Assembly (NCBI RefSeq): GCF_900447535.1
Contig: NZ_UFXX01000001.1
Span: forward strand, 1,736,001 to 1,800,000
DNA length: 64,000 nucleotides
Direction: 5' to 3'
Source: Dermacoccus nishinomiyaensis
Lineage (GTDB): Bacteria; Actinomycetota; Actinomycetes; Actinomycetales; Dermatophilaceae
Part shown: one piece after another, positions 1 to 64,000 of the stretch
How the letters are laid out: each line of letters opens with the position of its first letter
Numbering within the stretch: the stretch's first letter is position 1
Program-made: the position numbers and the translations under genes
The notes under the pieces: generated by a model
The model's database searches: none
Told to the model about the DNA's origin: nothing
The model's input: only the letters and a program-made list of their open reading frames with translations

Positions 1-28
1 GCGCGACGAGGGCTTCGAGGCGTTTCAT
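1..28 (-). CDS. possible 5' end of a leftward gene running off the window
   Basis: On the minus strand an ATG at 28 opens a frame of nine codons (MKRLEALVA) that stays open to the window edge. A purine-rich GAGGGGGTGGAG stretch lies directly upstream and could serve as ribosome binding site. The gene would be divergent from the dehydratase at 118. Too little is present to name a family. Confidence 0.3.
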
Positions 29-117
29 CTCCACCCCCTCAATGTATCGGCGCTATCGATGCGATCAAGTGATTGCATGTATTGGACGGATGATTCGCCG
101 TCGCGCACGCTGGAGGC

Positions 118-1263
118 ATGCCGATCCTGCCGCCGCCAACCCGCGAAACCGCTGCGCCGCACGACCTCGTGTCGGCCCCGCACATGCAGCCCGTCGAGCC
201 CACCCGCGCCGCACCTGCCACTGGCGGCACCGGCGACACCGGCTCGGCGACCCCGGTCGTCTCCTTCGACGGCGTCCTCGCCGCAGCCGAGGCCCTCGCT
301 GCACACCTCGTGCCCACGCCGACGTGGCGGTACGCGGCACTGAGTGACGCGGTGGGCCGCGATGTCGTCGTCAAGCACGAGAACATGAACCCGACGGGCT
401 CGTTCAAGGTGCGTGGCGGCCTCACGCTCGCGAGCCGTCTCGACACCGACGAGCGTTCCGCCGGTCTCGTCACCTGTTCCACGGGAAACCACGCGCAGTC
501 GATCGCGTTCGCGGCACGCGTGGCCGGGACGCGCGCCGTCATCGTCATGCCCGCGTGCGCGCCGAGCGTCAAGGTCGACGCGGTGCGCGCCCTCGGCGCC
601 GACGTCGTCATCGAGGGCCCGACGCTCGCCGAGGAATCCGCTCACGCCCGCCACCTCGCGGAGACGAGCGGCATGCGGTTCGTCAATCCGGGCAATGACC
701 CGGCGATCATCCACGGCCACGCGACGGCGTATCTCGAACTGCTGCAGTCGAACCCGGGCATCGACGAGATCTACGTGCCGATCGGCAGCGGCTCCGGCGC
801 CGCCGGCGCGTGCCTCGTACGCGACGCGATCGCCCCGCACGTGCGCGTCATCGGCGTGCAGTCCGACGGCGCGACGGCCGCGTACGACTCGTGGACGAGT
901 GGCTTCATGCAGAGCCGCCCCGCGACGACGCGCGTCAGCGGCCTCGCGACGGCGCACGGTTTCGAGACGCCGCAGAGCATCATGCGCGGCGACGCAGGCG
1001 GCGCCGGCAGTCTCGGCCTGCAGGGCTTCGACCTCGTCACCGACGACGAGATCGACGCCGCTGCAACGCTTCTCGCCCGTCACGCGCGGGTGCTCGCCGA
1101 GGGCGCGGGCGCTGCCGCACTCGCCGGTCTCGTCGCGCGGCAGGGCACCCAGCACGGCACGACCGGCCTCAACGCCCGAAGCTCCGGCACCGCCGCCGTC
1201 GTCGTGACGGGCGGCAACGTCAGCGCTGACGAATGGGCGCACCTCGCTGCAGCGATGAGCTGA
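118..1263 (+). CDS. PLP-dependent threonine/serine dehydratase-like enzyme
   Basis: A fold-type II PLP enzyme of 381 residues, expected to deaminate threonine or serine to a 2-keto acid in the cytoplasm. The sequence shows the NPTGSFKVRGG motif with the Schiff-base lysine at about residue 97, the STGNHAQ substrate loop near 121-127, a glycine-rich phosphate-binding segment near 220-230 and a C-terminal VVVTGGNVS segment. There is no C-terminal ACT regulatory domain, so it resembles the short catabolic or ectoine-utilisation-type (EutB) enzymes rather than the long biosynthetic IlvA. The first 45 residues are a Pro/Ala-rich extension of doubtful reality; a start at codon 23 (position 184) is possible. 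It is transcribed alone and converges on the ABC permease. Family assignment is secure; the exact substrate is inferred. Confidence 0.85.
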   Translation: MPILPPPTRETAAPHDLVSAPHMQPVEPTRAAPATGGTGDTGSATPVVSFDGVLAAAEALAAHLVPTPTWRYAALSDAVGRDVVVKHENMNPTGSFKVRGGLTLASRLDTDERSAGLVTCSTGNHAQSIAFAARVAGTRAVIVMPACAPSVKVDAVRALGADVVIEGPTLAEESAHARHLAETSGMRFVNPGNDPAIIHGHATAYLELLQSNPGIDEIYVPIGSGSGAAGACLVRDAIAPHVRVIGVQSDGATAAYDSWTSGFMQSRPATTRVSGLATAHGFETPQSIMRGDAGGAGSLGLQGFDLVTDDEIDAAATLLARHARVLAEGAGAAALAGLVARQGTQHGTTGLNARSSGTAAVVVTGGNVSADEWAHLAAAMS

Positions 1264-1391
1264 CGCTCGAGGGCATCCGCTCAGGTGCGGCGAGCACTGG
1301 TGCCCGGTGGGCGCTGGTGCCCGGTAGGCGCTATGACCACGTGGGCGACCCGCTGATCGCGAGTGACGGCGTCCACCGAGGACGAACGAGC

Positions 1392-1426
1392 GGGGCCGGC
1401 TCCTTCACCAGGAAGGAACCGGCCCC
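1392..1426. terminator. bidirectional hairpin between convergent genes
   Basis: Two 15-base arms (left 1392-1406, right 1412-1426) pair with one mismatch around a 5-base loop. The hairpin lies between the converging dehydratase and ABC permease genes. A T-tract is weak, as is usual in this GC range. Confidence 0.7.
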
Positions 1427-1445
1427 GTTCGTCATGTCGAGCACG

Positions 1446-2390
1446 TCAGGCCGACTTGACCTCACGCTTGGTGAGGCGGACGAAACCGAGCACCATCGGC
1501 AGCACGAGCCACAGCGCGAGCGTGACGGCGAGCTTGCCCCACTGGTCGCCGCTCACGGAGCCGTCGATGAGGGGTGCCATCGACTGCTGCGGGTTGACCC
1601 ACTCGGCCGCCTTCTGGCCCCATTCGCCGGCCAGGTTGAACAGGGAGACGACGATCGGGATGAACAGGAACGCGCAGATCGCACCGGGCGTGTTCTGGAT
1701 GAGAAGACCGAACGCGACGCCCATGCCCGCCTGCAGCAGCATGTAGGCGAACAACGTCGCGTAGGCCGTGCCCTTCATGTGCCAATCGGCGTCCCCGCTG
1801 CCGAGGGAGCCGACGAGCAGCGTCAGCCCGGCCGCCACGGCCAGCGCGACGATCGTCGCCGTGACCGCTGTGAGGAGCGTCGCCGCCAGCTTCGCGAGCA
1901 CGACGCGCCCCCGTCGCGGTTCGAGGGTGAACGTGATGAGCCCGGTGCGTTGTGACCACTCGCTCGTCACCGCGAGGATGCCCAGGATCGGCACGAGATA
2001 GTTCATCGGGATAAGGGTGGCGCCGATGAGGTCGAAGAACTTCACGCCGTCGCGCTCGGTGTACGCCACCAGGGCGGAGGCGAGCACGATGAGCAACGCG
2101 GTGATGGCCATGAGCCACGTGCCGGCGCGGGTGTCCGTCAGCTTGCGCAGCTCGACGGCGAGCAGTTGGCCGAAGCCGATCGGCGTCGACTTGCCGGCGT
2201 CACCGAGACGCTTGGGCAGGCGAGCGTGCGTCGGCGCGGCCGAATCCAGCACACCACCGCCCGGGCCGCCCGCATACAGCGGCTGCATGCCGGGGCGCCC
2301 TGTCGGCGCGCCCTGCATCTGCGGCGGTCCCGACGGCGCGCCCTGCGGCTGACGCTGCTGCGGCTGGTTGGGGTTGATCGGTGTGCTCAT
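1446..2390 (-). CDS. ABC-2 type transporter permease
   Basis: Membrane subunit (314 residues) of an ABC exporter. Residues 1-75 are a Pro/Gln/Gly-rich cytoplasmic tail starting MSTPINPNQPQQ. From about residue 85 six hydrophobic segments follow, consistent with the ABC-2 permease fold. The start codon overlaps the end of the ATPase gene (ATPase stop at 2387, this start at 2390), so the two are translationally coupled and surely form one transporter. Substrate is unknown; such pairs commonly export lipids, peptides or drugs. The disordered N-terminal tail is longer than usual for the family. Confidence 0.85.
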   Translation of the reverse strand: MSTPINPNQPQQRQPQGAPSGPPQMQGAPTGRPGMQPLYAGGPGGGVLDSAAPTHARLPKRLGDAGKSTPIGFGQLLAVELRKLTDTRAGTWLMAITALLIVLASALVAYTERDGVKFFDLIGATLIPMNYLVPILGILAVTSEWSQRTGLITFTLEPRRGRVVLAKLAATLLTAVTATIVALAVAAGLTLLVGSLGSGDADWHMKGTAYATLFAYMLLQAGMGVAFGLLIQNTPGAICAFLFIPIVVSLFNLAGEWGQKAAEWVNPQQSMAPLIDGSVSGDQWGKLAVTLALWLVLPMVLGFVRLTKREVKSA

Positions 2391-3280
2391 CGTGCGACCT
2401 CCCGGGAGTCGGCGGCGGTGAGGTTGAGGAACATCTCTTCGAGGCCCGCACCACCGGCGGCGCCGAGCTGGACGAGCACGATGCCGTGCTGCGCGGCCAC
2501 GCGGCCGACGTCGATGGGTTCGGCGGGCGTGTGGATGCCGGTCTGGGTGCGCTGCACCGGGATTCCGGCGGCCTGCAGGGCGGAGGCGAGGGCGGCGTCG
2601 TCGGTGCTCGCGGCGTTCGTGCCCGCACCGCGCAGCAGCTCCTGCTTCGAGCCCTGACGCACGATGCGTCCGCGTCCGATCATGACGAGGTCGTCGGCGA
2701 CCTGCTCGACCTCGTGCAGCAGGTGGCTCGACAGCAGCACGGTTCCGCCGCGCTCCGCGTACGAGCGCAACAGCCCGCGCATCCAGCGGATGCCGGCCGG
2801 GTCGAGACCGTTCGCGGGCTCGTCGAGGATGAGCACGTCCGGGTCGCCGAGCAGCGCGTGCCCGATGCCGAGGCGCTGACGCATGCCGAGCGAGTAGTCG
2901 CCGACGCGTCGCTTCGCCTCCGCAGGCGTCAGGCCGACGACGTCGAGGATCTCGGTGACTCGGTCGGCGGGCAGCCCCATCGTCTTCGCGCCGATCGTCA
3001 GCACCTCGTGCCCGGTGCGTCCGACGTGCTGCGCGCTCGCGTCGAGCAGGACGCCGACGTGGCGGCCCGGGTTATCGAGCTTGCTGTAGTCCTTGCCGAG
3101 GATGGTGGCGTGACCCCGCGTCGGCGGTGTCAGCCCCGTCATCATCCGCATGCACGTCGACTTGCCAGCGCCGTTCGGGCCGAGGAAGCCGGTCACACGA
3201 CCCGGCTTGGCCTGAAAGCTGACGTTGTCGACCGACACGGTGTTCCCGTAGACCTTGGTCAACCCCTCTACTGTGATCAT
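2387..3280 (-). CDS. ABC transporter ATP-binding protein
   Basis: ATPase subunit (297 residues) of the exporter formed with the downstream permease. It shows Walker A GPNGAGKST, a signature-like YSLGMRQRLG, Walker B VLILDEPANGLDP and the switch histidine in SSHLLHE. I chose ATG at 3280 because a TAGGGT -10 box lies exactly 7 bases upstream, the arrangement of a leaderless mRNA; an upstream ATG with a GGGAGG ribosome site at about 3331 would add 17 residues. The C-terminal 70 residues match the extension common in ABC-2 antibiotic or bacitracin-type exporters. Confidence 0.9.
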   Translation of the reverse strand: MITVEGLTKVYGNTVSVDNVSFQAKPGRVTGFLGPNGAGKSTCMRMMTGLTPPTRGHATILGKDYSKLDNPGRHVGVLLDASAQHVGRTGHEVLTIGAKTMGLPADRVTEILDVVGLTPAEAKRRVGDYSLGMRQRLGIGHALLGDPDVLILDEPANGLDPAGIRWMRGLLRSYAERGGTVLLSSHLLHEVEQVADDLVMIGRGRIVRQGSKQELLRGAGTNAASTDDAALASALQAAGIPVQRTQTGIHTPAEPIDVGRVAAQHGIVLVQLGAAGGAGLEEMFLNLTAADSREVAR

Positions 3281-3287
3281 GGTCTCA

Positions 3288-3293
3288 ACCCTA
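3288..3293 (-). promoter_or_regulatory. -10 box TAGGGT, leaderless start of ABC operon
   Basis: TAGGGT on the minus strand followed by 7 bases and ATG at 3280. The same geometry recurs before many genes here. Confidence 0.5.
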
Positions 3294-3422
3294 GGAGGCT
3301 CACGCCGCGTCAGGCCGCATCGGCGTGTCATCTCATCCTCCCGACACCGAGGATTCATCCGCGCGACGGAGCCTGCGTCATCCTTGCGATGGATGCACGG
3401 CGCGCGATGCGAGCATGGACGC

Positions 3423-4016
3423 ATGAGTGACACGACGCGCGGCGAGCGGTTCGTCGAGATCGACTTCTACGAGCGCGACCTCGACGGGGCCCGCTTCGTC
3501 GACTGTCGGTTCACGGCGTGCGATTTCACGGAGAAGAACCTCGTCGACGTGACGTTCGAAGGATGCGCCCTGTTCGACTGCCGCTTCAACGACACCACAC
3601 TCGAGCGGGTCGCGTTCACCGGCGCCACACTGAGCGGTTGCTCGTTCGCGATGACGACGCTCGACGGCTGCAAGATGACCGGTTCGACGTTCGCCGACTG
3701 CGGGTGGCGCCACACGACGATCGTCGGCGGGCAGTGGGCGATGGTGACGATGCGTCAGCAGAAACTCGACGGCCTCGACTTCACCGGCGCCCGCCTCAGC
3801 GACGCCGACCTCAGCGAATCGTCCCTGCGCAGAACGGTCTTCGCCGACGCCGACCTCAGCGGCGCCACCCTGCGCGGAGCCGACCTACGCGACGCCGACC
3901 TGCGCGGCGCCCGCGTCGACGGCATCGACCTCGCCCAGGCACGCTTCGCGCAGACCCGCATGGACGTCGACGCGGCGCTCGCCGTCGCAGCGGCGCAGGG
4001 CATCGTCATCGGGTGA
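3423..4016 (+). CDS. pentapeptide-repeat protein
   Basis: A 197-residue protein made almost entirely of A(D/N)LXX-type pentapeptide repeats, such as LSDADLSESSLRRTVFADAD near residues 133-152 and repeated C/F-centred units earlier. This predicts a right-handed quadrilateral beta-helix. Length and the absence of other domains recall Qnr/MfpA-like DNA-mimic proteins that protect DNA gyrase, but many pentapeptide proteins have other or unknown roles, so the function is open. The start at 3423 (MSDTTRGERF) is chosen because upstream codons are in the ABC promoter region and lack repeat character. Divergent from the ABC operon. Confidence 0.85.
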   Translation: MSDTTRGERFVEIDFYERDLDGARFVDCRFTACDFTEKNLVDVTFEGCALFDCRFNDTTLERVAFTGATLSGCSFAMTTLDGCKMTGSTFADCGWRHTTIVGGQWAMVTMRQQKLDGLDFTGARLSDADLSESSLRRTVFADADLSGATLRGADLRDADLRGARVDGIDLAQARFAQTRMDVDAALAVAAAQGIVIG

Positions 4017-4095
4017 CGGGCATCAGCCCGCGCGTCTCGGAGGATGCGCGATCAGCGGGTTGCCAGGCGAGCAGGCCGTGGTGAGACGCGGCGTG

Positions 4096-4914
4096 TCAGC
4101 AGCCGTCGTCGCCGGGCGTGGGGGCCGTGTCGCCGGCACCACCGGCGTCGGCGCGGGCGAGCAGCACGAGATCGCGCGAGTCGAACGCCGGGCTGTAGGA
4201 CGTGTGCGTGTAGCAGCCGCCCTGATGATGGCCGCCGATGAGGCCGATGACCTGCTGCTCGCTGTGGCCCTTGCTCGTCACGGTCGTGACCCACGGCGAG
4301 CCGCTGCTGCCCGTCGAGTAGCCGTCGCAGTGGAAGACGGGGTCGTTGTCGTCGTCGAGAACGGTGGTCTGGCAGACGATCGGCATGTCGGAGTCGTTGT
4401 TGTACGACTGGACGGAGACTGGTTTGCCGGCCGCGCGGGAGCGCCCGACCTCCAGCTCGTAGGCGCCCGTGGCGTCCTCGATGTGCTGGACGTTCTTGCC
4501 GCTGCCGTGCGTCTCGATGCTCAAGAACGCGACGTCGGCGTCGGGATCCTGATTCTCCATCCATGCGGAGTCGAGGAACGCGGCCTTCACCTTCCACGTG
4601 CCCAACGGGCGAGCCCCACCCGAGTACTGCGGGACGAACACGAGGTCGTCGGACTTGCCGCCGAGGCAGTGCGCGGCCGTCATGATGACGTCCTTGCTCT
4701 CACTGTGGACGACCGAGGCGGTGCAGAAGTGCGCTTCGTCCCCATCGTCGGAGGGTTCGATGAGCACCCCGGTGCGTGACGTCGGGTTGGCGCCGGCCGC
4801 CTGAAGGGTGCGGCCCCCTTCGGCCGTCGGTGCGGCGGTGAAGACGAGGGCGCCGATGCACCCGGCGGCGGCGAGCGCCCGGCGCGCACGGGCGAGGTGG
4901 AGCAGCTGACCCAT
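4096..4914 (-). CDS. secreted trypsin-like serine protease
   Basis: A 272-residue exported protease. Residues 1-32 form a signal peptide (RR-containing n-region, hydrophobic core, AAPTA cleavage region). The chymotrypsin-fold triad is visible: His82 in TAAHC, Asp127 in DADVAF and Ser206 in GSSGSPW. Cysteine pairs (64/83, 181/196) suggest disulfides outside the cell. A strong ribosome site GAGGAGGT precedes ATG 4914. The C-terminus is a short Gly/Ala/Pro tail ending in Cys, without a membrane anchor. Substrate unknown. Confidence 0.88.
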   Translation of the reverse strand: MGQLLHLARARRALAAAGCIGALVFTAAPTAEGGRTLQAAGANPTSRTGVLIEPSDDGDEAHFCTASVVHSESKDVIMTAAHCLGGKSDDLVFVPQYSGGARPLGTWKVKAAFLDSAWMENQDPDADVAFLSIETHGSGKNVQHIEDATGAYELEVGRSRAAGKPVSVQSYNNDSDMPIVCQTTVLDDDNDPVFHCDGYSTGSSGSPWVTTVTSKGHSEQQVIGLIGGHHQGGCYTHTSYSPAFDSRDLVLLARADAGGAGDTAPTPGDDGC

Positions 4915-5142
4915 GACACCTCCTCGACCGCGCGGGCATGCTTCGTACCGTGTGGTACATCGGCATGGCGGCTGGCAGCGTTACGCAGCTCTCACCCCAT
5001 GGAGGATCGGCGCAGTACATCTGCAACGCGTTCAAGGGTGGCCAGTCACGACGCTCTGGTCACGACCGCACGCAAGACGGGGCTTGCACTCAGGAGAGTG
5101 GCGCGTCGGTGTGGCGCACGAGAAAGCCGGGTGCGTCTCGCG

Positions 5143-5158
5143 TGTTTCACGTGAAACA
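5143..5158. promoter_or_regulatory. parS: parS centromere site (perfect 16-mer)
   Basis: TGTTTCACGTGAAACA matches the bacterial ParB-binding parS consensus at all 16 positions. It sits in the intergenic region between mmsA and the protease and is extended to a 20-base palindrome by flanking CG. Confidence 0.85.
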
Positions 5159-5191
5159 CGCGAGCTGCACCCGGCCTCGTGGCATCGATCG

Positions 5192-6682
<1,491 letters not shown>

Positions 6683-6861
6683 GGTTCACACCTTCGTCTC
6701 GTGGGTCCCGCGATGCGCTCGTGGCTGTCTGCGGGGTTCTGGGTGGTCAGTGGTGCGAGCGCTGCGTCGGGCTCGGTGGTGGTGGCGCGTGGGGCCAGCG
6801 ATGGTGCCGCGTCGGGCCGGGACTGGTCGTCCGTGGCCACGCAACTCGCGCGGGCGCTCGG

Positions 6862-7836
6862 TCAGGCGTCGCGGCGTGCGCCGCCGTGGACGTAGCCCTC
6901 GGGCAGGCCTTCGGCGTCAGGGTCGACGGCGGCGATGACGACGGTGCAGTCGAGCTCGCCGCCCCCACCGTCGACGGCTTCGGCGAGGCGTTGCGCGGAC
7001 AGGCCCGTCGCGGGCAGGTGAAGGCCGTGATCGGCCGCGGCAGCGAGGGCGAGACCGATGTCCTTGAGCGCCAGATCCGCGCGGAACGACGCGGCGAACT
7101 CGTTGTTGACCGCGGCCGTCTCGACGACGCCGGGCACGGGATACCACGTCTGCAGCGCCCACGAGTTTCCCGAGGAGACGCTCGCGATCTGGTGGAACGT
7201 CTTCGCATCGAGGCCGAGCTTCTTCGCGAGCGTGGCCGCTTCCGAGAGGCCCTGCACGGCGACGAACAGCATCATGTTGTTGACGATCTTCGCGGCCTCA
7301 CCCGTCGTCGGGCCGCCCGTGGCGAAGAAGTTGCCGCACATGGGCTCGATGAACCGGCGCGCACGTTCGACGTCGGCGTCCGCACCGCCGACCATGAACG
7401 TCAGCGAGCCGGCCTCGGCGCCGGAGATTCCGCCGCTGACGGGCGCGTCGACGAAGTGCAGGCCCTTCGCGGCGGCCGCGTCGTGCACGGCCTGGCAGGT
7501 CGCGATGTCGACGGTCGAGGAGTCGATGAGCATCTGCTCCGGCGTCGCATGGGCGAGGATGCCGTCATCGTTCGAGGGTTGGGAGCCGTCGGCCGCCTGA
7601 GCAGCTCCGAAGTAGACGACGCGCACGTGCTCGCCCTTGGGCAGCATCGTGATGACGGCGTCGGCGCCTTCCATGGCCTCCGACGCGCTGCCGGCCAGCT
7701 CGACGCCCGCGTCGGCGGCAGCCGCGCGGCAGGCATCGACGACGTCGTGGCCGCGGACGGTGAAACCTGCCGCGATGAGGTTCTTCGCCATGGGCAGGCC
7801 CATGTTTCCGAGGCCGATGAACGCGACGGTGGTCAT
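6862..7836 (-). CDS. mmsB: 3-hydroxyisobutyrate dehydrogenase
   Basis: A 324-residue beta-hydroxyacid dehydrogenase that oxidises 3-hydroxyisobutyrate to methylmalonate semialdehyde, the substrate of MmsA encoded just downstream. It begins with the NAD-binding motif VAFIGLGNMGLPMA (residues 4-17); the catalytic FVDAPVSGG segment follows, then the lysine in GEAAKIVNNM. ATG 7836 is preceded by GGGGGC, a usable ribosome site; nothing upstream looks coding. Confidence 0.92.
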   Translation of the reverse strand: MTTVAFIGLGNMGLPMAKNLIAAGFTVRGHDVVDACRAAAADAGVELAGSASEAMEGADAVITMLPKGEHVRVVYFGAAQAADGSQPSNDDGILAHATPEQMLIDSSTVDIATCQAVHDAAAAKGLHFVDAPVSGGISGAEAGSLTFMVGGADADVERARRFIEPMCGNFFATGGPTTGEAAKIVNNMMLFVAVQGLSEAATLAKKLGLDAKTFHQIASVSSGNSWALQTWYPVPGVVETAAVNNEFAASFRADLALKDIGLALAAAADHGLHLPATGLSAQRLAEAVDGGGGELDCTVVIAAVDPDAEGLPEGYVHGGARRDA

Positions 7837-7961
7837 GATGCCCCCTGGGGTCGTGGGTTCGCACACGCCATGGGTGGGCGTGAGCGACGATGCTCGATGC
7901 CCGCCACTCTATGACCTGCATCACACGACCAGTGGATCGGGGCCCACCCGGCGCGCTCTCG

Positions 7962-8453
7962 TCACCCGCGCGCGACGGCGCCCTTCGCCGCGGCCCACGA
8001 CCCGAAGTGCTGACGCACCGCAGCGCCACTGGGCGCCGTGCGGCTCGCGTCGGATTCGCTCTTCACCCACGCGCCGTAGGCGGTGAAGGAGGTCGACGCG
8101 ACGTCGGGGCGGCCGTCGTCGGCTGCGGCGGCGAGGAAGGCGGCGACGGCCGCGCGGTAGTCGTCGTCGGAGAAGGAGCCAGCGCCGCGCGAGCGTCCGA
8201 CGTTCGCCGTCAGCCCGAGCGCCTCGGCGGCGCGCGCCCACGACCCGCCGCCGAGGCGCTGACGGATCGTCTGCGACGTCGGCGGCCACACCGCCACACC
8301 GACGCGGGCGACGATGCCCCGCTCCTCGAGATACGCGCTGCGCGCCGCGTCATACTGCGCGGCGCTGATCGACGAACCACCGGCCGCGGGTGACCCGCCC
8401 GTCACCCGCTCGTGGAGGAGGCGATACGCGGCTTCGGGGCTCTCGTCGTCCAT
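7962..8453 (-). CDS. small protein with two homing-endonuclease-associated-type repeats
   Basis: A 163-residue protein whose body is a duplicated unit of about 55-60 residues. The first runs YDAARSAYLEER...RLGGGSWARAAEALGL, the second YRAAVAAFLAAA...QHFGSWAAAKGAVARG. The pattern (helix, then S/T-rich link, then a (G)SW..A helix) resembles the helix-turn-helix repeats found beside HNH and homing endonucleases. No nuclease residues are seen, so DNA binding is inferred only. The ATG at 8453 (MDDESPEAAYR) starts where protein-like composition begins. The gene is alone on its strand. Confidence 0.6.
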   Translation of the reverse strand: MDDESPEAAYRLLHERVTGGSPAAGGSSISAAQYDAARSAYLEERGIVARVGVAVWPPTSQTIRQRLGGGSWARAAEALGLTANVGRSRGAGSFSDDDYRAAVAAFLAAAADDGRPDVASTSFTAYGAWVKSESDASRTAPSGAAVRQHFGSWAAAKGAVARG

Positions 8454-8691
8454 GGGGTCATTGTGGCGCACCCGCCCCGCCATGCCGGCCGTCGTGTCGA
8501 TACGCCGGACGACGGCCCACGAGGCGTCTGCGTCGACACCAGAGAGAATACGAGGCCGCCGATGGATGAATGCGGCATCGGGCTCCCGTCGTCCGACGTC
8601 AAGTACGGCGTCCGGCAACGTATACCGGCGACGTCGTCGTCATCGTCGAGACGGTGCGGCGACTACGCGACCGCGCGGCCGTCGCCATGTC

Positions 8692-8729
8692 TGCCCGAAA
8701 ACGCGTCCTGCATGACGCGCTTTCGGGCA
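8692..8729. repeat. strong inverted repeat (hairpin)
   Basis: Arms 8692-8707 and 8714-8729 pair at 15 of 16 positions around a 6-base loop. It is about 230 bases from the nearest stop codon and 260 from the next start, so it is not an obvious terminator for either neighbour. Confidence 0.65.
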
Positions 8730-8785
8730 ATGATCAGGCGCCGGGTCGTCGCTGTCCGCGTGGTGATGGCGGTGGCAGATCCCCG

Positions 8786-8844
8786 GACGAATGTGACCGA
8801 AAATCGCACAGGGGGACGAGAATTGCCGAAGGGGACGGGATTCG
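8786..8844 (-). repeat. dispersed intergenic repeat, copy A
   Basis: Read on the minus strand this contains GTCCCC, TTCGGC, CGATT and TCGGTCACATTCGTC in the same order as the copies at 9671, 11737 and 13280. It is longer than they are because of an internal duplication of the CGTCCCC part. Confidence 0.5.
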
Positions 8845-8978
8845 TAGGGGTGAGCAGCGACGGCGGCGACGTGGTGCGGCGAGGACTCGACGGGTCGAAG
8901 AGCCCTCCCAGGCCTGGCCGGCCTGGAGGTTCCGCCGCATCCACCCCGTCGGGCGTTGCATGCCGCTGCCGTGCGAAT

Positions 8979-8984
8979 TATCGT
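8979..8984 (+). promoter_or_regulatory. -10 box TATCGT before DJ-1/PfpI gene
   Basis: TATCGT lies 7 bases before ATG 8992, the leaderless geometry seen elsewhere in the window. Confidence 0.4.
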
Positions 8985-8991
8985 GGAAAAC

Positions 8992-9525
8992 ATGGCAAAA
9001 ATTGCATTCCTCACCAGTTCTGAAGGCATCGAAAGCGTCGAGCTGACCGACCCCTGGAAGGCCGTCGCCGACGCGGGCCACACGCCCGTCCTCATCTCGC
9101 CCGAGTCGGGCGAGGTGGACCTGTTCGACCACCTCGAGAAGTCGGGCACGCAGAAGGTCGACGTCGAGCTGTCGGACGCCGACATCAACGACTACGCCGC
9201 GCTCGTGCTGCCCGGTGGCGTCGCCAACCCCGACAACCTGCGCGCCGTGCCGGAAGCCGTCGACTTCGTCCGCCAGTTCGTCACGGGCGGCAAGCCCCTC
9301 GCGGCCATCTGCCACGCTCCGTGGATGCTCATCGAGGCCGACGTCGTGCGCGGCAAGCGCGTCGCGTCGTTCCCGAGCCTCCAGACGGACATCCGCAACG
9401 CCGGCGGCGAATGGGTCGACGAAGAGGTCGTCATCGACGCGAACCTCATCACGAGCCGTAACCCCGACGACCTGCCCGCCTTCGACAAGGCGCTCCTCGA
9501 CGCGGTCGAGAAGGCCTCCGTCTGA
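8992..9525 (+). CDS. DJ-1/PfpI family protein
   Basis: A 177-residue class I glutamine amidotransferase-like protein of the PfpI/general-stress-protein-18 type. It shows LVLPGGVANPDNLR (residues 71-84) and the nucleophile elbow AAICHAP with Cys107-His108, plus Glu near position 12, the usual PfpI charge-relay set. Such proteins act as glyoxalases/deglycases or chaperone-like stress proteins; which one applies cannot be told here. Start ATG 8992 (MAKIAFLTS) matches the family N-terminus exactly. Confidence 0.88.
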   Translation: MAKIAFLTSSEGIESVELTDPWKAVADAGHTPVLISPESGEVDLFDHLEKSGTQKVDVELSDADINDYAALVLPGGVANPDNLRAVPEAVDFVRQFVTGGKPLAAICHAPWMLIEADVVRGKRVASFPSLQTDIRNAGGEWVDEEVVIDANLITSRNPDDLPAFDKALLDAVEKASV

Positions 9526-9670
9526 GGTTGGCCTCGACAACGTCTCCTCGTGAGGCTTGTCGCCAGTGGGTTCCTGGCTGAGGTTCACCCCTCATGCGAC
9601 GCCCCGGTTCGTCGGATCTGCTCACGCTGCCGACTGCCGGGGCGTTTGCATGTCCAGCGCTGCCCCAACG

Positions 9671-9712
9671 GCGAGTTTCGTCCACATCGGCGGTCTTCAG
9701 TCACATTCGTCC
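9671..9712 (+). repeat. dispersed intergenic repeat, copy B
   Basis: Shares GTCC.CATCGGCG, then TC.TC and GTCACATTCGTCC with copies A, C and D. It is located in the intergenic region between the DJ-1/PfpI gene and the Nudix gene. Confidence 0.45.
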
Positions 9713-9808
9713 TCGGCTCGGCGCCCATCAGCCTCCCCACGTTGGACGCCGGCCTCGCCACCCCCGCACGTCAGCGGGCGTCTGAGACGCAGGGACGCGC
9801 AGGAGGCG

Positions 9809-10228
9809 TCAGCCGAAGATCGCAGGGACGGCGTTGAACTCGAGCATCGGAGCGAGCAGGACGTCGCCCTCCGGCTCGCGCAACTGTGCCTTCGTGAACC
9901 ACCGCAGTTCCTCGATCTCGGCGGCGACGCGCGGCGTCTGCGTCAGCTCTCCGGGGTAGGTGAACACGTGGGACTCGAGCGCGAAACCTGGTTCGTTCGC
10001 CGCGTCGGAGCGGAACTCGCCGAGCGGCTCGAGCTCGGCCGCCGAGACCACGAGCCCCAGCTCCTCCTCGACCTCACGCGACGCCGTCTGAGCGAACGTT
10101 TCTCCGTCCTCGAGCTTGCCGCCGGGCAGCATGAACCGCTGCGTGCCGCGCTTGCGGACCGTCAGCACGTGACCTTCGGCGTTCCGAAAGACGACCGCAG
10201 CGACCCGAATGAGCTTCTCCTCCACCAT
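9809..10228 (-). CDS. Nudix hydrolase
   Basis: A 139-residue Nudix pyrophosphohydrolase. The complete Nudix box runs from Gly36 to about residue 58 (GGKLEDGETFAQ followed by REVEEELG), supplying the metal-binding glutamates. Single-domain and close to the MutT/YfcD size class; it may cleave damaged nucleotides or other nucleoside diphosphate derivatives. The start at ATG 10228 sits 7 bases after a TAGGGT box. It converges with the DJ-1/PfpI gene. Confidence 0.88.
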   Translation of the reverse strand: MVEEKLIRVAAVVFRNAEGHVLTVRKRGTQRFMLPGGKLEDGETFAQTASREVEEELGLVVSAAELEPLGEFRSDAANEPGFALESHVFTYPGELTQTPRVAAEIEELRWFTKAQLREPEGDVLLAPMLEFNAVPAIFG

Positions 10229-10235
10229 TCTTCCA

Positions 10236-10241
10236 ACCCTA
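10236..10241 (-). promoter_or_regulatory. -10 box TAGGGT before Nudix gene
   Basis: TAGGGT, 7 bases, ATG on the minus strand; probable leaderless transcript. Confidence 0.5.
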
Positions 10242-10383
10242 GATGTTGAGCCCCGTGACGTTCCGGGGCTCGACCGAATTCACCGCCAGCCCACGGACAG
10301 CGGCACGGGGGCGGCGCGATCCACCGGCGCTTCGATTCGCATGAACACAGATTGCTATGACCCGCAGCGTCGACGCGAGGCGG

Positions 10384-10389
10384 CATAGT
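10384..10389 (+). promoter_or_regulatory. -10-like box CATAGT before esterase gene
   Basis: CATAGT followed by 6 bases and GTG 10396. It is one base off the TAnnnT pattern. Confidence 0.3.
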
Positions 10390-10395
10390 GAAGAC

Positions 10396-11658
10396 GTGAC
10401 TCCCGGCAATGCCCCTTTCCTCCCGTCGGTCGCTGATCGTGCGCAGCGACGCGCGTTCGAAGCGTTGCTCGCGCTGCCGCGAGCCGTTCGTCATCGTGCC
10501 GCAGGCCAACCGCACATCGTCGACGGTGGGGCGCTCGACCCCGACATCACCGTCGGGTTGAAGGTGCTCGAACGCATCGGAGGCAAAGAGCTCGACGAGC
10601 GCTCGGTCGCTGACGCCCGTCACGCTCTCGCAGCCGAATCGTGGCTCTTCGCAGGTGAACTCGCTGATGTTGCGAACGTCGAAGATGTCGTCCTCGACGG
10701 CTCGTCGTACGGCGCCGGAGACATCCCCGCCCGCCTGTACCGCCCGCACCCCTCGCCCGTGACGGTGGTGGGCAAGCATGCGCGCGTCGTCGACCCCGAT
10801 GCGGGAGAAGTCGGCACCTCGGAAGCCGGCGCGGAGGAGGCCGGCGCGGCGGTCGCTGCTCGCACGGACGCCCCGAACGTCGCCAAGCGCGAGCCTCGCG
10901 CGGACCGGCTGCCGCTGCTGGTGTACTTCCACGGTGGCGGGTGGGTGTTGGGGTCGCATCACACGCATGACGCCGTCGCTCGGGCGCTGTGCGCGGGCGG
11001 CGAGGTGGCGGTGCTCAACGTCGACTACCGTCTCGCTCCTGAACATGTGTTCCCCGCGGCCGTCGACGACGCCGTCGCGGCGTTTCGCTGGGTGCATGCA
11101 CATGCTGAAGCCCTCGGCATCGACCCGGATCGTATTGCGGTGGGAGGCGATTCGGCCGGCGGCAACCTCGCAGCCGTCGTCGCGCAGGAATGCGCCCGTG
11201 TCGGCGGACCGCAACCTGCGTGGCAAATGCTGTTCGTACCCGTCACCGACCTGACGCTGCCGCGCTCGCGCAGCTACGAACTGTTCAGCGAGGGCTACTT
11301 CCTCACGCGCGCCAACATGGATTGGTACGAGGCGAACTACCTCGGAGGCGGAACGCTGCCGGACGACGTCGATGCGATGCGCCGCGACCCTCGCGTCTCA
11401 CCGCTGTTGGCCGATGATCTGGGGCAGCTCGCGGAGCGCGGGCTGGCACCGGCGTACGTCGCCGTCGCGGGATTCGATCCGTTGCGTGACGAGGGAATCG
11501 CCTACGCGCGCAAGCTCTCCGACGCAGGTGTGGCGACGACGTTGCGCGTGCACACCGACGCCGTGCACCCGTTCATCAACATCCTCGCGACGGACCTCGG
11601 GCGACGCTGCATGGCCGAAGCCATCGGCGCTCTCCGCATGGCCCTCCACGTGCGCTGA
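10396..11658 (+). CDS. alpha/beta hydrolase of the hormone-sensitive-lipase type
   Basis: A carboxylester hydrolase of about 420 residues. It carries the oxyanion-hole HGGGW (in VYFHGGGWVLGS), the nucleophile elbow GGDSAGGN, an acid residue in AGFDPLRDEG and the catalytic histidine in TDAVHPF, all in HSL/bacterial acetyl-esterase order. The N-terminal 150 residues form the cap region and include a variable acidic insertion. GTG 10396 is chosen for the -10-like CATAGT box 6 bases upstream; an ATG at 10357 would add 13 residues. Divergent from the Nudix gene, followed by the IS3-like insertion. Confidence 0.85.
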   Translation: MTPGNAPFLPSVADRAQRRAFEALLALPRAVRHRAAGQPHIVDGGALDPDITVGLKVLERIGGKELDERSVADARHALAAESWLFAGELADVANVEDVVLDGSSYGAGDIPARLYRPHPSPVTVVGKHARVVDPDAGEVGTSEAGAEEAGAAVAARTDAPNVAKREPRADRLPLLVYFHGGGWVLGSHHTHDAVARALCAGGEVAVLNVDYRLAPEHVFPAAVDDAVAAFRWVHAHAEALGIDPDRIAVGGDSAGGNLAAVVAQECARVGGPQPAWQMLFVPVTDLTLPRSRSYELFSEGYFLTRANMDWYEANYLGGGTLPDDVDAMRRDPRVSPLLADDLGQLAERGLAPAYVAVAGFDPLRDEGIAYARKLSDAGVATTLRVHTDAVHPFINILATDLGRRCMAEAIGALRMALHVR

Positions 11659-11736
11659 CGCCCCGCCGCTCACCCGTTGGCCCGCTCGCACCTCGGCGAT
11701 CTGGTCGTGGCCGGAGCCCCCCGCTCCTTACCCATC

Positions 11737-11767
11737 CGCGATTCCTGTCCCCATCGGCGATTCTCGG
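11737..11767 (+). repeat. 38-bp tandem repeat, unit C, left part (interrupted by IS)
   Basis: CGCGATTCCTGTCCCC followed by ATCGGCGATTCTCGG, the first 31 bases of a 38-bp unit. Its missing end TCACATT is found on the other side of the insertion sequence. Confidence 0.65.
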
Positions 11768-11788
11768 TGGATGTCAACCTGTGGTGAG

Positions 11789-12691
11789 TCACTCAGGGCC
11801 GGGATGGTTGATTCCGGCCCACGCTTTCGGGGCGGGCACTGGCGCGCGGTGGCCGCGGAAACGTTCGGGGTGACGCGCCTGGTAGTAGGCGAGGCTGACT
11901 TGGCGGCGAGCGTGCAGCATCTTCCACGACCCGTCGTGCACCTGCGCGGGCGTGTACAGCGCGATCCCACTGTGGTGGTGGGCATGGTTGTACCAGTGCA
12001 CGTGCTGCGCGACGTACGTGCTCGCCTCCACCAGCGACGCGAACACGCCCGGATACGACGCCCGATTCTTCAGGGTGCGGAACTCGGACTCGATGTACGG
12101 GTTGTCGTTCGACACCCGCGGACGCGAGTGCGACACCTCGATGCCATGTGCCGTGAGGAACTCGTTCAGCAGGTTCGAACGCATCACCGCGCCGTTGTCG
12201 GCGTGCACGACCTGCGGCACGCACCCACCCTCCGCCGCGATCGCGGCCATGAACAACGCCATCGCATCAGCAGTGCTCTCACGCTGGTGCACACTCGCGA
12301 CGATCACCTTGCGGCTGAAGATGTCGATGATCGCGTACGCCTTGAACGCCACACCCCGAAACGCGGTGGGCAGGTCGGTGATGTCCCACGCCCACACCTG
12401 GTTCGCGCCAGTCGCCAACACCTGCGGTTTCACCCGCGCCACCGCCCGCTCACCCGCCGCGCCCGACTGCTCGACTGTGGCCTGCTCGACTGTGGCCTGC
12501 TCGCGGCGCACGCGCGCGGCGATACGCCACCACGAACGCAGACTCGCTTCCATGAAGCCCTCGTCCCACGCCTTCGCGAACGCGCCCGCGACACCCAAAC
12601 CGCCCGTGCGCCCCGCACTGATGAAACCCGCGACCCGCGCGCACACCGACGCGCTCAACCTCGCTGGCTGCTCCCGCTCACGCTGCGGCAC
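11789..12691 (-). CDS. IS3-like transposase orfB (DDE catalytic subunit)
   Basis: Catalytic half of the transposase, rve integrase core. The DDE triad is visible: Asp in WAWDITDLP, Asp in VHADNGAVM and Glu in NDNPYIESEFRTLK, with the 35-residue D-E spacing normal for IS3. The listed GTG start gives 300 residues, but the frame is open and protein-like far upstream (AFIAAENDLIRDLSALAGFS, then QRRALQVAGVSRGTW), overlapping the end of orfA. As in other IS3 elements a programmed -1 frameshift probably makes an OrfAB fusion. No inactivating lesion is seen. Confidence 0.85.
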   Translation of the reverse strand: MPQREREQPARLSASVCARVAGFISAGRTGGLGVAGAFAKAWDEGFMEASLRSWWRIAARVRREQATVEQATVEQSGAAGERAVARVKPQVLATGANQVWAWDITDLPTAFRGVAFKAYAIIDIFSRKVIVASVHQRESTADAMALFMAAIAAEGGCVPQVVHADNGAVMRSNLLNEFLTAHGIEVSHSRPRVSNDNPYIESEFRTLKNRASYPGVFASLVEASTYVAQHVHWYNHAHHHSGIALYTPAQVHDGSWKMLHARRQVSLAYYQARHPERFRGHRAPVPAPKAWAGINHPGPE

Positions 12692-12804
12692 AGGCGATAC
12701 CGCCGCAGCAACGTCACGGCCATGGTGGTGGCGGGCGTGCCACGTGCCACGCGAGACACCAGCGACCTGCAGCGCACGGCGCTGACTGAACCCCGCCAGC
12801 GCGC

Positions 12805-13227
12805 TCAGGTCTCGGATGAGGTCGTTCTCGGCTGCGATGAACGCTCGGGTGGCGTCGTCGGGGGCGTATCGGGCTCGTGCGCGTGCCAGTGTTGCAAGAG
12901 CCCGATAGCTTTTCCCAGCGACTCGTTCGCCTGACGTAGCCCGTCAGCCTCGGTCCGTAGCCGCGCGACTTCCGTGGCGTGGCGGCGTTCTTGCGCGGCG
13001 AGTTGTTCTTCCAGCCGGCGCATCTGATCAGAGCGAATATGGTCCATCGAGCCACCCTGACGCGGCGTGAGGCCACGGTCAAGATCACCACGGACATACT
13101 CACTACGCCAGCGACGTAACTGACTCGCCGTGAACGGCTGCTGCGCCAACCACGCCGTTTTCTGCCCGAACGCCAACCCCAGATACGTCACTACCGCATC
13201 CCGCTTTTCCTCGACCGTGAACACCAC
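12805..13227 (-). CDS. IS3-like transposase orfA (helix-turn-helix subunit)
   Basis: A 140-residue DNA-binding subunit. Residues 1-50 resemble the IS3 OrfA helix-turn-helix (EEKRDAVVTYLGLAFGQKTA, then SQLRRWRSEY), and residues 66-110 form a coiled coil (EEQLAAQERRHATEVARLRT). The end of the frame overlaps the open frame of orfB, as needed for frameshifted OrfAB. A GAGGAGG ribosome site precedes the start. Confidence 0.75.
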   Translation of the reverse strand: MVFTVEEKRDAVVTYLGLAFGQKTAWLAQQPFTASQLRRWRSEYVRGDLDRGLTPRQGGSMDHIRSDQMRRLEEQLAAQERRHATEVARLRTEADGLRQANESLGKAIGLLQHWHAHEPDTPPTTPPERSSQPRTTSSET

Positions 13228-13277
13228 GCCTCCTCAACACAAGTGACTCACGACCAGGCTGGCACTTAGGGTCTCGT

Positions 13278-13325
13278 CCACATTCGCGGATCCTGTCCCC
13301 ATCGGCGATCTACGGTCACATTCAT
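13278..13325 (+). repeat. 38-bp tandem repeat, end of unit C and full unit D
   Basis: CACATT completes unit C interrupted by the IS. Then CGCGGATCCTGTCCCCATCG and GCGATCTACGGTCACATT form unit D. C and D differ at about five positions. Confidence 0.65.
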
Positions 13326-13608
13326 GGCGCCGCTGCCTGCGGACCGACGACAGACGGGCGAGGTCTCGGCCTCAGCCGTCGCTCGTCACATCACCGACGC
13401 GGAGACGACGGCGTCACCACCGTCCGCGCCCCTGGAGCCGGCTGACTGGGATGCACCGCAGGCAGAGGTGGGCGGGGCCATGCGCCCGCCCGAATGAGGT
13501 CGAGCGAATGTGGACAAGAATCGCGGTTGAGGCAGGGTCGCCAGCCACAGGCGGCTGAACAGCTGACGTCAGGCTCTCGCCCCCTCCGGCCACATCACGG
13601 GGGGAAGC
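13326..13608. other. intergenic, no gene seen
   Basis: Between the repeats and the end of the DUF2332 gene I see only a weak further repeat fragment near 13503-13525 (minus strand, CGATTCTTGTCCACATTCGC) and no supported reading frame. Confidence 0.4.
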
Positions 13609-14850
13609 TCAGTTCGTGGCATCCCACGCTGTCAGCGACTGCCCGTGGGGCCCCGTCAGAGCGCGGGGTTGCCCGTCGACGGCGAGCACGAAACGTCCCT
13701 GCAGATCACGTGGCTCCCAGGCAGCAGCTACCGCGTCACGCATCCCCGGCATGACGGTGGGCCCTTCGTTGCTGATCCACGTGAAACCACCGGGCCGATG
13801 CGTCAACTCGTGCAGGCGACGTTCGAATCGTGCGCGGGTGTCATCGTCGACGTAGGCAAGCACGGCCGAGTGGAACAGCACGAGGTGCAGCTCGTCCGGC
13901 ACCTGCGCGACGAGGCGCTCGAGGTCGTCGACGACATCGCCACGGACGATGTGCGCGGCGTCCTCGGGATGCGACGTCACGTGCCGCCTGACGGTGTCGA
14001 TCGCCGCAGCGAGCCGCGATGCGCGTTCGTCCTGGCCCGGCCACACGAGCGCTCGCAACCAACGGGCGTTGTCGAGCGCCTCGGGGTCATCGGACAACAC
14101 ATCGAGTGGGTTGAGATCGAGGCCGCCACGCCATGCGATCGTCGGCGCACACGGCGTTGCGTTCGTCATCTCGTCGAGTGCGCCGGCGACCACGCACGTC
14201 AGCAGCGGCCGGTCGACCCCGTCAATCCCGTCAACCCCGACCGGACCCGACGCCTCTCGCGGCTCGAACACCTCGTCATCGCACGACGATTCATACCCCC
14301 GGGAAGCCAACGCCCCACCAGCGGGTGCGTCCTTGCACTCGCCGCCTGGGTCGACACCCTCGTCGTCAGCGCCACCGGGGGCGGGGCCTTCGTGAACCTC
14401 GGACTCAGCGGCGACGTACTGATAGGTATAGAGGTCGGGGTAGAGCGCCAACCCGGCCGAGCACCCGACCTCGACGAGCGCGATCGGGCCGTCGCCCGCT
14501 GCACGCGCCGCATCAGCGATGAACGGCAGCAGCGCCGCGCATCGCCCGACCTCGTTCGTCTGGGTGGCCCGCGAGAGCGCCACTGCGCGCACCTCGTCCC
14601 AGTGCTCGCGTAGCCAGTTGACGAACGACGACGCACCGTCGGACGGCGCGTCGAGGTAGCGCGCAGCGCCCAGGACGAGGTTGGGCTGACGCTTGGCCGC
14701 AGGCAGCGTCGCGATGAGCGAGAGGACGGCGTCGTCATCCGCGATGCGCAGGCAGATCGCCTCATAGATCGGCGAGTTTCCGCGAGCTTCGTTCGTGGCG
14801 AACCTGCGGTAGGCCGTGGCGGTGTCGGCTTCGAGCCCGGTCATGGTCAT
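13609..14850 (-). CDS. DUF2332 family protein
   Basis: A 413-residue protein recognised by family segments such as AICLRIADDDAVL (residues 31-43), QPNLVLGAARYL (55-66) and ALVEVGCSAGLALYPDLYTY (122-141). The VEVGCSAGL stretch resembles the glycine-rich loop of Rossmann methyltransferases, which would suit an S-adenosylmethionine-binding fold, but the biochemical role of the family is not established to my knowledge. The middle (residues 150-210) is an Asp/Gly-rich low-complexity insertion. GGAGG lies 6 bases before ATG 14850; a second in-frame ATG follows two codons later. Confidence 0.8.
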   Translation of the reverse strand: MTMTGLEADTATAYRRFATNEARGNSPIYEAICLRIADDDAVLSLIATLPAAKRQPNLVLGAARYLDAPSDGASSFVNWLREHWDEVRAVALSRATQTNEVGRCAALLPFIADAARAAGDGPIALVEVGCSAGLALYPDLYTYQYVAAESEVHEGPAPGGADDEGVDPGGECKDAPAGGALASRGYESSCDDEVFEPREASGPVGVDGIDGVDRPLLTCVVAGALDEMTNATPCAPTIAWRGGLDLNPLDVLSDDPEALDNARWLRALVWPGQDERASRLAAAIDTVRRHVTSHPEDAAHIVRGDVVDDLERLVAQVPDELHLVLFHSAVLAYVDDDTRARFERRLHELTHRPGGFTWISNEGPTVMPGMRDAVAAAWEPRDLQGRFVLAVDGQPRALTGPHGQSLTAWDATN

Positions 14851-15187
14851 GGTGGCCTCCTCGGTGCCTCGACGTCAGCCTCCGCCCGTCGACGGCGGCT
14901 CACAAGACGTCGAGCCGAAGAAAAAACCCCGAAATCCACGCGCGGCGGGAGCCCGCGCCGTCCGTACCGCTCGGTTGCGCACAGCGCCACGCCGCACCCC
15001 GATGGCATGAAATCGCGCGTCGTGTGGTTGAGTGGAACACGAGCACGCAGCCGACGAGATCTCTCCGGCCCCGCTCGATGATCCCCGCCCCGCGTCCGTG
15101 ACGCCCGGCCCGGATCCCCACCTCGCCACGACGCGAAGCCGCGAACCATCGCGCCGCCGACCGGCCACTTGACTCGAAGGATCCCGC
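14851..15187. other. intergenic, nothing clear
   Basis: A 337-base stretch between the DUF2332 gene and a short candidate reading frame. It has an A-run near 14920 but no gene or convincing structure that I can support. Confidence 0.4.
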
Positions 15188-15349
15188 ATGACCATCACCA
15201 ACCCGTTCACCCTCGCCACGCTGACGACGACGCCCGACGCGTCACCCGCCGACGTCGCCGAAACCCCCGTCACCCCCTACGCGACGCTGTGTGCGGATAC
15301 GAGCCGCCCAGCCGCGTTCGCGATGACGTTCGTCGAACCCGCAGCATGA
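15188..15349 (+). CDS. small hypothetical peptide (53 aa)
   Basis: ATG 15188 follows GAAGGA at a 6-base spacing and opens a 53-codon frame ending TGA, beginning MTITNPFTLATLTTTPDASP. The product is Thr/Ala/Pro-rich with a single Cys and no recognisable domain or membrane segment. It lies 115 bases before the alarmone synthetase gene on the same strand. Support is only the ribosome site and acceptable codon bias. Confidence 0.35.
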   Translation: MTITNPFTLATLTTTPDASPADVAETPVTPYATLCADTSRPAAFAMTFVEPAA

Positions 15350-15464
15350 TCGAACGCGGTCTGACAAAGGGTTGAGCGGCTGCTCAGCGCACGCGCAGGG
15401 GTGCAGGCCTACGCTGGGGGCGTCCCGACCATGTGCTGGAGCTCACCGATGACCGATTCGCACC

Positions 15465-16187
15465 ATGCCTCGTCCCATCCTGTCGGCTCAGGAGGCGCGT
15501 GAGCGGATCGCGGCCGTCGAGCAGTTCATGGTCGCGTACCGCTCGGCCATCGACGAGATCGGGACGAAGCTGCGCGTGCTGCAACGCGAGTTCACGCACA
15601 CCGGCAGCTACAGCCCGATCGAGAGCGTCAGCACGCGCCTGAAGTCGATGGAGTCGCTGCTGCGCAAGGCCCGCAAACGCGACTGCCGCCACCTCGACGA
15701 CGTCCGGGCGCGCGTCACGGACATCGCCGGCATCCGCGTCATCTGTTCGTTCACGCATGACGTCTACCGTGTCCGCGACCTGTTGCTCGCGCAGGACGAC
15801 GTCACGCTGCTCGAGCAGAAGGACTACGTCGCGCACCCGAAGCCGAACGGGTATCGCAGCCTGCATCTCATCGTCGAGGTGCCGGCCTTCTTGTCGACGG
15901 GCCCGCAGCCCGTGCCCGTCGAGGTGCAGTTGCGCACCATCGCCATGGATTTCTGGGCGAGCCTCGAGCACAAGATCTACTACCAGTACGACGGCGACGT
16001 GCCCGCGCACCTGCTCTCGGAGCTGACGACGGCGGCGCACACGGCCAGCCGTCTCGACGCCGACATGGAGAGGCTGCACCACGAGTTCAGTGCGCTGCGC
16101 ACGGCGAACTCCGCCGATGACGATCACGTGCTGCCCGAGATGCTGCAGCTCATCAGCTACTTCGACAGTTCGTCGGAGCGTCACTGA
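15465..16187 (+). CDS. small alarmone synthetase (RelQ-like GTP pyrophosphokinase)
   Basis: A 240-residue single-domain RelA/SpoT synthetase that would make (p)ppGpp from ATP and GDP/GTP. Family motifs are DIAGIRVICSF (residues 86-96), HPKPNGYRSLHLIVEVP (123-139) and VEVQLRTIAMDFWASLEHKI (150-169), with the catalytic glutamate in VEVQLRT. No HD hydrolase, TGS or ACT domain is present, which separates it from the long Rel. The start is uncertain: no good ribosome site precedes ATG 15465, but a TACGCT -10-like box lies near 15410. It converges with the gene ending at 16196. Confidence 0.9.
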   Translation: MPRPILSAQEARERIAAVEQFMVAYRSAIDEIGTKLRVLQREFTHTGSYSPIESVSTRLKSMESLLRKARKRDCRHLDDVRARVTDIAGIRVICSFTHDVYRVRDLLLAQDDVTLLEQKDYVAHPKPNGYRSLHLIVEVPAFLSTGPQPVPVEVQLRTIAMDFWASLEHKIYYQYDGDVPAHLLSELTTAAHTASRLDADMERLHHEFSALRTANSADDDHVLPEMLQLISYFDSSSERH

Positions 16188-16195
16188 GGCGAGGC

Positions 16196-17368
16196 TCAAC
16201 CCTCGTCCGACTCGCGCGTGTAGGCCGCGGCGCGGGTGATGTCGTCCTCCTCGAGGCCTGCTCCGACAGCGCCGCCCAGCGTCGCGAGTGACGCCGTCAT
16301 CCAGGCGCTCTCGACGATCTTGCCGATCGACCACGACTGATCCGACAACTGCTGGAACGAACGCCCGTCGAGCAGCAGGAAAGCGGCGGCGAGCGCCAGC
16401 AGGAACACGGCGAGGTAGAAGACGCTGACGCCGATCGTCATCGTCAGGGCTGTGGCGACGTTGAAGAGCATCACTTGTTCGCGCTCAGCCTTGCGGCGCG
16501 GGCGTTCCCACAACTTCGCCCCGACGATCAGCGAAACCGCTACGGCCACAACGGCGACCACCGACAGCAGGCCGAGCCTCCACGGCCCGTAGTTCGTGGC
16601 GAGCACCCAGATGTCGGGCGTGATGAGCGTGAGCGCGCCGGCTGCCGCCGTCACCGCGATGAGTTGGCTGAGGCGCAGCGCGAGCGTCAGCGGACGGTTG
16701 GCTCGCACGAGCCCGAGCAGCACGCCAACGTTGCCGCCGAGCACGCGCGCCGCGAACTGCACCGGGTTCTCGTCGTCGCGCCCCTCGACGTCCTCGGCCC
16801 GCTGGCGGGCACGGCGGTCGATGTCGCCGCTCGTGTCGTCCTCGTCGAAGTCGAGCAGCTCCTCGACGAGACGCACGCACGCGGCGCGCACCTTCGTCGC
16901 CACCTGCACGACACCGAGGTCCGGCACGACGACGAGCCCGACGCCATGGACGGGCGACAGCTGCGTCTGCACGACGCGGCGCCCGTCCTTGAGCGGCAGA
17001 TCGGTGAGGACGAGCACGAGATCCCAGTTCTCGTCGAGCATCCGATCACGTGCCGTCTCGATGAGGTCGAGGGGCGTGACGGGCGGTTCGGCGAGACGAT
17101 CTTCGACGACGACGAGGTTCCACTCGACCTGCGGGTACTTCGCCGCGAGCGCCTCCGTCACGTCGGACGCGAGCGTCGCGCTCGTCAGCGCTGCGGGTGA
17201 GACGACGAGCCCGACGTCGAGGACAGGGCGATCCGACGGGTCCGACGGCGCGGTGTCCGGTCCGGAAACGTCTCCCCCGGAGGCCATCCCGGCCGGGCGT
17301 TCTCCCGCCGATCGGAGGGGCAACTCGTGTGTCGCGTCGTCATCATGCACGTACCCATGATGCGCCAT
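16196..17368 (-). CDS. conserved actinobacterial membrane protein
   Basis: A 390-residue protein with two parts. Residues 50-160 form an alpha/beta soluble domain (LDVGLVVSPAALTSATLASD, WDLVLVLTDLPL) that looks like a nucleotide- or sugar-binding fold. After an acidic linker, four hydrophobic segments between about residues 230 and 345 are probable membrane helices. I recognise the pattern as a family common in Actinobacteria but know no established function. ATG 17368 (MAHHGYVHD) is taken as start; a longer frame upstream is antisense to the oxidoreductase gene and not credible. Confidence 0.7.
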   Translation of the reverse strand: MAHHGYVHDDDATHELPLRSAGERPAGMASGGDVSGPDTAPSDPSDRPVLDVGLVVSPAALTSATLASDVTEALAAKYPQVEWNLVVVEDRLAEPPVTPLDLIETARDRMLDENWDLVLVLTDLPLKDGRRVVQTQLSPVHGVGLVVVPDLGVVQVATKVRAACVRLVEELLDFDEDDTSGDIDRRARQRAEDVEGRDDENPVQFAARVLGGNVGVLLGLVRANRPLTLALRLSQLIAVTAAAGALTLITPDIWVLATNYGPWRLGLLSVVAVVAVAVSLIVGAKLWERPRRKAEREQVMLFNVATALTMTIGVSVFYLAVFLLALAAAFLLLDGRSFQQLSDQSWSIGKIVESAWMTASLATLGGAVGAGLEEDDITRAAAYTRESDEG

Positions 17369-17542
17369 CAGCGCGCCGCGCTCATCCTTGCCGCCGGGAC
17401 GCCGGGGTGCGACGTGCCGCCCTGCCGCCTCGGCGCGCGCCACATCACGCCACGACGATCGGGTACGCGCTCGACGTGGCGATCGACGATTCTGCCGACC
17501 GCATGACGGAATACGTGCGCCGCGCATGTCATTGAACCGAGC

Positions 17543-18463
17543 ATGAAGGCAATGACGTACTCCCGCTACGGCGATGACAGTGTTCTCGAACTGCGCGACC
17601 TCGACACCCCGCGCGTCGGCCCCGGTGAGGTGCTCGTGCGCGTCAAGGCGGCGAGCGTCAACCCCGTCGACTGGAAGGTCATGTCGGGCGGGCTCGACCC
17701 GCTCATGATGACGGTCTTCCCCGCCGTTCCGGGCTGGGACGTCGCGGGCGTCGTCGAGGCCGTCGGGCTCGACACGCCCGAGTTCCACGTCGGCGACGAG
17801 ATCATGGCGTACGCCCGCAAGGACGTCGTGGCCGGTGGCACGTTCGCCGAACTCGTCTCCGTGCCGGTGCGTACCGCGGCCCGCAAGCCCGCGTCGATGA
17901 CGTTCGAGGAGGCCGCCTCGCTGCCCCTCGCCGGGCTGACGGCGTACCAGACGCTGACGCGTCTCAACCTCAATGCCAACGACACGCTGCTCGTGCACGG
18001 TGCGGCCGGCGGCGTCGGGTCGTACGCGGTGCAGATCGCGAAGCACATCGGGGCGCGTGTCATCGGCACCGCGTCCGAGCGCAACCACGAGTACGTGCGC
18101 GGCCTCGGGGCGGACGACGTCGTCGAATACGGTGACGGCCTGGTCGAGCGTGTGCGCGCCATCGCACCCGACGGCGTGACGGTGAGCGCCGACTACGTCG
18201 GTGACGTCGAGGAGCAGACGATGCAGCTGCTCACCCCGGCCGGGCGGCACGTGTCGGTCGCCGACCCGAGCGTCGCGCTCAATGGCGGGCTCTATGCGTG
18301 GGTGCGCCCGAGCGCCGAGGATCTCGCGAAGCTCGCGCAACTCGTCGACGACGGCGCGCTGCGCGTCGACATCGCCGCGACCTACCCGCTCGAGCGGCTC
18401 GCCGATGCCTTCGCCCAGAGCCGCGAGGGCCACACGCGCGGCAAGATCGTCGTCACCCCCTGA
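17543..18463 (+). CDS. NADP-dependent MDR oxidoreductase (quinone reductase-like)
   Basis: A 306-residue zinc-independent medium-chain dehydrogenase/reductase. The N-terminal GroES-like domain has VKAASVNPVDWKVMSGG (residues 32-48); the cofactor fold carries HGAAGGVGSYAVQIAKHIGA (152-171). None of the zinc-ligand cysteines are present. This group reduces quinones, enones or crotonyl-type substrates with NADPH; the real substrate is unknown. ATG 17543 matches the family start MKAMTYSRYG. Divergent from the membrane-protein gene. Confidence 0.88.
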   Translation: MKAMTYSRYGDDSVLELRDLDTPRVGPGEVLVRVKAASVNPVDWKVMSGGLDPLMMTVFPAVPGWDVAGVVEAVGLDTPEFHVGDEIMAYARKDVVAGGTFAELVSVPVRTAARKPASMTFEEAASLPLAGLTAYQTLTRLNLNANDTLLVHGAAGGVGSYAVQIAKHIGARVIGTASERNHEYVRGLGADDVVEYGDGLVERVRAIAPDGVTVSADYVGDVEEQTMQLLTPAGRHVSVADPSVALNGGLYAWVRPSAEDLAKLAQLVDDGALRVDIAATYPLERLADAFAQSREGHTRGKIVVTP

Positions 18464-18588
18464 CGCATCTCGTCCAGCCGACGAGTTCCGCCGACCGTGT
18501 GGCGGGCTCGTCGGCTCGATGGTGAACCTGCTGATGTCGCACCCCGAATTCCCGGCCACTTCGCACCCCCTACCGCCTGGTAGCGGCC

Positions 18589-18594
18589 TAGCGT
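18589..18594 (+). promoter_or_regulatory. -10 box TAGCGT before lipoprotein gene
   Basis: TAGCGT, 6 bases, ATG 18601: leaderless geometry. Confidence 0.45.
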
Positions 18595-18600
18595 TGAAGC

Positions 18601-19314
18601 ATGAGAACTCGGGGGATCGTCAGCATCACGTTCATCGCCGGCCTCGCAGCCCTGACGGCGTGTTCGTGGGACGACGGGTCTAACCCGGCGTCGTCCACGG
18701 CGACAGCGTCCACCTCGGCGTCGACCACGCCGTCATCGACCTCGTCGCAACCCACCACGTCGACGGCGGCGTCCTCGAGCGCGCCGACTTCCACGCCGGC
18801 CCCGACGTCGAGCACCGCCGCCCCCACGACGCCTGCGTCGTCGACGGTGGCGCCGCAGCCGACATCCCCGTCGGCGACGCGCAGTTCGCCGACGTACAGC
18901 GCGACCTCCGAGCGCCCGCCTGCGCCGGGTGATCCCACGCCGAGCACCGTGAGTGGTGTGACGTTCGGGCGCGAGCAAGTTCTCACGCCGGGCAGCCCGG
19001 TCATCGCCGATGGCATCGGCAAGGTCAAGCCGTCGACGTTCGCCATCACGTCGCACCACACGATGTACGTGACGGACGTCGTGTGGAGCAGCTGGGGCGA
19101 CCAGGTGGCACGTGCCACGGGCATCGCCGAGAACGGCGAGAACTCCGATTCGATGGTCGACCTGCCGCGGCAGAAGGCGTACATCACGGCCAAGCTCGGC
19201 ACGTGCCGCGGGCGGCCCGCGTACACGAAGGTGGCGTGGAACTTCACGTCGTTCGAGAAGAACGAGACGAACCTGCAGGGGTGGTACAACATCTGCGACC
19301 TCGCGTCGAACTGA
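18601..19314 (+). CDS. lipoprotein with Ser/Thr-rich stalk
   Basis: A 237-residue exported lipoprotein. The signal peptide ends in the lipobox LTAC with Cys21 as the lipidated residue. Residues 24-100 are a Ser/Thr/Ala/Pro stalk of the kind that spans the cell wall. Residues 115-237 form a compact domain (VSGVTFGREQVLTPGSP to the C-terminal WYNICDLASN with two Cys). I do not recognise the domain. It lies upstream of another stalk-type membrane protein on the same strand. Confidence 0.75.
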   Translation: MRTRGIVSITFIAGLAALTACSWDDGSNPASSTATASTSASTTPSSTSSQPTTSTAASSSAPTSTPAPTSSTAAPTTPASSTVAPQPTSPSATRSSPTYSATSERPPAPGDPTPSTVSGVTFGREQVLTPGSPVIADGIGKVKPSTFAITSHHTMYVTDVVWSSWGDQVARATGIAENGENSDSMVDLPRQKAYITAKLGTCRGRPAYTKVAWNFTSFEKNETNLQGWYNICDLASN

Positions 19315-19555
19315 GTGCCGGCGCCGCATGGAAGACCGCGCGGCTTGGACGACCGAGCTGACTGCTCGCCCCGGTGGAATGTCGGACTCGGTGTCGAGAT
19401 CCTCGCCCCGCAGGGGTGCGGAGAGCTCGAACACACCGTTGATGTCGCCACGGCCGCGTGCCCTGCACGCGCGCGGGTCCCGGACGTCGAGGACCGCAGA
19501 CTCACCCTCCGACGAGGTTCGCGGCTGCGTGTTTGTCGTCGGCGTCGCACCTTCG

Positions 19556-19561
19556 TAGACT
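19556..19561 (+). promoter_or_regulatory. -10 box TAGACT
   Basis: TAGACT, 7 bases, ATG 19569; supports the start of the next gene. Confidence 0.5.
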
Positions 19562-19568
19562 CGTGACG

Positions 19569-20243
19569 ATGGTGGAGGACGAGCCGTTCTGGCATGACGA
19601 CGAGCACGATGACCTGCTGGCTGAGGAAGAAGCCAACCGGTCTCGTCGTCGCGCGTTCATCGGGGTGGTGACGGCGTCGATCATCGGTGCCGGCGCGTTG
19701 GTCGGTGCCACCATGTTCGCGAAGAACTACGGCAGCAACAGCGACTCCGAGCTCCCGGCCTCGGTGGCGTCGAGCGCATCGGCCACGCCGTCGAATTCAT
19801 CGTCTGTTTCGTCGAGTTCATCGAGCTCGAGTTCGTCGTCCTCCTCGAGCACGTCGACGACCTCGTCGAACCGGCCGACCGCGGAGGCCACGACGGTGGC
19901 ACCGACCACGGCGCCCACTCGCACCGCGCCGACGACGCGCGCGCCCCGCACGACGACGACGCGCGCGCCTCGCACGACGACGAAGCCGAAGACGACCTCG
20001 TCCAAACCGAAGCCGACGTCGACGAAGCCGACGACGAAGTCGACGACCACGGCGCCGTCGACCACCACGACGATGAAACCCACCACGACGTCCGCACCGC
20101 CGCCGACGACGCAGGCCCCGACGACGCCTACGCCCACGCAGCCCCCGGCGACGACGCCGCCTGCTCCCGAGCCGACCAATACGCTCGGCACCGGAGGCCC
20201 CGAGGCTCCGAAGACGGCCGCCGCGAGCGGGTCAGCACCCTGA
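19569..20243 (+). CDS. single-pass membrane protein with Ser/Thr/Pro mucin-like tail
   Basis: A 224-residue envelope protein. An acidic cytoplasmic N-terminus (MVEDEPFWHDDEHDDLLAEE) is followed by one membrane helix at about residues 30-50 (FIGVVTASIIGAGALVGATM). The rest is low complexity: a run of some 15 serines around residue 80, then TTRAPRTTTTRAPR-type repeats and a Thr/Pro-rich tail. There is no folded domain. It is probably a cell-wall-spanning, possibly glycosylated stalk. The TAGACT box fixes the start. Synonymous codons alternate in the Ser run, as expected of a selected reading frame rather than a simple DNA repeat. Confidence 0.7.
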   Translation: MVEDEPFWHDDEHDDLLAEEEANRSRRRAFIGVVTASIIGAGALVGATMFAKNYGSNSDSELPASVASSASATPSNSSSVSSSSSSSSSSSSSSTSTTSSNRPTAEATTVAPTTAPTRTAPTTRAPRTTTTRAPRTTTKPKTTSSKPKPTSTKPTTKSTTTAPSTTTTMKPTTTSAPPPTTQAPTTPTPTQPPATTPPAPEPTNTLGTGGPEAPKTAAASGSAP

Positions 20244-20285
20244 TCTCAAATCTGGAAGCACGCTGAGCTGTCGTCAGCAACCTCC

Positions 20286-20912
20286 TCATTCGCTCAACAA
20301 CCGGCCGGTGTCGTCGCGGGCGTTGAGGATGAGGATCTGGATGCCGTCGATGACGCCGTAGGCGACCATGAACACGCTGAGCATCGTGCAGCCGGGCACG
20401 AAGATGCCACTGCTGAACACCGCGAGGTGGATGCCGCCGCGGCGTGAGTCACCGGCGTAGAACCGGCCAAGGCCCGCCCAGCCACCGACGATCTGCAGGA
20501 GCCCCGCTGTCGTCTTCTTGCGCGGTGAATGCTGCGGCACGGATGCGGGCTGCGTCGGCCATGCGCGGGGTTGCCATGGGCCGGGTTGCCAACTTCCCTG
20601 ATGCCACCCCGCCGCGGTCCACTCCCCAGGAGCCCACGGCCCAGCCGACCAGGCTTGCGGGGGGACGGTTCCGGGCGTCCACGGCCCTGAGGCCCATGCG
20701 TCCGACGACCATGCGCCCGAAGACCAGGCGCCGGGCATTGGCTGATCGTGGTTCCACCCGCTGTCGTGGTGGCCCCGAGCGTCAGGCGCGAAGCTCTGAG
20801 TCGGGGGCATGTGGGGTGCGTCGATGGGCGGGCCGTAGCTGCCTACGCGCGGGTGAGCCGGTGGGAGCGGGTACGGCAACGACGTGGGCTGCGGTTCGGG
20901 TGCGGGAAACAT
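20286..20912 (-). CDS. TM2 domain protein with Trp-rich repeats
   Basis: A 208-residue membrane protein. Residues 50-125 consist of imperfect Trp-containing repeats (SGAWSSGAWSSDAWASGPW and similar) in a Pro/Gly-rich disordered tail. Residues 135-195 form the TM2 domain: two membrane helices with the conserved LGRFYAGD turn between them. TM2 proteins are widespread but of unknown molecular function. A paralogue without the Trp repeats is at 24802-25557. Confidence 0.8.
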   Translation of the reverse strand: MFPAPEPQPTSLPYPLPPAHPRVGSYGPPIDAPHMPPTQSFAPDARGHHDSGWNHDQPMPGAWSSGAWSSDAWASGPWTPGTVPPQAWSAGPWAPGEWTAAGWHQGSWQPGPWQPRAWPTQPASVPQHSPRKKTTAGLLQIVGGWAGLGRFYAGDSRRGGIHLAVFSSGIFVPGCTMLSVFMVAYGVIDGIQILILNARDDTGRLLSE

Positions 20913-21033
20913 GACGTCAGTCTTGCGACGCCACGACCGGCCGCGCGTTCGTCATCCACAGCCGACACCGTCCACAGGCGACGCTGCGGCTGGAACAGTT
21001 GCACAGCGCCCGTCATCTTCGCCGACAACGCCC

Positions 21034-21066
21034 GAGGCGCCCCACCCTGTTCGGGTGAGGCGCCTC
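21034..21066. terminator. hairpin terminator
   Basis: Arms 21034-21047 and 21053-21066 pair at 13 of 14 positions with a 5-base loop, 20 bases downstream of the stop codon of the leftward gene ending at 21086. Confidence 0.65.
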
Positions 21067-21085
21067 TCTGCGGTGCGCGTGTTCG

Positions 21086-22205
21086 TCAGTCGCGCAGGGC
21101 GCTGATGACGCTCGTGATGAGCATGAGCAGGCCCGCGATGATGCACAGCGTCAGCCCCCAGCCGCTGCCGGCGCTGAACCCGGCGAGGCCGTTCGCGCCC
21201 TGCTTCGCCTCGTCCAGCTTGTCACGGACGTCGAAGTAGTCGTAGACGGCGACGGCCGTGGCGATACCGCCCAACGCTGCGCCGGCCCACATGACGGGCT
21301 TGCGGATCTTGCCGAGCGCCCGCAGCACGCCGAGAGCCAGGGCGATGATGGCGGGGATGAGGACGAACCAGCCGTCCGTCACCTTGTTGTCATCACCTGC
21401 GGAGTCGGAGTTGGGGATGTTGCTCGACTCCATGCCGATGCCGTTCGTCGAGGCGTTGAAGTTGCCGAGCGTGCCGGCGTCGATCTTCAGCCACATCCAG
21501 GTGCCGAAGACACCGATGATGGCGAGGAGCGAGGCGGCAACGAGGCCCCAGCCGAGCGTCTTGCCGATGCCGGGGCGGGGCTTGTCGGCCGTCGCGCCGT
21601 TCTGGGGCGCGTACTGGTTCTGCGTCACCGTCTGGCCCTGGTTGTACTGCTGGCCGGGGTTGTAGGCGGCGCCCTGCTGGTTGGTGTTGGCGTATCCAGC
21701 CTGCGCGCCGGAAGCGTAGCCCTGCGGCGAGGAGTTGTAGCCGCCGTTCTGCTGGGCGGGCTGACCCTGGCCGTTCTGGCCGTAGGGCGCGCCCTGCGGA
21801 GCCGAGTTCCACTGGCCGCCCTGGCCGTTGGGCGTGGAGTTCTGCGGCGCCGAGCCGTAACCCGAGCCGTACTGGCCCGAGGGGTTCGAGCCCTGCTGCC
21901 CGCCCGACGTCTGGTAGGTGCCGCCCTGCGGATCGGAGCCGGGAACCGGCGGGTACTGGCCGGGGCCGCCGGCGGCCTGGCCGTACCCGTTCGAGCCCTG
22001 CGCGTTCGAGGCGTTGTGCGGCATCGCGCGGGTCTCGCCCTCGTTGGCAGCGAACTGCCCGCCGAGCCCGCCTGCCTGGTGCTGACCCTGCTGACCCTGG
22101 ACCCTGGCTCTGCCAGGTCGACTGGCCCTCGCCGGCCTGCTCGTGCGAACCGGCCGACGCCATCTGCGTCGGCTGCTCGTTCAGGTCGTCGTTCGAGTTG
22201 GACAT
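21086..22205 (-). pseudogene. four-helix membrane protein with Gly/Gln-rich tail, frameshifted
   Basis: The natural start is ATG 22205 (MSNSNDDLNEQPTQMASAGS), preceded by GGGAGG. That frame reads correctly for about 34 codons, to WQSQG. It then becomes Arg/Pro-rich, while the frame one base away continues the Gln/Gly-rich tail (QGQQGQHQAGGLGGQFAANE) and leads into the membrane part. One extra base in the CAGGGTCCAGGGTCAGC tract, in the stretch around 22099-22107, explains the shift; joined, the protein would be about 373 residues. The tail (about 200 residues) is Gly/Gln/Asn/Tyr-rich and disordered. Four hydrophobic helices lie at the C-terminus (GKTLGWGLVAASLLAIIGVF onward). An ATG at 22024 would give a 312-residue product without the shift. 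Either a real mutation or a sequence error. Confidence 0.65.
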
Positions 22206-22230
22206 CGCGGTTTTCCTCCCGTGCCACGGA

Positions 22231-22238
22231 CGTTTGAT
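22231..22238. repeat. 8-bp target-site duplication, left
   Basis: CGTTTGAT directly before the ISL3 left end; identical octamer at 23664-23671. Confidence 0.9.
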
Positions 22239-23663
22239 GGCTCTTCACGAATGAGGGTGTAGCGCGGGTCTGAACCCTCCGGCTTCGAGCAGCGACCGAG
22301 CGATGTAGTGGGTGAGGTTGCGGAAGCCGAGGGCGGAGCCGCGGAGGTGTTCGAGTCGCCCGTTGATGGCCTCGGTCGGGCCGTTGCTGGTGCCGGGGCG
22401 GTCGAAGAACGCGAGGATGTCGCCCGCCCGCTGCTTCATGGTCCGGCCGAGCTTGCGGACCTCGACGAGCACCGCGGGAACGCCGCTGCTGATCGCAGCG
22501 ATCACCTCCTGCATCATCGCCTTCGCTTTCTTCTTGTCGGGCTCCCGGTAGGCCGCGACGATGCGCTGGTAGATGCCCCAGGTCGCCTCGACCTCGACGT
22601 GCTCCTCGCTCGCGAACACTGCGTCCAGGCGTGCCCGCTGCCGGTCGGTGAGCAGGCTCGCCCCGGTATGCAGGGTGCGGCGGGCTTTGTAGAGCGGGTC
22701 GCCCTTGAGCCCGCGGTGACCGGTGGTGTCTTGCTGGACCCGACGCCGGCAGACATCCAGCGCGTCGCCGGCGAGGCGGACCACGTGGAACGGGTCCATG
22801 ACGGGGACGGCGTCGGGGAGTTCCTCGGCGGCAGCGGTCTTGAACCCGGCGAAGCCGTCCATCGCGACCACCTCGATCCGCTTCGCCCAGTCCGCAGGGC
22901 GGGCGGCGAGCCACTGCTTGAACACCGCCTTGGAGCGGCCCTCGACCATGCCCAGCAGCCTCGCCGGCCCGGTCTTGTTCCTCGCGGGCGTGAGATCGAT
23001 GATCACGGTGACGTACTTGTCGCCCAGCCTCGTGTGTCGCCAGACGTGCTCGTCGACACCGATCGTGGTGACCCCGTCGAACCGGGCGGGGTCGTCGATC
23101 AGGCGCCGCTTGCCTTCCGCGAGGACGGCGGTGTTCGCGGCACTCCAGGACACCCCGAGACCTGCGGCGACGCGGGTGACGGTGAGGTGGTCGATGACGA
23201 TGCCCGCAGCGCCCACTCCAGGCCGCCGCGGGAGATCTTCGCACGCGGCGCCGCTGCCCGCGTCATGTCCTGCCGCCACGTGCGCCGGCAGTGTCCGCAC
23301 CGGTACCGGCGCACCCGCACCAGCAGGGTCGTCGGCCGGTGCCCGAACGGCTCGTGCGCCAGTCGACGCGTGACCGTGTCCCGCGGCACGCCCTCGACAC
23401 CGCACTTCCGACACCACGGGTCGTCCCCGACGACGCGGCATTCGATCGTGGCCCGATCCGGCTCGATCAGCTGGCCGACGGCGACGAGGCCGAGCTCGTC
23501 GAGGCGGCAGAACGTGGTCAGGTCAGGGGTCGCGAAAGTAGGGTGGAGCACGTCGAGGTCTTTCGGGATGGCGAGCGTGAAGAACTTCCATCATCCGGGA
23601 GACCTCGACCCCTACCCGGCCACCGACGCGCTCAACCGATTACACCCTCGTTCGTGAAGAGCC
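22239..23663 (-). mobile_element. ISL3-family insertion sequence
   Basis: 1425 bp bounded by near-perfect terminal inverted repeats (left GGCTCTTCACGAATGAGGGT; right end reads GGCTCTTCACGAACGAGGGT on the minus strand) and by perfect 8-bp direct repeats CGTTTGAT, the duplication size typical of ISL3. It lies 33 bp upstream of the ATG at 22205, so it has probably cut that gene from its promoter. Confidence 0.92.
22245..23551 (-). pseudogene. ISL3 transposase, frameshifted
   Basis: The N-terminal 110 residues (start 23551, MLHPTFATPDLTTFCRLDEL) hold the ISL3 zinc-finger part with CRKCG and CGHCRRTW and end in KISRGGLEWALRA. The catalytic part continues in another frame from IVIDHLTVTRVAAGLGVSW to the end. 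It contains TIGVDEHVW, VAMDGFAGFK and the late NGPTEAINGRLEHLR motif. A single missing base around 23200-23212 separates them. Joined, the protein would be about 435 residues and otherwise intact, so the element is either recently inactivated or affected by a sequence error. Confidence 0.85.
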
Positions 23664-23671
23664 CGTTTGAT
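23664..23671. repeat. 8-bp target-site duplication, right
   Basis: CGTTTGAT directly after the ISL3 right end, identical to 22231-22238. Confidence 0.9.
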
Positions 23672-23900
23672 CCACACATTAGAGGAACCTGGGAGCTCAT
23701 CGGTTCCAACTGGCGGGTAACGCCGTGTCGTGGGCGTATCGGTCGCCGTCAGGGCGGTGGACGACGGGACCGTCTGCCGTCAGTTTCGACGGGATACGTC
23801 GCGGGTGTCCGCTCGACGCACGTCGAGCGAGCACACAGACCCGTCGGGCGAGCGCGCGCCTCCGCCGGGCCCTTCGAGTGGCGGCGATGACGGCGCCAGC

Positions 23901-24773
23901 TCAGCGTTCGTGGGCCTCGTCGATGCGTTCGAGGATGGCGGCGGCGAGGGGTTCGGGGTGGAGGTCGCTGATCCAGTGGCCGGTGTTCTCGAGTTCGACG
24001 AGGCGGTAGGGGGCGTCGACGTAGGCGTGGGTGAGGTGGGCGGCGGTGTGGCCGAAGGCGAAGTCGTCGGCGCCCCAGACGTACGTCGTCGGGATGGTGC
24101 AGGGGCCGAGGTCGGCGGCGTCGCGGGGGCCGTAGGCGCGGTAGTAGTTGAGGGCGGCGTCGAGTGCGCCGGGTTCGGCGAGGAGGCGGGCGTGTTCGTC
24201 GAACGTCGCGCGGGGCAGGTCGTGGCAGCCTTCGCGCAGGCGGCGCCAGTCGTCGGCCATGAGGTGTTCGGCGGCGTCGGGTTCGCGGAACGTCTTGATG
24301 TACTGCATGGCGTCGCGCTGGGATTCGTCGGTGGCGATGGCGTCGAGCATGGCCTTGGGGTGGGCGGTGCTGACGGCGGTGTAGGTCGCGAAACGTTCGG
24401 GGTGGCGGATGGCGGCGAACCACCCGATCGTGCCGCCCCAGTCGTGCCCGACGAGGTGCGCGCGCTCGATGTCGAGGGCGTCGAGCAGGCCGATGATATC
24501 GCCGACAAGTTCGTCGATCGCGTAGTTCCCGGCACCCTGGGGGCGCGCTGCGGACGAGTATCCGCGCAGGTTCGGGGCGATGATGCGGTGGCCGGCGTCG
24601 GCGAGTTGCGCTGCGACGAAACGCCATTGGGCGTTCGACTCGGGGAAGCCGTGCAGCAGCATCACCGGCATGCCGTCGTCGGGGCCGGCGGTGGCGACGT
24701 CGAACGTCAGGTCGTCGACGGTGACGGTGCGGGCATGGCCCCAGGGGGCGGTGGGCTGGGTCGAAGCGCTCAT
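23901..24773 (-). CDS. alpha/beta hydrolase, epoxide hydrolase-like
   Basis: A 290-residue cytoplasmic alpha/beta hydrolase. It has the HGFPES oxyanion motif (residues 41-46), the nucleophile elbow GHDWGG with an aspartate nucleophile, an acid in VWGADDFAFG and the catalytic His in NTGHWISD. An Asp nucleophile in HDWGG is typical of epoxide hydrolases and haloalkane dehalogenases; HGFPES points to the epoxide hydrolase side. ATG 24773 lies 6 bases after a TAGCGT box. Its end is 229 bases from the ISL3 element. Confidence 0.85.
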   Translation of the reverse strand: MSASTQPTAPWGHARTVTVDDLTFDVATAGPDDGMPVMLLHGFPESNAQWRFVAAQLADAGHRIIAPNLRGYSSAARPQGAGNYAIDELVGDIIGLLDALDIERAHLVGHDWGGTIGWFAAIRHPERFATYTAVSTAHPKAMLDAIATDESQRDAMQYIKTFREPDAAEHLMADDWRRLREGCHDLPRATFDEHARLLAEPGALDAALNYYRAYGPRDAADLGPCTIPTTYVWGADDFAFGHTAAHLTHAYVDAPYRLVELENTGHWISDLHPEPLAAAILERIDEAHER

Positions 24774-24779
24774 GGTTCG

Positions 24780-24785
24780 ACGCTA
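24780..24785 (-). promoter_or_regulatory. -10 box TAGCGT before hydrolase gene
   Basis: TAGCGT, 6 bases, ATG 24773 on the minus strand. Confidence 0.45.
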
Positions 24786-24801
24786 CTCGTCGGGTGGTGG
24801 C

Positions 24802-25557
24802 TCAGTTCAGCTTGCGGCCGTAGGGGTCGCGCACGGAGCCCGTCAGCATGAGGATGGCGTCGATGAACGCCCAGATGCTGACGCCGACGAGGATCGGGAA
24901 GCCGACGAGGATGAGCGTGCCGAACAGGCCGATGAGGCCGAGGGCGAGTTGGACGCCCCCGGTTCGCGTGTCGCCGATGTAGAAGCGGCCGACGCCGAAG
25001 TAGCCGAAGAAGAGCTGCAGCAGGCCGGCGGCGATCTTGGACTTGTCGGAGAGCGGTTCGCCCGTCATCGGGTCGATCAGGCCCGACGCGTAGGGCATCT
25101 GGCCGGGTGCGACGCTGGGCTGCACGGGGCCCTGCCACGACCCGTAGGCCTGGGGCTGTTGGCCTGGGAACCGCTGGGCGGTCGGCCCCTGCCATGCACC
25201 GTTGCCCTGCTGGCCGTATCCCGGCGCGCCGCTCGGGCCTTGACCGTAGCCGTCCTGCCACGACGGACCCTGGCCGTACCCGGGCGAACCCTGACCGGAG
25301 GGCGCGCTCGACGGGTACGGCGAATACGGGTACGGCTGGTCGGCGCCCGCGGCCCATCCGCCGTGAGTCGCGCCGGCCGAGTCGATGTAGGGCGCGTCGG
25401 CCCGGTAACCATCGTCGCCGGCCGGGGTGCCGCCGTGGTGCCTGTCTCGCGCAGCTGCGTAGCCGTCAGGGCGCGCCCCAAAAGGCCCTGATGCGTGGGG
25501 CATGGCCTGCGTGTCGTCGTGACGATGGGTGCCGCCGTAACCCGGGTCGTTACTCAT
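24802..25557 (-). CDS. TM2 domain protein with Gly/Tyr/Gln-rich tail
   Basis: A 251-residue membrane protein related to the TM2 protein at 20286. Residues 1-155 are a disordered tail with YGQGPSW/GYGQQGNGAW-type repeats. Residues 165-245 form the TM2 domain, with two helices around VGRFYIGDTRTGG and a terminal DPYGRKLN. The tail resembles those of the proteins at 20286 and 21086. A CAGAGT sequence 6 bases before the ATG may be a variant -10 box. Confidence 0.8.
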   Translation of the reverse strand: MSNDPGYGGTHRHDDTQAMPHASGPFGARPDGYAAARDRHHGGTPAGDDGYRADAPYIDSAGATHGGWAAGADQPYPYSPYPSSAPSGQGSPGYGQGPSWQDGYGQGPSGAPGYGQQGNGAWQGPTAQRFPGQQPQAYGSWQGPVQPSVAPGQMPYASGLIDPMTGEPLSDKSKIAAGLLQLFFGYFGVGRFYIGDTRTGGVQLALGLIGLFGTLILVGFPILVGVSIWAFIDAILMLTGSVRDPYGRKLN

Positions 25558-25583
25558 GTCTCAACTCTGGCACGTGCGGGCGG

Positions 25584-26501
25584 TCACGAGGCGCGAAAGC
25601 GCTCGTAGTGGATCTGTAGCAGGTCGGGGTCGGGCCGGTCGGCGCGGCGGCGAGGCACGACCATGAGCGGCCTGCCGTGCAGCTTCTTGATGCCGTGCTC
25701 GAGCAACGGGCCGTCCACCTCGCCGAGGATGTCGGCGCGTACCTCGACGCGTAACTCAGGTGTCAGGCCGAGGATGCCGACGTCATAGGCGGCGTGATGG
25801 ATCTTGCAGAGCGCGAGCCCGTTGCGGACGGAGGCGATGCCACGCTCGTGGCGGTCTTCGACGATGTGCGCGGCGTCGAGCAAGGGGCTGTGCCGGAGCT
25901 GGCAGACGGCACATCGTGATTCGTAGGCTCGCATCACCATGCTGCGGAACACCGGCTGATGCAGGCGGCGATAGGTTTCTTGGCGCAGGTATCGACGCAG
26001 GACTTCTTCCATCGGGGATTCCGTCGCCTGGAGGTGCTGCAACCCATCCGTCGCGACGACGAACTGTTGCTGTGCCACCTCCTCACCGATGAGATACACC
26101 GGGTAGACGGGCTTGTACAGCGCCGGACCCACTCCCCAGAACCAGATCAGGGGCACCCGGCGAAGCATCGCTTCTCGCAGAGCCCGGTTCTCGGGGTGAT
26201 CGGGGTCGTCACCACGCCACTTGTACCGCACGAGACCGTCAGGGCCGAGGTCGTCGTCGTACGGGCGGTCAGCGCCGGCAGGACGATAGGTCGTTCGGAT
26301 CGACAGCGCCGCCGTGAACTGTCGCGGCTTTCGGATCCCCCGTTGGGGATCCATGAGTCTGAAACCCTGGCCTTCGAAGGTGAACTCGGCGATCTCCTCC
26401 GACGTCAGCGCGTCGAGGCCGTCATTGGTGCGAACGGCCAGCCAGCGGATCGCTGCGGCCCGCAATGCATCCTGGGTGGCCTCTGGCCATACGTCAGGCA
26501 C
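25584..26501 (-). CDS. HNH endonuclease (restriction-type)
   Basis: A 305-residue protein with a C-terminal HNH nuclease: CAVCQLRHSPLLDAAHIVED, then NGLALCKIHHAAYD, at about residues 200-243. This supplies the zinc-binding Cys pair region and the catalytic His-Asn-His. The N-terminal 190 residues contain RYKWRGDDPDHPENRALREA and PLIWFWGVGPALYKPVYPVY, a sensor/DNA-recognition-like region often seen in stand-alone HNH restriction nucleases. The start is GTG 26501 after a weak ribosome site. It is the third gene of a leftward operon, 53 bases after the 525-aa gene, and marks the edge of the defence island. Confidence 0.85.
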   Translation of the reverse strand: MPDVWPEATQDALRAAAIRWLAVRTNDGLDALTSEEIAEFTFEGQGFRLMDPQRGIRKPRQFTAALSIRTTYRPAGADRPYDDDLGPDGLVRYKWRGDDPDHPENRALREAMLRRVPLIWFWGVGPALYKPVYPVYLIGEEVAQQQFVVATDGLQHLQATESPMEEVLRRYLRQETYRRLHQPVFRSMVMRAYESRCAVCQLRHSPLLDAAHIVEDRHERGIASVRNGLALCKIHHAAYDVGILGLTPELRVEVRADILGEVDGPLLEHGIKKLHGRPLMVVPRRRADRPDPDLLQIHYERFRAS

Positions 26502-26554
26502 TCAGATCACCGCCCATACGCTCGACGCCAGCTCACGCACCGCGGAGAGGGCAC

Positions 26555-28132
26555 TCATCTCTCGATCCGCGGTGCATCCGGGCGCTCGTCCAGCTCTGGG
26601 ACCTCGACGACGGGCACTTCTTCGACGGGCAGACGCATGAGGCTCGCGAGCAGCTCCGCGAACGATTTCGCGGTCTCACGCGCCTCACCCTCTCGCGCCC
26701 ACGAGCCGAACTCGAGGTGGAGGTCGGCGTCGGTCGTCACGATGGTGACGGCCAGCGGTTTGTCCTCGTGATCCGTGACGCGGACGAAGCGGATCTTGTC
26801 GTTGTCGATCGTGTGCTCGGCCTCCGCGGAACTCTCGAAGTTCTTCGGCGACAGGACATACGTCCGCTGATCGGTGACGGCCACCCATCGACGACGACCG
26901 ATGTCGGCGATCGAGAGACCGCCCGCATCATTGACCTCGGCGAAGGCGATGAGGCGTTCGGCGGGCTCAGTGACCCAGGGCAGCCCTCGCAGAACGGTCT
27001 CGGGGATGTCACCCTCGATTGCGACTCTGCTCGGAGCAGGGAAGGCCTCGACGCCGGGGAGACCGAGCCGTCGTCCGAGGTCGTTGACGATGGCGGCGAG
27101 GTGCGCGCTCGAGGCAGCGTTGGCGCGGCCAGCCGAGCGCTCGCGGAAGGAGAGCGTGCGCTTGGGGGCGCTCAGCGTCGTGGCGAGGTTGAGCTCCCGT
27201 CGCAGGTCGGCGAGCAACGTCGTCGCCCTCTCCCTCTGCCGGGCACCTTCGGTCTCAGCCTGCTCGACGAGGCGATCGCGGCGTCGGGCCTCGCGCTCGT
27301 CCTCGCCGGCGTGCAGGGCTGCGTTCGCCGCTTCGAGGAGGCGGAACATGCGCAGCGTCTCCGTCGCAAGGACGAGGGCCTGTGCGTTGCGGACCACGTC
27401 GGGGCGCTGGAGGATCTGCTGACGGGCCGAGTGTGAATCCGCCTGAGACAGCGCATGCTCGTGACCGGCGACGGTGTGCTGGGAGCGGTCGACGTAGGCC
27501 TCGAGGTCGGGGCGCAGATGGCGAATGCCACCCATGATGGAGTCGGTGACCGCGCCGACGTGCGTCGCCATGTCGTACGCCTGGTTGATCGCCTTCGTGG
27601 CACCCGTGATCTGAGACCAATGGTCGCTCTTGATCGCGTCGAACACGCCTTCGGTGAGTTTGAGGTTCTCCTCCGCGGTCCGCTGAATCTGGGCCATCTG
27701 CGCCTGCATCGCGACCATCGCGAGTGCGCCGCCGGCCGAGGCGGCGATGGTCGTCGCCTGCGCCCCGCCGGCTGCGATGAGCCGGGCTTGGCCGACGATC
27801 TTGCCGTCCTTGACGAGATTGCCGGTGAGCTGACCGCCGCTCATCATGGGCTGGGCGCCCTTGGCGATGAGGTCGAGTGACTGCGGGGCGAAACGAAGCA
27901 GCCCCTGTGCCTGGGCGATGCCGTTCGCCGTCTGTGCCGCCACATTGCCCCAGCCGAGGGCCGATGCAGCAGCTGAGGCGATCTGCCCCCGGGCGCCGGG
28001 GTCGATCAGATCCATGGGGAGCAACTCGACCCCCTCGGGCACCGCATCACCCACGACGACGGCGACGCCGGGCTCGATCTCGATGATGGCGCCCCGAGCG
28101 TCTGCCTCGGCGCCGCTGGACTCTGCGGTCAT
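26555..28132 (-). CDS. unrecognised 525-aa protein with hydrophobic middle segment, defence-operon member
   Basis: I do not recognise this family. Residues 1-45 are an acidic/hydrophobic beta-like region (AIIEIEPGVAVVVGDAVPEG). Residues about 115-150 are an Ala/Gly-rich hydrophobic stretch (LIAAGGAQATTIAASAGGAL followed by AMVAMQAQMAQ) that could insert into or lie on a membrane. Residues 150-330 are helical and charged, probably coiled coil. Residues 385-500 look like a small beta domain of PH or YdbS type (GLSIADIGRRRWVAVTDQRT, then TIDNDKIRFVRVTDHE). The ATG overlaps the stop of the DUF262 gene by one base (TGATG), so expression is coupled. GTG 28135 is an alternative start. Position between two nuclease-like genes suggests an effector or sensor role; that is inference. 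Confidence 0.7.
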   Translation of the reverse strand: MTAESSGAEADARGAIIEIEPGVAVVVGDAVPEGVELLPMDLIDPGARGQIASAAASALGWGNVAAQTANGIAQAQGLLRFAPQSLDLIAKGAQPMMSGGQLTGNLVKDGKIVGQARLIAAGGAQATTIAASAGGALAMVAMQAQMAQIQRTAEENLKLTEGVFDAIKSDHWSQITGATKAINQAYDMATHVGAVTDSIMGGIRHLRPDLEAYVDRSQHTVAGHEHALSQADSHSARQQILQRPDVVRNAQALVLATETLRMFRLLEAANAALHAGEDEREARRRDRLVEQAETEGARQRERATTLLADLRRELNLATTLSAPKRTLSFRERSAGRANAASSAHLAAIVNDLGRRLGLPGVEAFPAPSRVAIEGDIPETVLRGLPWVTEPAERLIAFAEVNDAGGLSIADIGRRRWVAVTDQRTYVLSPKNFESSAEAEHTIDNDKIRFVRVTDHEDKPLAVTIVTTDADLHLEFGSWAREGEARETAKSFAELLASLMRLPVEEVPVVEVPELDERPDAPRIER

Positions 28133-29922
28133 CACAACCCCTCGTAGTAGCGGCGAACGGCCTGAGCCATGAGCTGGCGGCGCTCGGCCAGGAAGCTCTC
28201 GTAGTCGTCGACGGAGACGTCACGGATGTTCGCTGGGACGGCGTTCTCCGCGAGGTTGCGCGCGAGATCGTCGGCGTCCGTGATCTCCCCCAGCTTCAGC
28301 ACTCCGGTGGCGATCTGCTCGTCCACCATGCCCATGTATTCGGCCGGGGACCGCTTGCCGATGCTGATGTTCACCGACGTCTCCGTCAGCGCGAAGTTGG
28401 CGACCTGGTTGTAGTCGCGGCGGTCGGTGACACCGTGCGTCTGCAGGTAGGCCTTGGGGACGATGTGATGGATGTCGCCGGAGTTCTCGTGCATCGCGGT
28501 GACGGTGATGCTGCGCGAGAGAAAGCCGCGCTTGTTGGCGTGGATCTGCGATGCGAGGAACGCCTGGAACGCCGGGGCGCTCGTCGACGGTGTCTGGAGC
28601 GCTGACGGCATCGTGACGTTCCAGTAAGCATCGCTGAGGGTCGACTCTTCGAGCTGCCTGAGGTAGGCCGCCGCTCCCATGGAGGCGATGCGCCGCATGT
28701 CGAGTTCCCACGTCGTCTCGAAGCTTCCGGAGTGACGTCCCGTCAGCATCGACATGACGAACCATCGACGGACGATCCTCTTGCGCTCGCCCTCGGACAT
28801 CGACGTGTCCTGGCGCAGACGTAGGTAGAGGGCGTAGGCGAAGTTCAGCGCATTCTTGGAGCCGATCATGCTGGGCGTGATGAAGCCTGCCGACTTGATC
28901 GTCATGACGAAGTTCTCGAACTCGTACTGGTTGACGATCTTCGCCAGGGCTGCTTCGAGCACGTCGTAGGCCTGCGGGATCCGGTCCGGGTCCAGCGTCC
29001 GAGTCTCGGGATCGCGACCCGACAGCTCCCCCACGATCGACGACGCGCGCCCGCGGCTGAAGCCCACGAGACCGGCCACGCGGATGATGTCGCCGTAGTT
29101 GGGGTCGTACAGATCCTCCGAGACGTTGCGGAGCCAGGCGATCTTCTCCAGGTAGCCCGAGGCACCGAACTCGACGTCGTTCTCCTTCATGTCGTCGTAC
29201 GCGTGCGGCGCGACCGACAGGTGTGCGAAGTAGTCGATGAGCTTGCGCAGGTTGCGGCCACGGTCGCCGTACGTGGCGATCTTGCTCATGGCGAAGTCGG
29301 CACTGCTCAGCGGCACGCCCTTGGAGTTGATGCGGATGAAGATCTCGGACACCGTCTCGACGTCGAGGTCGTCGCTGAGCGAGATGATGCCGATCTGAGC
29401 GTTCTTGATCTTGCTCAACCGTTCGAGGTTTCTGCCCACGGTGGACTTGTCGACGTCGGGGTTGCGCGTGAAGTAGTCGTTGAAGAACTCCCAGGTGGAG
29501 TCGAGGCACATGAACTCGGAGATGTCGGAGACCCACTCGGGATCCTTCGCGATCACCGGGGTCGCCGTCGCGAACTCCTCCTTGACCGGGTTGAACGCGA
29601 TCGTGATGCGCTTCTGGCGGTACCGCTTGTCGATGACCTTGAGCCCTGCCACGGCGGCACGCAGAGCCGTGATGCGCTGCTGCCCGTCGATGAGGATCTG
29701 CTGATGAGCAGCCACCTGCCCTCCCTTGAGCTTCGCTCCGACCGACTGCCACGTGATGAGGTAGCCGACGGGGTAGCCCTTGTACAGGGAATCCATGAGA
29801 TCGCGCACCTTGACGCTGTCCCACACGAACGGCCGCTGCAGCTCGGGGATCGCGATCTGCTCGCTCTTCACCAGGTTCAACAAGGTCGCGACGTCACGTT
29901 GCTCGACGGAGTACTTTGCCAT
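28132..29922 (-). CDS. DUF262/HNH protein, GmrSD-like type IV restriction
   Basis: A 596-residue protein. The N-terminal DUF262 (ParB/Srx-like) domain has IPELQRPFVWD (residues 25-35) and the nucleotide-binding DGQQR (79-83). The middle is helical. The C-terminal part carries an HNH-type site, GDIHHIVPKAYL with His485-His486, followed by NQVANFALTETSVNISIGKR, the usual DUF1524-like arrangement. Single-chain DUF262-DUF1524 proteins include GmrSD, which cut glucosylated-hydroxymethylcytosine phage DNA; other members have other targets. The start is fixed by a TAGCCT box 7 bases upstream. It is the first gene of a three-gene leftward operon, divergent from the helicase operon. Confidence 0.88.
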   Translation of the reverse strand: MAKYSVEQRDVATLLNLVKSEQIAIPELQRPFVWDSVKVRDLMDSLYKGYPVGYLITWQSVGAKLKGGQVAAHQQILIDGQQRITALRAAVAGLKVIDKRYRQKRITIAFNPVKEEFATATPVIAKDPEWVSDISEFMCLDSTWEFFNDYFTRNPDVDKSTVGRNLERLSKIKNAQIGIISLSDDLDVETVSEIFIRINSKGVPLSSADFAMSKIATYGDRGRNLRKLIDYFAHLSVAPHAYDDMKENDVEFGASGYLEKIAWLRNVSEDLYDPNYGDIIRVAGLVGFSRGRASSIVGELSGRDPETRTLDPDRIPQAYDVLEAALAKIVNQYEFENFVMTIKSAGFITPSMIGSKNALNFAYALYLRLRQDTSMSEGERKRIVRRWFVMSMLTGRHSGSFETTWELDMRRIASMGAAAYLRQLEESTLSDAYWNVTMPSALQTPSTSAPAFQAFLASQIHANKRGFLSRSITVTAMHENSGDIHHIVPKAYLQTHGVTDRRDYNQVANFALTETSVNISIGKRSPAEYMGMVDEQIATGVLKLGEITDADDLARNLAENAVPANIRDVSVDDYESFLAERRQLMAQAVRRYYEGL

Positions 29923-29929
29923 GTCACCG

Positions 29930-29935
29930 AGGCTA
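29930..29935 (-). promoter_or_regulatory. -10 box TAGCCT of the DUF262 operon
   Basis: TAGCCT, 7 bases, ATG 29922 on the minus strand; predicts a leaderless operon mRNA. Confidence 0.5.
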
Positions 29936-30166
29936 GCTACCCCGCACGCCTTCCGGGCATGGAGACAACACTTTCGCCGCCATTGGCGGGCACCCTGAGC
30001 CGCCTGATGCCAGGCAGAACCCTGGCCAGACACGGGACCTCGCCGGTACTCTCGGTGCGGTGTGGTCGCATCAATCTCGAACGGTGAGGGAATCGGTTGG
30101 CTGGTCTTCGTTCCCACCGACAGTCCTCAGGAGCGCCCACCCGTTTCCACATGAGGAAGGCGCGGC

Positions 30167-33067
30167 ATGACGGCTCGGCTCACGACGTACCAAGCGAAGT
30201 ACTACGCGCACGAGCTGCAGCGCAGTTACGCGAACAATCACGTCGGCAAGCTCGCCGGCCTGCTGTTCGATGCCCAGGTGGAGCCGAAGCCGCACCAGAT
30301 CGACGCTGCTTTGTTCGCGTTGCAGACGCCGTTCCTGCCGGGCGTGATCCTCGCTGATGAGGTGGGTCTTGGCAAGACGATCGAGGCGGGCATCGTCATC
30401 TCGCAGTATTGGGCCGAACGCCGCCGCAGCATCCTGATCGTCGCCCCGTCGAGCCTGCGCCAGCAGTGGCAGCAGGAGCTGTACGAGAAGTTCCTGATCC
30501 CGTCCGCCATCCTCGACCCGAAGTCGAAGGACTCGCTGCTTGACGCTGCGGGCGGTCGCTCGGCGCAGGTGTTGATCTCCTCGTATGAGTTCGCGCTCCG
30601 GCACGAGACGTTGCTGCTGAAGGCCTGGGATCTCGTAGTCGCGGACGAGGCGCACCGGCTGCGCAACTACTGGACGGGTAAGACGAAGGCCGCCGAGGCG
30701 GTGGCGCACATCGTCAAGGGCGCACACAAGACGGTGCTGCTGACGGCGACGCCGCTGCAGAACAAGCTCGAGGAGCTGTACGGGCTGGTCTCGATCTTCG
30801 ACCCGGACTATTTCTATTCCCTTGATGCGTTCCGGGAGCGGTACGTCAAGAACCGAGACCTTGGCGGTGACGACGACCTGGTGGAGCGTGTCGCGACAGT
30901 CTCGAAGCGTACCTTGCGCCGCGAGGCTGACAAGTACATCCACTTCACCAAGCGCCTGCCGCTGACGGTTGAGTTCACCCCGTCGCCCGACGAGGCACGG
31001 CTCTACGACTTGGTAAATGACTACCTGCAGCGCGACGAGCTGTTTGCCTTCGCCGGGAGTCAGCGCCACCTCTCTGCCCTGATCATCCGCAAGCGTCTCG
31101 GCTCGTCGACCTACGCGGTCGCGAGCACGCTGGAGAACATCGCCAACCGTCTGGCCGATGAGGTTGCCGCTGGGCAGCGCCGCGACGGCCGTGGTGGCCT
31201 CGTGGCAGCAGACTTCACTGTCGACGACGAGATCACCAGCGAGGAACTGGAGGAGGCCGACGAGATCGACGGCGCGGGCACAGGTGCCCGGGCGTCGTCG
31301 TTGCCGCTAGACGAGTCGTTGCTGGAGGCGATGCGTGCCGAGGTTGCGGAGCTGCGCGAGTACGCGGCTCTGGCTCGTTCGATCACCGAGAACCAGAAGG
31401 CGGTCAAGCTTGGTGAGGCGCTCGATCTGGGCTTCGAGCGGCTGCGTGAGCTGGGTGCTCCTGAGAAGGCCATCATCTTCACCGACTCGACCAAGACGCA
31501 GGAGTATATCGCGCGCTCGCTGCGGGAGGCCGGTCGCGGCAAGGGACTCGTTCTATTCAACGGTTCGAACAACGGGCCGGAGCAGACCGCGATCCACCAG
31601 GCGTGGCTGGAGAAGAACAGAGACGGCGACCTGATCACCGGCATCGCCGCCGTGGATCGTCGCAAGGCGCTCGTGGACTACTTCCGCACTGAGGGCACGA
31701 TCATGATCGCGACCGAGGCTGCGGCAGAGGGCATCAACCTGCAGTTCTGCTCGATGCTCGTCAACTACGACCTGCCCTGGAACCCGCAGCGGGTCGAGCA
31801 GCGCATTGGCCGTGTGCACCGCTTCGGGCAGAAGCACAACGTCGTCGTCGTGAACTTCTCGAATAAAGGCAACGTCGCCGAGCAGCGCATCCTGGAGTTG
31901 CTGACCAACAAGTTCCAACTGTTCTCCAGCGTCTTTGGCGCCAGCGACGAGGTGCTCGGCGCGATCGAGGACGGGCTGGACTTCGAGAAGACGATCAGCG
32001 ACATCCTCACCCGCTGCAGAACCGCTGACGAACTGGACTCCGCGTTCAAGGAGCTGGAGGCGCAGTACGCGGGCGAGATCTCGCGCGAGATGGCCAGCGC
32101 CAAGGCGAAGGTCTTCGACAACCTCGACCCCCACGTCCAGGATCGCCTCAAGGCCTACGACACGCAGTCCGGCGAGGTGCTCAACAAGTTCGAGCGCTTG
32201 CTGCTCGCGGTAACCCGGCACGAACTCGACCAGCACGCCACCTTCGAGGGCGACGGGCGCACCTTCGTGCTGAACCGGACCCCGGTGAAGGACGCGCCGA
32301 CCGGGCGCTACTTCTTCAAGTCCCAGCCGCTGGAGAACGCCCACCAGTACCGTTACGCGAGCCCGCTGGCCCAGCACGTCGTTGAGACCGCCAAGACCCA
32401 CGACACCCCGGCACGCGAGCTGACGTTCTCTCTCGGCCAGTCGGAGCGTGTGAGCAGCGCGATTCGTGCGCTGGAGGGCACCAGCGGCGAACTCACCGTC
32501 AGCGTTGCGACCTTCCGTATGAGGGCGCGCGACGAGGATGTCTCCGAGTCCTACATGCTGACCGGCGCCCTGACCGATGACGGTCAGTGGCTCGATGAGG
32601 AGTACGTCGCGGACATCCTCGACCTGGCCTGCATCTCGGTTGGAGAGCAGCCCGTGGCGATCGATGCGGCACACTTCACGCCGCACCTTGATGCACGACG
32701 GGCGGAGCTGGAGAAAGAAGTCCAGGGCCGCAACTCCCGCTACTACGACCAGCAGGAGGAACTGCTCTACCGCAACCAGCAGGACCGCAAGTCCGAGCAC
32801 GAGGGTGCCATCCGCGACTACCGCGCCAAGGAGAAGGAAGCCCGTAAGCTCGCCCGGCAGGCCGACGACCCGATGGAGCAGCTGCGGCTCAAGAAGGAGG
32901 CCCGGAAGTGGGAGCAGCGTGCCGAGGAGGCCGACGAGGACTTCCGCGAGACACGCAAGAAGCTCCGGGCTGAGGCGGACAAGTATCTCGAGCTGATCGA
33001 GCAATCGCTGCGCGGAACCCAAGACATCCAACATCTGTTCACAATCCGTTGGAGGATTATCCCGTGA
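30167..33067 (+). CDS. SNF2/RapA-like DEAD-box helicase of a restriction operon
   Basis: A 966-residue superfamily 2 ATPase. Walker A is DEVGLGKT (residues 64-71), motif II is DEAH (160-163), motif III is LLTATPLQN, and the C-terminal helicase half ends with QRIGRVHRFGQ. From about residue 860 a long charged coiled coil follows (EKEARKLARQADDPMEQLRL). This is the layout of SNF2 helicases linked to restriction and DISARM-type systems, which translocate on DNA. A GAGGAAGG ribosome site precedes ATG 30167. Its stop overlaps the methyltransferase start by 4 bases (GTGA), so the genes are coupled. Codon use is less extreme in GC than in flanking genes. Confidence 0.9.
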   Translation: MTARLTTYQAKYYAHELQRSYANNHVGKLAGLLFDAQVEPKPHQIDAALFALQTPFLPGVILADEVGLGKTIEAGIVISQYWAERRRSILIVAPSSLRQQWQQELYEKFLIPSAILDPKSKDSLLDAAGGRSAQVLISSYEFALRHETLLLKAWDLVVADEAHRLRNYWTGKTKAAEAVAHIVKGAHKTVLLTATPLQNKLEELYGLVSIFDPDYFYSLDAFRERYVKNRDLGGDDDLVERVATVSKRTLRREADKYIHFTKRLPLTVEFTPSPDEARLYDLVNDYLQRDELFAFAGSQRHLSALIIRKRLGSSTYAVASTLENIANRLADEVAAGQRRDGRGGLVAADFTVDDEITSEELEEADEIDGAGTGARASSLPLDESLLEAMRAEVAELREYAALARSITENQKAVKLGEALDLGFERLRELGAPEKAIIFTDSTKTQEYIARSLREAGRGKGLVLFNGSNNGPEQTAIHQAWLEKNRDGDLITGIAAVDRRKALVDYFRTEGTIMIATEAAAEGINLQFCSMLVNYDLPWNPQRVEQRIGRVHRFGQKHNVVVVNFSNKGNVAEQRILELLTNKFQLFSSVFGASDEVLGAIEDGLDFEKTISDILTRCRTADELDSAFKELEAQYAGEISREMASAKAKVFDNLDPHVQDRLKAYDTQSGEVLNKFERLLLAVTRHELDQHATFEGDGRTFVLNRTPVKDAPTGRYFFKSQPLENAHQYRYASPLAQHVVETAKTHDTPARELTFSLGQSERVSSAIRALEGTSGELTVSVATFRMRARDEDVSESYMLTGALTDDGQWLDEEYVADILDLACISVGEQPVAIDAAHFTPHLDARRAELEKEVQGRNSRYYDQQEELLYRNQQDRKSEHEGAIRDYRAKEKEARKLARQADDPMEQLRLKKEARKWEQRAEEADEDFRETRKKLRAEADKYLELIEQSLRGTQDIQHLFTIRWRIIP

Positions 33068-35073
33068 CCGACGAGATCTACGAGACGCCTGCCTCGACGC
33101 CGAACTTCAGGACCGAACTGGCGGCGCAGCTGGCCGAGCTGGTCCCCGAGGCCATCGCCGACGGCAAGGTCGATGTCGAGAAGCTCAAGGAATTGCTCGA
33201 CGGCGACGTAGCCGACAGCAACGAACGGTTCGGACTCTTCTGGCCCGGCAAGAAGCGCGCCCTCCGTGCGGCGCAGGAGCCGACCACGGCGACGCTGAAA
33301 CCCGACTTCGACAACTCGAAGGACTGGGACACGACGCAGAACGTCTTCATCGAGGGCGACAACCTCGAAGTGCTCAAGATCCTGCAGAAGCACTACCACG
33401 CGAAGATCAAGCTGATCTATATCGATCCTCCGTACAACACCGGCAAGGACTTCGTCTACCCGGACAACTACAAGGAGGGCCTCGACACCTACCTCGAATG
33501 GACGCGCCAGGTCAACGAGGAAGGCAAGAAGGTCACGACCAACGCCGAGACCGAAGGCCGCTACCACTCCAACTGGCTCAACATGATGTACCCGCGCCTC
33601 AAGCTCGCGCGGAACCTACTCACCGACGACGGCGTCATATTCATTTCGATCGACAACCATGAGCACGACAACCTGCGGAAGCTGTGCAACGAGGTGTTCG
33701 GCGAAGGCAACTTCATCGAATCCATCGCTTGGAACAAGCGGATCCCCAAGAATGATAAGGGCATAGGAAGCATTCACGAATACGTGCTGGTCTATGCGCG
33801 CTCGCTCGCGGATGCCCCGGAATTAACCGTCCGCAAGGATGGTCTTGATGCGATCTATGAACTTCTAAAGCGGCTCAAGGACAAGAAGACGCCCCTGGCG
33901 GAGGCGCAGAAGGAAATCCGTCACCTCTACAAGAAGCAGGGGTACGACCGCGGCATCACGCTCTACAACGCCCTCGATGCGAATTATCGGCTCTGGGGAA
34001 AGATCAATATGAGTTGGCCGAACGCCGATACTTTCGGTCCCCGGTACGACGTGTTTCACCCGGTTACAGGTCGCCCGGTAAAGGTTCCAGACCGTGGCTG
34101 GCGGTGGAAGGAGGACACCTTCAAGGAAGCTGCCGGAATCGTGGATGGCAAGTACACGAGCGTACAGCCGACACACAATGGCGGGTACATCTGCGGACGG
34201 GTCTGGTTCTCCGCCGATGAGAACATGCAGCCGAGCTCGATCAACTACCTCGATGAGGTCGACCGCTTCCTCCTTCGCTCGGTCCTGTCGATGAAGAGCG
34301 ACGGAGGCATCGAAGTCGAGCGGATGTTCGAAGGTAAGAGCTACTTCTCGTACCCGAAGCCAACTGCGCTACTCCGGACTCTGATCTCAGCGGTTCCGTT
34401 GCGTGATGGAGATACAGTCCTGGATTTCTTTTCGGGCTCAGCGACGACTGGGCATGCGGTCATCCAGCTAAATGCTGAGGATGGCGTAAAGCGTCGTCAT
34501 GTGCAGGTGCAGCTCCCCGAGCCAGTCGTTCCGGGAAGTGCGGCCGCGAAGGCAGGATTCTCCGATCTCGCTGAACTCGCCCGCGAACGACTCCGCCGGG
34601 TCGCGGCCGAACTTGGGACATCGGGTGTGGCGCAGGGCATGGACCTCGGTTTCCGTGCGTACACCCTCACCGACACGAACTTCTCGAAGTGGCGGCTCTC
34701 GAGCGATGTCGAGGAGGACGCGTTGCAGCAGCACCTGCTCAGTCTTCGTGACAGTGCGACTGACGATGCTTCGGCCGATGAGCTACTCACTGAGATCCTG
34801 CTCAAGCAGGGTTACTCGCTAACCGAGGCCGTCTCGCCCGACGAGGTTGGTGGCCTGGACGTCTGTCTCGTGCGGGATCGTGACGGTGACATCGCCGTGC
34901 TGGCGTACCTGAATGAGCACGTCAAGCCGACGCTCGAGCAGCTTCGTGCGTTCGTTGACGAGTCTCCGACGCGGATCATCGTGCTTGAGGACGCGTTCCA
35001 GGGCGACGACGAACTCAAGACCAACCTGGCCCAGCTCGCAAAGAGCAAGGGCATTGAGATCTGGACGGCCTGA
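33064..35073 (+). CDS. mod: type III-like site-specific adenine DNA methyltransferase (Mod)
   Basis: A 669-residue beta-class N6-adenine methyltransferase: motif IV DPPYNTG (residues 121-127) precedes the SAM-binding motif I DFFSGSATTG (454-463). The segment between them is the target-recognition region. It modifies host DNA and, as in type III systems, is probably needed for recognition by Res. GTG 33064 is chosen because GGAGG lies 8 bases before it and it overlaps the helicase stop. DNA from about 33690 to 34480 is clearly richer in A/T and rare codons than either end of the gene, which suggests exchange of the recognition domain. Confidence 0.92.
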   Translation: MTDEIYETPASTPNFRTELAAQLAELVPEAIADGKVDVEKLKELLDGDVADSNERFGLFWPGKKRALRAAQEPTTATLKPDFDNSKDWDTTQNVFIEGDNLEVLKILQKHYHAKIKLIYIDPPYNTGKDFVYPDNYKEGLDTYLEWTRQVNEEGKKVTTNAETEGRYHSNWLNMMYPRLKLARNLLTDDGVIFISIDNHEHDNLRKLCNEVFGEGNFIESIAWNKRIPKNDKGIGSIHEYVLVYARSLADAPELTVRKDGLDAIYELLKRLKDKKTPLAEAQKEIRHLYKKQGYDRGITLYNALDANYRLWGKINMSWPNADTFGPRYDVFHPVTGRPVKVPDRGWRWKEDTFKEAAGIVDGKYTSVQPTHNGGYICGRVWFSADENMQPSSINYLDEVDRFLLRSVLSMKSDGGIEVERMFEGKSYFSYPKPTALLRTLISAVPLRDGDTVLDFFSGSATTGHAVIQLNAEDGVKRRHVQVQLPEPVVPGSAAAKAGFSDLAELARERLRRVAAELGTSGVAQGMDLGFRAYTLTDTNFSKWRLSSDVEEDALQQHLLSLRDSATDDASADELLTEILLKQGYSLTEAVSPDEVGGLDVCLVRDRDGDIAVLAYLNEHVKPTLEQLRAFVDESPTRIIVLEDAFQGDDELKTNLAQLAKSKGIEIWTA

Positions 35074-35075
35074 GT

Positions 35076-38072
35076 ATGAAGAACAGCACAGCGAGCGGTT
35101 CAGGATTCCAGTTCGACGCCAGTCAGCCGTATCAGCTGGATGCGATCGCGTCCGTGGTCGACCTGTTCGACGGGCAGCCGAAGGATGCAGAAAAGCTGGT
35201 CACGACCCTGCATGGTGCGGCGGTGCTGCCCGACTCGGATCAGTCGGTGCTTGACATCGACCTGACGCAGGAAGTCGGCGCAGTCGGCAACAGCCTGGTG
35301 CTCGATCGTGACCTGATCCTTGCGAACCTGCAGCGTGTGCAGGATCGCAACGGCCTTGAGGTGGCGTCGGCGCTTGCGGGCGACGCGCTCGACTTCGATA
35401 TCGAGATGGAGACCGGCACGGGTAAGACCTATGTCTACCTGCGCACGATCTTCGACTTGGCCGTCCGCTACAACTTCACGAAGTTCGTGATCCTGGTGCC
35501 GAGCGTGGCGATCCGTGAGGGTGTCAGCACGAGCATCCGGCTCATGCGTGAGCACTTCGAGAGCCTCTACAAGTCGCGGGGCATCACCTTCGATGCCTCC
35601 GTCTATAGCGGCAAGAGCGCTGAGGAGGTGCAGTCGTTCGCGACCTCGACCAACGTGCAGATCCTCATCATGACGATCGACTCGATCCGTGGCAACGCGA
35701 ACACGCGCATCATCCACCAGACGCGCGACAAGCTGAACGGCCTGCGCCCGATCGACTATCTGAAGGCGACCCACCCGGTCGTGATCTTGGACGAGCCGCA
35801 GAACATGGAGTCGCAGCTCTCTCAGTCGGCGGTCGGTGAACTCGACCCCGTCTTCACCCTGCGCTACAGCGCAACGCACAAGAAGCAGCGCAACGTCGTC
35901 TACCGGCTCGACCCGGTCGACGCCCACGATCTCGGTCTGGTGAAGCAGATCGTCGTCGCCGAGGTGGCCCGGCAGGGCGCGGACGCGACGCCGTATATGA
36001 GGCTGGTGGAGGTGCGGCGTGAGCCGTCGTGGTCGGCCCGGCTGGAGCTGTCCTGCCGCAAAGCCGATGGCTCGCTCGAGCGCCGAGTCGTGAGCGTGAA
36101 GCAGCACCAGGAGCTGTCCGATGGCCGCCTGACGAACAACCCGATCTACGAGGGCTGGCGCATCAACGAGATGAGCATCGAGCCCGCCTACGTCGACCTC
36201 ACCACGCACGGCTTCCTCTACGAGGGCGAGAGCATCGGTGCCTCGGCCGGCGCGATCTACAAGGAGATGATCCGCGAGACCGTCCGCGAGCACCTGCGCA
36301 AGGAATCGATGCTGCGCGCCAAGGGCATCAAGGTGCTCAGCCTCTTCTTCGTCGATAAGGTCGCCAGCTACCTGGGCGACGGCACGAACAACGACGACGC
36401 GAGCGGTGACTTCGTGCAGTGGTTCGACGAGGTCTTCATCGAGGAGCGTGCGAAGTCCGCGCGCTACCAGGAGCTGCTGCCGCAGGCGCCGAGTGAACTG
36501 CGCCGGGCGTACTTCTCCCAGATCAAGCGCGGCAAGACAACCACCTTCCAGGACTCGTCCGGCACCACCAAGGCCGATGACGACGCCTACGAACTGATCA
36601 TGCGGCAGAAGGCACGCCTGCTCGACGAGAACGAGCCCGTGCGGTTCATTTTCAGCCACTCTGCCCTGCGCGAGGGCTGGGACAACCCGAACGTCTTTCA
36701 GATCTGCACCCTGCGCGAAATGGGCGCTGAGACCGAGCGTCGCCAGACTCTCGGACGTGGGCTGCGCCTGCCCGTCGCCAAGACCGAGGACGGCTACGCC
36801 CGCGTCGCTGACCGTGGCGTCGCCACGCTGACGGTAGTAGCGAATGAGTCGTACACGAAGTTCGCAGACGCACTCCAGCGCGAATACAAGGACGCCGGGG
36901 TCGAGATCGGCCGGGTGCGCCGGGCCGAGTTCTCGAAGATCCCGCTGCAGGACGAGAACGGTGCGCTCACCGACGACCAGTTCGGCTATCAGCGATCCGT
37001 GCTGGTGTGGGAGCACCTCAAGGACAAGGGCTTCATCGACAAGGACGGCGCAGTTACCTCAAAGTTTCAGCCGAACCAGCTCGGATTCGACCTCGGCCTG
37101 CCCGTCGACTTCGTCTGGGCTGAGTCGATCATCATCGAGCTGATTGAACGCGCCAACATCGGCAAGTACGTCAAGCCGGTCAGCAAGCGCCAGCCGCGCG
37201 TGCTCAATAAGCAGCTCTACTCGACCCCCGAGTTCGAGGAGTTCTGGGAGACGATCAGCCAGAAGACCACCTACCGCGTCCGGGTCGGTCGCGACCAGCT
37301 GATCGAGAACGCCATCCGGGTGATCCGTGAGGAGCCGAAGATCGACGCGCTGCGCATCCAGGTCACCCGCGCCGGAGTCAAGGTGCTGCGAGGCGGCGCC
37401 AAGGGCGAGGAACTCGGCACCCGCTCGGCTGACCTCAAGGGCAGCTACGACCTGCCCGACATCATCACGGAACTTCAGGAGGCGACCTCCCTCACCCGCA
37501 AGACCATCGTCGACATCCTGATCGGCAGCGAGCGGTTGAGTGAGTTCATTGGCAACCCGAACGACTTCATTGCGATGGCCAAGCGTGTCCTCCAGAGTGA
37601 GCTGGCGAAGATCGTGGTTGACGGCATCCAGTACGAGCGGATCGCTGGCTCGGTATACGAGCTGCGTGAGTTGCAGCGAGACGGCGAGGATGAGAAGGAG
37701 CGCTTCCTCGACCAGATGTACAAGGTGCAGCACACCCGAAAGACAGATTTCGACTACGTCGTCTTCGACTCCGATGTGGAGCGCCAGTTCGCGGAGCTAC
37801 TCGACTCCCGTGAAGACATTAAGATGTTCATGAAGCTGCCAGCCAAGTTCAAGATTGATACTCCGGTTGGGCCGTATAATCCAGACTGGGGGATTATCAA
37901 AAAGGAAGGCGACGAAGACCGGATCTATATGATCCGCGAGACGAAGAGCACACTTGACGATTCGAAGCTTCGGCCAAGCGAGCTCGCCAAGATAAAAGCA
38001 GCTAAGCGCCATTTCGAAGCTATCGGTGTCGTGGACTATGCCCGCTCGGCGCCCGGGGCATGGAGGCTGTGA
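35076..38072 (+). CDS. res: type III restriction endonuclease subunit R (Res)
   Basis: A 998-residue translocase/nuclease. Walker A is ETGTGKT (residues 112-118), motif II is LDEPQNMES (from residue 238), and motif VI region is RRQTLGRGLRLPV. A C-terminal PD-ExK nuclease is visible: YNPDWGII near 934-941 and MIRETKST about 13 residues later. It starts two bases after the Mod stop, so helicase, Mod and Res form one operon. Together with Mod it would cut unmodified DNA after ATP-dependent translocation. No disruption is seen. Confidence 0.92.
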   Translation: MKNSTASGSGFQFDASQPYQLDAIASVVDLFDGQPKDAEKLVTTLHGAAVLPDSDQSVLDIDLTQEVGAVGNSLVLDRDLILANLQRVQDRNGLEVASALAGDALDFDIEMETGTGKTYVYLRTIFDLAVRYNFTKFVILVPSVAIREGVSTSIRLMREHFESLYKSRGITFDASVYSGKSAEEVQSFATSTNVQILIMTIDSIRGNANTRIIHQTRDKLNGLRPIDYLKATHPVVILDEPQNMESQLSQSAVGELDPVFTLRYSATHKKQRNVVYRLDPVDAHDLGLVKQIVVAEVARQGADATPYMRLVEVRREPSWSARLELSCRKADGSLERRVVSVKQHQELSDGRLTNNPIYEGWRINEMSIEPAYVDLTTHGFLYEGESIGASAGAIYKEMIRETVREHLRKESMLRAKGIKVLSLFFVDKVASYLGDGTNNDDASGDFVQWFDEVFIEERAKSARYQELLPQAPSELRRAYFSQIKRGKTTTFQDSSGTTKADDDAYELIMRQKARLLDENEPVRFIFSHSALREGWDNPNVFQICTLREMGAETERRQTLGRGLRLPVAKTEDGYARVADRGVATLTVVANESYTKFADALQREYKDAGVEIGRVRRAEFSKIPLQDENGALTDDQFGYQRSVLVWEHLKDKGFIDKDGAVTSKFQPNQLGFDLGLPVDFVWAESIIIELIERANIGKYVKPVSKRQPRVLNKQLYSTPEFEEFWETISQKTTYRVRVGRDQLIENAIRVIREEPKIDALRIQVTRAGVKVLRGGAKGEELGTRSADLKGSYDLPDIITELQEATSLTRKTIVDILIGSERLSEFIGNPNDFIAMAKRVLQSELAKIVVDGIQYERIAGSVYELRELQRDGEDEKERFLDQMYKVQHTRKTDFDYVVFDSDVERQFAELLDSREDIKMFMKLPAKFKIDTPVGPYNPDWGIIKKEGDEDRIYMIRETKSTLDDSKLRPSELAKIKAAKRHFEAIGVVDYARSAPGAWRL

Positions 38073-38088
38073 TAAGGGTTTATTCCGC

Positions 38089-39606
38089 TTAGATGATTCG
38101 TCGGTAAACGGAGCGATCCGGGCCACATTTGGTCCGGTTTACCCCTAATTGAGAGCGCTGGCACCTACCGTTTCCCCCCTGTATGCGGCAGCTCGCCTCG
38201 CGGACGCTGCGGGCCGCAAACGTCGAGCCACTGAGCAGCGCGTAGAGCGTGCGCGCGCAACGCTCGAACTCGCGCCCTTCGCCGGCACCAGTGCGGCATC
38301 GACATCGCCACAACTGCTCCAACTCGCCCGCAGCAATCGCCTTCGCGACTACCTGGCCGCGCTTCGTCAGCACGAACTCACCGCGATAGTGACGCGCGTA
38401 GCCCATCGTCTTCAGCGACTCACGCAGCGCCGTCACCGGCACGACATCCATCTCTCGACGGCTACTGCCGTGCGTCCAGATGCGCAGCGCGTCGACGATC
38501 CTGCCGACAGTGTCAGGCTTCAGGTAGCCCGCTTGCGTCAGCGGCAGCGGGCCCTCCGCGAGCATGCCGATGAGCGTCACCCACGAGCGCAACGCGTCGG
38601 CGCGCTCTGCGTCCGTCGGTTCGACACGCTCCGTGCGAGCCCGCGACACCGAACCGAGCAACACCACCTGCGCGCGCGGCGACGCCCGCCGCAACGTCTG
38701 GCCGAGCATCGGCGACGGATCCACCGCCCCCTCTTCAGCGATCCTCTAAAGAACCTCGTTCTCCTTCGACAGCACGACGATCGCGACGTTCGCCTCGTCG
38801 ACCGAGAAGCGCGCCGGATCCCAGCCCGGCAGCACCCACTCCGCCAACTCCCGTGGCAAGGTGCGCGCCTTGTGCCCCTGGACGAGTTCGTTGTACTGCC
38901 ACGGTCCGCCCGAATCCTCCAACGGGCATGCGTTGCGACCGGCGACGCACTCCGCGAGCGAGCCGTCGGCGTCAGGTGCACCGCTCGTCGCGAGCTCGAA
39001 GATCTTCTCGAGCTTGATCGTGTGCACCCAGTCGTCACCGAAGTCATACACGTAGAACACACGATCGTCGGGAGCGCGCAGCACCTGATCGAGCACGACC
39101 TCGGTCTCGACGCCCGACGCTTCGTCGAGGTCGTCACCCTCCTCGACATCCCACTCACTCGCGAGGTACGGCCCGCCCCAGATGTCCTTCTTCGGTCCGA
39201 GCGTAAAGCGGTGCAGGTGCGCATCCGCCCAGCCGAGCGCCGCCTGGAGGACGTCGTGGAACTGCGCCATCGTGACGTCGCTGCGGACCTCGATGCGGCG
39301 CCAGACGGCCGGCTTCACCTCGTCGACGTCGACACGGACGGTGAGGAGCCGCACGCCATCACGTGCCGGCGGCAACGTCACCTGTGGCCGCGGCGGTGGT
39401 GGTGTGAAGAACCGGCGCGCGATACCTTCCGTCGAGCCTGCGGGCGCGCCCCGGCGGGCATGCGGAACGCCGCACCGGGCATGCCGCCGGCGCCTGACGC
39501 TTGCTGGTCGCCGCCGGCCTGCGGTGGAAGCCCGAGCTCACGGGCGACGTCAGTCCAGTTCTCCTCATCGTTCAGCTGCTCACGAAATGACTGGATGAAC
39601 GCCTCG
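38089..39606 (-). pseudogene. decayed pRiA4b ORF-3-like gene
   Basis: Pieces of one protein lie in order on the minus strand. About 39440-39606 encodes FIQSFREQLNDEENWTDVAR in one frame. 38746-39381 encodes the pRiA4b ORF-3 domain (LLTVRVDVDEVKPAVWRRIE, YVYDFGDDWVHTIKLEKI) in another. The same frame then stops at a TAG (38746-38748) and continues (RIAEEGAVDPSPMLGQTLRR to PLTQAGYLKPDTVGRIVDAL and the LTKRGQVVAKA segment), the usual C-terminal region of this family. The end is abnormal and appears truncated next to the Res gene. So there is one frameshift, one in-frame stop and a lost 3' end. The function of the intact family is unknown. The restriction operon probably landed at its 3' end. Confidence 0.7.
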
Positions 39607-39836
39607 ACCGACGGGTCGTCGGAATCAGCCCTGCCCCCATCGTGTCATCGACTCGACTCCGAGACGCGCTGGCGACACTGCGGCCCCAAGGCTCGCTCGC
39701 CGTACTCGCCAGGAGGCCACTGAATCCGCGGGAACCTTCTCGGCCATCAGTGCTCCCGCCTCCGGACGATCCAGGCCCGCGGGCCGCTTCATGCACGACA
39801 CCGCCGCTGTTCGGGCAAGGAGGGCCGCAGGGACAC

Positions 39837-39842
39837 TAGGGT
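39837..39842 (+). promoter_or_regulatory. -10 box TAGGGT before macro-SIR2 gene
   Basis: TAGGGT, 7 bases, ATG 39850. It favours ATG 39850 over the GTG at 39841 that overlaps the box. Confidence 0.5.
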
Positions 39843-39849
39843 GACTGAG

Positions 39850-41250
39850 ATGCGCCCCGGTCACGTCTTCCTCGTCCACGGCCACCTGCAGGACGTCACG
39901 TGTGACGCCATCCTGCTTCCGACCGACACCTCCTTCAGTGTGGCGCCGTACTGGGTGGACCTCATCGGCGACCAGCCCCAGCGCCCTGCCGGCTGGCCGC
40001 GCGACGGGCGCGTCTCGCCCGACATCTTCTGGTTCGTCGACGTCACTGACGACAACCGCGTCGCGCTGGACGCCGCCTTGCTCCGTGCCCGCCTGCGCGA
40101 ACGCGTGGCGCAGATCGCGACGGCACTCGCGGGGCGCTCCGTGGTGCGCGGCCGAGCACAACACCTCGTGACACTCCCGTTGATCGGCGCCGGCGGCGGT
40201 GGTCAACCGGCCGGTGCCATGGTCGCCGCAGTGCTCGACGAACTGGCGGCTCTCACCGAACAGCATCCCCTCGACTTCGCCGTCGTCGTCCCCGAACGCC
40301 CGATCTTCGAGGCGCTGCAGCGTCACCGGCGAGCCGGTCACACCGCTTCGCCTGACGACCTCGCAGCCCGCCTCGGGCGTCGCGCGCGCGAGGGAAGCCT
40401 GTCGCTCATGATCGGCGCCGGCGTCAGCATGGGCGCCGGGCTGCCCAGCTGGGACGGGCTGCTGAAATCCGTTGCCGCGACGCTGCCCGACCACGCTCGC
40501 AAGGCGGTCATGAAGACAGGCGAATCCGATGCTGAGGCACCGCAGTTTCGCGATGACTTCTCCGCGCTCTCACCCCTGGATCAGGCGCAGCTCCTCGAGG
40601 CGCTCCTCGGCACCGCACTGGGACGAGAGGTCGTCGCGGCGGCGTCTAACCGCGACAGCAAGGGTCGCCGGCGGCCGGCACTCGGGCACCTGCTACTTGC
40701 CGGGCTTCAGTGCCGCCAGGTCGCGACGACGAACTACGACGACCTGTACGAGACCGCCGTTCGATCCCAGCAGGGCGGCGACATCGCCAAACTGCCCTAC
40801 CAGCGGCCCGTGCACGCGCAACCGTGGATCCTCAAGATGCACGGAGACGTCGAGCACGAGGGCGACATCGTCCTCACGCGATCGTCCTTCGTCGCCTACG
40901 ACGGTCGTCATCGTCCCGCAGGATCACTCTTCCAGAGCATGCTCATGACGAGCCACGTCCTCTTCGTCGGCGTCTCCCTGACCGACGACAACGTCCTCCG
41001 GCTCACCCACGAGGTGGCCCACTATGTCGACGGCGCTCTCAGCGGAAGCGAAACGGCGACGACCCCCGACGCCGCCCTCCTCGGGACGGTGCTGACCCTC
41101 GCCCCCGACGTGCACCGCCGCCGGCTCTGGCAGGGAAGCCTCGAATGGCATGCCGTCGGCGAGGACGACACCCGCGTCCCCGACAACGCGCGACACCTCG
41201 AGATCCTCCTCGACAGCATCGCCATGTGGGCTGTTCCCGAACTCGCCTGA
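39850..41250 (+). CDS. macro-like domain fused to SIR2 domain
   Basis: A 466-residue two-domain protein. Residues 1-155 look like a divergent macro (ADP-ribose-binding) domain: GHLQDVTCDAILLPTD (11-26), a long insert, then TLPLIGAGGGGQPAGAMVAA (108-127). Residues 180-460 form a SIR2 domain of the prokaryotic defence type: LMIGAGVSMGAGLPSW (186-201), ATTNYDD (292-298) with the catalytic Asn, and KMHGD with His331. Such SIR2 domains usually hydrolyse NAD rather than deacetylate proteins. A macro domain next to it could bind ADP-ribose products or signals. The neighbour at 42132 is an ADP-ribosylglycohydrolase, which fits. SIR2 assignment is firm, macro assignment probable. Confidence 0.82.
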   Translation: MRPGHVFLVHGHLQDVTCDAILLPTDTSFSVAPYWVDLIGDQPQRPAGWPRDGRVSPDIFWFVDVTDDNRVALDAALLRARLRERVAQIATALAGRSVVRGRAQHLVTLPLIGAGGGGQPAGAMVAAVLDELAALTEQHPLDFAVVVPERPIFEALQRHRRAGHTASPDDLAARLGRRAREGSLSLMIGAGVSMGAGLPSWDGLLKSVAATLPDHARKAVMKTGESDAEAPQFRDDFSALSPLDQAQLLEALLGTALGREVVAAASNRDSKGRRRPALGHLLLAGLQCRQVATTNYDDLYETAVRSQQGGDIAKLPYQRPVHAQPWILKMHGDVEHEGDIVLTRSSFVAYDGRHRPAGSLFQSMLMTSHVLFVGVSLTDDNVLRLTHEVAHYVDGALSGSETATTPDAALLGTVLTLAPDVHRRRLWQGSLEWHAVGEDDTRVPDNARHLEILLDSIAMWAVPELA

Positions 41251-41264
41251 CTACCGAGACCGCG

Positions 41265-42044
41265 TCACCCCTCCTGCGAGCGCCACATGTCGAAGCGCGC
41301 GATGAGCTGAAGGAAGTCACGGCCGACGGCCTCATAGGTGCGGTTGAGATCGAAGCGATCACCCACGTCAGGGCCGGCCTTCCAGACGTGCCCCGTGGTC
41401 TCGAAGGCGAGGACGGGCGCCGCGTGGTCACTGCCCGGCTGCTTGGCACACGCGAACCAGAAACGCCACTCGCCCATGCCGTTCGGCGAGTCCTTCGACG
41501 CAGCACGTCGATGCTGGTGGATGCTGGGCACCGCATCGAAGGCTGCTTGGCGCACGCCGTCGCCAGAGGCCGAGCTCGAGAAGACCCCGTTGAGCATGCG
41601 CACACCATGACGCTCGAAGGCTCGCGACGCGGTGAGATGAGCAATCGCCCGGTGTGTCAATGACTCCGGCGTAGAACGGGGCACGCTCCGTGGCGAGCCC
41701 AGACGCGTCACCTCTTCGACCCACCGAACGAACTCTCGGGGCTCCCGCGTGAGCACGTCGAGCCAGTTCGCCTTCTGCCCCCACGGATCGAACGGCGCCA
41801 CATGCACACGCCCTTCGTAGTTGCAACGCACCGGAGTGCTCTCGCGGTGCGGATCCCACAAGACGACCTCGTCGTACATCCCGCCGCCCGCATGCATCTC
41901 GAGAATCTGCAGGTGTGGATGGCGGCGGCCGATCTCCGCCATGAAGCGCCAGGCGGCCGCCTGCTTGACGTCGAAACGGATGGCCAGAGACGCATCCCCG
42001 AGCACCTTCTCCGCACGATCATCCATCTGGTTCTCCCCCGGCAT
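41265..42044 (-). CDS. TY-Chap2-like putative peptide chaperone
   Basis: A 259-residue protein. Residues 27-75 (AAAWRFMAEIGRRHPHLQIL followed by EMHAGGGMYDEVVLW) resemble the actinobacterial TY-Chap2-type family, whose N-terminal domain resembles type III secretion chaperones. The later part (ASKDSPNGMGEWRFWFACAK) contains Trp-rich motifs also seen in such proteins. It lies on the opposite strand between the macro-SIR2 and ADP-ribosylglycohydrolase genes and shares the AT-rich divergent promoter region with the latter. Two starts have ribosome sites: 42044 (GGAGG) and 42026 (GGGGGAG). Confidence 0.6.
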   Translation of the reverse strand: MPGENQMDDRAEKVLGDASLAIRFDVKQAAAWRFMAEIGRRHPHLQILEMHAGGGMYDEVVLWDPHRESTPVRCNYEGRVHVAPFDPWGQKANWLDVLTREPREFVRWVEEVTRLGSPRSVPRSTPESLTHRAIAHLTASRAFERHGVRMLNGVFSSSASGDGVRQAAFDAVPSIHQHRRAASKDSPNGMGEWRFWFACAKQPGSDHAAPVLAFETTGHVWKAGPDVGDRFDLNRTYEAVGRDFLQLIARFDMWRSQEG

Positions 42045-42069
42045 GCGTCCTCCACGTTTTTGTGTCCTA

Positions 42070-42098
42070 TTGACATATTAACGCCTACTTACTTATTG
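42070..42098 (+). promoter_or_regulatory. AT-rich divergent promoter region, TTGACA...TTATTG
   Basis: TTGACA at 42070-42075 and TTATTG at 42093-42098 with a 17-base spacer, 34 bases before ATG 42132. The 60 bases around it are unusually AT-rich for this genome. Confidence 0.45.
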
Positions 42099-42131
42099 TC
42101 GAATCGACTCATCAACGTACTGGAGGCACCG

Positions 42132-43871
42132 ATGGCCCGTTCTCACCTCACCACGCCGCAGCGCGACCGAGCGGCAGGCGTCCTCGTCGCACTGGCCTGC
42201 GGCGACGCACTCGGCGTCCCCTACGAGTTCGGCAGCACCCTCACCGACGTACGCCCCGCAATGATCGGCGGCGGCCTCGGACCCTACGCCCCAGGCGAAT
42301 GGAGCGACGACACCCAGATGGCGATCTGTGTCGCCCGCGTGAGCGCGGAGGCCGACGAACTCGATGACGCGGCCCTCACCCGGATCGGGCACGCCTTCAG
42401 CGACTGGCTGAGGACCGGCGCCACCGACGCCGGCAATCAGACCCGCGCAGTGTTGGGAGCGGTGGAGACCGGGCGCGCGAGCAGCGCGCCGGACGAAACC
42501 TCGCATCAGGACTACGTCGACGCGGCTCGTTCCTTCACGCGCACGCACGAACGCGCCGCCGGGAACGGGGCACTGATGCGTAACGGCATCGTCGGGCTGA
42601 CGGCTCTCGACGACCGCGAGCTCACCGCCTCGAACGCCAGGCGGATCGCGGAACTGACGCACGCCGACCCCCTCGTCCTCGACTCGTGCGTCCTCCACGC
42701 CGAGACCATCCGACACGCCGTCATGACGGGCGAGTACGACATCGTGGCCGGCCTCGACCTCCTGCCCGAAGAACGCCGCGACCAGTGGCGCGAATGGCTC
42801 GAGTCAGCCACCCTCGCAGACCCCTCCACGATCGAAGCGAACGGCTCGACGTTCGGCGCGCTGCGCGCCGCGCACGCCGCCATCACGCGGACACGTGTCC
42901 TGCGGTACAGCACGTTCGAGGGTGGCAACCGGCATCACGCCAGCGCCGCCATCGAGGCAGCGGCCAGCGCCGGCCACGACACCGACACCGTCGCTGCCAT
43001 CACGGGCGCCATGGTCGGCGCCCTCTACGGCGTCTCTGCGATTCCTGCCACCTGGCGGCGCCGCATCCACGGTTGGCCCGGAATGCGTGCCCGCGACCTC
43101 ATGACGCTCGCGCTGCGCACTGCAACCCCTTCAGCCGAGACCGAATGGCCCCTCCAGAGCCGGTCGTCCGTGCCGCACGGACGCAGCGAGGTGCCGCTCC
43201 CGTTCGACACCGGGGTGCTTCTCGGATCTCAGTCGCGTCTCCGCGACACCCAGGCCGACGCTGTGGTCTCCCTCTCCCGCATCGGCGTCGAGGACCGGAT
43301 GTTCTCCGACGCCGCGCCCGAGAACCACGTCGAGTTCTGGCTCGTCGACTCTGACGACCGCGCACAACACAACGACCTCGCGGCCACCCTCGAGGACGCC
43401 GCTGACACGCTCGCCGAGCTACGTGCCGAAGGCCACACCGTCCTGCTGCACTGCGTCCACGCTCACCACCGCACGCCCTCCGTCGCCTTGATCTACGGCG
43501 TCAAGCATTGCGGCCTGGGCGTCGACGAGGCCGAACACGCCATCCTGTCGACACTCGACGTGCCCAGCATCAGTGGCTTGCTGTGGGACACGGCCTCCCT
43601 CATCGCCCGGCGCGCCCAGGCGGATCGCCGCAGGGCCCAGGAGATCAGTGGTGAGATCCCACGCGAACCCAAGGGCTGGTACGACGACGAACTGACCTCG
43701 CTCGACGATGTCGACTCGGACCTCTCGCCGGTCTACGTGGCCTCCATGATGGGGAACATCAGCTCTGACGAGTACGCGCTCTGGTTCAACTCGTTGGCGG
43801 CGGAGGCAGCCGCGCGGGAGGACACCACTGCGAATCGGCCCGTCGACGGCCGGGGTTCGGAAAGCCCCTGA
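42132..43871 (+). CDS. ADP-ribosylglycohydrolase fused to CX5R phosphatase domain
   Basis: A 579-residue fusion. Residues 10-330 are an ADP-ribosylglycohydrolase (DraG/ARH) domain with GDALG (24-28), the metal-binding EWSDDTQM (56-63) and GHDTDTVAA (281-289); these Asp/Thr residues bind the two Mg ions, so it should remove ADP-ribose. Residues 355-500 form a dual-specificity-phosphatase-like domain with the P-loop HCVHAHHRTPS, Cys441 and Arg447 in CX5R spacing, and a preceding FWLVDSDDRAQHND segment. GGAGG lies 6 bases before ATG 42132. Paired with the macro-SIR2 gene, it suggests ADP-ribose turnover or 1''-phosphate processing; the link is inferred. Confidence 0.88.
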   Translation: MARSHLTTPQRDRAAGVLVALACGDALGVPYEFGSTLTDVRPAMIGGGLGPYAPGEWSDDTQMAICVARVSAEADELDDAALTRIGHAFSDWLRTGATDAGNQTRAVLGAVETGRASSAPDETSHQDYVDAARSFTRTHERAAGNGALMRNGIVGLTALDDRELTASNARRIAELTHADPLVLDSCVLHAETIRHAVMTGEYDIVAGLDLLPEERRDQWREWLESATLADPSTIEANGSTFGALRAAHAAITRTRVLRYSTFEGGNRHHASAAIEAAASAGHDTDTVAAITGAMVGALYGVSAIPATWRRRIHGWPGMRARDLMTLALRTATPSAETEWPLQSRSSVPHGRSEVPLPFDTGVLLGSQSRLRDTQADAVVSLSRIGVEDRMFSDAAPENHVEFWLVDSDDRAQHNDLAATLEDAADTLAELRAEGHTVLLHCVHAHHRTPSVALIYGVKHCGLGVDEAEHAILSTLDVPSISGLLWDTASLIARRAQADRRRAQEISGEIPREPKGWYDDELTSLDDVDSDLSPVYVASMMGNISSDEYALWFNSLAAEAAAREDTTANRPVDGRGSESP

Positions 43872-43988
43872 CCGCCCATGGCCTGAAGCCGCAACAGTCG
43901 TTGTCACGACCGGACCGCGCGTTCGCCCGACACGCCCAGGACCTGAGCACGAGCAAGCGTCCGGCCATGGTGTGCCCAGGGACAGCGA

Positions 43989-44264
43989 CTACTCGGCGAG
44001 CGACCCGTACCTCAGCACGTGGTCGGAGAAGCTGCCCGAACACTCGGGCAGGTGCAGTTCGATGAGTTTCGCGAGCGTCAGCACGTAATGGCGCGTGCAG
44101 AAGAGCTGCGCGTTACCACCGCCGGCGTGCTCGGCGAACACGACGTAGTGCGTCGGGGTCTCGGTGCACACGCACTCGTTCCACGTGCAGCGGGTGCTAT
44201 CGCCGTCGTCGAACTCGTCGAACCCGGTGTCGCCCAAGTCGAGTTCGTGAGTCACGTTCGTCAT
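43989..44264 (-). CDS. small Cys/His-rich hypothetical protein
   Basis: A 91-residue protein. CTWNECVCTETPTHYVVFAE and LFCTRHYVLTLAKL give Cys and His spaced as in a treble-clef-like zinc site (C-x4-C-x-C ... C-x2-H). The N-terminus is acidic (ELDLGDTGFDEFDDGD). Its ATG at 44264 overlaps the stop of the upstream gene at 44261 (ATGA), so the two are co-translated. Function unknown. Confidence 0.65.
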   Translation of the reverse strand: MTNVTHELDLGDTGFDEFDDGDSTRCTWNECVCTETPTHYVVFAEHAGGGNAQLFCTRHYVLTLAKLIELHLPECSGSFSDHVLRYGSLAE

Positions 44265-45406
44265 GCCAGCTCCTTCATCGTCGCTTCGACAGCGCCGACG
44301 CCGCGCGCCAACTCGTCACGCGTCAGTTCCTCGTCGGTGTTGAACCAGCGCGCCCACTTCAACCGGAAATCCTGCTCGGCACGCCTGCGCGCGACGCTCG
44401 TGCCGGCCTCTTCGGCGCGGAAGACGAAGCTCGCTCCGTCCGCATCCGTCGACACCGTGACGAACGAATCCTCCACGGGCACAGCGATACCCGACACCAT
44501 GCCTTGTGCGCGCACGGCGATCCACCGGCGAGACGCGGGTACATTGTCCGCGAACTCGTCGGCGACGAACGGCGCCACCTCACCCCATGCGAGCGCCCGC
44601 TCGACGGCGAACGCTGACACCTGACCGCCCCCTTCGGAGTAACCCCACACGTACGCCGAGCCGACACCGCCGTCCGCCGTCGTGAACCACGTCTGCGCCG
44701 ACTCGACGTCGGGCTTTACCGCGAGCCACTTCACGACGATCTGCGATGGATCGTCGTCGGACGTCTCGTGGTACTGGTGCAACAGGCCGTCCTCATCCTG
44801 CGCACGCTTGGCCTCGAGCCAGCCAGCCGCGTCGAACGCGACGATCTCGAACGGCACGAGCGGCTTCGGCGAGAGCCGTGCCACCCACTCGCGAATCGCC
44901 GCAACACTGTCGAACACCGACAGCAGCGCTGTCTGCTCGCCCATCGCGACGACGTCAGCCTCCGCGCGCTCGAGTTGCGAGTCGACGTCGTCGCCCGCCC
45001 ACTCATCGCTACGCGGCTCCGACGCCATGAGCGCATCACGACGCTGCAGCCACGCGAACCATGCGACGAGCGGCTGTGCATCGTCGCCGGTCTCGAACGT
45101 CAGGTCGTCGCGGAACTTGACGACCGCCCCTGCGTCATGGCACACGAACGTCGGCTCGCCGGCCGGTCCGCCGTCGACGGATGCGAGGCACAGCTCGTAC
45201 GTGACGAGTTCGCGCTCCTCGTCGTAGGCATCGAGACGCCACAGCCCCGGCAGCTCCACCGCGTCCGCGTCGTCGTCTTGACTGGTGACGGCGATGAGAT
45301 CCGACGGCGTCACCCGCGCCCACTGCGGCTGCTCACCCTGCGGCCACCAAGCCTGCTGCGGCCCGGCCTCCTGCACCCGACGCGCCTCACCCCACGTCAC
45401 ACTCAC
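44261..45406 (-). CDS. hypothetical protein (381 aa)
   Basis: Not recognised. The product is acidic and Trp-rich, without signal peptide or membrane segments. Notable stretches are WWPQGEQPQWARVTPSDLIA near the start, LVAWFAWLQRRDALMASE in the middle and FRLKWARWFNTDEELTRDEL at the end. GTG 45406 is chosen for the GAGGGG 9 bases upstream; in-frame GTG 45454 is another option. It forms a two-gene operon with the small Cys/His protein and ends the accessory block. Confidence 0.65.
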   Translation of the reverse strand: MSVTWGEARRVQEAGPQQAWWPQGEQPQWARVTPSDLIAVTSQDDDADAVELPGLWRLDAYDEERELVTYELCLASVDGGPAGEPTFVCHDAGAVVKFRDDLTFETGDDAQPLVAWFAWLQRRDALMASEPRSDEWAGDDVDSQLERAEADVVAMGEQTALLSVFDSVAAIREWVARLSPKPLVPFEIVAFDAAGWLEAKRAQDEDGLLHQYHETSDDDPSQIVVKWLAVKPDVESAQTWFTTADGGVGSAYVWGYSEGGGQVSAFAVERALAWGEVAPFVADEFADNVPASRRWIAVRAQGMVSGIAVPVEDSFVTVSTDADGASFVFRAEEAGTSVARRRAEQDFRLKWARWFNTDEELTRDELARGVGAVEATMKELA

Positions 45407-45739
45407 GCCATCCACCCCTCGTCGCTCGATGACCGACTCATTCGGCCCGCTCACAACGTAGCCCCCAGCGGTGACAACCCCCACACCATCGCGATGGAGG
45501 GCTCTTGATCGGGGCGCAGCAGACCTCGTCATCAGCGGCCAGCGCCGAACCGCGAGACACGAACACCCCCGCGCCTCGCCGCGCTCCCGCCGGGCCCCGC
45601 TAGGTGGGCGCGGTAAGTATGAGTTCGGTTGTAAGATCAGCCCCCACAACCCCGATGAAGAGCTGTGGACCGTTGCAGCGCGACGCTCTTGCCTTGAACT
45701 CATGATCCGCCGCGCACTATGAGTTCAGCTTTGAGCCCC
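45407..45739. other. intergenic, with inverted repeat at 45695-45727
   Basis: No gene is supported in these 333 bases. TGAACTCAT (45695-45703) and ATGAGTTCA (45719-45727) form a perfect 9-base inverted repeat with 15-base spacer, just past the stop of the leftward gene at 45740. A third related TATGAGTTC is near 45617. Confidence 0.4.
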
Positions 45740-46369
45740 TCAGTCAGGCACCTCGACGAACGTCGTCACCGTCGTGACGGCTGGTCGGCGCGGCGTCGAG
45801 CTGAATCCGAAACCGGGCTCAGGGGTGACGTCCGCGAGCGCCCCGACGTCATCGCCCGCCCACGTGCCGCGCACGGCCGTGACGGCGCGCAGATCCTGCG
45901 CGAGATAGAACTCGCGACGCCCGTTTCCGGCCGTCCCCGCCGTGCGAACCCCCGGCATGAGCACGCGCGCGAACGGGTCGATCGCGCGTGCCGTGCCCGG
46001 GTGAACGAGCGCCCCACGAATCGGCCACAGCGGCCACGCGAGCGCGAGACGACGACCGAACGTCAGGCTCAGATCCAACTCACCGGCCATGATGTTCCAC
46101 GTGAAACCAGCCCCCGTGGCGCCGTCGATCGCGACGTCGACGACCGTCACGTCGTCGAACTGATAGGTCGCACAGACGTATTCGGCCACCTCGTCGTTCG
46201 GGGCGAGCAGCTCCCGTCGCCCGTCGGGGTGCGCCACCATGACGTCCGCGAAGGATCCCCACGGCGAGCGCGTCCACCGTCCGACGACGAAACGTCGACC
46301 CGATGCCGTCCCCACGCCGGCGATGTGCCCGTCGAACCTGTCGCGTCGCATGCGTCCACCATCACTCAT
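45740..46369 (-). CDS. hypothetical protein (209 aa)
   Basis: Not recognised. It begins MSDGGRMRRDRFDGHIAGVG and contains ELLAPNDEVAEYVCATYQFD and MPGVRTAGTAGNGRREFYLA. It looks like a single mixed alpha/beta cytoplasmic domain without membrane helices. GGGGGC lies just before ATG 46369. A longer upstream frame would run antisense to the next gene and is not credible. Divergent from the zinc-ribbon protein. Confidence 0.65.
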   Translation of the reverse strand: MSDGGRMRRDRFDGHIAGVGTASGRRFVVGRWTRSPWGSFADVMVAHPDGRRELLAPNDEVAEYVCATYQFDDVTVVDVAIDGATGAGFTWNIMAGELDLSLTFGRRLALAWPLWPIRGALVHPGTARAIDPFARVLMPGVRTAGTAGNGRREFYLAQDLRAVTAVRGTWAGDDVGALADVTPEPGFGFSSTPRRPAVTTVTTFVEVPD

Positions 46370-46549
46370 GCCCCCATCGTCCCTGTTCCGCCGCGCCACG
46401 TCACCCACCCCGACGTCGGGCACCCGCGATGTCGACGAAACGCCCAGGCAAGCGTGGGTGATCTCACGACGCTGCTGGTCGCAGCCCCCCAGCGCGCCGG
46501 GGGATAATTCGAGGGCACCCCCACCGACGAAACCGACGAAAGAGGCTTG

Positions 46550-47158
46550 ATGTCGACGTCCCCCGCACCACGAGGTACCTACCGCGCGGAGGACGGCACG
46601 CCCGTCGAGTTCGCCGACGCCCTGAAGGTCTGGACGCGCATCGCCTACGAGCGTCTGCAGCAGGTCGCGACGCACTACAACGGCCTCATCACCTACAAGG
46701 AGCTCGCGCAGCACGTGCAGCGCGAATCGGGCATCCACACCTCGTCGACGCCGGCGAACATGGTCGGCAAGATCCTCGAACTGTGCGCCGTGCAGGCCGC
46801 CACCGCCGGCGATCCGCCGCTGACGTCGCTGTGCCTCAAGACCGACGGCACCGTCGGCACCGCCTACTGGCGCACGCCCATCGCCGAGGGCCTGACGATG
46901 CCCGAACTCGTCGGCGAACCCGACGTCGAAGCGGACGCCGCCGAACACCGCCTCATGTGCTACCGCGCCTATGCCACCGACCTGCCCGAGAGCGGCGGCG
47001 TCGCACGCATCCCCGAGCAGGTCATCGTGCGCCGCGAACGCGCCGACCGCGCCGCCGAACGCACCCGCGCCGCGAAGCGCGAGGACGAACCGCAGCCCGT
47101 CTGCCCATCATGCTTCACGCAGCTGCCCGCCAGCGGCGTGTGCTGGCAGTGCGACTGA
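46550..47158 (+). CDS. hypothetical protein with C-terminal zinc ribbon
   Basis: A 202-residue protein. The N-terminal 80 residues (YNGLITYKELAQHVQRESGI, then MVGKILELCAV) have the look of a winged helix. The C-terminal 22 residues carry CPSC and CWQC, four cysteines spaced for a rubredoxin-type zinc ribbon, after a charged linker (RRERADRAAERTRAAKRED). DNA or RNA binding is plausible but not shown. Start ATG 46550 follows AGAGG; TTG 46547 is one codon earlier. Confidence 0.65.
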   Translation: MSTSPAPRGTYRAEDGTPVEFADALKVWTRIAYERLQQVATHYNGLITYKELAQHVQRESGIHTSSTPANMVGKILELCAVQAATAGDPPLTSLCLKTDGTVGTAYWRTPIAEGLTMPELVGEPDVEADAAEHRLMCYRAYATDLPESGGVARIPEQVIVRRERADRAAERTRAAKREDEPQPVCPSCFTQLPASGVCWQCD

Positions 47159-47253
47159 CGCAACATCAGGACGCGTGAACGTCCCGTCGACGGATGTCGG
47201 CGGGGCATCGTCCACCCCGGGCGGTAGGTGCCTCGGACTCAGACGTGTGTGAG

Positions 47254-47865
47254 TCAGGCGTGCTCGTGCTGGCGCTTGCCGCGGAAGTGCTTGACGACGA
47301 AGAAGGCGATGATGCCGACGAGCAGGGCGATGCCGATCCAGTTCGCGAAGCGCTCGACCGATTTGTACTGGCTGCCGGCGATGTAGCCGATGAGGACGAA
47401 CGCCGTCGCCCAGATCGACCCGCCGAGCGCGTTCCAGAACACGAATTTCACGTACGGCAACCCGCTCATGCCCGCGGCACCGGGGATGAGGGCGCGCAGC
47501 GCGGCGGTGAAACGCCCGAAGAACACCGATTTGCCGCCGTGACGGCGCAGCGCGTCCTTCGCGTTCTCCATCTTGCGCTTGTCGAGCAGGCGGGCGGGCA
47601 GCTTGCTCAGGATCTGCTCACCCCAACGCTTGCCGACCTCGTAGCCGATCGAGTCGCCGATGACGGCCCCCGCGATCGACGCCACGAGCACCGCCCACAC
47701 GGGCAACTTCCCCTGATTCGCGACGACCCCCGCGAGCACGACGCCGATCTCACCCGGCACGACCACACCGACGAACGCCGACGCCTCGAGCGCAGGGAAG
47801 AGGAACGCGCACACGAGGACGAGCCACGGCGGCAGGTTGAGGATGAACTCGAAGATGCTCGACAC
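47254..47865 (-). CDS. DedA family membrane protein
   Basis: A 203-residue polytopic membrane protein of the DedA/VTT family, implicated in undecaprenyl phosphate or phospholipid flipping and membrane homeostasis. Family signatures are FPALEASAFVGVVVPGE (residues 22-38), and GRFTAALRALIPGAAGMSGL plus the NALGGSIWA motif in the second half. The last 15 residues are basic and cytoplasmic (KHFRGKRQHEHA). GTG 47865 is chosen because upstream residues are Cys/Arg-rich noise and a TACGCT box lies 8 bases upstream. Confidence 0.88.
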   Translation of the reverse strand: MSSIFEFILNLPPWLVLVCAFLFPALEASAFVGVVVPGEIGVVLAGVVANQGKLPVWAVLVASIAGAVIGDSIGYEVGKRWGEQILSKLPARLLDKRKMENAKDALRRHGGKSVFFGRFTAALRALIPGAAGMSGLPYVKFVFWNALGGSIWATAFVLIGYIAGSQYKSVERFANWIGIALLVGIIAFFVVKHFRGKRQHEHA

Positions 47866-47873
47866 GAGGGCAC

Positions 47874-47879
47874 AGCGTA
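47874..47879 (-). promoter_or_regulatory. -10 box TACGCT before DedA gene
   Basis: TACGCT, 8 bases, GTG 47865 on the minus strand. Confidence 0.35.
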
Positions 47880-48065
47880 CGGCTCCACACTGCAAGCCGC
47901 CCGCGAGCGCCGCGCTGCCGCATCGGCCACGCATCGTCCGCGCGGCGACGTCGCGCCCGGCGCCCACCCCGCCATCTGCGCCGCAGTTGCACGCGAACAC
48001 CGTTGCGCGACAGGCTGGAAACAACCAGGTGGCATCAGCCACGACCCCGCGCGAAGGAGCAGGTC

Positions 48066-48833
48066 ATGACAGCGAACACGTACGACGTCAAGGACAAGGT
48101 CGTCATCGTGACGGGCGCCGGCACCGGCATCGGCGCCGCCATCACCGATGCGTTTCTCGACAACGGCGCCACCGTCGTCGTCGCCGGGCGCCGCAAGGAG
48201 AAGCTCGACGAGGTCATCGCCGGGCGCGACAACGCCCTCGCCGTGCAGACCGACGTGTCGAAGCACGACGACGTCGCCGCCCTCGTCAAGACGGCCGTCG
48301 ACACGTATGGCCACCTCGACGTCGTCATCAACAACGCCGGCCAGCACGTCGGCGGTGACGTCACCGAGACGAGCGACGAAGACTTCGCCGCCGCCTACGG
48401 CACCAACGTCGACGGCTTCTTCTACATGCTCAAGGAAGCGCTGCCCGAACTGGCGAAGACGAACGGTTCGATCACCGTCGTCACGAGCGTCAGCGGCATC
48501 GGCGGCGACTGGGGCCAGCCCGTCTACAACTCGACGAAGTACGCGCTCAGCGGCCTCATCCAGAGCGCCGCCCTCGACTGGGGCGCCAAGGGCGTGCGCA
48601 TCAACGGCATCGCGCCCGCCTTCACCAAGACGCCGATGACGGCGGACATGGCCGATAGCGACGACGACCTGCAGCCCTTCGTCGACCGCCTCGCGCTCGG
48701 CCGCGTCGGTGTGCCCGAGGATCTCGCCGGTATCGCGCTGTTCCTGTCGACCAAGGACGCTCAGTACATCACCGGCCAGATCATCCCCGTCGACGGCGGC
48801 ACGACCGCTTCCAACGGCCAGCCGCGCCGCTGA
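48066..48833 (+). CDS. SDR family oxidoreductase
   Basis: A 255-residue classical short-chain dehydrogenase. The cofactor motif is TGAGTGIG (residues 16-23), then NNAG, the catalytic Ser in VTSVSGIGG, and the YNSTK active-site Tyr/Lys; the C-terminus ends ITGQIIPVDGGTT. NAD(P)-dependent alcohol/ketone oxidoreduction; substrate unknown. GAAGGAG precedes ATG 48066. It is followed by a strong terminator. Confidence 0.88.
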   Translation: MTANTYDVKDKVVIVTGAGTGIGAAITDAFLDNGATVVVAGRRKEKLDEVIAGRDNALAVQTDVSKHDDVAALVKTAVDTYGHLDVVINNAGQHVGGDVTETSDEDFAAAYGTNVDGFFYMLKEALPELAKTNGSITVVTSVSGIGGDWGQPVYNSTKYALSGLIQSAALDWGAKGVRINGIAPAFTKTPMTADMADSDDDLQPFVDRLALGRVGVPEDLAGIALFLSTKDAQYITGQIIPVDGGTTASNGQPRR

Positions 48834-48840
48834 CGCATCG

Positions 48841-48875
48841 GCGGCTCTCCCCGAGCGAATGACGGGGAGAGCCGC
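48841..48875 (+). terminator. hairpin terminator after SDR gene
   Basis: Perfect 12-bp arms 48841-48852 and 48864-48875, 11-base loop, 8 bases after the stop codon. Confidence 0.8.
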
Positions 48876-49120
48876 TGCGGTTCACGGCTCTTCGCTTGCT
48901 TGCGTGGTTGGTCTCGTCGGCTCGTCGACGCCGGGTTCATCGGCGTTCGAGACGACCGCGTGTGGGTACTCGTCGGAGCGCATGCCGCCCCTTCTCGAGG
49001 CGAGCCAGCACGAACGTCGCGTGAACCTTGGGTACTGCACACGCCGAACCACCACGCGGCGCCCACGTGTGATGTGCTCGTGGTGAACCCATAGGCAGCA
49101 CGCTGACCCCGGGAGACACC

Positions 49121-50029
49121 ATGGCCCGTATCCGCTCACTCACCCTCGCGTCGTTCGGTGCGCTTACGCTCGCCCTGGCGGCATGCGGCGGCTCCGGCGA
49201 CACGACCGCCGACTCCACCCCACCCAGCGCGACGAGCACCTCGCCCTCACCGAGTTCTTCGACGTCAGCTTCCTCGAGCACCTCGACGTCGACGTCGGCT
49301 GCCGCTACGTCGACATCGTCGTCCGCGACGCCGGCGTCCTCGGCAGCTGCCAGCGCGAGCGCGCCGTCAGGTCCCTCGGAACCGTCCGCGACGTCGCCCT
49401 CCCCGGCCGGTTCTTCGTCCCGAGCATCGAACACCGCGCGATCGTCGGCCCCTGCCACCATCGCCAGTGCCCCCACCGTCAGCACGACCGTCTGGCCCGA
49501 CGCATCGTGGAACGTGCCGACCCTCGACAACGACGGCTGCAGCATGGGCTTCGATTCGTCCTCACCCAGCGCCGATGTCAGCCCCTACTCCAAGACCGGC
49601 AAGTCCTTCACGTGCGGGGCGATCGCCGCCGGTCTCATCGCGTGCCAGAAGGAGAAGGCGACCGGAAACGTGCTGTGCCTGCAGAGCCTCGAACAGAAGA
49701 TGGCGGTACGGTTCCCGTCGAACGTCTCGAAGATCCGGCCGCGCGACCCCGGCGAGCAGCCGACTCCCCTGCAGGTGAAGCTCACCAACGGGGCGACGTG
49801 TTCCGCTGCGTCGCACGACCAGACGACGCACTACCAAGACCGTCGCAGCTGGCTTTACTGCGACAACGCCGGCGACGCAGTGCTGTTGCTGCCCAAGGAT
49901 TTCGACCCTACGAAGGGTGCTGGGCAGAAATACTTCGACAAGACCAACGCGACGTGGACGGCGCAGTACAGCGTCAACAACATGGCCCCGAAGACGGTGG
50001 CCGTGACGAAGGTTGTCTACGCACCGTGA
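49121..50029 (+). CDS. lipoprotein with Ser-rich stalk
   Basis: A 302-residue exported lipoprotein: signal peptide with lipobox LAAC (Cys22), then a Ser/Thr/Ala/Pro stalk to about residue 120, then a folded domain with five Cys (DNDGCSMGFDSSS, KSFTCGAIAAGLIACQKEKA, NGATCSAASHDQT, SWLYCDNAGD). I do not recognise the domain. Its cysteines suggest extracellular disulfides. Composition is similar to the proteins at 18601 and 52176 and may belong to the same kind of cell-surface set. Confidence 0.75.
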   Translation: MARIRSLTLASFGALTLALAACGGSGDTTADSTPPSATSTSPSPSSSTSASSSTSTSTSAAATSTSSSATPASSAAASASAPSGPSEPSATSPSPAGSSSRASNTARSSAPATIASAPTVSTTVWPDASWNVPTLDNDGCSMGFDSSSPSADVSPYSKTGKSFTCGAIAAGLIACQKEKATGNVLCLQSLEQKMAVRFPSNVSKIRPRDPGEQPTPLQVKLTNGATCSAASHDQTTHYQDRRSWLYCDNAGDAVLLLPKDFDPTKGAGQKYFDKTNATWTAQYSVNNMAPKTVAVTKVVYAP

Positions 50030-50258
50030 CCGCGGTGCGACGTCATGGGCGGTGCTGACGCGCGCGCCGACCGCGGCGCCCGCGCTGCCCCCGGCAAGCA
50101 CCGGCAGAAGACCGACGAAGAAGGCGCACACGAGGGCGTTGATTCCAATTTGCGCGGGCCATGCGATCACTGGATCCCACCTCGCAGGGTGAGTAGAACT
50201 ACTCACGGCCGAGGCATGATCGAGACGTCTGCATCACGCGCATGGAAGGACAAGTGAC

Positions 50259-50552
50259 GTGGCGAAGAACCAGGACAAGAACGCCTCGAGCGACGACCCG
50301 GGCCCGTCGGTCAAGGACGACGAGATGTACGAGGCGCTGCGGCGCGAGGGCAACAGCAAGGAGAAGTCGGCCCGCATCGCCAACGCGGCCGCGAACTCGT
50401 CACGCAGCACCGTCGGACGCAAGGGCGGCGAGCACGGCAGCTACGACGACTGGACCGTCGACGAACTGCGTGAGCGCGCCCGCGAGCTCGAGGTCGAAGG
50501 CCGCAGCACGATGACGAAGGACGAACTCATCGAGGCCCTGCGCGACGGGTGA
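50259..50552 (+). CDS. small Rho N-terminal (SAP-like) domain protein
   Basis: A 97-residue protein. Residues 20-60 (DDEMYEALRREGNSKEKSAR) match a short actinobacterial motif for plasmid- or stress-type small proteins; residues 64-96 (WTVDELRERARELEVEGRST, then MTKDELIEAL) are a Rho_N/SAP-like helix-extended-loop-helix that binds nucleic acid. The start is GTG 50259 after GAAGGA. A stand-alone protein, role unknown. Confidence 0.8.
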   Translation: MAKNQDKNASSDDPGPSVKDDEMYEALRREGNSKEKSARIANAAANSSRSTVGRKGGEHGSYDDWTVDELRERARELEVEGRSTMTKDELIEALRDG

Positions 50553-50752
50553 CGCCCGGCGCTCAGACGGCGGTTTCGACTGGACGCCCACCGTCTCGGC
50601 TGCCTCTCGGCGGATCGCCCACCTCGGCGCGCCGTTCGGGCAGCCGAGCGCGAGACCTCGCTCTCACATGTCATGAGGCACTCAGCGGGCGTTCTGGCGG
50701 CGTGCCTAGGCTGGGGACAAATCCGTTGTTCTCCAAGCGAATCGGGGTCAGC

Positions 50753-52060
50753 ATGAGCACCATCACGACGAAGATCGCCGACACGCTGGGCAAGCTGCCG
50801 GATCAGACGGCCGCCTTCCTCGCGGACGGTTACCTGTTCCAGAGCCGCGTCCGCGAGGCGCGCGGGCGCGACGCCGGCGACGGGCGTCCGCTCGGTCTGC
50901 GCATGCTCGGCAAACCAGCCCTCCTCGTGCGCGGGCGCGAAGGCGTCGAGCTGTTCTACGACACGACCCGCATGAAGCGTGACGGCGCGATGCCGCTGCC
51001 CATCCGCGGCCCTCTGTTCGGCAAGGGCGCCGTCCACGGCCTCGACGACGACGAGCACCGTCACCGCAAGGCCATGTTCGTGCGCATCGCGTACGACGAC
51101 GCTCAGGTGCGCCGTCTCATGCCGTACCTCGAGGACGAGATGCGCAAGACGCTGGAGCGCTGGGTCGAGGCACCCGGCACGGTGTACGACGGCAGCGTCA
51201 TCACATACGGACGGGCCGCGCTGCGCTGGGCCGGCATCCCCGGTGACGACGCCGAGCTCGACGTCTGGGCCGAGCGCCTCGGCCAGATCGTCGACGGGTT
51301 CGGCAAGAAGAGCCCCGCCCACGTCGAGGCGTGGCTCAACCGCCGCCGCTGCGACGCGTGGGCCGCCGACCTCGTCGCGCGCACGCGTCGCGGTGAGATC
51401 ACGCCCGCCGAGGGCACCGCGCTCGCTGAGGTCGCCAAGCAGACCCACCTCGACGGCTCCCTGCTCGACGAGCACACGGCCGGAGTCGAACTGCAGAACG
51501 CCACTCGACCGACGATTGCGGTCGCGCGTTTCGCCGCCTTCGCGGCGCGTGCGCTCGTCGAGCATCCCGAGTACCGCGAGCGCATCGCGGGCGAGGTGGT
51601 TTCACGTGGAACGTTGCTCGGGAATCCGACGGCCGTCGCGTTCGCGCAGGAGGTGCGTCGCACGTCGCCGTTCGTCCCGATGCTGCCGGCGTTCGCGCGC
51701 GACACGTTCGAATGGGGCGGGCAGAAGATCCGCAAGGGCCAGCGCGTGCTCATCGACGTGCTCGGCACGAACACCGACCCCAGCGGCTGGGAGCGCGCAG
51801 ACAGCTTCGAGCCGGAGCGCTTCCTCGGGGTCGAGGACGCCGAGCAGATCGAGAACTTCATCCCGCAGGGCGGCGGCGACGTCGCGACCGGGCACCGCTG
51901 CCCCGGCGAGAAGATCGCCGTGACCGCACTGTCGGTGACGATCTCCGGTCTGTGCACGCCCGGTGTCGAGATCGACCCCAAGGGTCTCGACTTTTCCTGG
52001 ACGCAGCTGCCCACGATGCCGGGCAACGGCGCCCGGGTGCGCGTCACCCGTCAGGCCTGA
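50753..52060 (+). CDS. CYP152-type P450 fatty-acid peroxygenase/decarboxylase
   Basis: A 435-residue cytochrome P450. The haem-ligand loop is GGGDVATGHRCPGEK with Cys383, and helix I carries NATRPTIAVARF with the Arg252-Pro253 pair. These features define CYP152 peroxygenases, which use hydrogen peroxide and a substrate carboxylate anchored by the Arg. At the position equivalent to residue 85 of OleT/BS-beta the protein has His95 (GKGAVHGLDDDEH). OleT, which decarboxylates fatty acids to terminal alkenes, has His there; the hydroxylating Bacillus enzyme has Gln. So terminal alkene formation is possible, with hydroxylation the alternative. A TAGGCT -10-like box lies about 45 bases upstream. Confidence 0.9.
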   Translation: MSTITTKIADTLGKLPDQTAAFLADGYLFQSRVREARGRDAGDGRPLGLRMLGKPALLVRGREGVELFYDTTRMKRDGAMPLPIRGPLFGKGAVHGLDDDEHRHRKAMFVRIAYDDAQVRRLMPYLEDEMRKTLERWVEAPGTVYDGSVITYGRAALRWAGIPGDDAELDVWAERLGQIVDGFGKKSPAHVEAWLNRRRCDAWAADLVARTRRGEITPAEGTALAEVAKQTHLDGSLLDEHTAGVELQNATRPTIAVARFAAFAARALVEHPEYRERIAGEVVSRGTLLGNPTAVAFAQEVRRTSPFVPMLPAFARDTFEWGGQKIRKGQRVLIDVLGTNTDPSGWERADSFEPERFLGVEDAEQIENFIPQGGGDVATGHRCPGEKIAVTALSVTISGLCTPGVEIDPKGLDFSWTQLPTMPGNGARVRVTRQA

Positions 52061-52175
52061 CAGGACGAGCAGATCCTCCGAATCGGACGCCGGGCCGGGC
52101 CGCCGCAGCGCGACTCGGCGCGGCGTTCGGCGTCTTGCCGACGGTGGGGGTTTCGCCGACGCCGGGCGGCAGCCG

Positions 52176-52691
52176 TCAGCCCCTGGCCGGCTGCGGTGCG
52201 CCGGGGTAACGCCAGTTGAAGACAACGTTGCCGGAGCCGTCGACGCACTTCGCCGGCGCGGCACCCTGCGTCACCATGATGTCCGGATTGTGCGAGCACG
52301 TGTAGGCGTCGACGCGCGCCTCGCTGCCCTTGGCTGACGCGGGCGTCGCCTCGTACTTCTGCATGGCCGAGCGCGCTTCGACGCACGTCACGCCGTGCCG
52401 GTCATAGATACGTGAGGACCCCGCGTAGCAGTCCGTGGCGTCGGGCCTCGACGTCTTCTCCGGCGGCAACGAGGAGGCGGAGCCGCCCAGGTCGATCGAG
52501 GCGCGGCCGATGGGCTTGTCGGCCGAACCGGATGCGGCCGACGGCGCCGACCCGCTCGGCGTCGCGTCGGCGGCGTCACTCTTCGTCGAATCGGTGGCCT
52601 TCGACACGGCGTCCTCGACGGCGCCGCACCCGGTCAGCATGACGGTGAGCGCCGCGGCCAGCGCGACGCCTCCCCTGCGCATGTGGTTCAT
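52176..52691 (-). CDS. small lipoprotein
   Basis: A 171-residue exported lipoprotein with lipobox LTGC (Cys22), a short Ser/Ala/Asp-rich linker to residue 75 and a small domain with four Cys (DATDCYAGSSRIYDRHGVTC, AYTCSHNPDIMVTQ, AKCVDGSGNVVFNWRYPG). Not recognised. GGGAGGG lies upstream of ATG 52691. It converges with the P450 gene. Confidence 0.75.
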   Translation of the reverse strand: MNHMRRGGVALAAALTVMLTGCGAVEDAVSKATDSTKSDAADATPSGSAPSAASGSADKPIGRASIDLGGSASSLPPEKTSRPDATDCYAGSSRIYDRHGVTCVEARSAMQKYEATPASAKGSEARVDAYTCSHNPDIMVTQGAAPAKCVDGSGNVVFNWRYPGAPQPARG

Positions 52692-52778
52692 TTTTCTTTC
52701 CCTCCCCGTGGCTTGATCGGGAGATATCGTCGCAAAGACTGGCGTACGCGGCCAATGTCGCCGTCGGCGTTTTCCCTG

Positions 52779-52794
52779 CGTTTCACGTGAAACA
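52779..52794. promoter_or_regulatory. parS: parS-like site (15/16)
   Basis: CGTTTCACGTGAAACA, one mismatch at the first base of the parS consensus, intergenic between the lipoprotein and glycosylase genes. Confidence 0.75.
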
Positions 52795-52845
52795 TCGCTC
52801 ATACTTCGCTGAGAACGCCGTGCCACGACGACCGAAGGAGGCCCC

Positions 52846-53760
52846 GTGCCTGAGGGCGACACCGTCATGTGGGCTGCGGCGCGCCTCAACCGCGCCCTGC
52901 TCGGGCAACGCCTGACGCGCACCGATCTGCGCACGCCGCGGCTCGCGACGGTTGATCTCTCGGGGCGCGAGTGCCTGCCCGTCGTCACGCACGGCAAGCA
53001 CATGCTGCATCGGCTCGAGGGTGGCGTGACGATCCACTCCCACTTCAAGATGGAGGGCCGCTGGAGCCTGCTGCCAGCCCCGTCGACCCTCCAGGGACGC
53101 GCCGCTGCCGGCGCCGAGGCCGACGTCCGACGCGCCGTCACCGCCCACACGACGCGGGCGCTGCTCTACACCCCGCGGACGCTCGCCGTCGGCTCGAAGC
53201 TCGGGGTGCTCGACGTCCTCGAGACCGCGCGCGAGTGCGACGTCGTCGGGCACCTCGGGCCCGATCTGCTCGCCGATGACTGGGACGGCGGCGGGCGCGG
53301 GCGGGCGCTGGACAACCTGCGCGCACAGCCCGAACGCCCGGTCGGTGAGGCGTTGCTCGACCAGCGGCTCGTCGCCGGTCTCGGCACATTCTGGATCAGC
53401 GAGATGCTGTGGGTGCACCGCATCCTGCCGTGGACGCAACTCGCCGCGATGCCGGACGGGGTGCTCGAGGCGGTGCTCGACGACGCGCGACGCCTCATGC
53501 TCGTCAGCGGACGCACCGGGGTGCAATCGTCGACGGGTGACGCCCGCGCGGGGCAGGACCGCTACGTCCACGCCCGGTCGGGGATGGCGTGCCTGCGCTG
53601 CAACGACACGATCCGCGTCGCGATGGCCGGCGACCCCGGGCGCGAGCGGACCCTGTTCAGCTGCCCGACGTGCCAGGGCGGTCTGGCACCGAACGACGAC
53701 GGCCGGCCACAGGGCGTGCTGCGCGAGAGCAAGACGACAGGCAAACGCTACAAGGGATGA
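52846..53760 (+). CDS. Nei/Fpg-type DNA glycosylase
   Basis: A 304-residue base-excision repair glycosylase/AP lyase. The mature N-terminus Pro2-Glu3-Gly-Asp (MPEGDTV) is the catalytic start of the Fpg/Nei family. A helix-two-turn-helix region lies near residues 160-200 (ALLDQRLVAGLGTFWISEML). A zinc finger follows, with CLRC and CPTC, at about 246-270. The YVHARSG context and the finger spacing fit actinobacterial Nei2 enzymes that excise oxidised pyrimidines. GTG 52846 is preceded by GAAGGAGG. Confidence 0.9.
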   Translation: MPEGDTVMWAAARLNRALLGQRLTRTDLRTPRLATVDLSGRECLPVVTHGKHMLHRLEGGVTIHSHFKMEGRWSLLPAPSTLQGRAAAGAEADVRRAVTAHTTRALLYTPRTLAVGSKLGVLDVLETARECDVVGHLGPDLLADDWDGGGRGRALDNLRAQPERPVGEALLDQRLVAGLGTFWISEMLWVHRILPWTQLAAMPDGVLEAVLDDARRLMLVSGRTGVQSSTGDARAGQDRYVHARSGMACLRCNDTIRVAMAGDPGRERTLFSCPTCQGGLAPNDDGRPQGVLRESKTTGKRYKG

Positions 53761-53901
53761 CGGTGCAACGTGGGGGTGCGGCATCCACCCTCACGGGTCA
53801 TTGCCGACGGTGCTCGCGCGCGGGTAGCGTCCTGAACAAGCCAGTGCTGCACCACTGTTCGCCACATTTTCCGGATCGCCCGACGTGCCAGGAGGCCCGC
53901 G

Positions 53902-54807
53902 ATGACCGACAAGAAAACCGATCAGTACACCTTCACCAACCCCGTCACGCAGTACCCCTCGGACAACTTTCCCAAGCAGGAGCTGACGTGGCCCGGGCTC
54001 GATGCGAAGCTGACGCCGAAGGCCGATCACGGCGAGGACACCTACCGCGGCACCGGCCGTCTCCAGGGGCGCAAGGCCCTCGTCACGGGGGCAGACTCCG
54101 GCATCGGGCGCGCCGTCGCCATCGCCTACGCGCGTGAGGGCGCCGACGTCGCGCTCAGCTACCACCCGCGCGAGGAGAAGGACGCCGCCGAGGTCGCGAA
54201 GCTCGTCGAGGACGCCGGGCGTCAGGCCTACTTGCTGCCGGGCGATATCAGCGAGGAGGCGACCGCGCGTCAACTCGTGCGTGACGCCGTCGACAAGCTC
54301 GGTGGGCTCGATATCCTCGTCAACAATGCCGGCTTCCAGCAGGCGCAGGCCGACATCGCCGACATCACGAGCGAGCAGTTCGACCAGACGCTCAAGACGA
54401 ACGTCTACGCAATGTTCTGGATCACTCAGGAGGCGCTGCCGCACATGCCCGCCGGCTCCACCATCATCAACACGACCTCGATCCAGGCCTACGGCCCGAG
54501 CGAGCACCTGCTCGACTACGCGACGACGAAGGCCGCGATCAACACGTTCAGCAAGGCTCTGGCTGCGCAGCAGGGGCCGAACGGCATCCGCGTCAACGCC
54601 GTCGCACCGGGCCCGTTCTGGACGCCGCTGCAGGTCTCCGGCGGGCAGTTCCAGGAGAACATCCCCGAGTTCGGCCAGAACACGCCGCTCGGGCGCGCGG
54701 GGCAGCCCGCCGAGCTCGCCGGTGCGTACGTGTACCTCGCGAGCGCTGAGTCGGGGTACGTCTCCGGCGAGACGCTCAACGTCAACGGCGGCATGGTCAG
54801 CCCGTGA
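53902..54807 (+). CDS. SDR oxidoreductase (YghA/YhdF-like)
   Basis: A 301-residue short-chain dehydrogenase with the N-terminal extension of the YghA/YhdF group ([20 protein letters not shown], residues 14-33). Then come [14 protein letters not shown], the catalytic Ser in INTTSIQAY and YATTK, and the C-terminal [10 protein letters not shown]. Likely NADPH-dependent, often stress-associated. GGAGG precedes ATG 53902, and a perfect terminator hairpin follows. Confidence 0.9.
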
Positions 54808-54840
54808 CCGCGGCGGCCCTTCTCTGAGCTCGTTCGTCGC

Positions 54841-54866
54841 GGCGCCCCCTCACGTCAGGGGGCGCC
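54841..54866 (+). terminator. hairpin terminator after SDR gene
   Basis: Perfect 10-bp arms 54841-54850 and 54857-54866 with a 6-base loop. Confidence 0.8.
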
Positions 54867-54994
54867 GCGATGGCGTGAGAACCGCGTCGTTCCGGGGTTG
54901 TCGGTGCTCACTCGTACCGTGAAGTCATCGCCGCAGGAGACGGCGACGCGCCGCTCACGAGGTGGCGCGCGACCAGCAACGGGAAGTGGCTCAC

Positions 54995-55660
54995 ATGCCT
55001 GCACCGAGCGTTGTCCCCCCGCCCGCGCGGCGCGGTTTCGCCGTCGTCGACGTGGAAACGAGCGGGCTCGACCCGCTGCGGCACCGCGTCATCGAGGTGG
55101 CGGTGACGCAGCTGACGCCGTCAGGAGGCCTGGAGCGCGAGTGGAGTTCGCTCGTGCGAGCCCGCGGTGGCACCGGGCCCGTCCATATCCACGGGCTGAG
55201 CGATGACGACGTGCGCGACGCACCCGGTTTCGCCGACCTCGTCGACGAACTGAGCGAACTGCTCGATGGGCGCATCCTCGTCGCCCACAACGCGGCGTTC
55301 GACTGGGCGTTCCTCGCTGCGGAGGCGCGCCGCGCCGGGCGTGAGCTGCCCGTCAGCGAACGCCTGTGCACATGGCATCTCGCGCGGGGGCTCGAGCTAC
55401 CGACCGACAACCTGCGTCTCGGCACGCTCGCCGAGTACTGGGGCATCCCCGTCGAGAACGCGCACCGCGCAGGTGACGACGTGCGCGTGCTCGTCGAGGT
55501 GCTGCGACGCTGTCTCGACGAGGCGGGGCGCCGCGCTGCGCCGCTGCCGCTCGAGGAGTGCGCCGCGCTGCCGCGATGGTGGCGCACGCAGATCCGGTGG
55601 CAGCGGTTGCGTCGGCGGCTGCGAAAACGGCGGGCCGGGCGGCGTCGATCGTCGCGCTGA
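54995..55660 (+). CDS. DnaQ-like DEDDh 3'-5' exonuclease
   Basis: A 221-residue exonuclease domain protein. ExoI is FAVVDVETSGLD (Asp and Glu), ExoII is LVAHNAAFDWAFL (Asp), ExoIII is NAHRAGDDVRVL (His and Asp), the complete DEDDh set for a two-metal 3'-5' exonuclease. The C-terminal 30 residues are strongly basic (WQRLRRRLRKRRAGRRRSSR), probably for nucleic acid binding. It may be a proofreading-like subunit or an RNase T-type enzyme. ATG 54995 follows GGGAAG. Confidence 0.87.
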   Translation: MPAPSVVPPPARRGFAVVDVETSGLDPLRHRVIEVAVTQLTPSGGLEREWSSLVRARGGTGPVHIHGLSDDDVRDAPGFADLVDELSELLDGRILVAHNAAFDWAFLAAEARRAGRELPVSERLCTWHLARGLELPTDNLRLGTLAEYWGIPVENAHRAGDDVRVLVEVLRRCLDEAGRRAAPLPLEECAALPRWWRTQIRWQRLRRRLRKRRAGRRRSSR

Positions 55661-55661
55661 C

Positions 55662-55667
55662 TAGACT
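55662..55667 (+). promoter_or_regulatory. -10 box TAGACT before NrtR-like gene
   Basis: TAGACT, 6 bases, ATG 55674. Confidence 0.5.
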
Positions 55668-55673
55668 CGGGGC

Positions 55674-56387
55674 ATGTCTGACGCTGATCGCGAGGTCGCC
55701 CTCGTCGCCTCCGACATGGTGGTGCTCACCCTGCGCGACGACGAACTGCACGTCGCGCTCATCCGGCGGGCCGCCGCGACGGAGCGAGGCAAGTGGGCGC
55801 TGCCGGGCGGTTTCATGCGTCGCGGCGAGTCGGCGGAGCAGGCCGCCTATCGCGAGCTGCGTGAAGAGGTCGGCATCGCGGAGCGCGACGTCGTGCTCGA
55901 GCAGTTGCGCACGTACACCGAGGTCGAGCGCGACCCGCGGCCGGAACGCGTCATCGGCGTCGCGTGGACGGTGTTCGGCGCGCGCCTTCCCGACCTCGAA
56001 GCGGCGTCCGACGCGCTCGAAGCGGTGTGGGTACCGGTCGACGAAGCGCTCGGGATGCCGCTCGCGTTCGACCACCAGCGTATCCTCGCCGACGGCGTCG
56101 AACGCGCCCGCTCCAAACTCGAATACACCTCTGTCGCAACGGCTTTCCTCGACGACGAGTTCACGATGTCGCAGCTTCGCCACGTCTACCAAGCCGTGTG
56201 GGGCGGCTCGCTCGAACCTGCGAACTTCCACCGCAAGGTGTTGAGCGTCGACGGGTTCGTCGAGGAGACGGGCGACAGCCGCGTCGGGCGCGGGCGCCCC
56301 GCCAAGCTCTACCGCCGCGGCAGCGCCCAGACGATCTACCCGCCACTGACCCGCGCGTCGGTGCGCGAGGCGCGGGCGCGCAGCTGA
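55674..56387 (+). CDS. NrtR-like Nudix transcriptional regulator
   Basis: A 237-residue protein. Residues 10-145 are a Nudix domain with an intact box (GGFMRRGESAEQ, then YRELREEVGI). Residues 150-225 are the winged-helix part typical of NrtR: FTMSQLRHVYQAVWGGSLEP, NFHRKVLSVDGFVEETG and GRGRPAKLYR. NrtR proteins repress NAD-salvage or related genes and sense ADP-ribose. The conserved Nudix residues mean this one could also hydrolyse its ligand. Starts after a TAGACT leaderless promoter. Confidence 0.88.
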   Translation: MSDADREVALVASDMVVLTLRDDELHVALIRRAAATERGKWALPGGFMRRGESAEQAAYRELREEVGIAERDVVLEQLRTYTEVERDPRPERVIGVAWTVFGARLPDLEAASDALEAVWVPVDEALGMPLAFDHQRILADGVERARSKLEYTSVATAFLDDEFTMSQLRHVYQAVWGGSLEPANFHRKVLSVDGFVEETGDSRVGRGRPAKLYRRGSAQTIYPPLTRASVREARARS

Positions 56388-56415
56388 TCATGCGCCCGGC
56401 GCGGGGCGCAGCTGA

Positions 56416-57081
56416 TCAGTCGCTACGACGCGCGACGAGAACGATGTCGGCCTGGTGGTGGGCACCGGCACCCTCGGTGACGTGGCGCTCCGACTCGAAC
56501 TGCTCGATCTGCCACCCCTCACCGAGGCGGGCGACCACGTCGGCGATCGTGACGTAGGAGTCCGGGTCGAAGCCGTGCTCGAGCGCGCGATCGCGATCGA
56601 CGTGCGCGTGAGACACGACGATCAATGCGCCACCGGGTCGGACGAGGTCGCGAAGCGAGCGCTCGATCGACTGATCTTCGGTGCGCAGTAGAGCGGGGTA
56701 GAAAACACTGACGAGGTCGAAGCTGTCCGGCGCCAAGGCCGCGTCGAGCAGCCCCGCACACACCCACGTGATGCGGGAGGCGACGTCATCTCCGCTTACT
56801 TCGGCTGCCGCACGCCCCCGTTCCAGCGCGGGTGCCGCGACGTCGAGGGCCGTCACCTGCCACCCTTGCTCGGCGAGGTGGATGGCGTCAGCGCCCTCAC
56901 CGCAGCCGACGTCAAGCGCTCGACCCGGGGATAAGTCGGCCAACTGCTTCGTGAGCACCGCGACGAGCGCGTCGTTCGGGTTGCCGCTCCAGACCTGCTC
57001 GCCCCCGTAGACGTCGTGCCAGTTCATGTCATGCCCAGCAGGGCCGCTCGTCGCGGCGTCCGGCGTCGTTTCAGAGTGCAT
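56416..57081 (-). CDS. SAM-dependent class I methyltransferase
   Basis: About 221 residues. Motif I is ALDVGCGEGADAIHLAEQGW, followed by VTALDVAAPALERG and a post-motif VRPGGALIVVSH. The N-terminal WHDVYGGEQVWSGNPN matches the small methyltransferases often annotated as tellurite-resistance or thiopurine-type; substrate unknown. The start is uncertain: ATG 57081 is chosen, with TTG 57123 and ATG 57027 also possible. Convergent with the NrtR-like gene. Confidence 0.85.
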   Translation of the reverse strand: MHSETTPDAATSGPAGHDMNWHDVYGGEQVWSGNPNDALVAVLTKQLADLSPGRALDVGCGEGADAIHLAEQGWQVTALDVAAPALERGRAAAEVSGDDVASRITWVCAGLLDAALAPDSFDLVSVFYPALLRTEDQSIERSLRDLVRPGGALIVVSHAHVDRDRALEHGFDPDSYVTIADVVARLGEGWQIEQFESERHVTEGAGAHHQADIVLVARRSD

Positions 57082-57200
57082 GTCACCATGCTCGCCGCCA
57101 CTGCGTGATCGGTGATCGGACAATCTCTACGCGTCTATAAAATATGCTAGCCACCCTGAGACAACGCCCGCACCGCATGGCCGATGCCTCCCGACGACCT

Positions 57201-57240
57201 CCGTGCGTGCAAATGGACCCGCGTGCATTTGCACGCACGG
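57201..57240. promoter_or_regulatory. 15-bp perfect inverted repeat upstream of glutaminase
   Basis: CCGTGCGTGCAAATG (57201-57215) and its exact inverse CATTTGCACGCACGG (57226-57240) with a 10-base spacer, 35 bases before the proposed -10 box. A candidate operator or extended hairpin. Confidence 0.5.
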
Positions 57241-57274
57241 AGCAACCGATTCGTCCGCGACAAGACGCAGGTCG

Positions 57275-57280
57275 TACGGT
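57275..57280 (+). promoter_or_regulatory. -10 box TACGGT before glutaminase gene
   Basis: TACGGT, 7 bases, ATG 57288. Confidence 0.4.
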
Positions 57281-57287
57281 TTTCTCG

Positions 57288-58613
57288 ATGATCTCGCTGA
57301 TTCCTGACTACCTCGCGGCGACGCTCGAGGCCTGCCCGCCCGACGCCCATGCCCGGAATGCCGACTACATTCCGGAACTGGCCCGCGTCGACTCGTCACT
57401 GTTCGCCCTCGCAATCGCCACCGTCGACGGCATGATCTACAGCGCCGGTGACGCCGAGGCGGAGTTCACCATTCAGTCGGTCAGCAAACCGTTCGTCTAC
57501 GCGATGGCGATCGAGGATCGCGGCCTCGACGAGGTGCAGCGTCGCATCGGCGTCGAACCGAGCGGTGAGGCGTTCAACGAGATCAGCCTCGAGGCGGGCA
57601 GCAAGCGCCCTCTCAACCCCATGATCAACGCCGGCGCCATCACGGCGCACTCTCTCGTCGCCTCCCCCGATGACGACGAGTCGGCGCGCGTGCGACGCAT
57701 CGTCGCCGGTCTGTCGGCCTTCGCCGGGCGCGAGCTGAGCATCGACAGGACCGTCGCCGAATCGGAATGGCACGACGCGCACCGCAACCTCGCCATCGGG
57801 CACATGCTGCGCAGCTACGACATGCTGACGGACGACCCGGACGTCGTCGTCCACGGCTACGTCGAGCAGTGCGCCGTGCGCGTGACGACGCGTGACCTCG
57901 CCGTCATGGCGACGACGCTCGCCAACGGCGGCCTCCACCCGGTGACCGGTGAGCAGGTCGTCAGCTCGCGCACGGCCCGCCAGGTGCTGTCCGTCATGCT
58001 GAGCTGCGGCATGTACAACGCCGCCGGTGACTGGCTGACGGCCGTCGGCATCCCCGCCAAGAGCGGCGTCGGGGGCGGCATCATCGGCGCGCTGCCCGGG
58101 CAGGTGGGGCTCGCGACGTTCTCGCCGCCGCTCGACGAGCACGGCCACTCGGCCCGAGGGGTGCAGGTCTTCGAGCGACTCAGCGAAGACATGGACATGC
58201 ACCTCATGGACGTCCCGCCGCCTGCCCGCTCGGTCGTCCGACACTCCCACGTCGTTCCGCTCGGGCGAGGTTCGCGCGGCGTCGACGCGCACGTCTACGA
58301 CCTGCAGGGCGACATCCGGTTCGCCGGCGCGGAGCGCGTCGTCCGGCTCATCAGCGACGAGCCGCCGACGACGAAGACCGTCGTGTTCGACCTCGTCGAC
58401 GTCCACGCGCTCGACGAGACCGCGGCCCGCATGATCCTCGAGACGGTGCGGCGCCTCGCGGCTGACGGGCATGAGGTCTGGTTCGCCGGCCTCGATGACG
58501 CACCCCTCACCCATGGGCGGCTCGACGACGAAGGGTTCGACCTCGGGCGCGGGGTGCACGTGCGCATGGGCCGCGACCTCGACGATGTCGCCGAACAGAT
58601 CATGAGGGCCTGA
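57288..58613 (+). CDS. glsA: glutaminase A with C-terminal STAS domain
   Basis: A 441-residue enzyme hydrolysing glutamine to glutamate and ammonia. The N-terminal 300 residues are a serine-dependent beta-lactamase-fold glutaminase: FTIQSVSKPFVYAMAIED with the SxxK pair, NPMINAGAI and SGVGGGIIGALPGQVGLATF. Residues 330-441 are a STAS domain (TVVFDLVDVHALDETAARMI) of the sulfate transporter/anti-sigma antagonist type, an architecture found in some actinobacterial glutaminases and presumably regulatory. ATG 57288 is selected because upstream codons span the inverted repeat and a TACGGT box lies 7 bases before it. Confidence 0.9.
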   Translation: MISLIPDYLAATLEACPPDAHARNADYIPELARVDSSLFALAIATVDGMIYSAGDAEAEFTIQSVSKPFVYAMAIEDRGLDEVQRRIGVEPSGEAFNEISLEAGSKRPLNPMINAGAITAHSLVASPDDDESARVRRIVAGLSAFAGRELSIDRTVAESEWHDAHRNLAIGHMLRSYDMLTDDPDVVVHGYVEQCAVRVTTRDLAVMATTLANGGLHPVTGEQVVSSRTARQVLSVMLSCGMYNAAGDWLTAVGIPAKSGVGGGIIGALPGQVGLATFSPPLDEHGHSARGVQVFERLSEDMDMHLMDVPPPARSVVRHSHVVPLGRGSRGVDAHVYDLQGDIRFAGAERVVRLISDEPPTTKTVVFDLVDVHALDETAARMILETVRRLAADGHEVWFAGLDDAPLTHGRLDDEGFDLGRGVHVRMGRDLDDVAEQIMRA

Positions 58614-58620
58614 ACCTCGC

Positions 58621-58636
58621 CGTTTCACGTGAAACA
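58621..58636. promoter_or_regulatory. parS: parS-like site (15/16)
   Basis: CGTTTCACGTGAAACA, identical to the site at 52779, 7 bases after the glutaminase stop. Confidence 0.75.
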
Positions 58637-58756
58637 GGCACGAGGCTGTCGAGCGCTCGTCGTTCGAGGCTGTGCGCGTGTTTGGTGAGGTTCTTGGTAG
58701 ACCCGACAACTCCCGGCCGCGTGCATGCCGCTGCCGGGCCGTCGCGCCGTCAGACC

Positions 58757-58762
58757 TAGGGT
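58757..58762 (+). promoter_or_regulatory. -10 box TAGGGT before PH-protein operon
   Basis: TAGGGT, 7 bases, ATG 58770. Confidence 0.5.
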
Positions 58763-58769
58763 GGGACGC

Positions 58770-59258
58770 ATGTCCGAAAGCGATGCACGGCCCTTGCCAC
58801 CAGGCCTCACCCCGGTGAGCCCTCGGCTGACGTCGGCGCGCCTGCTGACGCTCGCCATCGCGGCGGTCGTCGCCGGTGCCGGCGTCGCGGCCACGATGTT
58901 CTTCGCGCCACGCTGGGTGACGGTTGCCCTCGCCGTCGCGCTGATCGTCGCCGTCGTGTGGGTGGGCCTCGTCATCGCGCGTCAGGTCAGGCACATCGGG
59001 TACGCCACGCGCGACGACGACCTGCTCATCGTCAGGGGCGTCATGTTCCGTACGACGACGGTCGTGCCGTACGGGCGCATGCAGTACGTCGAGGTCTCGA
59101 GTGGACCGATCGCGCGGATGTTCGATCTTGCCACGCTCGAACTGCACACCGCGTCCGCGTCTTCCGACGCCACCATCCCCGGCATGCCACGCCACGACGC
59201 GGAGGCACTGCGCGATCGTCTCGCGGCGCTCGGCGAAGCGCACCTCGCGGGGTTGTGA
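58770..59258 (+). CDS. membrane protein with bacterial PH domain (YdbS-like)
   Basis: A 162-residue protein: two membrane helices at residues 26-45 and 52-70, then a bacterial PH-2 domain (YATRDDDLLIVRGVMFRTTT, VVPYGRMQYVEVSSGPIARM, LATLELHTASASSDATIPGM). Always coupled with a YdbT-like partner, as here: the next gene begins two bases after its stop. In Bacillus the YdbS/YdbT pair is linked to bacteriocin resistance; here the role is inferred only. Confidence 0.88.
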   Translation: MSESDARPLPPGLTPVSPRLTSARLLTLAIAAVVAGAGVAATMFFAPRWVTVALAVALIVAVVWVGLVIARQVRHIGYATRDDDLLIVRGVMFRTTTVVPYGRMQYVEVSSGPIARMFDLATLELHTASASSDATIPGMPRHDAEALRDRLAALGEAHLAGL

Positions 59259-59260
59259 CG

Positions 59261-61039
59261 ATGGCCGATACCCACACGCCCGACGACTCGGCCGCCACCC
59301 CCGGGCCGCCCGACGACACGCTCGCCGACGGAGCATGGCATCGCGTTCACCCGTTGACGCCAGTCATGAAGAGCGGCGCGTTTCTGCTCGTCGTCCTCGG
59401 TATCGGCATCTCCCGCGCCGAGGACATGCTGAAGGATGCTCTCAACGGCGCGGCCGGTGGCTCCTCGTCGTCGAGCAATGCCGAGACATACGCGGCGAGC
59501 CGCTGGCTCGTCGCGCTCGCCATTCTCGTGGGCGTGCTTGCCGTGCTGCTGCTCGCCAACTGGATCATGTGGCGCAAGAACGAGTTTCGCGTCGACGCCG
59601 ACAGCTTGCAGGTGCGCAAGGGCGTCGTCGGCAAGGCGCACCGCAAGGCGCGTCTCGATCGCGTGCAGGCCATCGACCTCACCCAGCCGCTACTTCCCCG
59701 ACTGCTCGGCCTCGCCCAGCTCAAGTTCGACGTCGCGGGCGGCAGCGATTCCAACCTGACGATCGAATACTTGCGGCGTGCCGACGCCGAGAAACTGCGC
59801 GCCACGATGCTCGAACGGGTGCGAGTTTCACGTGAAACCTCCCACGAGAGCGACGGTGCGTCCCGGACATCCACCAGCCTCGGCGCTGGTGGCCAGGAGG
59901 CTGCCACCAACCCCGGCGATGCACCCGAGGGCGAGGCGCCCACGACCCCCCAGGCTGCGCGCGTCCGTGAGGACGCGGCGACGGCGAGGGCGTCGCGGCC
60001 CGGCGCCTCGTTGGGTAGTCGGCTCGTTCACGGCGTCGTCCCGGGCGTCGTCGACGACCTGAGTGGCACGCTGACCGAAGCCCTTGCGCCGTATCGCGTT
60101 CGCGTCGCAGCGGACGCGGAAGGCGCCATCGTCAGGGTGCCGCCGCATCGCGTCTTCATCGCCCAGGCGCTGACGGGTGGTGCGCTTGTCGCGGCGGCGG
60201 GTTTCGTCGTCCTGCTCGTCCTGTTCGGTGTCGGCGTGAGTACGGGCCACGCGTCGGAGGCGTTCTCTATCGCGCTGACGGTGCTCTTCGTCATGTTCGG
60301 CGCTGTGAATGCGGCCGTCCGCGCGTTCCTGCGCGACTCGAACTTCTCCGTGGCGCTCACGTCCGACGGGATCGTCGTCACGCACGGCCTCACCTCGACC
60401 ACGCGTCGCGTCATTCCGGTCGACCGCATCCAGGCTGTCGAACTCACACAACCCGTGCTGTGGCGCCGGTTCGGGTGGTGGCGCGTGCGGATGAACCTCG
60501 CGAGTTCCTCCGCCCTCGGTGACGACGCCGACGCCATCCTGCTGCCGCTCGGATCCGTCGATGACGCAATGATGCTCATGGGGCTCGTCCTGCCGGAGCC
60601 GGGCACGCCGCCGGACGTGACCGGTCGCGACCTCATGCTCGAGGCGATGATGGCGGAGCGCACGACGTCGACATCAGCCGCCGCAGCGATGTTCACCGGG
60701 CCCGGCCGGCGAGCGCGGCTGCTCGATCCGTTGTCGTGGCGACGCGAGGCGTGGGCGCGCACGGCGACGATGACCGTCATCCGCGAGGGCCGCATGAAGC
60801 GCCGAGTCGTCTGCGTGCCACATGCGCGGGTGCAGTCGATGGCGCTCGCGCAGGGTCCTCTGCAGCGGTGGCTGGGCTTGGGCACCGTCGAGTTGCATTC
60901 GACGAGTGGGCCGACTCGCCCGCGGCTCGTGCATCAGGACGCCGAGGTCGCGCAGCGTTTTCTCTTCGATCACGCCGAGGTGACGCGGCGTGCGCGCGCG
61001 GCGCTCGACGCCCCCGACCCGCAGCGGGTCGGCGTCTGA
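59261..61039 (+). CDS. membrane protein with tandem bacterial PH domains (YdbT-like)
   Basis: A 592-residue partner of the preceding YdbS-like protein. It has two pairs of membrane helices (about residues 37-55 and 80-98; about 303-325 and 330-350) and three PH-2 segments: KAHRKARLDRVQAIDLTQPL, STTRRVIPVDRIQAVELTQP and RRVVCVPHARVQSMALAQGP. A Gly/Ala/Pro/Glu-rich linker (about 190-250) separates the first two. That linker begins right after a parS-like sequence that encodes VSRETS. It ends with a strong terminator. Confidence 0.88.
   Translation: MADTHTPDDSAATPGPPDDTLADGAWHRVHPLTPVMKSGAFLLVVLGIGISRAEDMLKDALNGAAGGSSSSSNAETYAASRWLVALAILVGVLAVLLLANWIMWRKNEFRVDADSLQVRKGVVGKAHRKARLDRVQAIDLTQPLLPRLLGLAQLKFDVAGGSDSNLTIEYLRRADAEKLRATMLERVRVSRETSHESDGASRTSTSLGAGGQEAATNPGDAPEGEAPTTPQAARVREDAATARASRPGASLGSRLVHGVVPGVVDDLSGTLTEALAPYRVRVAADAEGAIVRVPPHRVFIAQALTGGALVAAAGFVVLLVLFGVGVSTGHASEAFSIALTVLFVMFGAVNAAVRAFLRDSNFSVALTSDGIVVTHGLTSTTRRVIPVDRIQAVELTQPVLWRRFGWWRVRMNLASSSALGDDADAILLPLGSVDDAMMLMGLVLPEPGTPPDVTGRDLMLEAMMAERTTSTSAAAAMFTGPGRRARLLDPLSWRREAWARTATMTVIREGRMKRRVVCVPHARVQSMALAQGPLQRWLGLGTVELHSTSGPTRPRLVHQDAEVAQRFLFDHAEVTRRARAALDAPDPQRVGV
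59824..59839. promoter_or_regulatory. parS: parS-like site (14/16) inside coding sequence
   Basis: AGTTTCACGTGAAACC, mismatched only at the two outer bases, in frame as VSRET of the YdbT-like gene. Confidence 0.6.
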
Positions 61040-61043
61040 CGAG

Positions 61044-61075
61044 ACTGCCCCGCCGGATGCGTCCGGCGGGGCAGT
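61044..61075 (+). terminator. hairpin terminator after PH operon
   Basis: Perfect 14-bp arms 61044-61057 and 61062-61075 with a 4-base TGCG loop, 4 bases after the stop. Confidence 0.85.
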
Positions 61076-61110
61076 TGTCTCGGGCGAGCGTCGGGTGCGA
61101 TCAACGATGA

Positions 61111-61263
61111 TCAGGCGTTCTTGCGTAGGCGGTAGACGAGGGTAGATCCGCCGAGAGCGAGCGCGGCCCCTCCGACTGACGAGGCCGCGATGCTGGTCGT
61201 GTGGTCGTTCTTCGCGGGGGCCGCGGTCTGCGAGAAGGCGCCGGCAGAGCCTGACTTGAACAT
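61111..61263 (-). CDS. short frame resembling a C-terminal wall-sorting tail
   Basis: A 50-codon frame from ATG 61263 to TGA, with an in-frame TGA five codons upstream. The product ends in a hydrophobic stretch (TTSIAASSVGGAALALGGST) followed by a basic tail VYRLRKNA. This is the layout of a sortase sorting signal, but no LPxTG precedes it. It has no ribosome site. It may be the 3' remnant of a deleted surface-protein gene. Confidence 0.3.
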   Translation of the reverse strand: MFKSGSAGAFSQTAAPAKNDHTTSIAASSVGGAALALGGSTLVYRLRKNA

Positions 61264-61345
61264 CAAAGTCAGGGCTCACAGATCGACCGCCAGCGCCACA
61301 GCGCCCACCCAAGCGATTTCAAGGCCGAAAACCCCTCGGAAAACG

Positions 61346-61383
61346 CGAATCCCGGCCTGAGATTTCTCTCAGACCGGGATTCG
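61346..61383 (-). terminator. terminator of tRNA-Leu
   Basis: Arms 61346-61362 and 61367-61383 pair at 16 of 17 positions with a TTTC/GAAA loop. On the minus strand the stem is followed by CGTTTTCC, a short T-run, 38 bases after the tRNA 3' end. Confidence 0.8.
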
Positions 61384-61420
61384 TGAGCTGTAGCCACAGT
61401 GATTCGTGAACTACCCCGCG

Positions 61421-61503
61421 TGCGCGAGGGGGGATTTGAACCCCCACGCCCTTTCGGACACTGGCACCTGAAGCCAGCGCGTCTGCCGTTCCGCCACTCG
61501 CGC
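61421..61503 (-). tRNA. tRNA-Leu (anticodon CAG)
   Basis: The minus strand folds as an 83-nt class II tRNA: acceptor GCGCGAG/CTCGCGC with discriminator A, anticodon stem CTGGC/GCCAG around loop TTCAGGT (anticodon CAG), a variable arm GTCCGAAAGGGC and a T-arm GGGGGTTCAAATCCCCC. CCA is not encoded. Confidence 0.93.
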
Positions 61504-61714
61504 GAGTGCTCACCTATCATTCCCTACCTTGGGCGAGTTCACCAAATCGGCGCGGCGCCCGTGCCCCGCCACCACGCAACCGTCCGCCCTCACAGGCACG
61601 CGGACGCGCGCTGCATCCAGCGCAGGCAGGAGTGCGCCCGTTACGATCAAAACCCCGGCGAACCGTTGGGCGCACGTCCCCGCTCAGGGGTGAGGTACGA
61701 GACTGGAGGCACCC

Positions 61715-63043
61715 ATGGGTCTGTTCGACAAGCTCGAGAGCAAGCTCGAACAAGGCGTCAACGGCGCTTTCGCGCGCGCGTTCAAGAGCGAGGTCCAGCC
61801 CGTCGAGATCGCGTCTGGAATCCGCCGCGCCATGGACGACCGCGCGGCGTCCGTCGGCAAGGGCAAGCGACCCATCGTCCCCAACCTGTTCACGATCGAG
61901 TTGTCGCCGACCGACTACGACCGCCTCTCCGAGTGGGGCGACGAACTCGACGACGAACTCATCGCGAGCGCCCAGGAGCACGCCGACGAGCAGCGCTACA
62001 TGCCCGGCGGCCCCCTGACGATCGTGCTCACCGAATCCGACGACCTCGAGACGGGCGTCTTCCGCCTACGCCCCGCAACGGCCAAGGCCGCGGATGCCCT
62101 CGCCCACCAGCGCAACAACCCGCGCCCGCAGCGCGAGACGCACCACGACGACACGAGCCACGACGCCGCGGCGCAGCCCACGGGCGCGAACCACGACGCC
62201 CACCTGGACACCCGCGATGCGTCCGATGCCTACGACGCTCACTCCGGCACGCACGCCGGCGTCGCGGGTGCCAGCGCCGCGAGCGCCCTCGGATCGACGA
62301 CGTCACCGCACCCGACCGGCCGCACGTTCGGTACGCGCATCAAGGACTACCTGCTCGGCAGCCCGCAGCCCACCACCGACTCGTCGCGCGGCCACGCCGA
62401 CGCCCCCCCGTCCGCAGCGTCCGAGTACGAGCGCAACGATGAACGCGGCTACCTCGACCGCGAGGCGCACGTCAGCGCCCCGCCAGTACAAGACTCATAC
62501 GCTGCCGACGACCACCTCGTCGAAGACGAAGCCGGATACGACGACTACGACCACCACGGTTTCGACGATGCCCACGCCGACGGTCGCGTCTACTCGGGCG
62601 ATGTCTACGTCGACGCCGAGAATCACGACAACCATGACGCGAACGCTCACCACGCCTGGGATGACGACAGCGACGCCGGCGACCCGACGGGCTACGAGCC
62701 TGCGCCGCGCCCGGAATCGGCGCGTCCGCGTCAGATGTCGCCGCGCGAACGCCCGTGGCTGAAGATCGACGGGCAGCGCTACCCCCTGCTCGGAGCCATC
62801 ACCGTCCTCGGGCGTGACGACGACGCCGACATCGTCGTCGATGACCCGGGCGTCAGCCGTCGTCACAGCGAGATCCGCATCACGCACGACGGTCCCCACC
62901 TCGTCATGAGCGTGCGCGATCTCGGGTCGACGAACGGCACCTACGTCAACGGCGAGCACGTCGGTTCGACGCACGTGCACGACGGCGACCGGTTGACCCT
63001 CGGGCGCACCCCCATGACCATCCATCTCGGAGACCGCCCATGA
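61715..63043 (+). CDS. fhaA: FhaA: DUF3662 and FHA domain protein
   Basis: A 442-residue cytoplasmic phosphothreonine-binding protein of the cell-division/cell-wall control cluster. Residues 1-125 are the DUF3662 domain (MGLFDKLESKLEQGVNGAFA). About residues 140-345 are a disordered, Asp/His-rich linker. Residues 350-435 are an FHA domain with LGRDDDADIVV, SRRHSEI and GSTNGTYVNG. In mycobacteria FhaA binds phosphorylated MviN/MurJ and Pkn kinases. TGGAGG precedes ATG 61715; the stop overlaps fhaB by 4 bases. Confidence 0.95.
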   Translation: MGLFDKLESKLEQGVNGAFARAFKSEVQPVEIASGIRRAMDDRAASVGKGKRPIVPNLFTIELSPTDYDRLSEWGDELDDELIASAQEHADEQRYMPGGPLTIVLTESDDLETGVFRLRPATAKAADALAHQRNNPRPQRETHHDDTSHDAAAQPTGANHDAHLDTRDASDAYDAHSGTHAGVAGASAASALGSTTSPHPTGRTFGTRIKDYLLGSPQPTTDSSRGHADAPPSAASEYERNDERGYLDREAHVSAPPVQDSYAADDHLVEDEAGYDDYDHHGFDDAHADGRVYSGDVYVDAENHDNHDANAHHAWDDDSDAGDPTGYEPAPRPESARPRQMSPRERPWLKIDGQRYPLLGAITVLGRDDDADIVVDDPGVSRRHSEIRITHDGPHLVMSVRDLGSTNGTYVNGEHVGSTHVHDGDRLTLGRTPMTIHLGDRP

Positions 63044-63510
63044 ACGAACTGACGATGACGGCCATCCGCTACGGCCTGCTCGCGCTGCTGTGGTTCTTCG
63101 TGTTCGCCGTCGTCGGCGTGCTCCGTTCCGACCTGTACGGCGCGAAGACGGGTGGTGGCCGTGCCTCGCGCGCTGTTTCACGTGAAACGAAGGCCAAGAC
63201 ACCCCGCGCCGTGCGCAAGGGCCCGACGCATCTCGCCATCATCGAAGGCGCGATGCGCGGCACCACGCTGCCGCTGTCGGAATCCGGCACCTTGCTCGGA
63301 CGCAACCCCGAGTGCTCGCTCGTGCTGAGCGACGACTTCGCCTCGGGTCGCCACGCCCGCATCTACCCCGAATCCGACGGCTGGTACCTCGACGACCTGG
63401 GATCGACGAACGGCACGTACATCGGTGCTGAACGCATCGGTGAGCACGTGCGCGTCGAACCGGGCACCCGTATCCGTATCGGCCGCACCGTCCTCGAACT
63501 GAGGAAGTGA
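63040..63510 (+). CDS. fhaB: FhaB/FipA-type FHA domain membrane protein
   Basis: A 156-residue protein with one N-terminal membrane helix (LLALLWFFVFAVVGVL), a short basic linker and a C-terminal FHA domain (LLGRNPECSLVLSDD, GRHARIYPE, LGSTNGTYIGAERI). It couples kinase signalling to division and cell-wall enzymes in this cluster. The ATG overlaps fhaA stop (ATGA), and pstP starts two bases after its stop. The linker is encoded by a parS-like sequence, giving AVSRETKAK. Confidence 0.94.
   Translation: MNELTMTAIRYGLLALLWFFVFAVVGVLRSDLYGAKTGGGRASRAVSRETKAKTPRAVRKGPTHLAIIEGAMRGTTLPLSESGTLLGRNPECSLVLSDDFASGRHARIYPESDGWYLDDLGSTNGTYIGAERIGEHVRVEPGTRIRIGRTVLELRK
63174..63189. promoter_or_regulatory. 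parS: parS-like site (15/16) inside fhaB
   Basis: TGTTTCACGTGAAACG, one mismatch at the last base, within the fhaB linker codons. Confidence 0.75.
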
Positions 63511-63512
63511 CC

Positions 63513-64000
63513 ATGCCCATCGCACTCAGATACGCCGCACGATCCGACGTCGGTCTCGGCTCGAAGAAGCGCAACGAGGACTCGGCCTACGCGAGCAGCT
63601 CGATGCTCGTGCTCGCCGACGGCATGGGCGGCCACGCCGCAGGTGACGTCGCGAGCTCCACCGTCGTCGGCGAACTCGTGCAGCTCGACGGCGACGACAT
63701 CGGCGCCGACGACGCTCTCGACCAACTCGCCGACGGCATCGCCGAGGCCAACGAGAAGTTGCGCAGCGAGATGGACGCCGATCCCACCCGCGAGGGCATG
63801 GGCACCACCCTGATCGTGCTGCTCAAGACCGGCCGGCAGCTCGCAATGGCGAACATCGGCGACAGCCGCGCCTACCAGCTGCGTGACGGCAAGTTCACGC
63901 AGATCACGAAGGACCACTCCTTCGTCCAGAGCCTTCTCGACTCCGGCCGCATCACCCCCGACGAGGCCGTCCACCACCCGCAGCGCAGCCTCGTCACGCG
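63513..64000 (+). CDS. pstP: PP2C-type serine/threonine phosphatase, partial
   Basis: The first 162 codons of a PP2C phosphatase that continues past the window edge. Metal-binding signatures are SKKRNEDSAY (residues 17-26), VLADGMGGHAAG (33-44) and IGDSRAYQLRDG near 114-125. In Actinobacteria this gene follows fhaB and precedes rodA, pbpA and the kinases pknA and pknB; its product reverses their phosphorylations. Confidence 0.95.
   Translation, partial: MPIALRYAARSDVGLGSKKRNEDSAYASSSMLVLADGMGGHAAGDVASSTVVGELVQLDGDDIGADDALDQLADGIAEANEKLRSEMDADPTREGMGTTLIVLLKTGRQLAMANIGDSRAYQLRDGKFTQITKDHSFVQSLLDSGRITPDEAVHHPQRSLVT

Follow-up and report, generated by a model that had tools for sequence, protein, structure and literature searches.

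Iyer et al. (2022) predicted a widespread host answer to phage ADP-ribosylation that is centered on ADP-ribosylglycohydrolases (ARGs), working from the criterion of ARGs without coupled ADP-ribosyltransferases or sirtuins (PMC9503650, section 3.8). The parts of these ARG-centric systems are the ARG itself, a rhodanese-type phosphatase of a kind for which sugar phosphates are substrates, ARPP, the proteins TY-Chap1/2/3 together with other predicted chaperone parts (SseB or vWA), and Nudix or WYL repressors, which slightly more than 42% of systems have at the locus (PMC9503650). The open literature that we searched held neither a reported experimental test of this host response nor a paper naming a macro-SIR2 fusion in an ARG-centric setting.

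SIR2 domains also occur in defense NADases such as KomC (Kongming), DSR2, Avs5 and SPARSA, in none of which a macro domain is known to us. In Thoeris, the SIR2 NADase fold of ThsA (SIR2-SLOG) is joined to an ADP-ribose-type sensor; there is also a TM-macro ThsA, and ThsA macro domains bind ADPR (PMC11204291). Macro domains are coupled to sirtuins in SirTM/Zn-macro operons and in Mfs1, the latter a single chain with the macro domain first; here the sirtuins are of class M and ADP-ribosylate GcvH-L-type proteins, and the macro domain is a Zn-dependent hydrolytic one (PMC11490716, PMC4518038).

Layout of the locus and domain content of its proteins

The window, a 64,000-nucleotide stretch of a Dermacoccus nishinomiyaensis contig, contains three adjacent genes (Table 1) which a sequence-only reading had described as a macro-SIR2, a TY-Chap2-like and an ARH-phosphatase gene next to restriction genes. 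Profile HMMs, folds and motifs confirm all three, well above chance, in the places and with the identities which that reading gave them, and the nearby restriction genes are likewise present. For the last gene of the cluster the proposed end was right; the start is likely the ATG at 42132, behind CTGGAGG, rather than the ATG at 41802, which comes first in frame and overlaps TY-Chap2.

Table 1. Positions of the features discussed, numbered from the first letter of the window.
Feature	Position	Strand	Basis or remark
DrmD-like SNF2 helicase with type III Mod and Res genes	30167-38072		upstream of MS
MS (macro-SIR2 fusion)	39841-41250	+	HMMs, fold, motifs
Macro domain of MS, residues ~1-170	39841-40350	+	profile, model, conserved residues
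SIR2_2 NADase-type domain of MS, residues ~171-469	40351-41250	+	Pfam, fold
TY-Chap2, predicted peptide-binding chaperone of ARG-centric system	41265-42044	-	Pfam PF22553, 1.2e-39; PMC9503650 section 3.8
AT-rich divergent promoter, TY-Chap2/ARG-RP gap	42045-42131	.	GC content, sigma70-like sites
Operator-like TTATTGTCGAATCGACT, core TTGTC-N5-GAC, putative NrtR site	42093-42109	+	
ARG-RP (ADP-ribosylglycohydrolase with C-terminal rhodanese/PTP-superfamily phosphatase)	42132-43871	+	Pfam, PDB relatives, motifs
NrtR-type Nudix/winged-helix regulator, 12 kb downstream	55674-56387	+	NUDIX 3.9e-20, NrtR_WHD 3.1e-16

Like the ARG-centric systems, the cluster has an intact ARG, an R-P-type phosphatase, TY-Chap2 and a divergent promoter. 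Unlike them, and against the no-sirtuin criterion of Iyer et al., it has a macro-SIR2 gene coupled to it. A search of the cluster for a regulator gene of its own turned up neither NrtR nor WYL; an ortholog of the NrtR of a Flexivirga system lies 12 kb off. The suggestion that the genes might form an unreported system is only half right: the ARG-RP/TY-Chap2 half was already predicted (PMC9503650), and the coupling of MS to it is new. Between the end of MS and the start of ARG-RP lie 882 bp; TY-Chap2 on the opposite strand separates the two genes, which are not co-transcribed in the window. Neither of the next two genes after ARG-RP (43989-44264 and 44261-45703) matched a Pfam family.

The domain content, catalytic motifs and folds of the cluster proteins are directly supported. 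The N-terminal third of MS had no match in Pfam; a family profile of this domain found macroH2A1.1 in the PDB (9.5e-6), making macroH2A the nearest macro type by profile, and its AlphaFold model (pLDDT 88.6) matched macrodomains at Z 13-15; PDB 8rsn is among the macro matches. The domain keeps its ADP-ribose-binding parts: D22 on the adenine side, the Asp with which the canonical macro motif opens, is conserved, as is a Gly-rich loop for the diphosphate (P113, G116, G120, G121). The NAAN stretch reads PTD, no Cys is conserved across 50 relatives, and there is no Zn motif; the PTD replacement and the lack of a conserved Cys do not point to a hydrolase or to a macro domain of Zn-macro type.

The remainder of MS matches SIR2_2 (PF13289, 4.6e-21). 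In an AlphaFold model of MS made with 50 sequences as input (mean pLDDT 91.5), the SIR2 part aligned most closely with BcThsA (Z 23.1), KomC (22) and DSR2 (21-22), classical sirtuins scoring clearly lower (Z ~13). N298 and H334 are invariant in all 50 relatives, and H334 aligns with the catalytic H146 of KomC. By sequence and fold the domain goes with the NADase SIR2 group and not with SirTM, and, as modeled, it is probably kin to the defense NADases rather than to the protein-ADP-ribosylating SirTM sirtuins. The simplest reading of MS is an NADase gated by ADP-ribose, with both sensing and NADase activity predicted from these features.

MS shares with Thoeris ThsA the SIR2 NADase fold and an ADP-ribose-type sensor, the sensor of ThsA being a C-terminal SLOG domain and that predicted for MS an N-terminal macro domain. 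A ThsB_TIR gene was found in 0 of 17 MS genomes, and TIR_2 matches in 5 of the 17, none near MS; for want of a TIR partner near MS, we rejected membership in Thoeris. With KomC, DSR2, Avs5 and SPARSA, MS has the SIR2 fold and catalytic His in common, whereas their sensor parts are different. Membership in the SirTM toxin-antidote group, in which macro and sirtuin are also coupled, is disfavored by the NADase-type SIR2 fold and by a macro domain with neither Zn motif nor conserved Cys. A search for MS of phage or plasmid origin returned one weak relative among viral contigs and partial plasmid matches, none of which covered 80% of MS.

ARG-RP contains an ADP_ribosyl_GH domain (PF03747, 3.6e-47) with the glycohydrolase motifs DDT, GNG and DTDTVAA intact, and its PDB relatives are Tri1/DraG/ARH3. 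The C-terminal part matches DSPc (4.7e-5) at a score under Pfam's own cut-off (23.7 vs 33.5 bits), and its CX5R signature, HC-x5-RT, is intact (HCVHAHHRT). TY-Chap2 is rare, occurring in 2 of 297 genomes of the order. Another genome of the genus has an ARG-RP that is damaged or split between contigs and has no MS, which makes it uninformative as an empty site; tblastx of this genome against the window gave chained noise only.

Linkage of MS and ARG-RP across genomes

A GC3-based heuristic for gene calling in the GC-rich flanks missed MS in seven loci, and the counts were instead taken from protein-profile searches. Among the 297 genomes of the order, MS is present in 16 and a phosphatase-fused ARG in 24, fused ARGs having been checked by sequence and most unfused ones judged from the range of the match. 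As the sequence-only reading had supposed for these ADP-ribose-themed conflict genes, they form a linkage group: 7 of the 297 genomes have both MS and ARG-RP, where 1.3 would be expected (p = 6.5e-5). In six of these seven the two lie less than 5 kb apart, a closeness with p = 1.1e-6 when a 20-fold island boost is allowed for and p = 2.4e-4 with a 50-fold boost. MS is nearby in only 6 of the 24 ARG-RP genomes of the order.

We scanned genomes of 84,980 species and took as MS loci the best 80 of 149 encoding a relative. Nearly all of these 80 loci are actinobacterial, and an ARG lies within 10 kb in only nine of them. Adding the window and five loci that other searches had found to these nine gives 15 distinct linked loci, all actinobacterial, and in protein-profile searches every one of the 15 MS-linked ARGs carries the CX5R phosphatase; of the roughly 45 genomes that have ARG in unfused form alone, not one shows MS linkage (p = 0.001). 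When ARG linkage is mapped as a label onto a tree of 88 MS proteins, it requires at least nine changes, indicating that the association was gained or lost repeatedly. In Geodermatophilaceae, a large branch of MS sits at one fixed syntenic site without ARG, which implies that MS can work alone. The genes are apart in most genomes, which by the sequence-only reading's own test does not sustain a strict three-gene system, and yet MS and ARG-RP stand together far above chance.

The linkage of MS to phosphatase-fused ARGs is recurrent and in several genomes takes the form of one-strand gene runs or tight adjacency, with gene order and strand differing between loci. In a Nocardioides locus (L078), ARPP-1, ARG-RP and, last, MS are consecutive genes of one strand; a gap of 48 bp precedes MS, and NrtR is divergent. 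A further locus (L081) has the same order plus one small extra gene. In a Flexivirga locus (L071), NrtR and then MS are on one strand, divergent from ARG-RP, and in two others (L037 and L038) MS and ARG-RP abut tail to tail. When the fixed site in Geodermatophilaceae is set aside, the commonest neighbor family of MS is ARG-RP, and the MS-ARG-RP loci repeatedly contain NrtR, TY-Chap1 and ARPP-1, which are markers of the system. Restriction genes are common near MS as well, as are helicases, Schlafen-type proteins and NERD proteins. Maps of this kind would be equally expected if ARG and MS were plain antagonists or mere sharers of an island.

Possible functions of the cluster

In the reading that we prefer, and to which we assign a probability of about 0.5, the cluster is the predicted ARG-centric anti-phage system in an actinobacterial version that also carries a macro-SIR2 effector. 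Under this model, a phage ADP-ribosyltransferase would modify host proteins, TY-Chap2 would hold the ADP-ribosylated proteins, and ARG-RP would strip off the ADP-ribose and dephosphorylate the product. The macro domain of MS would then sense ADP-ribose in its free form, or a closely related derivative, and switch on the SIR2 domain, which would cleave NAD+ and starve both the phage transferase and phage growth, leading to abortive infection. MS would thus be an NADase fail-safe behind ARG-RP repair. The anti-phage function, like the trigger, the repair step and the binding by TY-Chap2, is inferred; together the parts point to an anti-phage system of two layers, so far undescribed in this combination.

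The sequence-only reading had also named a toxin-antidote system as a possibility. In such a pair the SIR2 domain of MS would ADP-ribosylate a target and its own macro domain, ARG-RP or both would remove the mark, comparable to SirTM/Zn-macro and DarT/DarG. Macro-sirtuin pairs and fusions with transferase activity do exist (SirTM and Mfs1; PMC11490716), PDB 8rsn is among the matches of the MS macro domain, ADP-ribosylation is reversed by ARG enzymes, and the MS-ARG-RP linkage is real. However, the SIR2 domain resembles NADases and not SirTM, in the macro domain PTD replaces NAAN and no Cys is conserved, and the scarcity of ARG near the 80 best MS loci indicates that MS needs no ARG as an antidote; we regard this reading as the weaker one and as improbable. 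A further alternative, speculative and in our view very unlikely, has MS depleting NAD+ and ARG-RP removing the ADPR-PP or ADPR from which a phage NARP1 pathway would rebuild it; the phosphatase would then serve the NADase and not protein repair. This would fit the confinement of the MS link to phosphatase-bearing ARGs, the production of ADPR-PP from ADPR by NARP1 (PMC12774641) and the use of sugar phosphates by rhodanese-type phosphatases (PMC9503650), but it leaves the TY-Chap proteins and ARPP unexplained, and most ARG-RP loci lack MS.

It is also conceivable, if on balance rather unlikely, that MS and ARG-RP/TY-Chap2 are separate defense genes whose closeness reflects the clustering of such genes in islands. 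Helicases, Schlafen-type, NERD and restriction genes are frequent around MS too, most MS genes are apart from ARG, and for the window itself, where MS and ARG-RP are not one transcription unit, plain island neighborhood has to be reckoned with. Against this stand the spacing within 5 kb in six of seven genomes, which is significant even with the 50-fold boost, the linkage of MS solely to the phosphatase-fused type of ARG, the one-strand runs with 48 bp from ARG-RP to MS and the NrtR-led runs, and the leading place of ARG-RP among MS neighbor families outside the Geodermatophilaceae site.

If the cluster is an ARG-centric system with an attached effector, a linked NADase with an ADP-ribose-binding domain would be a plausible output for the ARG-centric response, and the published premise of ARGs without sirtuin partners is narrowed by the MS linkage. 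A bolder version, tentative and somewhat doubtful, is a self-amplifying switch in which ARG-RP frees ADP-ribose, the MS NADase fires, and its product is again ADP-ribose. The phage's modifying enzyme would then become the trigger of abortive infection, and the phosphatase and NrtR arm would set the threshold and the reset. Loss of NAD+ is an easily measured phenotype, and the Nocardioides ARPP-ARG-RP-MS runs offer compact one-strand clones for testing it.

Promoter, operator-like site and NrtR

An AT-rich divergent promoter between the last two genes had also been proposed, and the 87-bp gap agrees with this: its GC content of 46% is in the lowest 0.09% of 87-bp windows in the stretch, and in it lie two sigma70-like promoters that face each other, the number expected from shuffles being 0.2. 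The 17-mer TTATTGTCGAATCGACT in this gap is the sole match within two mismatches genome-wide. Its core, TTGTC-N5-GAC, has three matches in the window, overall no more than chance.

The NrtR of the window shows 77% conservation in the genus's other genome, on which ground it may be a housekeeping regulator. It is also 63% identical to the Flexivirga NrtR encoded divergently beside ARG-RP, and this identity, together with the operator-like site and its occurrences in ARG promoters, makes it plausible that NrtR controls the ARG promoter of the window in trans. The core is common to the ARG promoters of the window, of Flexivirga and of a further genome (G010, locus L168); in the Flexivirga locus both of its two matches fall inside the ARG/NrtR gap, and in the third locus the single match lies in the ARG promoter.

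A possibly free-standing macro-SIR2 gene in Geodermatophilaceae

In about 22 Geodermatophilus, Blastococcus and Modestobacter genomes (L115-L149), the macro-SIR2 fusion gene (MS) occupies a single conserved chromosomal site without an ADP-ribosylglycohydrolase (ARG) gene, which suggests that MS has a free-standing role in this family and has been kept vertically.

Genes flanking MS and ARG-RP

Three restriction genes lie upstream of MS in the window, and a PRiA4_ORF3 family gene sits between them and MS. In another genome of the family (L157), the same helicase/Mod/Res trio is found immediately 3' of ARG-RP (the ARG-phosphatase fusion), TY-Chap1 and NrtR, and a related helicase is close to MS at L033 and L081. 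Relatives of the PRiA4_ORF3 gene occur near the ARG of one genome (L168) and at a few MS loci (L104, L111, L150). Immediately 3' of ARG-RP, a Pfam search returned no match for either of two overlapping ORFs, and the longer has no relative among the other 80 loci searched.

Elsewhere, DUF6308 is encoded immediately 5' of MS at several Promicromonosporaceae-type loci and adjoins ARG-RP in Janibacter, making it a possible further partner. At two MS-linked loci, ARG-RP is followed by a second ADP-ribosylglycohydrolase-like gene lacking the phosphatase.

Features at the window and related loci
Feature	Locus	Position	Remark
DrmD-like SNF2 helicase, type III Mod, Res	window	30167-38072	61-64% GC (window about 69%)
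PRiA4_ORF3	window	38746-39381	PF07929, 2.9e-45
Overlapping ORFs	window	43989-44264, 44261-45703	minus strand
Helicase/Mod/Res	L157	11035 onward	
DUF6308 (PF19827)	L028	7797-8471	
DUF6308	L089, L090, L098, L103		
DUF6308	L026	12635-13309	
Second ARG-like gene	L033	5240-6691	
Second ARG-like gene	L034	6481-7824	
Palindrome-like sequence	L037	5600-5620	ARG/NrtR gap
Palindrome-like sequence	L080	17670-17730	ARG/NrtR gap
Palindrome-like sequence	L163	7630-7660	ARG/NrtR gap
Palindrome-like sequence	L167	4660-4710	ARG/NrtR gap

A putative NrtR operator

Compared by eye, the ARG/NrtR gaps of other loci have in common another palindrome-like sequence, similar to TTAGCGCA-N-TTGCGCTAA, that may serve the main NrtR branch as its operator.
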